Shown piece after piece: positions 1 to 37,871 of a stretch of DNA of 37,871 bases. Location of the stretch: positions 1-37,871 of the forward strand of contig JASHPI010000039.1 of the NCBI GenBank assembly GCA_030038215.1. Direction: 5' to 3'. Below the pieces are notes generated by a model. The model saw nothing but the letters and a program-made list of their open reading frames with translations, did not search any database and was not told where the DNA came from. The DNA is from Vulcanimicrobiota bacterium. Lineage in GTDB: Bacteria; Vulcanimicrobiota; Vulcanimicrobiia; Vulcanimicrobiales; Vulcanimicrobiaceae. The position numbers and the translations under genes are program-made. The first letter of the stretch is position 1; each line of letters opens with the position of its first letter.

Positions 1-16
1 CGGTAATGAATTTCGT

Positions 17-394
17 TCATGAGGTACGACCGCTTTCGGAGAGTAGCGATTGGTTAAAATCCAGCTCAGGCAGCGCCAGAGCGAAGAGAGTCGCTCGTTC
101 GCGAGCCGATAGCATAAGAATTGCGGCAAGACGATCCAAGAGAAAGATCGATACGCGACACGGCCTTTCGGATTCGAGCATGCCGTACCAATGGCGGCTC
201 ACCCCGATGCATTCCGCGAGCTCTTCCTGCGTCACAGGCCTGCCGCGGCGCCACGGCGGACGCGTATACGGGCCCAAGGCGCTTTCTTTTGGATCAATTC
301 TTACACGGAAGTGCTTCAGAAGCGGCTTTAGCCGTGAGGACGGCAGCCGGCGCGCGCGGGGAGATTCGCAATCGATCGACATATCGCTTTGCAT
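17..394 (-). CDS. XRE-family helix-turn-helix transcriptional regulator (short, HTH only)
   Basis: Translation contains GRPVTQEELAECIGVSRHWYGMLESERPCRVSIFLLDRLAAIL, a typical XRE HTH; divergent from 491..946. Confidence 0.72.
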   Translation of the reverse strand: MQSDMSIDCESPRARRLPSSRLKPLLKHFRVRIDPKESALGPYTRPPWRRGRPVTQEELAECIGVSRHWYGMLESERPCRVSIFLLDRLAAILMLSARERATLFALALPELDFNQSLLSESGRTS

Positions 395-490
395 GATAGC
401 CGGTAAAATCGCTCACTGCCAGCCCAGAAGTTATCCCCTCAACTGCCACTGTAGTGGTTAGCCAGGCTCGCACCGAGTACGCTGTCGCTA

Positions 491-946
491 ATGGGCACGT
501 TCCTGGCCGAGGCTACCGTCGAGTTTAGTCCGGACCACCATCTTATTGGGCCGACACCGGATGAGATTATGCTCCACTATATCGTCGCGTCAGGAAGGTT
601 TTACGGCCCGCGCATGGAGCTTGCCGCGATTGCAAACGGTGGGGAGGAATGGGATACCGTCCGCGGCGACGGTGTAATTACGTTCGAGTCAAAACAGGTG
701 CTTCAGAGCCCTGCAGGCGATCTCGTTTGCGCGACCGTCGCTGGATTATATGATGTTGGCGACGATGGTTACGTCGATGCGTTAGACGACCTCCTAATGT
801 CGAAGGTGCGGGCAGAGTTCGTCGTTCGGTTTTACACCGCTGCGAGCGAGTACCGCTGGCTCAACCGGGCGCTCTTCGTCGGCCACGGTCAGCGCGATTT
901 TTCACTCCATACCTTTGGTTTGCAGATATTCGCGATGTATAGATAA
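491..946 (+). CDS. DUF3237-like protein
   Basis: ASGRFYGPRMELAAIANGGEEWDTVRGDGVITFES...YRWLNRALFVGHGQRD resembles the DUF3237/UPF0311 family layout. Confidence 0.65.
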   Translation: MGTFLAEATVEFSPDHHLIGPTPDEIMLHYIVASGRFYGPRMELAAIANGGEEWDTVRGDGVITFESKQVLQSPAGDLVCATVAGLYDVGDDGYVDALDDLLMSKVRAEFVVRFYTAASEYRWLNRALFVGHGQRDFSLHTFGLQIFAMYR

Positions 947-949
947 CGC

Positions 950-1819
950 TTAAGCGCGTGAAGCGAGGGCCAGGTACGCGATTTCGGCGACCAGAGAGAG
1001 AAACTCACCGTCACGCTCCGAAAAGGGCTCGCTGTTGGCCTGGAAATAGCCGATCGCGCCGTCCAGGGAACTTGCATGCAAGCCTTTACTGATGAACCGC
1101 CCGGCGCCGAGTTCGCGAGCCCTCGGCGCGAAGATGGCGTGCTGTCTCTCGGCGACGTTTGCCACGGCGCAGAGTTCTCCCTCGACGAGGACTTCCTTTG
1201 AGTCGTGCACCGACGCGAAATCAAACCTTGCATTCGGTACCGGCTGGAAGTGAGGCGCCGTGCGTTGACTTAAGAACAGAAAGTTACGAGCGGTCAGATC
1301 TGCTGAGATAAAATATGCGTCTTCCACAGGATGCTCGAGATCGAACAGCAGATCCGTCGTTAGGTCGGCCAGCTCCAGGACGCTCGAGACCGCGCGCGAG
1401 CGACGAGCGAATCGCGTGAGCTCAAAATACTCCCGCCCGATCGCGCCCACCGAGTCGGGCGTGGCACGAAGAAACGCCGGTAGCTCGTCGATCGCCAAAG
1501 AGAAAAGTTGCAGCTTATCCTCGTCGCTTAACCGAAGGACGGTTGCCAATCGGTCCACTAGCCGGGGCGAGACGCGGATGTCTCGCGCAGTTTCGAGGCG
1601 CGTATACCACGCCAAGCTGATCCCGGCGAGTTCGGCAACCTCTTCCCGCCGCAACCCCGGAACGCGACGCCGCCCGTTTGATGCCAATCCGACCTCGTCG
1701 GGGGTTAAGCGGGCTCGGCATTCCTTGAGAAAATGACGAAGCGCGGCCCTTCGACTCTTGCTATCCACGGCGTAGCCTCCGTTTGGAGAAACCCCTGTCC
1801 CGGCTTGCCGGCTGGGCAT
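950..1819 (-). CDS. XRE-family HTH regulator with C-terminal MmyB/GAF-like sensor region
   Basis: RRRVPGLRREEVAELAGISLAWYTRLETARDIRVSPRLVDRLATVLRLSDEDKLQLFSLA is the HTH of MmyB-type regulators; C-terminus FSERDGEFLSLVAEIAYLAL looks GAF-like. Start codon uncertain. Confidence 0.8.
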   Translation of the reverse strand: MPSRQAGTGVSPNGGYAVDSKSRRAALRHFLKECRARLTPDEVGLASNGRRRVPGLRREEVAELAGISLAWYTRLETARDIRVSPRLVDRLATVLRLSDEDKLQLFSLAIDELPAFLRATPDSVGAIGREYFELTRFARRSRAVSSVLELADLTTDLLFDLEHPVEDAYFISADLTARNFLFLSQRTAPHFQPVPNARFDFASVHDSKEVLVEGELCAVANVAERQHAIFAPRARELGAGRFISKGLHASSLDGAIGYFQANSEPFSERDGEFLSLVAEIAYLALASRA

Positions 1820-1829
1820 CCGAGGCTTT

Positions 1830-1944
1830 ACAGGTTACTCCTAAAATGCTAACCTGTCAATACGATGTTCAGAGGTTACGCAGAATCACAAACGCTTTTG
1901 CTCTCGCACGGTAGTCGGACCTTGGAGGCCCTTTGCTAACCTCT
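1830..1944. promoter_or_regulatory. Candidate operator region: two 8-bp inverted repeats built from related half-sites
   Basis: ACAGGTTA (1830-1837) / TAACCTGT (1850-1857) and AGAGGTTA (1871-1878) / TAACCTCT (1937-1944), between divergent genes 950..1819(-) and 1933..2613(+). Confidence 0.5.
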
Positions 1945-2613
1945 GAGAGGTCGTCTCAGAAGTTAGCGATCGCGACGGATGAGCGGCCAGAGCCCTTTTT
2001 CGTCGCGGGATCGGTCGGCCTAGATTTTTTGAACTCGATCGCGTCGCTCGCGGACACGCCGGTGGAGTGGCTGGCGTCAGGCGACGACCTCCTGGGTTGG
2101 CTCCGGTCTGCGCAGCTTCTCTCGGACGAGACCGCGCGTGCGCTGCGGAAAAGGGCTCTGCCGGGCGAGATCGATGCGGTGGCGGTGCGAGCGCGGGCAC
2201 TGCGGGAGTGGTTTCGAACATTCGTTCACGCGCACCGAGGTAAGCCGCTCGGACCAAAGGCGCTCGACGAGCTGGAACCGCTCAATCAGCTGCTCGCGCG
2301 AAGCCAGGCGTTCCAACAGATCGTAACGCGCGCCGGAGAGAAGGAAGCTCACTCGTCGCTGCGCCTGGAGCGGCTGCGGCGCTGGCCTTCGCCCGACGCG
2401 CTGCTCCTGCCGATCGCCGAAGCGTTGGCAGGGGTCGTCTGCGACGAGGATTTCACCAATATCAAGGCGTGCGAAGGTGCAACGTGTTCCCTGGTATATG
2501 TCGACCGCACCCCGACGCTCGGCCGACGATGGTGCAGCATGGCAGTTTGCGGTAATCGATCCAAACAAGCGGCGCATCGTGCCAGAGCGATTGGCAGACG
2601 AGCCTCGTCGTGA
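1933..2613 (+). CDS. ABATE/CGNR zinc-finger protein (putative stress-induced transcriptional regulator)
   Basis: N-terminal FFVAGSVGLDFLNSIA and C-terminal CEGATCSLVYVDRTPTLGRRWCSMAVCGNRSKQAAHRAR (CGNR zinc finger); TTG start behind GGAGG. Confidence 0.82.
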   Translation: MLTSERSSQKLAIATDERPEPFFVAGSVGLDFLNSIASLADTPVEWLASGDDLLGWLRSAQLLSDETARALRKRALPGEIDAVAVRARALREWFRTFVHAHRGKPLGPKALDELEPLNQLLARSQAFQQIVTRAGEKEAHSSLRLERLRRWPSPDALLLPIAEALAGVVCDEDFTNIKACEGATCSLVYVDRTPTLGRRWCSMAVCGNRSKQAAHRARAIGRRASS

Positions 2614-3197
2614 TTGAAAGCATCACCAAGGAGCGACTGGCGAATTTTTCAGACGGCGTATTCGCTGTAATCATTACCATTATGGTCTTACAGCTCAAGT
2701 TGCCGTCTCATCCAACTTTTGATGCACTTCTTCAGGAGTGGCCGACCGCACTCAGCTACGTGGTGAGCTATTTACTGATTGTCATCATGTGGATCAATCA
2801 TCATTTCTTATGGAGCTTCGCGAAGCATTCATCGCCCAAGCTCATTCTGTGGAACTTCCTGCACATGCTCTCGGCATCGGTCGTGCCATTTGCCACCGCC
2901 TGGGTAGCGGACACCCGAATGGCGGCGGTTCCCGTGTTCGTGTACGCGGCCGTCATCATTTTGGTCAATCTGTCCTACCATGGATTCGCCTACGAAGTCG
3001 TGCCTCGCGAGCGGGTCGGGGAGACGAACACGGAGACTCGCCGGCGAGCGCTCGCACGGTCTGCGCTTACGCTGGGCTTGTTCGCGACGGCGATGTTTCT
3101 ATCGCTCAAATTTCCGCTCGCTGCATTCGCGTTGGTCACGTGCGTCCTGATCACGTATGCGCGTCCCGAAGTTCCCTTGTCTCGAGAACAACGGTAG
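2610..3197 (+). CDS. TMEM175-like (DUF1211) integral membrane protein
   Basis: KERLANFSDGVFAVIITIMVLQLKLP...VVSYLLIVIMWINHHFLW; FSDGVFAI-type motif of TMEM175/DUF1211; GTGA overlap with upstream gene. Confidence 0.82.
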   Translation: MIESITKERLANFSDGVFAVIITIMVLQLKLPSHPTFDALLQEWPTALSYVVSYLLIVIMWINHHFLWSFAKHSSPKLILWNFLHMLSASVVPFATAWVADTRMAAVPVFVYAAVIILVNLSYHGFAYEVVPRERVGETNTETRRRALARSALTLGLFATAMFLSLKFPLAAFALVTCVLITYARPEVPLSREQR

Positions 3198-3914
3198 TCA
3201 GAGGTTCGCAGCGCGCAGCTCAGCGTTCACGGCGGCGAAGTCCTTTCGAAATGACCGGTTGCGCATCATGGCGTAGGCGGCAAGAGTGCCGGCCGTCCAG
3301 CCGGCCGCGACGTCGCTCGGATAGTGGACGCCTAAAATAATTCGGTTTTCTGCGAAGATGCGAGCCTGCGCGAAAATGGCGTCGCGCTTCGAAGGGATTA
3401 ACTGCGAAAGGACGATCGCCGTTGCGGCTGCGAATGCGGCGTGGCCGCTGGGATACGAGCCGCGCGCCTTGCGCATGCCGTTTGGACGAGGCCGATCCCA
3501 ATATGCTTTGGCTCGATCGATGAGCTGCTCAACATCCGACCGAACACGCGAAAAGAAACGGGTCGTCAGTGGCAGCTTCGCTGCCTCAAATTGGGGCCCG
3601 ATCGACTGCGAAAAGAAGAACACGCTGCGCATTGAGTCTGCCTCGGCCTCAGAGAGCTGGGCCGGACTACGGGCCGCAACTGCAGCAGCGACTTGCTGCT
3701 CATCGGTGCGTTCTTGGGCGGAGGAAGCATCAGGGGGTGGCGGCAGAAGCGTCGTCAGGTCAATTTGCTGAGGATCCAGATAGTAAAAAGGCGGACTGGC
3801 GCCCGCGCCGGTTGATAGCAGCAGCGCACATAAAACGGCCAGAGCTGCTCTGCGTGACAGGCTGCTCATTATGGCACATATTATCACGCGCCTCGAATCT
3901 TTGTCTGCAAACAT
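3198..3914 (-). CDS. PAP2-family / class A acid phosphatase-like secreted protein
   Basis: KARGSYPSGHAAFAAATAIVLSQL and NRIILGVHYPSDVAAGWTAG (PSGH and HYPSD motifs); signal-peptide-like N-terminus. An internal ATG at 3869 is an alternative start. Confidence 0.85.
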   Translation of the reverse strand: MFADKDSRRVIICAIMSSLSRRAALAVLCALLLSTGAGASPPFYYLDPQQIDLTTLLPPPPDASSAQERTDEQQVAAAVAARSPAQLSEAEADSMRSVFFFSQSIGPQFEAAKLPLTTRFFSRVRSDVEQLIDRAKAYWDRPRPNGMRKARGSYPSGHAAFAAATAIVLSQLIPSKRDAIFAQARIFAENRIILGVHYPSDVAAGWTAGTLAAYAMMRNRSFRKDFAAVNAELRAANL

Positions 3915-3997
3915 AAACTCGGCAGACTACAAGTTCGGGCTCATGGTATCCTCGGCGCCGAAGTTCTCTTTTTTCTTGGATTTTCCGGAGGCATGAA

Positions 3998-5218
3998 ATG
4001 ATCAGCAAGTCCTCGTGGCCCCTGCGCCTTGTGGCCGTTGCCATAATAGCTGCTTTAGGCGCGGTCGTAACGCGCACCACGTCTCTTCACATTGCGTCCG
4101 CCCAGTCTCAGTATCTGCCGCAGTCCCATCTGGTGCTGCTCAGCGCGCGCGACGTCAACGTCGCAGCGAGCACCGCGGTTATTCCCATTCATCGCGGGGT
4201 TGCGCACGGGGAAACGGTCTGGTACATCATTACGGATGCTTCCGACTTCGGCATCGCACGCGATCTCAACGTGCTATATGCACCCAAGCTCGCAAATATG
4301 GCCATCAACTGCCCTGAATGCGTCCAGACGGCGACCTTGGGTAAGCCAACCGGCAAGTTTAACAACGACGCCGTTCTGCACTTCCAAGACGCACCGAATT
4401 TCGCCCCGACGCGCGTATATGTTCCTTCAGCCACCGGATTTCCGCCCTTGAAGGCGTCGCCCGGTGCAGTGGGCGGACCGCGCTACTCGCCCTTCGTGCG
4501 CATCGCAGGATCCGACGTCATATATAACATGCCGATTGTCGCGACCGGTAACGGGCCATTCGACGTGATTCATCATACGAACACTCACGACCGCGTTCTT
4601 GCGATCGACACCAGAGAAGATGAAGACGGACCCGAGGTGACGATGCTGCTGGCGCATGGCTTCGATTCGGGCCAGCCGATCGTCTATCTGAGCACTGAAG
4701 CTTCGGATCCCGGGGCCGCGACCGTTGAACGCGCCACTTATGTACCCTTGCTGAACCACGCGTCATTCGCCAACGGTGACGATAATCTGGGCTCGGCGCG
4801 CGAACGCATCTTCGTTTTCGTCAACGGTCCTACATCGCCGGATACCGGGCAAGGTTTGATGTACCTTGGCCTACACGGTAATCTCGGTGAAAATGCGACG
4901 CTAGCGAATTCGTCGACGCTCGGTTCGCCGCTAAACGTCCAAGGGGATTTCCCTTCACTCGCCGATCCACGCCACGCAAACGCCTATAGCCCGCTGTGGG
5001 ACGTTCAGCTCGGCGTTTGGACGGCCTCGGCTGTCAAGAGTGGAAAGAACGTGCGTCAGACCGATGAGAATCAAATTCTCAATCTCGTTGGCGAAGGGTA
5101 CCTGACGGGACCAGGCGGTGCACCATTTGGATCGGTCTTTGTCGTGAACTGTCCGCCCGTGGCGTACGTGAATCAACGGCCCGATAAAGATCTCGCGAGC
5201 AACGTCTTCAACCGATGA
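3998..5218 (+). CDS. Secreted protein of unknown function
   Basis: Signal-peptide-like N-terminus, GGAGG before ATG, ATGA overlap with the downstream cupredoxin gene; family not recognised. Confidence 0.75.
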   Translation: MISKSSWPLRLVAVAIIAALGAVVTRTTSLHIASAQSQYLPQSHLVLLSARDVNVAASTAVIPIHRGVAHGETVWYIITDASDFGIARDLNVLYAPKLANMAINCPECVQTATLGKPTGKFNNDAVLHFQDAPNFAPTRVYVPSATGFPPLKASPGAVGGPRYSPFVRIAGSDVIYNMPIVATGNGPFDVIHHTNTHDRVLAIDTREDEDGPEVTMLLAHGFDSGQPIVYLSTEASDPGAATVERATYVPLLNHASFANGDDNLGSARERIFVFVNGPTSPDTGQGLMYLGLHGNLGENATLANSSTLGSPLNVQGDFPSLADPRHANAYSPLWDVQLGVWTASAVKSGKNVRQTDENQILNLVGEGYLTGPGGAPFGSVFVVNCPPVAYVNQRPDKDLASNVFNR

Positions 5219-5571
5219 GACGCAAACGAGGCGCCCTTCTTGCCGGCCTCCTTCTTTGGTTATCCGCAGGAGCTGCGGTTGCCGATACCCTGCCGCCCGT
5301 GCGAGTAGTCATTCACGATCATGCCTTCGTGCCGCGCGTCGTAGATGTTAAGACGGGTCAGGAGATTATTTGGCTTAATACAGATCAAGATCCGCACACG
5401 GTTACGAGCGGGACTCACGATACCGGCGACGGGCGCTGGCCGAGCTCCCCTCTCATCGCAGACGGACAAACGTTCAAGCTCCGTCTGAATCGACCCGGGA
5501 CGTACCCGTATTTCTGCAAGCCACATCAATTTGAAGCCTCAATGCACGGCACGATCGTCGTGTCACCCTGA
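5215..5571 (+). CDS. Small secreted cupredoxin (plastocyanin/amicyanin-like blue copper protein)
   Basis: DQDPHTVTSGTHD...GTYPYFCKPHQFEASMHGTIVV gives a His-Cys-His-Met type 1 copper ligand set. Confidence 0.88.
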   Translation: MRRKRGALLAGLLLWLSAGAAVADTLPPVRVVIHDHAFVPRVVDVKTGQEIIWLNTDQDPHTVTSGTHDTGDGRWPSSPLIADGQTFKLRLNRPGTYPYFCKPHQFEASMHGTIVVSP

Positions 5572-5600
5572 GTGGATGACTTCGGTCTATCAGCCCCGCG

Positions 5601-7646
5601 CTATTTTGCGAGCTTGAAAATGGCCACCGTGTCGCCGTACGGATAACCCAGCTGGAAGTTACCTCCAGCGGCGACGGCGACGTACTGCGTTCCGCCAACC
5701 TCGTAGGTGATCGGCGGCGCGTTCACGCCGGCGCCAAGATTGAACCGCCAGAGCTGCTGCCCAGTCGTCGCGTTGAACGCATCAAACCACCCGTTACCTT
5801 CGCCCGTGAAGACGAGATTGCCGGCCGTCGCGAGCGCGCCGCCGATCAACGGCTGTGGCGCCATATATTGCCACGCGATCTTTCCTGTGTCGACGTTCAG
5901 GGCGACGAACGGTCCGTTCTGAACGCCGTTCGGCTCGACGTTCGTGAAGGCGCTGCCCAAGCGGATCTGCCCCGCGGATTGCGTAGGCGGCTGCGTCGTG
6001 AAACGCATCAGCTGATTCATCGCAAGGATGTAGAGTAGATGCGTTTGCGGGGAGTACGCGGGCGGCGACCACTCGGAGCCGCCGTTCGCTCCGGGAAGCA
6101 TGTCGACGCCCGCTTTCGTGGGCGTCGTGAACATGTTCGGGGACATCATAACGTAAGGGTCGGATTTGCGGATAAGCGCTCCGGTTGCCCGGTCAAGGAT
6201 GAAGACCCAGCCGACCTTGCCCGCCTCGCCGGCAGCCGGCACCGTTTTGCCGTTCTCGCTGACATCGAAGAGCACGACCGGGCTCACCGCGTCGTAGTCC
6301 CAAACGTCGTGCTTGACTTCTTGGTAATACCACTTCAAGGTGCCGGTGTCGGCGTCGAGCGCGACGATCGAGTCGGTGTAGAGATTATCACCTACGCGGC
6401 TGGTGCCGTAGAGATCGGGATTCGGATTCCCGGTGCTGAAGATGACCAGCCCGAGCTTCGGGTCGATGGCGGGCGTGGTCCACGCCATGCCGCCGCCTTC
6501 TTTCCATGAGTCGCCGGCGAAAGACTTGGGGTCGGTCGAGTCCCACCGCCACTTCTGCGCGCCGATATTGGCGTCGAAGGCCTCGACGAATCCCCGGATC
6601 GCCCATTCGCCGCCGGCGCTGCCGACGATGATTTCGTTCTTATATATCTGCGGGGCCATCGTTTCCGAGTAACCCAAACGCGGATCGGCGATCGCTTTAC
6701 TCCACAGGACGTTGCCGTTTGTCGCGTCCAGCGCGATCAGATGATCGTCGAGCGTTACGACATAGACCTTGCCGTACCCGACGGCGACGCCGCGATTAAC
6801 GGGACCGCAGCAGATTTGAAACAAGCCGAGATTGTCGGTGGTCTCCCATAGGCGCTCGCCGGTTGCGGCGTTGAGCGCGCTGATCATCATCTTGCTGTTG
6901 ACCACCGGCGTCGTAAGATACATCACGCCGTTTACGACGACCGGCGTGGTCTCGAAACTCGCAGTCATTCCCGTCTGCAGCAGAGCAACCGGCGTTAGTG
7001 ACGCAACATTGCCTGCATTGATCTGCGTTAGCGGCGAGTAGCGCTGATTGTCGTACGTGCGACCGTCGAGCAGCCAATTCGCGCCGTCGGGCGAACCGGC
7101 AAGCATCATGTCGTCGGTGACGTTCACGTCGGCGCCTGCAGGCAGCGGCTCAAACTGCGCGGTAGCCGGAGGCGCGACGCGCACGATTTCATTGGTATTC
7201 GGAGCCGGAACTCCGCTGTGCACGACCGCGAGCGTGTCAATCCTCGCCCGCCCGACGTTTAACGGGGCGTTGCCGGCGGGGAACCCGTTTTGGCTCAGGA
7301 TGAACGCGGTGACCGCGAGGTAATCGCTCGAGCTCAGACTCCCCGGATTGTCCGCGGGCATCTGCTTCGCGATGAAGTCGTACAGGCCGTACGCCGTCTT
7401 ACTGCCTGTCAGGTAGGCCTGAAAGTCCGCGCCGGCGAGCGCGGGTCCAGCCTGTCCCGAGAGGTTCGCCCCGTGACACGTAGCGCAGTGCGCCGCATAG
7501 ACGATCTGCCCACGCGTCGCTTGCGAAGCGGTGAAATAGCGGGTGCTCGCGGCATGCGCCGCTGCAGTGGACGCTGCGGCGATAGCCACGGCGACGAGAG
7601 CGATGCTTCCCCGGCGAAACCATTCGACCCAAGCTGGAACGGGCAT
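5601..7646 (-). CDS. PQQ-dependent alcohol dehydrogenase with N-terminal cytochrome c domain
   Basis: CATCH heme motif at 7473-7487; vicinal CC (LFQICCGPVNRG) at 6807-6812; GDNLYTDSIVALDADTGTLKWYYQEVKHDVWDYD quinoprotein motif. Confidence 0.92.
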   Translation of the reverse strand: MPVPAWVEWFRRGSIALVAVAIAAASTAAAHAASTRYFTASQATRGQIVYAAHCATCHGANLSGQAGPALAGADFQAYLTGSKTAYGLYDFIAKQMPADNPGSLSSSDYLAVTAFILSQNGFPAGNAPLNVGRARIDTLAVVHSGVPAPNTNEIVRVAPPATAQFEPLPAGADVNVTDDMMLAGSPDGANWLLDGRTYDNQRYSPLTQINAGNVASLTPVALLQTGMTASFETTPVVVNGVMYLTTPVVNSKMMISALNAATGERLWETTDNLGLFQICCGPVNRGVAVGYGKVYVVTLDDHLIALDATNGNVLWSKAIADPRLGYSETMAPQIYKNEIIVGSAGGEWAIRGFVEAFDANIGAQKWRWDSTDPKSFAGDSWKEGGGMAWTTPAIDPKLGLVIFSTGNPNPDLYGTSRVGDNLYTDSIVALDADTGTLKWYYQEVKHDVWDYDAVSPVVLFDVSENGKTVPAAGEAGKVGWVFILDRATGALIRKSDPYVMMSPNMFTTPTKAGVDMLPGANGGSEWSPPAYSPQTHLLYILAMNQLMRFTTQPPTQSAGQIRLGSAFTNVEPNGVQNGPFVALNVDTGKIAWQYMAPQPLIGGALATAGNLVFTGEGNGWFDAFNATTGQQLWRFNLGAGVNAPPITYEVGGTQYVAVAAGGNFQLGYPYGDTVAIFKLAK

Positions 7647-7729
7647 CGTGAAACCCTCCCTGCAAGACGCTCTGGATGGCCGCTTCGAGCGGAGGCGAGA
7701 AGCTCCTTGACGCGTAGGTGCGGCGGCGC

Positions 7730-8467
7730 CTATCGCTGCGGCACCGAGCTCGCAGCGCCCTTAGATCGGATTGGGTATTGCGTGGGCAACGTCAGGCTAA
7801 TCTCTTTCGTCGTTCCGGGACATTCGGGATGTCCCCAGCCGCTCGCGCTCTTGCCGGTCTTCGGATCGATATCGTATACGATGTTGTCGTCGTTCGGTTT
7901 TCCGGGAATGACGACCGGATCGACGCCGCTGGGCACGTAGTCGAGTTCGAGCAGGTGACGCAGCTTCCAAGCTATGTTGTGGTCGGCGCACGAGTAGTCG
8001 CCTGAGACGCCGAGGCCGCCGACGATCGTCCCGTCGGCGGCATAGAGCGCGACTCCACCGCCGAAAACGTTGATACCGCCGGGCGGTCGACCGGTCAGAT
8101 AATCTCGCGGCGTACCGTATTCCTTCGGGTCACCGCCGTACACCGTTTCGGTGTTGATCGGATTCGTCTCCTCAAGCCCAAACAGCGTTCCACCGGGCTG
8201 TACCGCCGAGTACAGGTTCGCCGTCGAAAGCGCGAGCGTCTTAAGACTCAACGCATTCGCAGCATTGGCCTTCTGTGCGGAGATCACGCGGCTCCCAGGC
8301 CACTGATCTCCCAGACGGTCGCCCGTGTACGCGATGGCCACGGCAACGCCGTTGCGATCGACGACCGTCCCCCACATGTGGAAGCCGAGGCCCCCGTTAT
8401 TGGATTGTTGCGCCTCCTTTAGCGCCGCTCTTAATCGCTCCCACGTTGGAAGTGCATCGCTCGCCAC
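7730..8467 (-). CDS. GlcG/HbpS-family heme-binding-like protein
   Basis: VDRNGVAVAIAYTGDR...SAQKANAANALSL...GGVALYAADGTIVGGLGVSGDYSCADHNIAWKLR is the GlcG/HbpS fold signature. Confidence 0.8.
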   Translation of the reverse strand: MASDALPTWERLRAALKEAQQSNNGGLGFHMWGTVVDRNGVAVAIAYTGDRLGDQWPGSRVISAQKANAANALSLKTLALSTANLYSAVQPGGTLFGLEETNPINTETVYGGDPKEYGTPRDYLTGRPPGGINVFGGGVALYAADGTIVGGLGVSGDYSCADHNIAWKLRHLLELDYVPSGVDPVVIPGKPNDDNIVYDIDPKTGKSASGWGHPECPGTTKEISLTLPTQYPIRSKGAASSVPQR

Positions 8468-8633
8468 AAAACAGCTCCTCTCGCGTCACAATTCTCGACT
8501 GCGGTTAGCGCTCTCCGTCAACCTTCTGTACCCTGAGGGCGGCGCGCGAAACAACCGGACCCGGAGCCGGTGAGATGGCGGCAGAGCCTGTCCCGCGGCG
8601 GGTGTCCAGTTCGCGGGGCGGAATACGGGCGGA

Positions 8634-10262
8634 ATGTCTCAACAATCCGTTCGTGACGTAACATTTCAACTGCTGCGCGAGCTCGGCATCACAACCGTCT
8701 TTGGCAACTTGGGTTCAACCGAAGAGACCTTCCTGACGAACTTCCCGCACGACTTTCGTTACGTGTTGGCTCCTCAAGAAGCGTCCGTAGTAGGTATCGC
8801 CGACGGTTTTGCGCAGGTGTCTCGACGGCCGGCGCTGGTGAATCTGCACACGACCGCGACCGGCAATGGGTTGGGGAATCTAGCTACGGCGTTCCAAGGT
8901 AAGGCGCCGCTCATTGTGACCGCGGGTCAGCAGACACGCGAGATGCTCCTTTTGGAACCGATGCTAACCGATGTCGAACCCACCGCCCTATTGCGTCCTT
9001 GGGTCAAGTGGGCGTACGAGCCCGTGCGGGCAAAGGATGTTCCGGCTGCGTTTATGCGCGCCGTGGCGACCGCAGTGCAGCCGCCGGCAGGTCCGGTTTT
9101 TCTGTCGTTGCCGCTGGGTGATTGGGACGAACCCTGCGACGCTGGGGCAGTGGTGAGGACCGTAAGCCGGCGGGTCGCTCCCGACCCGACGCGTTTGTCT
9201 GAGTTTGCCGAGGCGCTGCGCGAAGCAAAGTCGCCCGTTTTGATTTACGGGGCCGACATCGCGCGAGGCAGCGGCTGGCCCCAGGCCGTGGCGCTTGCCG
9301 AGACGCTCGGTGCGACCGTGTGGGCCGCGCCATCTTCAGAACAGGCTCCCTTTCCGGAAGACCATCCCCTGTATGCCGGTGGCTTGCCATTCGCGATGGG
9401 GCCGTTAAGTCAAAAACTGGACGGCCATGATGTGGCGGTGGTCGTCGGCGCGCCCGTCTTCCGCTATTATCCTTACGCGCCCGGCCCATACTTGCCGCGT
9501 GGACTTCGGCTACTGCATATTTCCGACGATCCGGCCGAGACGGCGCGAGCCCCGGTCGGCGACAGCTTGATCGCAGATGCGGTCTTGTCTCTCGAAGCGC
9601 TTCGCGAGCTGCTCCGCGATTGCACGCCGAAGCTCAAGAGGGCGCGCGAGACGGTAGCACATCGTATGGCGGCCTACCCACCCGGCGTACCCGAAGCCTC
9701 GGATGGACGCATGAGATCTGCAGAACTATTCCGCACGCTCAACGAGGTCCGGCCGGCCAACGCCATCGTTATCGAAGAAAGCCCGTCGAATCTTCCCGAT
9801 CTTCACACCGAATGGCCGATCACGCAACCCGATGGGTTCTATACCTCTGCCAGCGGAGTTCTCGGTTGGGGTCTCCCGGCATCCGTCGGTATTGCACTCG
9901 CGGAGCGCGACTCCGGGCGCAACCGTCCGGTGACCGCCGTTATCGGCGAAGGCTCCTTTCAGTATGCGGTTCAGTCGCTATGGACCGCTGCGCAGTTGAA
10001 TCTTCCCTTGCTCGTTGTGGTGCCTCGTAATGACGAGTACTGCATCCTCAAGTCGTTTGCCAAGTTCGAGCACGCGTCGGGAGTGCCGGCTCTCGACATC
10101 CCGGGATACGACATCGTTTCCATTGCAAAGGGCTACGGGTGCGACGCGGTGCGCTTGAACGATGTTGGAGCGATCAAGAAAGCGGCGGTCGAAGCCTGGA
10201 ACAAGTCGAAGCCCACCGTGCTGGACGTACCGATTTGCCGGCAAGTACCTCCACTGTTTTAA
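8634..10262 (+). CDS. Thiamine-diphosphate enzyme, benzoylformate decarboxylase-like
   Basis: FGNLGSTEETFL, LAPQEASVVGIADGFAQ, NLHTTATGNGLGNL, PLIVTAGQQTREML align with recalled Pseudomonas putida benzoylformate decarboxylase. Confidence 0.85.
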   Translation: MSQQSVRDVTFQLLRELGITTVFGNLGSTEETFLTNFPHDFRYVLAPQEASVVGIADGFAQVSRRPALVNLHTTATGNGLGNLATAFQGKAPLIVTAGQQTREMLLLEPMLTDVEPTALLRPWVKWAYEPVRAKDVPAAFMRAVATAVQPPAGPVFLSLPLGDWDEPCDAGAVVRTVSRRVAPDPTRLSEFAEALREAKSPVLIYGADIARGSGWPQAVALAETLGATVWAAPSSEQAPFPEDHPLYAGGLPFAMGPLSQKLDGHDVAVVVGAPVFRYYPYAPGPYLPRGLRLLHISDDPAETARAPVGDSLIADAVLSLEALRELLRDCTPKLKRARETVAHRMAAYPPGVPEASDGRMRSAELFRTLNEVRPANAIVIEESPSNLPDLHTEWPITQPDGFYTSASGVLGWGLPASVGIALAERDSGRNRPVTAVIGEGSFQYAVQSLWTAAQLNLPLLVVVPRNDEYCILKSFAKFEHASGVPALDIPGYDIVSIAKGYGCDAVRLNDVGAIKKAAVEAWNKSKPTVLDVPICRQVPPLF

Positions 10263-10298
10263 CGAGCAAAGCACGCGTTCCGCTAGACGCGTAGTCCG

Positions 10299-11681
10299 AT
10301 GAATCGCAGTGCGGCGCTTGCATTAGTCTGCACGGCACAGTTCGTTTTGCAACTGGACTTCAGCGTCGTGAACGTCGCTCTTCCGGCGATGCTCAAATCG
10401 CTGGAGATCCCACCCGCCCAGCTGCAGTGGGTCGTCACGGGCTACGCACTAACCTTCGGCTCGTTACTGCTCGTAGGTGGAAGTGCCACAACTCTTGTCG
10501 GTCAGCGCCGGCTGTTTTTCCTAGGCCTCACGCTCTTCGGCGTCGCTTCGATTGCGTGCGGACTCGCACAGTCTGCCTTGGCGTTGATCGTTGCCCGTTT
10601 GACTCAAGGCGTGGCGGGCGCGGTGATCGCGCCATCAGCGCTTGCGTTGCTGACGACGACAAACGCCGAAGGACCGCAGCGCGATCGGGCGCTTGGCATT
10701 TGGCAAGCGATGACTGCAGCGGGGGCTCTAAGCGGCGTCATCGCGGGTGGCCTCCTGACACAGTATCTGGGCTGGCGCTCGATTTTTCTGGTCAACCCGC
10801 CCTTGATCGCCGTCATGCTCCTGTGCGTGCCTCGTCTGCTTCCAGCCGATCAGCCCGCTACGGGCGCTCGGCTCGACATCCGCGGCGCGGCGTTGCTCAC
10901 CGGCGCTCTCGCCGCGCTGATCCTCGGGTTGAGTAACGGCGCGGAGTACGGCTTTAGCGCTGCGCTCACGATCGCGGCCGTTGCGGCTGCGGCGTTGTTC
11001 GGCGTGGGCTTCGTCGGCGCCGAGCGGAGCATCGCGGACCCGATGATCCCTCGCCAAATCCTCGCGACGCCGACGCGGCGGGCGTCGGTCGGCGCGATGG
11101 TGCTCGTGGGTGCGATCATCAGCGCCTACGTCTACTTCGTCTCGCTCTACCTGCAGCGTGTCCTGGGGTTCGGTCCCGGCCTCACCGGTCTGGCACTGAT
11201 CCCATCGACCCTAACGGTTGTGGCGACGTCGACGCTGGGCTTGCGATTGTTGCTTGCCCGACTTGGACTGAAAACGACGCTCATCGCGGGTTTGGTCGCG
11301 ATGGCCGCGGGTCAATTCGTGCTTACGCTCGTCTCGCGCGGAGCCGGCTATGTCGAAGTCGTGCTTCCCGGCCTGGTCATCACGGCATTCGGCATGGGGC
11401 TCGCGCTGCCGACCCTGTCGATCGTGCTGACCAGTGGCGTCGACCGCCAAGATGAAGGGCTTGCCGGTGCGCTCTTCGTCACCAGCCAGCAGGTTGGCGC
11501 GGCGGTCGGCCTGGCGTCCCTTGCCACGATCGCGGCCCTGCGCAGCGCGCAGGCACACGGCTCGCTCGAGGCGGGCTACGGTCTTTCGTTTTCGATCGCT
11601 GGGGGCTTCGCAATCGTGGCCGTCCTGCTCGCCGCGGCCAAGATCCGAGGCGCGACCAGCATACTGACCCGGCCTGGATAA
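10299..11681 (+). CDS. MFS transporter, DHA2 (EmrB/QacA-like) drug efflux type
   Basis: LDFSVVNVALPAMLKSLEIPPAQLQWVVTGYALTFGSLLLVGG, multiple hydrophobic segments; characteristic DHA2 motif. Confidence 0.88.
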   Translation: MNRSAALALVCTAQFVLQLDFSVVNVALPAMLKSLEIPPAQLQWVVTGYALTFGSLLLVGGSATTLVGQRRLFFLGLTLFGVASIACGLAQSALALIVARLTQGVAGAVIAPSALALLTTTNAEGPQRDRALGIWQAMTAAGALSGVIAGGLLTQYLGWRSIFLVNPPLIAVMLLCVPRLLPADQPATGARLDIRGAALLTGALAALILGLSNGAEYGFSAALTIAAVAAAALFGVGFVGAERSIADPMIPRQILATPTRRASVGAMVLVGAIISAYVYFVSLYLQRVLGFGPGLTGLALIPSTLTVVATSTLGLRLLLARLGLKTTLIAGLVAMAAGQFVLTLVSRGAGYVEVVLPGLVITAFGMGLALPTLSIVLTSGVDRQDEGLAGALFVTSQQVGAAVGLASLATIAALRSAQAHGSLEAGYGLSFSIAGGFAIVAVLLAAAKIRGATSILTRPG

Positions 11682-11714
11682 AAAGGCCCTGGGCTGTTCC
11701 GCTCCCCAGGGCCC
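11681..11714 (-). terminator. Intrinsic-terminator-like hairpin; its U-tract orientation is on the minus strand
   Basis: Perfect 9-bp stem GGCCCTGGG (11686-11694) / CCCAGGGCC (11706-11714), 11-nt loop, with AAAAA at 11681-11685 on + (UUUUU 3' of the stem on -). Confidence 0.55.
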
Positions 11715-11857
11715 CTGTCGGCAGTGAAAGGTGAAAACACGCCGGCTGTTACGTTATCGGCCAAACCAAGCGGGCGTTTAGCGCCGGTGGCGGCCGGGGG
11801 CGGGTCCCCCCAATTATAAGCGCCTTGCTATCCGCTAGGTCGCCCGCTGCCGATACT

Positions 11858-12019
11858 ATGAGTATGACGCAGGCTAGAGGCCTGGCCTTAGATTTTATTT
11901 TCGCGCTCGGCTCGGTCGAGTTCATCGCGGCGTACGTTCAGACCGGCACCTGGCTCCTGATTGCCGCGTGCGCGCTTTGGCTTGTCGGTTTCGGCATGAT
12001 GTCGCTGGGGGGTCGCTGA
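11858..12019 (+). CDS. Small membrane protein
   Basis: MSMTQARGLALDFIFALGSVEFIAAYVQTGTWLLIAACALWLVGFGMMSLGGR, likely two TM segments; ATG at 11858 or 11864. Confidence 0.45.
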   Translation: MSMTQARGLALDFIFALGSVEFIAAYVQTGTWLLIAACALWLVGFGMMSLGGR

Positions 12020-12046
12020 TCGGTCTTCGCGCGAACGAGAGGATCC

Positions 12047-12415
12047 ATGGCTAAGGTCACCATCGACAAGGATGTCCTAAACATCGACCTTTCGCTCTTG
12101 GACTCGGTCCTCGCGTTCCATGGCTCGTTCCACATTCCGTTATCGCATGTAACGAATGCCTACGTGAGCGATCTCGAGGACCTCGAGCTTCAGTACGATC
12201 TCAAGGGCACCAACTGGGGGCTCTGGAAATCCGTCGGAGTCTTCGCAAATCCCGAAGGTCTCATCTTCGTCGACGTCGGGCAAGGGGATTGCCTCGTGGT
12301 CGAAACTCGCGGCGAGCGCTTTCCTCGAATCGCGGTGCAACTCTCAGAGGGCGATCCTAACGCGCTTGCGCATGAAATCATGCGCGCTATCCCCGACAGC
12401 GGACCCGTCGATTGA
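12047..12415 (+). CDS. Hypothetical protein, possibly PH-like fold
   Basis: 122-aa ORF behind GAGGATCC; strand-rich pattern (LNIDLSLLDSVLAFHGSFHIPLSHVTNAYV...LIFVDVGQGDCLVVET) suggests a bacterial PH-like domain. Confidence 0.6.
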   Translation: MAKVTIDKDVLNIDLSLLDSVLAFHGSFHIPLSHVTNAYVSDLEDLELQYDLKGTNWGLWKSVGVFANPEGLIFVDVGQGDCLVVETRGERFPRIAVQLSEGDPNALAHEIMRAIPDSGPVD

Positions 12416-12475
12416 AGCCAGGGGCAGGCGGGGATTTGAAGAAGGCTGCCGAGCTACTTTACGGGGAGACGATAG

Positions 12476-12883
12476 ATGACTTCCACACAAGTCGAACTGG
12501 ACAATATCGACCGCGTTCGCAAGGGATTCGAGGCATTTGCTGCTTCGGATATCGCGACCCTGAGCGAACTCTTTGACGCTAACGCCGTATGGCGCGCCGA
12601 ACCCACGGGAGTACTCGCGGGAGATTATGAAGGTCGTGACGCGATCTTCGCGATGTTTGTGCAAACGGCCCAAGAAACGGCCGGAACGTTCCGCGCCGTG
12701 CCAACAGCGATTGCGGCATCCAACGACAAGGTCTTCGTTCAGGTCAACGCGACCGGCGAGCGTCACGGTAGCACGTTGAATGCGGGAGAAGTATTAGTTT
12801 TTACGCTCGTCGACGGACGGGTACGCGAAGTCCGCCTCTATCAGGAAAATCCGTCCCAAAACGCGGAGTTCTGGAGCGCCTAG
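12476..12883 (+). CDS. SnoaL-like / NTF2-fold protein (ketosteroid isomerase-related)
   Basis: VRKGFEAFAASDIATLSELFDANAVWRAEPTGVLAGDYEGRDAIFAMF...NAGEVLVFTLVDGRVREVRLYQ. Confidence 0.85.
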   Translation: MTSTQVELDNIDRVRKGFEAFAASDIATLSELFDANAVWRAEPTGVLAGDYEGRDAIFAMFVQTAQETAGTFRAVPTAIAASNDKVFVQVNATGERHGSTLNAGEVLVFTLVDGRVREVRLYQENPSQNAEFWSA

Positions 12884-13779
12884 ATCGCGCCCTCGGAGGT
12901 CAACCAACGGCGCGTCGCGGCGATCGCGGCATTCAGCAGTTCGAGTTTGGCGCCGGACGTGCCGACGTGGCCGCCTGGCAGTTGGATCGTTTGTTTGGGT
13001 TGGGGCGCGAGTTCTTCGAGACGTTCGCTGGCCGCATGGGGAATCGTCGTATCGTCCGCGCTCGAGATGAGCAAGAAGCGCCCCGTCAAGTGCGACACGT
13101 GGAGCGCCGGGTCCATCGGACGAAACAGTGACTCCGCCACAAGCGCAGCGAAGCTGCGCAACCATTGAGGCTGAATCTGCTGGTCACCCGCGACGACCGC
13201 CGAGATCGGCGCGCCGCCGTCTGCAAGTACGGTCCACCGCACATCCGTACCGTGTGACTGCATCATTTGCTCGGCAGCAGGTGCGGCGATTGCTCCCAGG
13301 GAGAAGCCAATGAGCGTAACGCGGCTGGGGTCGGCCCAGGGCTGCGCAAGCGTCCAACGCGACACGGCGGACATTCGTCCGGGGATGGCGAGCGCATTCT
13401 CGCGCATCGATACGATCTCGTGCAGCCCTAGCCTTCGAGGCAGTTGCGGCCAATCGTAACCGACGATTGCCGCTGCTCCGGGGTTCGGGATAAGGCCGAC
13501 GCTGTGCTGTCCGCTTCCGAGCGCGCCCAACACGAAGACGACCGGCAGTTTGCGATCCGTCCGGGTTGCGGGAAGGCTCATCGCAAAACCGATCTTTCCG
13601 AGTCGAGGATCGGCGAGCGTGACGTGTTGAATGTTCCGGCCGGCCTCCTGCTGCGTCGGCGCGATGCTCGTAATCGTTGCAGGTGCCGCTTTTGGAAGCT
13701 CTGCGAGCGCGTACCCTTGCAACCGCAGGGTGATCAAGCAACTGAATGCCAGCAGCTTGGGGACGGACGATACTTTCAC
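12880..13779 (-). CDS. Secreted alpha/beta-hydrolase
   Basis: VTLIGFSLGAIAAPAAEQ (nucleophile elbow GFSLG), ISSADDTTIPHAA (acid) and GGHVGT (His). Confidence 0.8.
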   Translation of the reverse strand: MKVSSVPKLLAFSCLITLRLQGYALAELPKAAPATITSIAPTQQEAGRNIQHVTLADPRLGKIGFAMSLPATRTDRKLPVVFVLGALGSGQHSVGLIPNPGAAAIVGYDWPQLPRRLGLHEIVSMRENALAIPGRMSAVSRWTLAQPWADPSRVTLIGFSLGAIAAPAAEQMMQSHGTDVRWTVLADGGAPISAVVAGDQQIQPQWLRSFAALVAESLFRPMDPALHVSHLTGRFLLISSADDTTIPHAASERLEELAPQPKQTIQLPGGHVGTSGAKLELLNAAIAATRRWLTSEGAI

Positions 13780-13822
13780 GCATAGTAAACGCGGGCGCTT
13801 CGCTTCACGTTGCTCGGAGCCG

Positions 13823-14545
13823 CTATTGCGGCGAAGCCTTAATCAGCTTCATCTCGACGGTATAGCGGTTGACGGTCAGCTGCGGAACGAACGTGAACTC
13901 CTCGTCGACGAGTGCCGGCACCTTCAAATGAGGATCGAAGAGGATATTCGCCTTTCGATTGACGGCGATGTAGCGCCCACCCTGTTGTTTCATCGAGCCG
14001 GTGGAGTGGATCAGGATAAGCGGGCCGCCGCCGGGAGTTCCCTTGCCGGTTAGCGTGTACGCACAGTTCCACGTGTAGACTTGCCCTGCGAATCCGGTTG
14101 CCGCGCTGGGAGAGAACGTCGCCTTCACGCTGTACTTCTGCTGCCACGTCGCAGTCGGCCCCGCCGACAACGGACTGAAATACTCTTGCCCGAGCAGCGG
14201 CACGATGGCGATTTGAATCGGCGAGATCGCATACGGAGCGTGCGGACAGGTGACGCCGCCGTCGAGATATACTTCGCACGTGTAGCTCTGTCGGGGTTTG
14301 ACGGTATTCCACCAGTTATCGGTCGCGGTGACGGTCATGCCGCCGTCTTTCGCGAGGCCAACGAGGTCAATCGTGGTCGTGCCGGTGCCCGTTCCTGACT
14401 TCGCAGCTTTCGTGTTGTAACCAAATTGATAGACGAGATGAGTTACCGAGCGCAACCCCGCGGCGGCCGGCGATTGCGCCGGGAGCGCGGGAGAGCCGGC
14501 CAATATCGCGGCCGTAATAATAGCGACTGGCAACAGTTTATTCAT
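13823..14545 (-). CDS. Secreted protein of unknown function
   Basis: MNKLLPVAIITAAILAGSPALPAQS signal peptide; AAAGGAG before ATG at 14545. The ORF track start (14887) is too far upstream. Confidence 0.75.
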   Translation of the reverse strand: MNKLLPVAIITAAILAGSPALPAQSPAAAGLRSVTHLVYQFGYNTKAAKSGTGTGTTTIDLVGLAKDGGMTVTATDNWWNTVKPRQSYTCEVYLDGGVTCPHAPYAISPIQIAIVPLLGQEYFSPLSAGPTATWQQKYSVKATFSPSAATGFAGQVYTWNCAYTLTGKGTPGGGPLILIHSTGSMKQQGGRYIAVNRKANILFDPHLKVPALVDEEFTFVPQLTVNRYTVEMKLIKASPQ

Positions 14546-14717
14546 GGTGAACTCCTTTGGCGCCGAGAGAGCACGAGCTATCTTGTCGCGTTGGCGACCC
14601 ACCCATACGAGCCCCTGCCAGGTGCCACCGCCGGCGCTGCAGGAGGGCTCTCGCGCAAGAAGGAAGGGCGCCTCCTCGCTTTGCTTCACAACATCTTCAA
14701 ATAGCAGGAGAAAACGC

Positions 14718-15131
14718 GTGAAACTTCTCGGTCGCTTCATCGCCACGGCGCTGATGGTCGTTGGGATCGCCGCATCGATCTCAGCCGCGCAAGCGGCTAC
14801 CACGCCGATCCTCGTTAAGAGCTGTGTGGTTGTCAAACCGAAGCCCTTCAGCCACATGGCCAACGGCACCGCTATTACGTACGTCAATCTAGGCCACCGG
14901 ACAGCTTCGGCCGTGACCTTCGCGGTCGGTTACCGCAATGCGGCCAACCATTATTTGCGCCGGGTGACCGACGTCGGATCGTTCGCGCCGGGAGCGACGA
15001 TCGAACACACCCTCAGCCTGTATAACGACGTGACGTACGCAGGCGCTGCCACCTCGCTCTGCGTCCCCGTCGAGGTCAAATATGCCGGCGGGACGGTCTG
15101 GATGGCGCCGTCGAGGCCGGGAAGCCCCTAA
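14718..15131 (+). CDS. Small secreted protein of unknown function
   Basis: GTG start behind GCAGGAGA; MKLLGRFIATALMVVGIAASISAAQA-type signal peptide (GTG-coded Met). ORF track start at 14544 is too early. Confidence 0.7.
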   Translation: MKLLGRFIATALMVVGIAASISAAQAATTPILVKSCVVVKPKPFSHMANGTAITYVNLGHRTASAVTFAVGYRNAANHYLRRVTDVGSFAPGATIEHTLSLYNDVTYAGAATSLCVPVEVKYAGGTVWMAPSRPGSP

Positions 15132-15141
15132 AAAGTCTACC

Positions 15142-15162
15142 GCGGTCAACGGAATTGACCGC
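15142..15162. repeat. Perfect 8-bp inverted repeat (hairpin) downstream of 14718..15131
   Basis: GCGGTCAA (15142-15149) CGGAA TTGACCGC (15155-15162); no following T-tract. Confidence 0.6.
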
Positions 15163-15200
15163 CTCTAGGATCAGATAGTAGCCCGTCGAAACAGCGAGAC

Positions 15201-15860
15201 GTGCGTGTCGGATTTCGAACGACCGTCTCGCTGCTACTTTGCGCCGCGGCTGCCGCGGCGGCGATGGCGCACGAGGCGATCGACATCGTCGGCGACTACG
15301 CCTTAGCGCACGACACGTACGATAATCTCCCGCACTCCTCGCGCGAACTCGTCAGCGGGGTAGCGTTGCTCCTCGCGGTACTGCTCGCGGGGCGCGGGCT
15401 GCGTTTCTGTTGTGCGATCGCCGCGGCGAATCGCGCTCGCGTTGCGCAACTGCGGCCCTCGCGAAGCTGGAGCGCCGGTTTTATCATGGGCGTGATCGCC
15501 CTGACGGCTACCCTCGTTCCATCGATGGAATGGCTCGACGGCCGCCTCGGCGGCGTGCCGGTGAGAGAGCTCGACGACGCCTTCGGCGGATCGATCCTGT
15601 TGGGCGGCGGCACGACCGTCGTCTGCGCCGCCCTGGTCGCGTTCCTCGTCTACGGCTTCGCGCGCTGGCTGATTTCACATCGAGACTCGATCGCAACCAT
15701 CATCGAGACCCTGTTGCGCCGCAGCGACGGCGTCGCGCGACCGTGCAGCCACGATCTGACGCGCTGCCTCTCGACGCCGCGCCGGCGGCGCACGCCTTAC
15801 GCCTTGCGCTTGTGCAAGCGCGGACCTCCTGACCTCGATTTGCTGGCGCTTCCTTCTTAA
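15201..15860 (+). CDS. Membrane protein of unknown function
   Basis: GTG start; signal-like N-terminus and several hydrophobic segments (VALLLAVLLAGRGLRF, AGFIMGVIALTATLV, TTVVCAALVAFLVYGFARWL). Confidence 0.55.
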   Translation: MRVGFRTTVSLLLCAAAAAAAMAHEAIDIVGDYALAHDTYDNLPHSSRELVSGVALLLAVLLAGRGLRFCCAIAAANRARVAQLRPSRSWSAGFIMGVIALTATLVPSMEWLDGRLGGVPVRELDDAFGGSILLGGGTTVVCAALVAFLVYGFARWLISHRDSIATIIETLLRRSDGVARPCSHDLTRCLSTPRRRRTPYALRLCKRGPPDLDLLALPS

Positions 15861-15890
15861 CTAGCAACTCGTTCTTCAGGAGTATTTCTC

Positions 15891-18458
15891 ATGGGAAATC
15901 CCAGCGTCTGCGCGCGCGCGGCATGCGCGCTCGTCGCGCTTCTCGCCTTTTGGAGTCAACCGAACCCGGCGCGGGCGCAAAGCCCGGCGCTCGACGTCAG
16001 TGGAACGGTGACCGCGACCGACGGCACGCCGATCTACGGCGCGTTGATCGTTCTCTCTTCGCACGGCGTTAACCGTAGCGTCCGCAGCGATGCTCACGGC
16101 AGTTTCATTATTCGAGGGATCAACGGCGGTACGTATGCATTACACGCCGGCGCTCCTGGGTATCAGGCGATCTCGCAGCGCACCGTTACGATCGATGCGG
16201 CCAATACTCGGCTTTCGATCTCGCTTTCTCGGGCCACGACGAGCTCTTTAACGGTAATCGGCCACGTGAGCGCCTCAAGCGGCGAGACCGTCTCGACGGC
16301 ATCAGCGCCGAGCGTCACGCTCGACGCTCAGAGCGCTGCCGCGGCCGGCGTGCCCAGCGTCGCGTCGATGGTCTGGCCCACCCTCTCTGTCACGCCGGTC
16401 ATTCCTCTTGGCGGAGGCAGCAACGCGACCGTGAGCTTTGCCGTGCGCGGCCCGGATCCGACTGAAACCCTGGTCGATATCGACGGGCATCAGATGAACA
16501 ACGGGAATACCGGCGACTTCGATCTCTCGCTGCTCGACCCGGCTGCACTTCAAGAAGTGCAAGTGCTCTACGGGATCGCACCTTCATCGCTTATCGGACC
16601 GAATCAAATCGGCGGAGGAATCAACATTGTAACGCTGGAGCCAACGGTCGACCCGCACGCGTTGCTACGCGTTTTCGGGGGCTCGTATGGCACCTTTGGC
16701 GAAACGATTCAAACGACCGGAACGGACGATCGCTTCGGATATGCGTTCTCCTTGCACGGCGCGACTTCTTTAGGATCCGTCAACCAGACGATCTTGGCTC
16801 CTCCGCCAGGCGTCGAACCGCCGACGAACGATGAGACGCCGCAAAGCGTTGGCAGCTATTCGTACGGCGATTCGCTTCTGACGAAACTCCGCTATCAGCT
16901 GGGCGGCGCGAACGGATACGGTTACGTTCAACTGACATTTCGCAATGAGAACGTAACCAAGGACAACTCTGCACTACTCAGCAACTACACGCCGCCGGGG
17001 TTCACCGGCAGCGTGGGAGACGACGCATTCCATGCGGGTAATTCCATATCCCCGCTCGACGTCGACGAAGCAGCCGGCGGGTATCAGAGTTTTGCAGGGA
17101 CTTGGCTCGGCTCGCATCAGAGCAATCTTGGCTTCGACGCGCAGCTGCCGCTGGGCAACCAGCTGGTTGACGGCACGCCGGCAACCATCTTCCAATTCAG
17201 CCACATGACATCCCTATGGTCGCAATCCGTTTCCGGTCCGGGCGCGCAAACGCAGCAATATCTGTACAACCAGCGCGATCAGCTCGACGACGATTGGATC
17301 CAGCTCGACCATCATTTCAGCAACGGGCTGCTATCGTTCAAGTATGACGTCAACAACGAGAACCTAACGACCAACTACGTACAGGGCCAGGTGATTGCGG
17401 AGGCAGAACCGATCGGCAATCCATTCGGGCCGAACGGTCAAGCCTCGGTCGACCCACTCGTGTTGCCCGGCGTCGAAGCGCCGCCCGTGCAGACCCTGGG
17501 CCTCTCGCAGACCCAGCGCTATGCGGTCTTGCGCTATAACGGCGACCCGACGAGCCACATTCATTATTCCATCGCGGCGTACGACAGCTGGTTTAGCACC
17601 TTTGGGCACAGTTTCGACCCACGCGCTGGTTTCGTTTGGACGCCGACCGGCAACACGGCGGTACGCGCTTCGGTCGGAACGACATTCCAAACGCCGCAAC
17701 TCTCCGAGTTGGTCGTGCCGCCTCCGGCGGATCGAGTCCCGGTCGGCGGTGTAATCTACATCGGCAATCCCGACCTTCAGCCCGACCGCGCGACCGACTT
17801 TGACCTTGGTATGGAACAGATCGTGGCAATAGCGCGCCATCCGCTCCACCTGGGCATGGACCTTTACCAGACGAACCTGCGCTCGCCGTCGAGCGAGCTC
17901 AACGTCATCCCCATTCCAAATTGCCAAACCGCACACAATCCCACGCCGTGCCCGATCGCGATGCCGGTCAATGCCAGCAACGGCGTCTATCGAGGAATCG
18001 ACATCTACGCGGACCAGCAGCTCGCACGAGACCTGCACGTTCGCGCGGGCTGGGACGTCGATAGCTCCTTCCTGACCGTCATTCCGGTCTCGATCCAGGA
18101 CGGAACGCTTGCCGCCGGAGAGCAGTCGCTCGGCCAACCTTTGCACAAGGCCTACATCGCGGTTGAGGAGGCTCCGGCTTTGGGGCTGCAATACGGCGCG
18201 GAGCTCAATTACGAAGGTTGGTATAACGAGCTCAACCGCTCGCCGTTCGCAACCGTCAATGCGCACATCGCCTACGTTCACGGAGGTTACGAGTACGGGC
18301 TTTACGGGACGAATCTGACCAACGTCTATGCCAATCCGTTTACGATCATCGGAGGCGGTATGATTTACGGCGGTACGCCGGGCCAGCCCGTCATTCCGAC
18401 CGATGCGTACGTCCTGCAAGGCGCCGCCGTGAACTTTGTCGTGACCCGCGCAATCTAG
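15891..18458 (+). CDS. TonB-dependent receptor with N-terminal carboxypeptidase-regulatory-like domain
   Basis: DVSGTVTATDGTPIYGALIVLSSHGVNRSVRSDAHGSFIIRGINGGTYALHAGAPGYQ (CarboxypepD_reg), then plug region and FQTPQLSELV...GNPDLQPDRATDFDLGMEQ in the barrel. Confidence 0.88.
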   Translation: MGNPSVCARAACALVALLAFWSQPNPARAQSPALDVSGTVTATDGTPIYGALIVLSSHGVNRSVRSDAHGSFIIRGINGGTYALHAGAPGYQAISQRTVTIDAANTRLSISLSRATTSSLTVIGHVSASSGETVSTASAPSVTLDAQSAAAAGVPSVASMVWPTLSVTPVIPLGGGSNATVSFAVRGPDPTETLVDIDGHQMNNGNTGDFDLSLLDPAALQEVQVLYGIAPSSLIGPNQIGGGINIVTLEPTVDPHALLRVFGGSYGTFGETIQTTGTDDRFGYAFSLHGATSLGSVNQTILAPPPGVEPPTNDETPQSVGSYSYGDSLLTKLRYQLGGANGYGYVQLTFRNENVTKDNSALLSNYTPPGFTGSVGDDAFHAGNSISPLDVDEAAGGYQSFAGTWLGSHQSNLGFDAQLPLGNQLVDGTPATIFQFSHMTSLWSQSVSGPGAQTQQYLYNQRDQLDDDWIQLDHHFSNGLLSFKYDVNNENLTTNYVQGQVIAEAEPIGNPFGPNGQASVDPLVLPGVEAPPVQTLGLSQTQRYAVLRYNGDPTSHIHYSIAAYDSWFSTFGHSFDPRAGFVWTPTGNTAVRASVGTTFQTPQLSELVVPPPADRVPVGGVIYIGNPDLQPDRATDFDLGMEQIVAIARHPLHLGMDLYQTNLRSPSSELNVIPIPNCQTAHNPTPCPIAMPVNASNGVYRGIDIYADQQLARDLHVRAGWDVDSSFLTVIPVSIQDGTLAAGEQSLGQPLHKAYIAVEEAPALGLQYGAELNYEGWYNELNRSPFATVNAHIAYVHGGYEYGLYGTNLTNVYANPFTIIGGGMIYGGTPGQPVIPTDAYVLQGAAVNFVVTRAI

Positions 18459-18475
18459 AGGGGCGAGGACTGAAA

Positions 18476-18521
18476 GCGGCCAAGCGCTAGTGATGGAACA
18501 TGCACTAGCGCATTTGGCCGC
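18476..18521. repeat. 17-bp imperfect inverted repeat (2-nt bulge) with 10-nt loop
   Basis: GCGGCCAA+GCGCTAGTG (18476-18492) pairs with CACTAGCGC+AT+TTGGCCGC (18503-18521). Confidence 0.85.
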
Positions 18522-18663
18522 GACGGCGGCATGGTTCTTCGTCATCGTCTTCATCTTTGCGCTGATCGGCGTCTACGCAACGTGTCGCTGGATTATCGGC
18601 CTCTTCACGCGCGCCGAAACAGCGGTTGAAGGCGGTGTAGCCAATGTCGAGCGTAAGCTCTAG
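18493..18663 (+). CDS. 56-aa single-TM small membrane protein (absent from supplied ORF track)
   Basis: MEHALAHLAATAAWFFVIVFIFALIGVYATCRWIIGLFTRAETAVEGGVANVERKL, read from ATG 18493 to TAG 18661-18663. Confidence 0.5.
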   Translation: MEHALAHLAATAAWFFVIVFIFALIGVYATCRWIIGLFTRAETAVEGGVANVERKL

Positions 18664-18669
18664 CGCCCG

Positions 18670-19482
18670 CTAGAAGAGTAGCGTTTGGAAGTCGGCGACG
18701 TGCTCGAAGCCGACGCGACGGTAGAGCGCGATCGCGTCGTGGTTGAAGTCGTTGACGTACAGCGAAAGGGTCGGCGAGACATCGAGCAGGTGATCGCAGA
18801 TGGCAGCCAGCGACGCCGTCGCAAGCCCTTGACGGCGTAGCGGCGGCGGCGTCCAGATGCCCTGCAGCTGCACCGTGCGCCCGCACCAGGGCCCGAGGTT
18901 ACAGAAGAAGCACAAGCGGTTACCCGCAACGCCGACCCACCATAGCTTGCGTTCGATCATCTCGCGGATGTTCGCCGAGAAGTCCGGAGAACGGCGCGGG
19001 TCATAGGCGAGCTCCTGTGCGACCATTTGGGCCGAGCTCTCGGCGACCGCGCTCCATTCGCCGATGCGAGCATTGCGCACGGTGACGCGCTTCTCGTACG
19101 GGTGGAGATGCACGCGGTCGATCGCCATGACCAGTTGCCGGTCGCGAACTAGGCGCGGCGGCGCGTGCCAACTACGAGCTAGCTTCCAAAACGCGAGCAC
19201 CGTTTCACGCGGGCCAATGATCATGCGTTCGCCGCGATAACGCTTGGCATACTCGACGAATGACGGAATTGCCGGCTCGTCGGCAGCCAGCGCCAACTGC
19301 CGTCCAAAATACGCAACGCCGCGGATTGCTTTTTGATCGACTGCGAGGATGATTCTGTTGCGCGTTGCCGGCGTCGGATCGTGCAGAATGACGTGACTGA
19401 TGAAGACGTTGAGGCACGGACTGGGTGCGAGGTATCCAAGCGCCGCGTTTTGTGTTTGCACCGAGAGCGGCTCGAGGCGCAC
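18670..19482 (-). CDS. GNAT-family N-acetyltransferase (DUF4081-like N-terminus)
   Basis: LQGIWTPPPLRRQGLATASLAAICDHLL...LSLYVNDFNHDAIALYRRVGFEHVADF is a GNAT core. GTG start at 19482 lies just after the upstream stop; ORF track start (19542) overlaps it. Confidence 0.85.
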   Translation of the reverse strand: MRLEPLSVQTQNAALGYLAPSPCLNVFISHVILHDPTPATRNRIILAVDQKAIRGVAYFGRQLALAADEPAIPSFVEYAKRYRGERMIIGPRETVLAFWKLARSWHAPPRLVRDRQLVMAIDRVHLHPYEKRVTVRNARIGEWSAVAESSAQMVAQELAYDPRRSPDFSANIREMIERKLWWVGVAGNRLCFFCNLGPWCGRTVQLQGIWTPPPLRRQGLATASLAAICDHLLDVSPTLSLYVNDFNHDAIALYRRVGFEHVADFQTLLF

Positions 19483-19483
19483 G

Positions 19484-19993
19484 TTACTCGGAGCCGAAGG
19501 CGACGTCGATGAACGGTTTGCTCGTGGGTTCTTTGCTTCCACCGTCCGGTTCGACGGTCACTGCGACCTCGACCGTGTTTCGGGCGTCGGCGGGAAGGAC
19601 GACGAGGGCCACCCCGCGCGCATCGGGTACGAACGTGGGCGCGGCCTGCATTTTGGACGAGCCTTTCGCGAGCGTCCAGGCTTCGTAGATCTTCCCGCGA
19701 GGCGGTGGCGGCAAATCGTGCAGCGCGAGGTAGATGCGGCTCCCGTGCGTGATGACTTCGCCGTCGTTGGTTTGATGATGTTTCGCGCGGCTATCGAAGA
19801 CGTCGGAGAGCACGGCTCGTTCGTCGACGAGGCTGCGTGCCAGCGAGGTCGACCGCTCGGATAGATTTGCTGCCTCCGCTTGCGCCTGCTTGACCTGACC
19901 GATGAGCGCGATGTTCGCGATCGACGAGATCAACGCGATGACGAAACATGCCGCTGCGACGAGATATGCGGGCCATACCGTGCTCTGCTTCAC
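19484..19993 (-). CDS. RskA-like (anti-sigma-K C-terminal domain) membrane-anchored protein
   Basis: TM segment then LYLALHDLPPPPRGKIYEAWTLAKG-type motif, VALVVLPADARNTVEVAVTVEPDGGSKEPTSKPF: RskA C-terminal domain. Confidence 0.75.
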   Translation of the reverse strand: MKQSTVWPAYLVAAACFVIALISSIANIALIGQVKQAQAEAANLSERSTSLARSLVDERAVLSDVFDSRAKHHQTNDGEVITHGSRIYLALHDLPPPPRGKIYEAWTLAKGSSKMQAAPTFVPDARGVALVVLPADARNTVEVAVTVEPDGGSKEPTSKPFIDVAFGSE

Positions 19994-20093
19994 GCACCTA
20001 TCTTCCCCAGGGACCCTGTGAGGCGCCTAGTAGCCGCTACTGGTCCGTCACCGGTGACTAGGCTCCGCGGGCGAACGCGTCGTAACTCGCCAC

Positions 20094-20504
20094 ATGGACC
20101 CGCTCCAAGGGCTGCGCGCGAAGATTCCCGACTTTCCCGGCTACGGCGACGAGCTGGCCCGGCGTCACTCCGACGAGCTGGTTCGCTCGTATCTGGGCGA
20201 GGCGCTCGACCAGCTATCGACGCGCCTGGCGCCGCTCGAATCCGAGTGCCGCGAGCAGATCGACGCGTTACTCTTGCGCGTCGGGTTTGCCGACCAGCAG
20301 GCCTTCTCGCGCCACGGTTGCGGTCCCGACGAGGGGGACCGCGGCTCCGAATGTGACGCGGTGCTCGCCGACGACGCTGAGACCATCGAGCTCGCCGATC
20401 GCGCCGCTACGATCGATGCGGCGGCGCTGCCGGCCTATCTCGCCGCGGTCGAGAAACTGCTCGAACGCCGCGACGCGACGCTGCGGGCCGCGGCGGCCTC
20501 TTGA
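20094..20504 (+). CDS. Hypothetical protein
   Basis: MDPLQGLRAKIPDFPGYGDELARRHSDELVRSYLGEALDQLSTRL..., helical acidic protein. Confidence 0.6.
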   Translation: MDPLQGLRAKIPDFPGYGDELARRHSDELVRSYLGEALDQLSTRLAPLESECREQIDALLLRVGFADQQAFSRHGCGPDEGDRGSECDAVLADDAETIELADRAATIDAAALPAYLAAVEKLLERRDATLRAAAAS

Positions 20505-20522
20505 CGCCGGGTCACTAACCGA

Positions 20523-22478
20523 TTGACGCTGTTGCTGGCGGTTGCGGCGGCGACGCTGCATCTCGTGCCGCAGCCGGCGCGCATCCAAAACCTGCCGTGC
20601 CTTTCCCCGAACGCGCCGCCGCGTACCGTTTCGGCCGGCTTCGATCCGGCCGCGCGCGCTGAAATCGACGAGCGCTGGACGGCGTTGCACATCGGTGCCT
20701 TGCGTACGGTCCCTCCCGGAGAGGCTGCGATCGTGGTGCGTCGCGATCCATCGCTCGCGCCGCAAGCCTATCGGCTTACCGTCGCCGGGGGCCGGGCGCT
20801 GATTGAAAGCTCGGGCGAGTCGGGTGCATTTTACGGAGCGATGACGCTTGCGCAGCTGCCGGCCCGTTCGCGTAATGGCTGGGCGTTGCCGTGCGTTAGC
20901 ATCGACGACCATCCGGCGCTGGAGTGGCGGATTCTCTCAGACGACGTTTCGCGCGGCCCGCTGCCGACGATGCAATACTTCGAGGAGCGCATTCGGACCA
21001 TCGCCGCCTTCAAGATGAACGGCTACTCGCCGTACATGGAGCACGTCTTCGTCAGCCCCACCGATCCGCTGCCGGCGCCGCTCGATGGAATCACGCCGGC
21101 GCAACTGCACGCGTTGGCGCTCTACGCCGCGCGCTTCCACGTCGCGCTGATTCCCGAGCAGCAAACGTTTGCGCACATGCATAACACGCTGCGCATCGAA
21201 CGCTACGCCGGCGCCGCCGAGCTGCCGCACGGCTTTCTCCTGGCGCCGAACGTGCCGCTTTCGTCAGAGTATCTCTCCCGCATCATCGCGCAGGAGCTGG
21301 ATGCTGTGGGACGGCCGCCCTTCTTTCACGTCGGCTCCGACGAGACCGCAACGCTGGGGTTGGGGCAAACGCAGACATACGTCGCGCAGCAGGGGCGTTC
21401 GGCGGCTTACGCCGATCACATCGTCGCGATGAATCGACTGATTGCGCCGTCGGGCGCGCGAATCATGCTGTGGGACGACGGCATCGAAAAAGACCCGGGC
21501 ATCCTGAAGCTGATTCCGCGCAGCGCGGTAGTCGTAAATTGGCATTACGGCGACGAACCGACGTTTCAACCGTTCATCCAAACGATCGCGCGCGGTGGCT
21601 TTCAACAGATGGTCGCGCCGGGCGCCCGGAACTGGAATGAGATATTTCCAAACGTCACGGCCGCGATCGAAAATGAGCGTCGTTTTATCAACGAGGGAAA
21701 GACCGATCGCGTGCTCGGACTGTTCCAAACGGTTTGGCACGACGACGGCGAAACGCTCTACGAAGCAACGTGGTATCCAGTGATTTATTCAGCTGCCGCA
21801 GCTTGGCAGTCCGGCGATCTCCAGGTCGGTCAATTCTTGAACGCCTTTCCGAGCGCATTTTTCGGTGTGGACGACTCGCGGTACTCGAGTCCCGCCATCG
21901 AGCTCTCGTACGCCCTCCGCACGTTCGAGTCAAACGGCGCGGCATATGGTCAGACAGACGCGCTCTTCTGGGCAGATCCGTTCGACTCGGCGGCCGCGGC
22001 GGTGGCCACGAGCTCGGATCTGCGCGAAGTGCGGCTCGGGAGCGAAGACGTAGAGCAAGACCTTTACTTCGCGCGTCCGCCTCTGCATGCGAACGCGGCC
22101 TTCGTGATGTTCCTGGCTGCCCGCCGCTACGATGCGTTGGCGCGCAAGTTTCAGATCGCTAGCGAAGTCCGGGCGATGTACGCCGACGCGGTCGCGCACG
22201 CGCGCGACGACCGGACGACGACGCTGCGGGATCTTCTCTGGTGCCGGTACTGGATGTGGGAGCTGCGCGACGCCTACGAGGAGCTGGCGCCGCTCTATGC
22301 GCGCGCTTGGCGCTACGAGAGCCGCGACGGACATTTGGCGAGCAATCTCGAGCGTTACCATCTCGCGGCGCAGCAGGCCATCGAGCGCGCCGACGCGTTC
22401 GACCGCGCCACCCAAAGCTATCTGCGCGGGCAGCCCCTGCCGTCACTGACGACGCTCCTTAACCCTTCACCCTCGTGA
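20523..22478 (+). CDS. Glycoside hydrolase family 20-like beta-N-acetylhexosaminidase
   Basis: LVPQPARIQN..., PPFFHVGSDETATLGLGQT (D-E pair of GH20), IMLWDDGIEKDPGILKLIPRSAVVVNWHYGDE; TTG start. Confidence 0.82.
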   Translation: MTLLLAVAAATLHLVPQPARIQNLPCLSPNAPPRTVSAGFDPAARAEIDERWTALHIGALRTVPPGEAAIVVRRDPSLAPQAYRLTVAGGRALIESSGESGAFYGAMTLAQLPARSRNGWALPCVSIDDHPALEWRILSDDVSRGPLPTMQYFEERIRTIAAFKMNGYSPYMEHVFVSPTDPLPAPLDGITPAQLHALALYAARFHVALIPEQQTFAHMHNTLRIERYAGAAELPHGFLLAPNVPLSSEYLSRIIAQELDAVGRPPFFHVGSDETATLGLGQTQTYVAQQGRSAAYADHIVAMNRLIAPSGARIMLWDDGIEKDPGILKLIPRSAVVVNWHYGDEPTFQPFIQTIARGGFQQMVAPGARNWNEIFPNVTAAIENERRFINEGKTDRVLGLFQTVWHDDGETLYEATWYPVIYSAAAAWQSGDLQVGQFLNAFPSAFFGVDDSRYSSPAIELSYALRTFESNGAAYGQTDALFWADPFDSAAAAVATSSDLREVRLGSEDVEQDLYFARPPLHANAAFVMFLAARRYDALARKFQIASEVRAMYADAVAHARDDRTTTLRDLLWCRYWMWELRDAYEELAPLYARAWRYESRDGHLASNLERYHLAAQQAIERADAFDRATQSYLRGQPLPSLTTLLNPSPS

Positions 22479-24493
22479 CCGCCCTCCTCGTCCTGTTGGT
22501 CTTCGTCGCCTTCGCGGCGCTGATGTACCTGCGTTTGGTTCCGGCGATCGTAGCCGTGCCGCTGATGGCGGTGGCAATGTCGCTCGCGGCAGGCGTGCCG
22601 GCTTCGCGGCTCGGCGAGATCATAACGAGCGGTGCGGCGCAACTCGCGCCGGTCTACGTCGCTGTGATTTTCGGCGCGTTGCTTGGACGCGTCACCCTCG
22701 ATACCGGAATCGCGCGCGCGCTGGTTAATTTGGCCGCCGAGTACGGCGGCGATCGACCCTTCGCATTGGCGCTCGGGCTGTGTGCGATCGTGGCGCTGCT
22801 CTTCACGTCGCTGGCCGGATTGGGAGCGATGATTATGGTTGGCTCGATCGTGCTTCCGATCATGTTGACCACCGGCGTCCCGCGCGCGATCGCGGCCACC
22901 CTCTTCCTTATGGCATTTGCGCTGGGATACATCTTCAACATTGCCAACTGGACCTTCTACACGAAATACTTCGGCGTTGCGCCCGAACAGCTCGTGCGCT
23001 ACGCAGTCCTACTGGCGGCGATCGACGCGATCGCGCTGCTAATTTACGCTGCCATCTCCTTTGCGCGCGAGCGCGGTTATGCGACGTGGGCCGTGCAGAC
23101 CGCAAGGCAAGAGGAACCGGAGCAGCGCATCCCCGGCGTGGCACTGATCACGCCGCTCCTGCCGCTGCTGCTCTATTACGCACTGCACGCACAGGCCGTG
23201 CCCGCCTTCGCGATCGCAGCCCTCTTCGGCGTGCTCGTCACGCGGCCGCGCGAGGCGGTGCAGCGTCTCGTGGCCGCAGCGATTCGCGGCCTCGAGGACG
23301 TAGCGCCGGCGGTTCTCCTCTTCATGGGAATCGGCATGCTGCTCGTCGCGACGCAACAGCCGCAGTTCGCTGCGGCGATGGCACCGCTGGTGGCGGGGGG
23401 CTGGCTTCGCAACCCGGTTGCATACGTGGCCGTTTTCGGATTCGCGAGCCCGCTGGTGCTCTATCGCGGACCACTCAATCCCTTTGGTGTCGGCATCGCG
23501 ATCTTCACGGTTCTGCTGACCGCCAACGTCTTGCCGCCGGTGGTATTGGTCGCTGCGATGATGGCGGTCGTGCAGGTGCAAAACGTGTGCGATCCGACCA
23601 ACACCGCGAACGTATGGATCGCCAACTTCACCGGCGTGCCGATCGTTGCGATCACTAAGCGCACGCTACCGTACCAAACGGCGGTGGCGGTGCTGGCAAC
23701 GTTGGCGGTCGTCATCGCGTCGCCCGCGCTTTTCGGGCTGCAACCTTTTACATCGCCGATCCGAGCGGCCAGCGCCGCTACGGGGACCCCGGCGGGGTTT
23801 TACGCGCCGGCCGGTGCGCAAGACCGCGTCGCGGTCGCCGACGACGCCACGGCGCTCGGGAAGGCTGCTGCCGACGCCGTCGCGACGGCGGTGAACGGCA
23901 CGCGCTGGCGCGCATTTCGCCTAAACGCCGATCCGAACGCAAGCGACTGCGCGCGCAAAACGTACGCTGCCTTGGTTCGCGTCGAAACGTCGACCTTTCA
24001 CCTGATGGAAGGCGACGATCTCGACGTCGGGTTGCGCCTCGAAGATTGCGGCGGCTGGATCGTGACCGAATGGCACGACCACCACGTGTTCGCGCACCTT
24101 CCGGCCGCGAACGATGCGGCCGAGCTCGGGCGCGAGGGTGCGGCCCGACTGCGCGCCTGGGCAGCGGCAAACGCGGCGCGGAGCCGCAATCTGTTCATGT
24201 TCGGAGCCGCCGTCGCACCCGGCGACGCGCCAACCTACTTTTACAGCCTCTTTCGAACGGTCGACGGCAACATGCGCGCCTACGTTCGCGCCGGCGGACC
24301 GGCCTACGTTGCCGGTATGCGCTCCGACGACGTCATCGAGCAGATCGACGGTAAAGATTGGTGGGACTATGGCACGTATCAGGCGCAACAGCGCGCGTAC
24401 GACGGCAAGCCGCACGCCTTCGTCATCGAGCGCGGCGAGAAAGAGTACCACGTGCAGCTGAGCGCGCCGTTCGTCCTGGCCGCACAGCGATGA
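22475..24493 (+). CDS. Permease (GntP/DctM-like ion transporter superfamily) fused to a soluble C-terminal region ending in a PDZ-like domain
   Basis: Residues ~1-430 polytopic; C-terminus MRAYVRAGGPAYVAGMRSDDVIEQIDGKDWWDYGTYQAQQRAYDGKPHAFVIERGEKEYHVQL is PDZ-like. GTGA overlap with GH20 gene. Confidence 0.75.
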   Translation: MTALLVLLVFVAFAALMYLRLVPAIVAVPLMAVAMSLAAGVPASRLGEIITSGAAQLAPVYVAVIFGALLGRVTLDTGIARALVNLAAEYGGDRPFALALGLCAIVALLFTSLAGLGAMIMVGSIVLPIMLTTGVPRAIAATLFLMAFALGYIFNIANWTFYTKYFGVAPEQLVRYAVLLAAIDAIALLIYAAISFARERGYATWAVQTARQEEPEQRIPGVALITPLLPLLLYYALHAQAVPAFAIAALFGVLVTRPREAVQRLVAAAIRGLEDVAPAVLLFMGIGMLLVATQQPQFAAAMAPLVAGGWLRNPVAYVAVFGFASPLVLYRGPLNPFGVGIAIFTVLLTANVLPPVVLVAAMMAVVQVQNVCDPTNTANVWIANFTGVPIVAITKRTLPYQTAVAVLATLAVVIASPALFGLQPFTSPIRAASAATGTPAGFYAPAGAQDRVAVADDATALGKAAADAVATAVNGTRWRAFRLNADPNASDCARKTYAALVRVETSTFHLMEGDDLDVGLRLEDCGGWIVTEWHDHHVFAHLPAANDAAELGREGAARLRAWAAANAARSRNLFMFGAAVAPGDAPTYFYSLFRTVDGNMRAYVRAGGPAYVAGMRSDDVIEQIDGKDWWDYGTYQAQQRAYDGKPHAFVIERGEKEYHVQLSAPFVLAAQR

Positions 24494-25215
24494 GACCACT
24501 CGAGCGTTTCGGCGATCGCGCGGCGACGTACGCCGCGAATCGCCCGGTGTATCCGGCAGCAGCGGTCGACGCGGTGCTGGCAGGCCTGAGCAAAACGTCG
24601 CGGCTCGCGATCGCCGACGTCGGCGCCGGAACGGGAATCTCGGCGCGGCTGTTCGCCGACCGTGGGGCTCACGTGATTGCAATCGAGCCGAACGTGGGCA
24701 TGCGGGCACGAGCGGCCGCGCACCCGGACGTCGAGTGGCGCGACGGGACCGCCGAAGCGACCTGTCTCGACGACCAGAGCGTCGATCTCATCGTCGCGTG
24801 CCAAGCCTTTCATTGGTTTATGGCCTCCGCGGCGATCGCGGAGTTTCGTCGCGTTGCGCGCGGACGCGCCGCATTGCTACAGTACGAGCGCGACGAGCGG
24901 GACGCATTTACAAAGAGCTACGGCGACGTCGTGCGTGCCTACGCGATCGACGATACCGAGCGCCTGCGGCGCGACGGGCTGGCGGCATTTGGTGCCTTTC
25001 CCGATGCGCGCGTCACCCGTGCCGTGTTTCCGTTCTCCCAACGTCTGAACCGCAACGGCCTGATCGGCCGCGCTGCTTCGTCTTCGTATCTCCCCAACAG
25101 CGGCGCCGCGGCGAAGCAGTTGCATCGCGATCTGCACGCGCTCTTCGAGCGATACGCTCGCGGCGGGACGGTAACGCTCGCGATGGAGACGTACGTGCTG
25201 GTCGCCGAGTGGTAA
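24490..25215 (+). CDS. Class I SAM-dependent methyltransferase
   Basis: LAIADVGAGTGISARLFADRGAHVIAIEPNVGMR (motif I), IVACQAFHWF; ATG at 24490 in ATGA overlap. ORF track start (24358) is too early. Confidence 0.88.
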   Translation: MRPLERFGDRAATYAANRPVYPAAAVDAVLAGLSKTSRLAIADVGAGTGISARLFADRGAHVIAIEPNVGMRARAAAHPDVEWRDGTAEATCLDDQSVDLIVACQAFHWFMASAAIAEFRRVARGRAALLQYERDERDAFTKSYGDVVRAYAIDDTERLRRDGLAAFGAFPDARVTRAVFPFSQRLNRNGLIGRAASSSYLPNSGAAAKQLHRDLHALFERYARGGTVTLAMETYVLVAEW

Positions 25216-25217
25216 CG

Positions 25218-27326
25218 ATGCAGCGCATCCGAGTCGGCATCGACGTTGGGGGGACGTTTACCGATGTCGTTGCGATCGATGCGGCGACGCGCCGGCTCAT
25301 TGCGCGCGTCAAAGTTCCGACGACGCACGGTGCGCGAGAAGGCGTGGCTGCTGGAATCGTGACCGGCATCGAGCGCCTCTTCCGCGAAGAGCGCATCGAT
25401 CCCGCCGACGTCGCTTTCATTGCCCACTCAACGACGCAGGCAACGAATGCGCTGCTCGAAGGCGATCTGGCGCGGGTCGGCGTTCTCGGGTTGCTCGACG
25501 GTTGGGGATGGTGGACGCGGCAGCAGCTTCGATTCGACGGCGTGCAGCTTGCCTCGGGAGCGATCTTTGCCCCCGAGTTCGTCTTTGCACGCGCACACGA
25601 TGAAGGCGCGGTTCGCGACGCCATCGGCCGTCTAATCGCCAACGGCACGCAGTCGATCGCGGTGAGCCGGCCCTTCGGTGTCGATCGCCCGACGGCCGAG
25701 TCGTCGGCAGTCGAGTATGCCCGCGCGCTGGGCGTCGACGCGACCAGCGGCCACGACGTCAGCACGATGTACGGCTTGCGCGCGCGCACGCGCACCGCCG
25801 CGCTCAATGCCGCAATTCTTCCGCGCATGGTGCGCACGGCGCGCATGACCGCCGGCGCCGTCGAACAGGCGGCGATTCGAGCGCCGTTGATGGTCATGCG
25901 CTCCGATGGCGGGGTCATGGACGTGCGTGAGATCGAGCGACGCCCGATCCTCACGATGCTTTCCGGACCGGCAGCCGGCGTCGCCGGCGCGCTGCTCTAC
26001 GAAAGTCTCACCGACGGCATCTTCATCGAGGTCGGCGGCACGAGCTCCGACTGTTCGGCGATTCGAGCCGGCCATCCGCAGATGCAGCCTGCGCGAATCG
26101 GCGGGCACAGGACGATGCTGCGCACGCTCGACGTCCGGACGCTCGCGATTGCGGGGGGCAGCATGGTGCGCATCGATCGCGGCGCGATTGCCGACGTCGG
26201 CCCGCGCAGCGCCCACATCGCCGGATGCGCCTATGCGTCGTTCGTCGCACCCGAGACGTTGGAGGAGGCGCGTTTGGAATGCATCGCGCCGGCCGCCAAC
26301 GATCGCGCCGACTATGCGGTGCTCATCGCGCGCAATGGAGCGCGGATCGCGCTCACCACAACCTGCGCTGCGAACGTGGTAGGCTGCATTCCGTCCGGTG
26401 CTTTCGCTGCTGGCGACGCGCGCGCCGCGCGCCGCGCCTTTGAGCTATTGGCACAACACGCCGGCGGAGAGCCCATCGCGCTCGCGCGGTCGGTTCTCGA
26501 CATCGCAGCTGCCAAACTGCGCCGCGCGATCGAGGAGCTGATCGCGGACTACCGGCTCGATCGCTCGCAGCTCACCATTCTCGGGGGCGGTGGCGGCGCC
26601 GGAGCGCTGGTGCCGTACGCCGCCGCCGCGATGGGCCTGCCTTATCGTCTGGCGCGCGACGCCGAGGTCATTGCACCCATCGGCGTCGCGCTCGCGCTCG
26701 TGCGTGACGTGGTCGAACGGACGATCGTCTCGCCGACGCCGCGCGAAATCGCGCGTATCCGGAGCGAGGCCGCCGATCGCGTCATCGCCGCCGGCGCGTC
26801 GCCGGATCGGGTCGAGGTCGAAGTCGAGATCGATGCCCGAAGCAATCGAGTCCGCGCAACGGCCTCGGGCGCCACGGCGCTCGTCGAGTCGGCAGCGCGC
26901 CGGGTCTGCGATGAGGCGGAGCGGCGCGCGGCGGCGGCTCGCTCGATGGGCCGCGATCCCAGCGAGCTCGAGGTGATCGAGCTGACGAATTTGCTGATCG
27001 CGTACCAAAGCCGCAGCGGCAAGCTGCGCGAGATGCGCGTGCTCGACGAGCGCGCCGTCGTGCGGTTGGCGCTCGAGAACCCCGAGTTGACGCGAGCCGC
27101 AGCCGGCGATCTCGGGCCACGCGTGCACGCCGCAGTCGAACGCGCTACGCGTTTCGGCGACGTCGGGCGCGCGTTACCGGCGCTCCATCTCGTTCACGGA
27201 GGCCGAATCGCAGCCTTCGACGGTCTCACCGATGGCGAACAGGCGCAGGCGCTGGTGCGCGAAGAGCTCGAGGGCTGCGACCCGTGCGAGCCGGTCGCAT
27301 TGTTGACCGTCGCGCGGCCGGCCTAA
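25218..27326 (+). CDS. Hydantoinase/oxoprolinase family protein (HyuA-like)
   Basis: MQRIRVGIDVGGTFTDVVAIDAATRRL, HSTTQATNALLEGD, MRSDGGVMDVREIERRPILTMLSGPAAGVAGA; ATG 25218. ORF track start (24735) is too early. Confidence 0.9.
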   Translation: MQRIRVGIDVGGTFTDVVAIDAATRRLIARVKVPTTHGAREGVAAGIVTGIERLFREERIDPADVAFIAHSTTQATNALLEGDLARVGVLGLLDGWGWWTRQQLRFDGVQLASGAIFAPEFVFARAHDEGAVRDAIGRLIANGTQSIAVSRPFGVDRPTAESSAVEYARALGVDATSGHDVSTMYGLRARTRTAALNAAILPRMVRTARMTAGAVEQAAIRAPLMVMRSDGGVMDVREIERRPILTMLSGPAAGVAGALLYESLTDGIFIEVGGTSSDCSAIRAGHPQMQPARIGGHRTMLRTLDVRTLAIAGGSMVRIDRGAIADVGPRSAHIAGCAYASFVAPETLEEARLECIAPAANDRADYAVLIARNGARIALTTTCAANVVGCIPSGAFAAGDARAARRAFELLAQHAGGEPIALARSVLDIAAAKLRRAIEELIADYRLDRSQLTILGGGGGAGALVPYAAAAMGLPYRLARDAEVIAPIGVALALVRDVVERTIVSPTPREIARIRSEAADRVIAAGASPDRVEVEVEIDARSNRVRATASGATALVESAARRVCDEAERRAAAARSMGRDPSELEVIELTNLLIAYQSRSGKLREMRVLDERAVVRLALENPELTRAAAGDLGPRVHAAVERATRFGDVGRALPALHLVHGGRIAAFDGLTDGEQAQALVREELEGCDPCEPVALLTVARPA

Positions 27327-27332
27327 GGTTCC

Positions 27333-28829
27333 CTAGTTGACGCGCGGCTGCCGTACGGCGAGACGCTCGAGCTCTTCGACCGCGACCGTGCTCTTGTGGC
27401 GGCCGTACGAAAAGTAGAAGATCAACCCCAGCACCAGCCACACGATGAACGCCAGCCAGACCAGCGGGAAGAAGCCCCAAACCACCGGATTGCCGACTCT
27501 GAGGAAGTAGATCAAAAAGAGCGCCGAGACTGCGGCGAGTACGGGGATGATATACGGTCCGAACGGGAGCGTGAAGGAGCCCTGCATTTCGGGGTGTCGC
27601 TTACGCAGTATCGGTACCGCGATTGCGACTAGCACGAAGGCACTCAGCGTGCCCATGTTGGTTACCGATCCCAAGATACTGATCGGGAAGAGCGCGCCGG
27701 CCGCCGCGATCAGCACGCCGAAGAGAATCTGCGAAAGCCACGGCGTGCGCCACGTCGGATGCACCTGTACGAAGAGCGGAGGGATCAGCCCGTCGCGCGA
27801 CATTGCGTAGAAGATGCGCGTCTGCCCGTACATCATGACGAGCAGCACCGTCGTCAAACCGGCGATCGCGCCGAACGAGATGATCACGCCCGCCCAAGCC
27901 AGGCCGACGCTATCGACCGCATAGGCGACCGGGAAGTTCACGTTGAGCGTGTAGAACGGCACCAGGCCGTTGAGGATGGCGACGACCACGATGTACAGGA
28001 TCGTGCAGATCACCAAGCTTACGATGATACCGAACGGCAGGTCGCGTGACGGGTTGCGCGCCTCTTCGGCCGTCGTCGAAACCGCGTCGAAGCCGATATA
28101 GGCAAAGAAGATGAACGCAGCGCCGCCGAACATGCCGGCGATCCCGAACGGGAAGTAACCGCCCAAGCCGGCTTGCGGACTCGGCGGCAGATGGTAATTC
28201 GCCGGATTGATGTGGCCCACGCCGATTACGATGAAGAAGAGGACGACCGCGACTTTGATCGCGACGATGATCGCGTTGACGGTGCCCGATTCGCGCGTCC
28301 CTTTCACCAGCAAGGCTGTGATCAGCAAGATGATGCCCGCTGCAGGGAGGTTCGCGATTCCGGGCGTCATGTCCCAATGGCTGTGCTGCCAAACCTGCGG
28401 AATGTTCCAGTCGAAGAGCGTGTGCAAGATGAACGTAAAATAGCCCGACCAGCCGACGCTGACGGTCGCGGCGCCGAGCGCGTACTCGAGCACCAACGCC
28501 CAGCCGACGATCCATGCCAGGAATTCCCCGAGCGTCGCATACGTGTACGTGTACGCGCTTCCCGAGATCGGGATCTTGCTCGAAACCTCGGCATAGCAGA
28601 GCGCGGCCAACGCGCTCACGATGCCGGCAACCACAAACGAGATGGTCAGCGAGGGGCCGGCGCGCGTCGCCGAGGCGACGCCGGTCAGCACGAAGATGCC
28701 GGTGCCGATGATCGCGCCGATCCCCATGGCAGTGAGCGCCCAGGGTCCCAGCGAGCGCTTGAGACCGCGGTCTTCGTCGCTGCCTTCGGCAAGAATGCGC
28801 GAAAGCGGCTTAACTCGTTGCATCAGCAT
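27333..28829 (-). CDS. APC-family amino acid permease (cationic amino acid transporter-like)
   Basis: LKRSLGPWALTAMGIGAIIGTGIFVLTGVAS and AGPSLTISFVVAGIVSALAALCYAEVSSKIPISGSAYTYTYATLGEFLAWIVGW. Confidence 0.93.
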   Translation of the reverse strand: MLMQRVKPLSRILAEGSDEDRGLKRSLGPWALTAMGIGAIIGTGIFVLTGVASATRAGPSLTISFVVAGIVSALAALCYAEVSSKIPISGSAYTYTYATLGEFLAWIVGWALVLEYALGAATVSVGWSGYFTFILHTLFDWNIPQVWQHSHWDMTPGIANLPAAGIILLITALLVKGTRESGTVNAIIVAIKVAVVLFFIVIGVGHINPANYHLPPSPQAGLGGYFPFGIAGMFGGAAFIFFAYIGFDAVSTTAEEARNPSRDLPFGIIVSLVICTILYIVVVAILNGLVPFYTLNVNFPVAYAVDSVGLAWAGVIISFGAIAGLTTVLLVMMYGQTRIFYAMSRDGLIPPLFVQVHPTWRTPWLSQILFGVLIAAAGALFPISILGSVTNMGTLSAFVLVAIAVPILRKRHPEMQGSFTLPFGPYIIPVLAAVSALFLIYFLRVGNPVVWGFFPLVWLAFIVWLVLGLIFYFSYGRHKSTVAVEELERLAVRQPRVN

Positions 28830-29254
28830 CAGCGCAAGAACCTAATAGCCAAGGGATAGGTGTACGGGCGTCCCTCGGCGGCCGCAATCGTACCCATGAC
28901 AATGAAGACGAGCGAAAACAACAGGACCAGCAGGACGAGGATTGCGAAGCCGATCCACAATCCCACGAAGGGTTTGAAAGCGGCGCTCGAATCGGAAGTC
29001 GAGTACACCGCCAGCGAGAACGTGGCGGCGGTCGCAAGGATCGCAGCCACGACGACGAGCAGCGACACCGTTATCTGGTAGTTGAGCGACGCGCGTGAAT
29101 GCTCGCCCACAAACTCGGATTCGTGCCCTTTTATGAGATAGACGATCAACGGCCCGAGAACGTGGCCAAAGGGCATGCCTGCGACCGCAAGCAGTGCGCT
29201 GAGGTGTGCCGCCATCGCCCAATTACGTTCCTGGGCAGCGGGCTGAACCTGCAT
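28829..29254 (-). CDS. DUF4870-like membrane protein
   Basis: NWAMAAHLSALLAVAGMPFGHVLGPLIVYLIKGHESEFVGEHSRASLNYQIT; TGATG stop/start overlap with the APC permease gene. Confidence 0.82.
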   Translation of the reverse strand: MQVQPAAQERNWAMAAHLSALLAVAGMPFGHVLGPLIVYLIKGHESEFVGEHSRASLNYQITVSLLVVVAAILATAATFSLAVYSTSDSSAAFKPFVGLWIGFAILVLLVLLFSLVFIVMGTIAAAEGRPYTYPLAIRFLR

Positions 29255-29315
29255 GGGCCGGGTATTTGGGAAGCGAGTCGAATGGCCTGCTTCGCGCGGC
29301 GACGAATCGCATTGC

Positions 29316-30656
29316 ATGCCGTCAGATTTCGACGTGTTGGTCGTCGGGGGAGGCAATGCAGGGTGTGCTGCAGCGATCGCCGCGGCGCGCCATGGCGCGC
29401 GAACGCTTCTGGCCGAACGCTACGGTTTTCTCGGCGGCACGGCAACCGCGGCGATGGTCGGACCATGGATGACCTTTCACTCGGGGCGCGAGCGCATCGT
29501 CGGCGGAATCGCGCAGGAGATCGTGGAGCGCTTGATGCGCAAGGGCGCTTCGCCCGGCCATCTTCCCGACACGTCGGATTACGTTGCGACGATCACGCCC
29601 TTCGATCCGGAAGTGCATAAATCTCTGCTCTTGGAGATGATGCACGAAGCCGGCGTCACGCTCTTGCTGCACGCGTACGTGCTCGCCGCTCGAGTCGAAG
29701 GCGAGCGCGTCACCGGCGCCGGCTTTGCGACGGTGGGCGGGACCCGTGAATGCCGCGGCAACGTCGTCATCGATGCAACCGCCGATGCCTTCGTTGCGGC
29801 CTCGGCGGGCGTCCCCACGCAACAAGGCGACGAACGCGGACGCGTGCAGCCGGCGAGCCTGATGCTTCGCTTGAGCCACGTCGATCTGGCGGAGCTGTCG
29901 GCCTACGTTCGCGAGCATCCGGAGGAGATGCGCTCGTCGCTGCCGGTGCCCGAGCGCACGGCGGGCGCGCTCACTGCGGTTGCGGGACTCTATTCGCTTT
30001 GGGAGCGCGCTCGGGCCGACGGTTTGGTCGGGATCCCGCGCGAGCTCGTCTCGTTCTTTATTTCGCCCTATCCCGACGAGGTTACGGTGAACATGACGCG
30101 CGTCGTCGACATCGATCCGCTCGACCCCGACGACTTGACGCGAGCTGAGGTTGAGTCGCGCCTGCAAGCGATGCAACTGCTGGAGTTCTTTCGTCAGCGC
30201 GTTCCGGGATTCGGCAATGCTCGCATCGCCGCTACCGGCACGCAAGTCGGCATTCGCGAATCGCGCCGCATCGTCGGCCGCTACACACTCACGCGCGAGG
30301 ACGTGCTGCAGGCGCGCCACTTCGACGACGCGGTCGCGCGCAGCGCCTACCCAATCGATCTCCACAATCCCAGCGGCGCCGGCACGACCACACACCGGCT
30401 GGCGCCTGGCGAAAGCTACGAAATTCCATATCGATGCCTCGTGCCGGTGAACCGCGAGCAGCTGCTCGTCGCCGGGCGCTGCATTTCGACCACGCACGAA
30501 GCATTGGCTTCGACGCGTCTGACGCCGACCGTCATGACGCTCGGTCAAGCCGCCGGCACGGCGGCCGCATTGGCGTCGCAAGAGCGCGTGGCGGTCGGCG
30601 ACGTCGATACTAGCGAGCTGCGAGCGCGCCTAATCGCCGACGGCGTGCTCCTATGA
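29316..30656 (+). CDS. FAD-dependent oxidoreductase (FAD_oxidored family)
   Basis: FDVLVVGGGNAGCAAAIAAARHGARTLLAERYGFLGGTATAAMVG (Rossmann motif) and LLVAGRCISTTHEALASTRLTPTVMTLGQAAGTAAALA. Confidence 0.9.
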   Translation: MPSDFDVLVVGGGNAGCAAAIAAARHGARTLLAERYGFLGGTATAAMVGPWMTFHSGRERIVGGIAQEIVERLMRKGASPGHLPDTSDYVATITPFDPEVHKSLLLEMMHEAGVTLLLHAYVLAARVEGERVTGAGFATVGGTRECRGNVVIDATADAFVAASAGVPTQQGDERGRVQPASLMLRLSHVDLAELSAYVREHPEEMRSSLPVPERTAGALTAVAGLYSLWERARADGLVGIPRELVSFFISPYPDEVTVNMTRVVDIDPLDPDDLTRAEVESRLQAMQLLEFFRQRVPGFGNARIAATGTQVGIRESRRIVGRYTLTREDVLQARHFDDAVARSAYPIDLHNPSGAGTTTHRLAPGESYEIPYRCLVPVNREQLLVAGRCISTTHEALASTRLTPTVMTLGQAAGTAAALASQERVAVGDVDTSELRARLIADGVLL

Positions 30657-30961
30657 GCCCGCGCGCTCTCGCCCGATCGTACGGCGTCGCCATTCGCTTT
30701 GTCGATCTGGGCAGTTGGGGATCCGTCGAGCTGTGCTCCGAATACGATCCGGCCGGTCCGGAGATTCGCATCAACCGTCGGATCGTCGAGCGCCTGCGCG
30801 GGCACGCGCTGCGCGAGTTCGTCGTGACCGCGATCGGGCACGAGCTTTACCACCACCGCGAGCAGATCGGCGAGGTCGCCAAAATCATCGGCCGCGCGGC
30901 GCGTGAATCGGCGGCCGATCGCTTCGCGCGCGCGCTCGCGCGCAACGTGCACCCGCGGTGA
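30653..30961 (+). CDS. Small ImmA/IrrE-like (M78) metallopeptidase
   Basis: HELYH zinc motif at 30839-30853, downstream ESAADRFARAL (third ligand E at 30905-30907); ATGA and GTGA overlaps with neighbours. Confidence 0.65.
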   Translation: MSPRALARSYGVAIRFVDLGSWGSVELCSEYDPAGPEIRINRRIVERLRGHALREFVVTAIGHELYHHREQIGEVAKIIGRAARESAADRFARALARNVHPR

Positions 30962-31866
30962 AGTACGCCGCGGGCATCGATGGAGGGCAGAGCTCGACCG
31001 TTGCCGTCATCGGCGACGAAGGCGGACGCATTCTCGGGAGCGGACGCGCCGGTCCGGCCGACGAGATCGGCGCCGGACCCGAGTCGTCGCAGCTACACGA
31101 TGCGCTGCGCGCGGCCCTCGACGACGCCCGTGCCCGCGCGGGATTGCCGGAGGAGACGGTCTTTGCCGCGGTCGTGGCCGGCGTGAGCGGCTATCGCGGC
31201 CACGTGTACGGCCGCGCGCCCGACCTGCCGGCAGAGCGTTTCGTTTTGATGCACGACGCGCCGATCGCCCTGGCCGGGGCGCTGGCCGGTGAGCCCGGCG
31301 TCGTGGTGATCTCCGGAACGGGCTCGGTGATCTATGCGCGCGACGTACACGGAACAGCGCAGACCCTCGGCGGATGGGGATTTCTCTTCGGCGACGAGGG
31401 GAGCGCGTTTTGGATTGCGCGCGAAGCGCTGGCGCTGCTGATGCGTAGGCACGACGAAAGCGCCGGCATTCTCGCCGCTGAGACGCAGGCGGCATGCGAG
31501 TTCTTCGGCGTGCGATCGCTGCGCGAGCTGGCCCACGCGTTCTACCACGGAGCGCTGACGCGCGATCGGCTGGCCGCGTTCGCGCCGGCGGTGTTGCGCT
31601 TTGACTCCTTGCGGGCGATCGCGGACGCCGGCGCCGGCCGGCTCGCGGTACTGGCGCAGCGGGCGATCGACGCGGGCGCGCCGCCCACCGTCGCGTTCAT
31701 CGGCGGCACGTTCGCCGACGCGGCTTTCCGCGAGCGCGTGAGCGCGCGCATTTGCGAAGCGATCCCCGCGGCGCAGATCGTGCCGCCGCGCTACCAGCCG
31801 GCGGCGGGAGCGCTGCTGCTCGCCTACCGCGAGCTTGGAGTTCACCGGCAGGAGTTGGACGCGTGA
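30958..31866 (+). CDS. BadF/BadG/BcrA/BcrD-type ATPase, likely N-acetylglucosamine kinase
   Basis: YAAGIDGGQSSTVAVIGDEGGRILGSGRAG, VVVISGTGSVIYARD, GGWGFLFGDEGSAFWIAREAL. Confidence 0.85.
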   Translation: MKYAAGIDGGQSSTVAVIGDEGGRILGSGRAGPADEIGAGPESSQLHDALRAALDDARARAGLPEETVFAAVVAGVSGYRGHVYGRAPDLPAERFVLMHDAPIALAGALAGEPGVVVISGTGSVIYARDVHGTAQTLGGWGFLFGDEGSAFWIAREALALLMRRHDESAGILAAETQAACEFFGVRSLRELAHAFYHGALTRDRLAAFAPAVLRFDSLRAIADAGAGRLAVLAQRAIDAGAPPTVAFIGGTFADAAFRERVSARICEAIPAAQIVPPRYQPAAGALLLAYRELGVHRQELDA

Positions 31867-32540
31867 GCCTGCTGGAGTCGCTGCGCGGCGGCCTGATCGT
31901 CTCGGTGCAGGCGTGGGAAGGCTCCGCGCTCGACGATCCGCACGTGATCGCCGCGATGGCGCGGGCCGCGCAAGAGAGCGGCGCGGTCGCGGTTCGCATC
32001 GCCGGCGCCGAGCATTTGCGCGCGGTGCGCGCGCGCGTCGAGCTGCCCATCATCGGTCTGATCAAGCGCCGCTATCGCGGCTTTGAACCGTACATCACGC
32101 CGACGCTTGAAGAGGTGGGCGCGGTCGCGGCCGCCGGCGCCGACCTGGTTGCCTTCGACGCGACCGCCCGTGCGCGTCCGGACGCGCTCGGTTTGGACCG
32201 GCTGATCGATGCGATTCACGCAGCCGAACTCATCGCTTTGGCTGATTGCGCGACGACCGCCGATGCGCTATGCGCGCGCGACCTGGGCGCCGATGCCGTC
32301 GCGACGACGCTTTGCGGCTACACTGCGCAGACCAAGGACCATCCTCTGCCGGCGCTCGACCTCGTGCGCGAGTTCGCGCAGCTCAATAGCTTTGCGATCT
32401 GCGAAGGCGGGGTACGCTCGCCGGGCGAGGTCCGCAAAGCGCTCGATGCCGGGGCCGACGCAGTCGTCGTCGGGAGCGCGATCACCAACGTCGACTGGCT
32501 CGTGCGCGAGTTTGCAGGGTCCGCCAACCGGATTTCTTAA
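31863..32540 (+). CDS. nanE: N-acetylmannosamine-6-phosphate 2-epimerase
   Basis: LRGGLIVSVQAWEGSALDDP, GAVAVRIAGAEHLRAVR, LPIIGLIKRRY, YITPTLEEV, ICEGGVRSPGEVRKALDAGADAVVVGSAIT; GTG start at 31863. Confidence 0.93.
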   Translation: MSLLESLRGGLIVSVQAWEGSALDDPHVIAAMARAAQESGAVAVRIAGAEHLRAVRARVELPIIGLIKRRYRGFEPYITPTLEEVGAVAAAGADLVAFDATARARPDALGLDRLIDAIHAAELIALADCATTADALCARDLGADAVATTLCGYTAQTKDHPLPALDLVREFAQLNSFAICEGGVRSPGEVRKALDAGADAVVVGSAITNVDWLVREFAGSANRIS

Positions 32541-32584
32541 GCAACCCGGGTCCCATTTTGGTACCATAAGTCTGGAGAACTTGC

Positions 32585-33682
32585 TTGGCAGAGCAGAGAG
32601 CGCAGCCTATCGCCGTAGATCGTGGCTTCTGGACCGTCACCCTGGTCTTGGCGGTGCTGGCGGTCGCCTCGATAGTCTTCTGGATTCTGTTCCCGATTAG
32701 CAAATATCTGCCCGAGGCCATCATCACCGCGCGCCAAGTCGACACGATGTTCCGTTTCATGGCCGCGAGCGGCAGCGCGCTCTACGTCTTCATCGTGGGA
32801 TACTTGATCTATTTCTCGATCGCGTTTCGCGCGAAGGCCACCGATCCGCCGGATGCGATCGGCGTGCAGATCCACGACAATCCCAAGCTGGAGTTCTGGT
32901 GGACGCTGCTTCCGGCAATTTTCGTGTTGCTGCTATCCGTCATCAGCGTACGAATTTGGTACGAGATCCTGCTGGAGCCCGAGAACGGCTTGGTCATCCA
33001 AGCGATCGGCCATCAGTTTTACTTCTCGTTCCGCTATCCGAACGTCAACGGTGAGATCACCGACGAGATGCATCTGCCTCTCGGCGAACCGGTCACGCTG
33101 AATTTGACCTCGGCCGACGTCATTCACGGATTTTGGGTGCCAGCGATGCGGCTCAAGAACGACACCGTTCCGGGTTTGGTGACGACGATTCGATTCACGC
33201 CGCAGTTGGCCGGGCGCTACGAGATCATCTGCACGCAGTTCTGCGGCGTGTTGCACAGCCAGATGCACAAGCAGGTGCTGGTGATCGAGGATAGGGCCTC
33301 GTTCGATAAGTGGTATCAAGGTTGGCAGCAGCGCAACGCGCACGTCAGCAATGCTTTGCCCGCCGCGCCCGGGCAGGCGATCTCACTGCAAGGCGGCGAC
33401 GCGGCAGCCGGCAAGACGCTCTTCGCGCAGAAGTGCACCGCTTGTCACAAGCTTGCGCCCTTCGATCAGCGACTCGTCGGCCCGGGTTTGCAGGGCGTGC
33501 TGCACGATCCGGCTCATCCCAACCTCGTCAACGGCAAGCCGGCGACGCCCGAGAACGTGGCCGGGATCCTGCAGAACGGCTTCACGGGCAGTCTGGGGAC
33601 GATGCCCAATGCGAGCGCAAACGGCCTGTCATCGCAAGACATCGCCAACTTGGTCGCGTTCTTGAATACACTGAAATTATGA
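32585..33682 (+). CDS. coxB: Cytochrome c oxidase subunit II with C-terminal cytochrome c domain (caa3-type)
   Basis: CuA motif CTQFCGVLHSQMHKQV; heme motif CTACH at 33434-33448; TTG start after TGGAGA. Confidence 0.93.
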   Translation: MAEQRAQPIAVDRGFWTVTLVLAVLAVASIVFWILFPISKYLPEAIITARQVDTMFRFMAASGSALYVFIVGYLIYFSIAFRAKATDPPDAIGVQIHDNPKLEFWWTLLPAIFVLLLSVISVRIWYEILLEPENGLVIQAIGHQFYFSFRYPNVNGEITDEMHLPLGEPVTLNLTSADVIHGFWVPAMRLKNDTVPGLVTTIRFTPQLAGRYEIICTQFCGVLHSQMHKQVLVIEDRASFDKWYQGWQQRNAHVSNALPAAPGQAISLQGGDAAAGKTLFAQKCTACHKLAPFDQRLVGPGLQGVLHDPAHPNLVNGKPATPENVAGILQNGFTGSLGTMPNASANGLSSQDIANLVAFLNTLKL

Positions 33683-33698
33683 TAAAATCGAAGGTAGC

Positions 33699-35375
33699 AT
33701 GTCAGTAGCAGCGGTCCACAGCGGCGGCATCGCCGATCACATCCACCCCGAGCCGCAGGGGTTTATCCGAAGATACGTTTTCTCGCTCGATCACAAGATC
33801 ATCGGCATCCAATACCTGGTTACCGGCTTTGTCTTCTTCATGCTCTCGGGATTGCTGGCCGAGACGATCCGCACCCAGCTGCTTAATCCTAATGGCGGTT
33901 TCGTTTCGCCCGAAACCTACAACGAAGTCTACAGCATACACGGAAGCGCGATGGTTTGGCTGGTCGTCATCCCGCTGCTGACCGGCGGCTTCGGCAATCT
34001 CGTTTTCCCGGTTCAGATCGGCGCTCGCGACGTGGCATTTCCATGGCTCAACATGCTGAGCTTCTGGATCTTTCCGGTCTCGGGCTTGATGCTCTTCTCG
34101 TCGTTTCTGATGGGCGCCCCCACCGCAGGCTGGATGGAGTATCCGCCGGTTTCGCTGCAGGGTCAAGCCGGAACCTCGATGTGGGCCGCGGCCATCTTCC
34201 TGGTCGGCGTCAGCTCGACGATGACTGGGTTGAACTTCCTTGTGACGATCTTGAAGATGCGTGCACCCGGCATGACCTTCACGCGGATGCCGCTCTTCGT
34301 CTGGGGACAGTTCGCGACCGCGCCGCTGCTGATGATCGCGACGACGGCGCTGGCCGCGGCGCTGGCCGCGCTTTTCATCAACCGCGAGTTCGGAGTGCCG
34401 TTTTACGATCCGACCAAAGGCGGCAGCCCGGTGATGTGGCAGCACATGTTCTGGTTCTATTCGCATCCGGCCGTCTACATCATGATCCTGCCGGCCTTCG
34501 GCATTATCTCCGAGGTGCTGCCGACGTTCGCGCGCAAGTCGATCTTCGGCTACAAGATGATCGCCTTCTCGTCGGCTGCGATCGCTTTGCTGGGTTTCAT
34601 GGTTTGGGCCCATCACATGTTCACATCGGGCCTGGCGCCGTTCTTGCAGCTGCCCTTCATGATCCTCACCTACATCATCGGCGTGCCGACCGGAATCAAG
34701 ATCTTCTCCTGGACGGCAACCCTGTGGGGCGGAAAGATCCACTATTCGACCGCGATGCTCTTTGCGATCGGGTTCGTGGCGTTGTTCACGCTCGGCGGGA
34801 TCACCGGCATCTTCCTGGCCGCGATTCCGTTCGATCTCCACGTGCACGGAACGTACTTCATCGTAGGCCACATCCATTACGTGCTGGTCGGGGGAAGCAT
34901 GATGGGCATCTTCGCCGGGATGTATTATTGGTTCCCGAAAATGTCCGGGCGATTATTGAACGAGACGCTCGGCAAGTGGCATTTCTGGCTGTTCTTCATC
35001 GGCTTCAACGGCACGTTCATACCGATGCACTGGCTTGGGATGCTCGGCATGCCGCGCGAAGTCGCGACCTACGATCCGCAATTCACGTTTTGGAACCGCT
35101 TCGAGACGTTTGCGTCGTATCTGATGACGTTCGCCATCTTGATCTTCTTCGTGAACATCATCTGGAGCATCCGATATGGAAAGAAGGCCGGCGCCAATCC
35201 GTGGGGCGCACGAACCCTCGAGTGGCAAGTTCCATCGCCGCCGCACTATTACAACTTCAAGCACGTTCCGACCGTCTACGGCTTGCCGTACGACTTCTCG
35301 CAGCCGCTGCCCTATAAGGGCCTCGAAGAGGAGCTGACGGACTCGCCGCCTGCGGTCGCGGCGGGGGCGCACTGA
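33699..35375 (+). CDS. coxA: Cytochrome c oxidase subunit I
   Basis: SIHGSAMVWLVV, FWFYSHPAVYIMILPAFGIISE, VWAHHMFTSG, YFIVGHIHYVLVGG: heme-copper oxidase core motifs. Confidence 0.97.
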   Translation: MSVAAVHSGGIADHIHPEPQGFIRRYVFSLDHKIIGIQYLVTGFVFFMLSGLLAETIRTQLLNPNGGFVSPETYNEVYSIHGSAMVWLVVIPLLTGGFGNLVFPVQIGARDVAFPWLNMLSFWIFPVSGLMLFSSFLMGAPTAGWMEYPPVSLQGQAGTSMWAAAIFLVGVSSTMTGLNFLVTILKMRAPGMTFTRMPLFVWGQFATAPLLMIATTALAAALAALFINREFGVPFYDPTKGGSPVMWQHMFWFYSHPAVYIMILPAFGIISEVLPTFARKSIFGYKMIAFSSAAIALLGFMVWAHHMFTSGLAPFLQLPFMILTYIIGVPTGIKIFSWTATLWGGKIHYSTAMLFAIGFVALFTLGGITGIFLAAIPFDLHVHGTYFIVGHIHYVLVGGSMMGIFAGMYYWFPKMSGRLLNETLGKWHFWLFFIGFNGTFIPMHWLGMLGMPREVATYDPQFTFWNRFETFASYLMTFAILIFFVNIIWSIRYGKKAGANPWGARTLEWQVPSPPHYYNFKHVPTVYGLPYDFSQPLPYKGLEEELTDSPPAVAAGAH

Positions 35376-35986
35376 TGGCCGTCGCATCGCTCGCGCCCGA
35401 CGCCGGAGAGGTCGATCAGCTCTATATCGAGACCCGGGAGCTGCGGCTGCAGGGATTTCTCTTCTTCCTGATCAGCGACTGCGTGCTCTTCTCGTCGTTC
35501 ATTTTTGCCTATCTCTACATGCGTAACAGCGGGCAGGGATGGCCGCCGCCCGGGGTTCAGCGCCTGGACGTTGCCTTTGCCGCCTGGAACTCGGTCGTGC
35601 TCTTCGGTTCTGGCGCCACGATGCATTACGCGCTCGAGAATTTCAAGTACGGGCACTTCATGCGGTACATGTGGTTTCTGTTGGCAACGATCGTCCTCGG
35701 CGTAATGTTCCTCGGCGGTCAAGCCTACGAATACAATCACTTGATCTTCGGCGAGCACGTGACGTGGGCGGGAAGCGGCATCTTCGGCGCGTCCTTTTTC
35801 ACGCTGACCGGCATGCACGGTTTCCACGTCTTCATCGGCGTTTGCTACCTCACGGTGCTGGTGCTGCAGTCGGCGGCCGGCGTCTATACGCGAGGAAAAT
35901 ATTTCGGGATCACCGCCGGCACGCTCTACTGGCACTTCGTCGACGTGATCTGGGTTGTGCTTTTCTCGATCTTCTATCTGCTGTAA
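35375..35986 (+). CDS. coxC: Cytochrome c oxidase subunit III
   Basis: FLFFLISDCVLFSSFIFAYLYM, LTGMHGFHVFIGVCYL, YWHFVDVIWVVLFSIFYLL; TGATG overlap with subunit I. Confidence 0.95.
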   Translation: MAVASLAPDAGEVDQLYIETRELRLQGFLFFLISDCVLFSSFIFAYLYMRNSGQGWPPPGVQRLDVAFAAWNSVVLFGSGATMHYALENFKYGHFMRYMWFLLATIVLGVMFLGGQAYEYNHLIFGEHVTWAGSGIFGASFFTLTGMHGFHVFIGVCYLTVLVLQSAAGVYTRGKYFGITAGTLYWHFVDVIWVVLFSIFYLL

Positions 35987-35999
35987 GGAGCGCGCACGA

Positions 36000-36212
36000 A
36001 TGAATGCGGCCATAATCGAGCGGCTCGGGGCGGTGATCGCGGGAATCGTGGTTGCGGTTGTCGCCTTCTACGCGCTCTACAAGGATTGGAATTCAACCGG
36101 CGTCGAGAACCAAGTCTTCAAGCTGATGCTGCTGTTGCTCGGAATCGGCGCCATCTTAGCGCTCTTGGCCGGCCTCAACGTGGTCGGCTTCGCGCCTCCG
36201 GTGAAGTCGTGA
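36000..36212 (+). CDS. Small membrane protein of the oxidase operon
   Basis: 70 aa, ATG at 36000 behind AAGGAG, two TM segments. ORF track start (35955) lies inside subunit III. Confidence 0.75.
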   Translation: MNAAIIERLGAVIAGIVVAVVAFYALYKDWNSTGVENQVFKLMLLLLGIGAILALLAGLNVVGFAPPVKS

Positions 36213-36406
36213 TCGTACGCGAGGACGAGCGTCTGGATTTCAGCAAGGTCCCGGAGAGCCGCGGCATTCCGCCGTTTCTCTATCGCGTTGTGGCGATCGG
36301 CATTCTCGTCATCTTCGCGATCGGCGGTTCGGTGGTTTTGATGTCCGGTTACGGCCACCATTGGCCGTCCGAAACGACGCTGCGTATCCCGCTCGAGAAC
36401 CACTAG
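36209..36406 (+). CDS. Small membrane protein of the oxidase operon
   Basis: 65 aa from GTG 36209 (GTGA overlap): IVREDERLDFSKVPESRGIPPFLYRVVAIGILVIFAIGGSVVLMSGYGHHWPSETTLRIPLENH, one TM segment. Confidence 0.65.
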   Translation: MIVREDERLDFSKVPESRGIPPFLYRVVAIGILVIFAIGGSVVLMSGYGHHWPSETTLRIPLENH

Positions 36407-36423
36407 CCGCCGCGAAGGGAGCG

Positions 36424-37020
36424 CTACAGGTCGGCTTGGCGGCCGTGGCGGCTGGCGATGCCGATCGCCAGCAACGGCAGCTCGTCATCGGGTAACAATC
36501 CGGTCGGCTTGCCGTCGATTTTGTGAATCCCGGCGTAGACCGAAAACTCGACCATGGCCGGAATCGTGCGGTTGGGTAGGCGTTTGCGCCCGAGCCATTC
36601 CCACTCACACGCGACCGACTGATCGGCAAAGAGTGCGGCGACGTAGCCGCAGGCGTCGAGCTCGGAGTGCTCGTCGGGTTCACGATAGCGCACGTAGCCG
36701 TCGAGGATGTAGATCGGCTTGAAGGTTTGGAAATAAGCCACGACCGGAGCGACGAGCACGGCGACGAAATAGCCCGCAAAGGCGATCATCCCCAACGCGA
36801 AGATCCACGCAATCTTGATCAAGCTCGCATCGTCCGCAACGTGGTGCGCGCGGTAGACGATGCCCCAGGTGAGCGCGCCCATGAAAAGCATCCCGAGCAG
36901 CGGCTCGACGGCCAGGGCGAAGCGCCCGGTCAAGCCGCGCCAGACGATGGCCCGCTCGCGCTGCGTCCACGGACGCTGCGCGAGCTGGCGCGCTCGCCGG
37001 TCGAACTCGCGGAACTTCAT
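36424..37020 (-). CDS. Membrane protein of unknown function
   Basis: 198 aa with two clear TM segments and soluble C-terminus; start overlaps the upstream stop (ATGA). Confidence 0.7.
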   Translation of the reverse strand: MKFREFDRRARQLAQRPWTQRERAIVWRGLTGRFALAVEPLLGMLFMGALTWGIVYRAHHVADDASLIKIAWIFALGMIAFAGYFVAVLVAPVVAYFQTFKPIYILDGYVRYREPDEHSELDACGYVAALFADQSVACEWEWLGRKRLPNRTIPAMVEFSVYAGIHKIDGKPTGLLPDDELPLLAIGIASRHGRQADL

Positions 37021-37871
37021 GGCGTAGCTCGATCGATGATGGCGCGCAACGCAACGCCGCGCGGCAGTGTCCCCGGCGTGCGCCCGGACTCACCGCCGAT
37101 GCGGCTTGCGACGAACGCATCGGCCACCTGGGTGGGTGCATAGCGAACGAGCAATGCCGCCTGCCAAAGCAGCGCCATGCGCTCGGCGATCCAGCGGGCC
37201 TGTCCTTCGAGCTCGTTCGGATCGCGAAGGTCGCGTTCCAAGCGATGCGCTTCCGCCGCAATGCGCGCCTGCGACAGGGCCGGCTCGATCTCGCTTCGCC
37301 AAGCTTCGAGCGCATCGGGCTGTTTGTTCACGATTCTCAGCACGTCCAGTGCGTTGATGTTACCCGAACCCTCCCAAATTGAGTTCAGCGGCGCTTCCCG
37401 GTAGAGACGGGGCATGATCGATTCCTCGACGTAGCCGTTGCCGCCTAGGCACTCGAGCGCCTCAACCACGATCGCGGGCGCTCGCTTGCAGACGTAGTAC
37501 TTGCCGAGTGCGGTGCCGATGCGTTTGAGCGCGGCAGCGCGCCGATCGTTCGGCGCGTCGTCGATCGCGCGCGCGATGCGCATGAACAGGGTGGTTGCGG
37601 CCTCCGACTCGAGCGACAGATCCGCCAGCACGTTCTGCATCAGCGAATGGTCGATCAGCGCTGCACCAAAAGCGAACCGATAGGTCACGTGATGCACGGC
37701 TTGCGCGAGTGCCGCGCGAATGAGCCCCGCCGAGCCGATCGTGCAATCGAGTCGCGTGTAGTTCACCATCTCGACGATCGTCGCTAGACCGCGCCCCTCT
37801 TCGCCGATCAGCCAGCCGTGCGTAGCGTCGAACTCGACTTCGGCCGAAGCGTTGCTGCGGTTTCCTAGTTT
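37017..37871 (-). CDS. Acyl-CoA dehydrogenase, AidB-like (truncated at window edge)
   Basis: In-frame from 37871: KLGNRSNASAEVEFDATHGWLIGEEGRGLATIVEMVNYTRLDCTIGSAGLIRAALAQAVHH...ECLGGNGYVEESIMPRLYREAPLNSIWEGSGNI. Confidence 0.9.
   Translation of the reverse strand, partial: KLGNRSNASAEVEFDATHGWLIGEEGRGLATIVEMVNYTRLDCTIGSAGLIRAALAQAVHHVTYRFAFGAALIDHSLMQNVLADLSLESEAATTLFMRIARAIDDAPNDRRAAALKRIGTALGKYYVCKRAPAIVVEALECLGGNGYVEESIMPRLYREAPLNSIWEGSGNINALDVLRIVNKQPDALEAWRSEIEPALSQARIAAEAHRLERDLRDPNELEGQARWIAERMALLWQAALLVRYAPTQVADAFVASRIGGESGRTPGTLPRGVALRAIIDRATP

Follow-up and report, generated by a model that had tools for sequence, protein, structure and literature searches.

A putative PQQ-dependent quinohemoprotein alcohol dehydrogenase with an N-terminal heme c and a lanthanide-type metal site in Eremiobacterota

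The gene at 5601..7646 (minus strand) of the 37,871-nucleotide stretch of DNA analyzed here (the window; contig C97) encodes P0001, a PQQ-dependent quinohemoprotein alcohol dehydrogenase (ADH) of 681 amino acids that comprises a signal peptide, a cytochrome c domain, a linker, and an eight-bladed propeller. Its host, a soil-dwelling member of the Eremiobacterota phylum, is represented by a genome of 2.35 Mb that is 85% complete. The reading we favor, with moderate confidence, is that P0001 is a periplasmic PQQ-dependent alcohol/aldehyde dehydrogenase from an uncharacterized clade, equipped with its own electron acceptor and a lanthanide-type site. Its substrate would be oxidized at a PQQ-metal center held by Glu347, Asn407, Asp450 (the catalytic base), and Asp452. 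Electrons would leave PQQH2 singly, probably via a Cys279–Cys280 ring, for the heme c of the N-terminal domain, which would then pass them to the aerobic respiratory chain; a caa3-type cytochrome oxidase is encoded at 32585–35986 (plus strand), where the open reading frames give subunit II, which bears a CTACH heme c motif at its C-terminus, subunit I, and subunit III. The substrates are probably alcohols or aldehydes of more than one carbon, not methanol.

Domain order and fold

The P0001 reading frame opens with ATG, ahead of which lies a ribosome-binding-site-like sequence, AGGGAGGG. Inspection of the protein sequence suggests a signal peptide at residues about 1–34 (7545..7646), with cleavage near AHA-AS, and P0001 is predicted to be exported. 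Pfam searches identified a class I cytochrome c domain (PF13442; residues 42–116, E 2e-10) and, C-terminal to it, a PQQ propeller (PF01011; residues 194–492, E 4e-87) that scored 294 bits against a curated cut-off of 26.7. These domains bear out an earlier note on this DNA, in which the gene was recognized as a PQQ-type alcohol dehydrogenase, and their order, together with the CATCH heme-attachment motif at residues 54–58, upholds the N-terminal heme c proposed there. The positions given in that note for WDYD (6291–6302), the vicinal Cys pair (6807–6812), and CATCH (7473–7487) are exact; these and all other P0001 features lie on the minus strand. Met96 (7359..7361) is the likely sixth (axial) heme ligand, judging from the architecture of class I cytochromes c. 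The CxxCH motif, including the heme cysteines and His58, and Met96 are invariant among 17 orthologs. The interdomain linker (residues 131–175; 7122..7256) is the least conserved part of the protein; mean identity to the orthologs is 37% there, 55% in the cytochrome, and 74% in the propeller. A closely related genome of the same genus (G103) has this gene (97% identity over 264 residues) together with the same genes downstream of it, which makes it improbable that the locus is an artifact of binning.

All 17 orthologs that are complete enough to judge have the heme c at the N-terminus. It is C-terminal in several other PQQ-ADHs from Eremiobacterota (L034–L037) and again N-terminal in one distant relative that has no Cys pair (L029), which indicates that heme fusion arose more than once. 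In Caballeronia, the gene for an unfused sister enzyme is directly followed by one for a c-type diheme cytochrome (L058, 6608–7231), and this arrangement supports a role for the fused domain of P0001 as electron acceptor. A search of the available literature on PQQ dehydrogenases with an N-terminal heme returned nothing useful.

An AlphaFold2 model built from the single sequence (pLDDT 33) was discarded; one built with 18 aligned rows reached a mean pLDDT of 72 and a pTM of 0.70. The top Foldseek matches to the latter were exclusively PQQ-ADHs, namely 1yiq, PedH (TMt 0.81), the Gluconobacter membrane ADH, and XoxF. The model thus places P0001 in the PQQ-ADH fold, but it is too weak for geometry at the metal-site loops, with pLDDT below 50 at residues 275–281, 346–348, 373–385, and 521–525, which include the loops of the Cys pair, Glu347, and Glu525.

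Active-site residues and phylogenetic position

P0001 was aligned with references from the PDB and a little over 40 relatives, and its sites were mapped by the residue numbers and roles of MxaF. The vicinal pair Cys279–Cys280, which would form the disulfide ring over PQQ, is intact, as the earlier note held, and is invariant in the orthologs. Glu347 (6606..6608) and Asn407 (6426..6428) correspond to the metal ligands Glu177 and Asn261 of MxaF, and Trp389 (6480..6482) to the PQQ-stacking Trp243; Arg285 is also present. Within WDYD (residues 449–452, in the motif KHDVWDYDAV), Asp450 aligns with the catalytic Asp303 of MxaF and Asp452 with the extra Asp of XoxF, giving a D-x-D arrangement; the extra position is occupied by Ala in MxaF and by Thr in type II ADHs. 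Glu347, Asn407, Asp450, and Asp452 together make up the full metal set found in XoxF (6dam, 4mae) and PedH (6zcv). Two pocket positions depart from MxaF: Lys477 (6216..6218) replaces Arg331, and Glu525 (6072..6074) replaces Asn394. The latter is a PQQ-pocket difference from XoxF and PedH; position 525 is Glu in P0001, Escherichia coli Gcd, and several other relatives but Asn or Asp in the MxaF, XoxF, and PedH references. All 12 of the PQQ, metal, and catalytic columns examined are invariant among the 17 orthologs, in which 40% of columns are invariant overall; the pattern is therefore not attributable to chance (~1.5e-5 if columns are independent).

A maximum-likelihood tree of 55 rows and 491 columns, with some long branches in other parts, places P0001 in its own 19-row clade with support of 100/100. 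The nearest enzymes are heme-less WDLD proteins from Eremiobacterota and Burkholderiaceae (24 rows together, 100/99), and P0001 lies outside a 21-row group (100/99) comprising XoxF/MxaF, PedH, and the type II ADHs. A phylogeny with XoxF, PedH, and quinohemoprotein ADHs had been proposed as a check in the earlier note, and P0001 joins none of these clades. Approximately unbiased (AU) tests rejected its union with XoxF/MxaF (p-AU 5e-6), with PedH, of the PedH/ExaF lanthanide ethanol dehydrogenases (p-AU 4e-38), and with the type II quinohemoprotein ADHs (p-AU 8e-136), whose heme is C-terminal. Its score against the methanol/ethanol family TIGR03075, 447 bits, is below the cut-off of 480, as is that of an ortholog (L020, 444 bits). 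By these comparisons, P0001 belongs to its own, uncharacterized branch of the PQQ-ADH family.

The closest PDB sequence is PedH from Pseudomonas putida (about 32% identity), ahead of the quinohemoprotein ADHs. PedH shares with P0001 the Glu/Asn/Asp/Asp metal set, the Cys pair, and the fold, but it has no fused heme and carries Arg and Asn in place of Lys477 and Glu525. XoxF enzymes (4mae, 6dam, 6oc5, 7o6z) likewise share D-x-D, the Cys pair, and both the Glu and the Asn ligand, yet they are unfused, are accompanied by xoxG/xoxJ, and also differ from P0001 at positions 477 and 525. The type II ADHs (1kv9, 1kb0, 1yiq) unite a PQQ propeller with heme c in a single chain and have Lys at the 477 position, but with the opposite domain order and Thr replacing the second Asp. 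The WDLD-type enzymes (Caballeronia, Paraburkholderia, and Eremiobacterota; L025–L027, L057, and L058) have the CCGPxNR, GGE, GKTG, and GGxEW/GGxDW motifs in common with P0001 and differ in lacking the heme domain. E. coli Gcd resembles P0001 in W-D-x-D, the Lys, and the Glu-Trp pocket residues, but it is membrane-anchored, is free of heme, and has neither the Cys pair nor the two metal ligands Glu and Asn. A further PQQ-ADH relative, encoded on a Roseomonas plasmid (L060) between genes for Rieske and 2Fe-2S/molybdopterin enzymes, is also without the Cys-Cys pair.

PQQ supply, metal use, and alternative readings

PQQ synthesis genes had been reported as missing from the window, and this holds, but pqqC and pqqE are present on contig C16 of the same genome, which is thus predicted to make PQQ. 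By the tree, a second PQQ-ADH of this genome is a true XoxF, encoded on contig C136 (293–1861; L002/L081); the contig is short, the gene lies at its end, and an rpoB-like gene accompanies it. A MoxJ-like gene was found near XoxF of this type in nine of nine other Eremiobacterota carriers found. MoxJ-like genes mostly adjoin XoxF; at the loci of P0001 orthologs, no linked MoxJ/XoxJ gene was seen, nor any XoxG/XoxJ or lanthanide-uptake gene travelling with them.

Orthologs of P0001 occur in 19 of 149 genomes of the phylum, and 10 of these carriers qualify as high-quality (≥90% complete, ≤5% contaminated). Only one of the 10 (G015) has PqqC. High-quality genomes of the phylum that contain at least one PQQ-ADH gene and no PqqC match are G008, G042, G030, G006, G035, G041, G054, G126, and G129, of which G054 even has XoxF; the G008 genome, one 3.5 Mb contig that is 99% complete, encodes neither PqqC nor a PqqE above the cut-off. 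A PqqU-like receptor, the PQQ importer, had no match in the 149 genomes, in a search that found the E. coli control. Orthologs and PqqC tend to occur apart, but not significantly so (Fisher p 0.16), and our claim is therefore limited to this: an ortholog can be carried without PQQ synthesis. The absence of PqqC from most carriers is unexpected and is the least explained part of this analysis. Carriers of this kind would either scavenge PQQ or hold an enzyme that is idle or empty there, and the pattern raises the question of PQQ sharing in soil. Outside the phylum, orthologs with 70% identity (L005, L006, L007, and L011) come from MAGs of 5.8–6.9 Mb titled Gammaproteobacteria; pqqC is present in three ortholog-bearing MAGs so titled, and the occurrence of these orthologs suggests either transfer between phyla or misnamed MAGs. 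Two orthologs (L010, 1–2169; L013, 3315–5173) are broken across two or more reading frames, possibly by frameshifts or assembly errors.

The scarcity of PqqC among carriers, and its lack along with that of a PqqE above the cut-off in G008, could mean that P0001 is an "empty" quinoprotein whose propeller no longer binds PQQ and which is no dehydrogenase, and TIGR04528 (acido-empty-quinoprotein) is indeed its second-best NCBIfam match. That score (351 bits) is, however, far under the cut-off of 650, and the same model ranks first or second for all 10 family members tested, true XoxF included. The cut-off and the invariance of every checked PQQ-contact residue among the orthologs led us to reject this identity, and pqqC in the host genome and in the three gammaproteobacterial MAGs also speaks against it; we consider it very improbable. 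Assignment as a XoxF-type lanthanide methanol dehydrogenase would account for the four shared metal ligands but is scarcely credible given the rejected XoxF/MxaF clade and the separate XoxF of the host, of a type with a nearby MoxJ-like gene that the P0001 orthologs do not have. Polyvinyl alcohol dehydrogenase (PVADH) has an N-terminal heme c, and this heme-first order is what P0001 would share with it as an enzyme oxidizing polymers or sugar alcohols. The neighboring genes give no sign of polymer breakdown, and such a function is improbable.

The alternative with the greatest weight concerns the metal, and it turns on how informative D-x-D is. Published work (PMC8546591, PMC5487730) links the extra Asp of XoxF and PedH to lanthanides. 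In our alignment, it is present in 42 of 42 readable non-reference relatives (from Eremiobacterota, Proteobacteria, Deinococcus, and Streptomyces) and in Gcd, a Mg/Ca-using enzyme, as WDMD; among the aligned readable members, only the MxaF and type II quinohemoprotein references are without it. D-x-D occurs on both sides of the tree, and two changes suffice to explain its distribution. A survey of the ocean (PMC11996626) recorded the motif in 61% of 6,328 PQQ dehydrogenases, with 14 of 17 families having it in most or all of their members; it also notes that membrane glucose dehydrogenase (m-GDH) bears the motif yet is functional with Ca, Mg, Zn, or Sr. On its own, D-x-D is therefore a common, default state of the superfamily, suggestive of lanthanide use but not diagnostic. 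The lanthanide-type motif described in the earlier note thus stands as part of a four-residue Glu/Asn/Asp/Asp site of the XoxF/PedH kind, but not as a marker by itself.

P0001 might then be a quinohemoprotein that uses Ca (or Mg), its second Asp being inherited from the superfamily with no dependence on lanthanides, as in m-GDH, and the Lys and Glu pocket residues that it has in common with Gcd fit such an enzyme. Apart from D-x-D being so common, the pocket differences from XoxF and PedH at positions 477 and 525, the scarcity of PqqC among high-quality carriers, and the lack of accompanying XoxG/XoxJ or lanthanide-uptake genes at ortholog loci count against the favored reading. We give this a distinctly smaller, though real, chance: P0001 retains the Glu and Asn ligands that Gcd lacks, and the enzymes with the full set described in the sources used here, XoxF and PedH, use lanthanides. 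Because enzymes with a proven need for lanthanides have the same complete ligand set, Ln3+ is probably the native metal of P0001, with Ca2+ the less likely occupant.

A lanthanide-type site and a heme in one chain would be useful, as the lanthanide enzymes in the sources used here (XoxF and PedH) have no heme of their own. Electron transfer from a lanthanide-PQQ center could be studied directly, and the protein could serve direct-electron-transfer electrodes. The clade also offers a test, outside XoxF and PedH, of whether D-x-D with Glu and Asn predicts lanthanide use, as metagenome surveys assume. More tentatively, the orthologs may form a heme-first, lanthanide-using clade across Eremiobacterota whose members are mostly PQQ auxotrophs; if so, these bacteria would scavenge both rare-earth metal and PQQ, the latter by an uptake route other than the known receptor PqqU.

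Neighboring genes

Gene neighborhoods around the P0001 orthologs showed no conservation beyond pairs of closely related loci. An HbpS/GlcG-like gene of a heme-binding family (PF03928; 7730..8467, minus strand) has a good ribosome-binding site and lies 83 bp upstream of P0001 in the same orientation, which makes it a possible operon partner; no such gene was found at other ortholog loci. Divergent from this pair, a thiamine-diphosphate enzyme (8634–10262, plus strand) exceeds, at 596 bits, the NCBIfam cut-off of PRK07092 (benzoylformate decarboxylase), an activity that would give aromatic aldehydes. Convergent with P0001, and directly after a gene for a DUF7482 protein (3998–5218), is a gene for a small exported cupredoxin resembling plastocyanin and amicyanin (5215–5571, plus strand), which is a possible alternative electron carrier.
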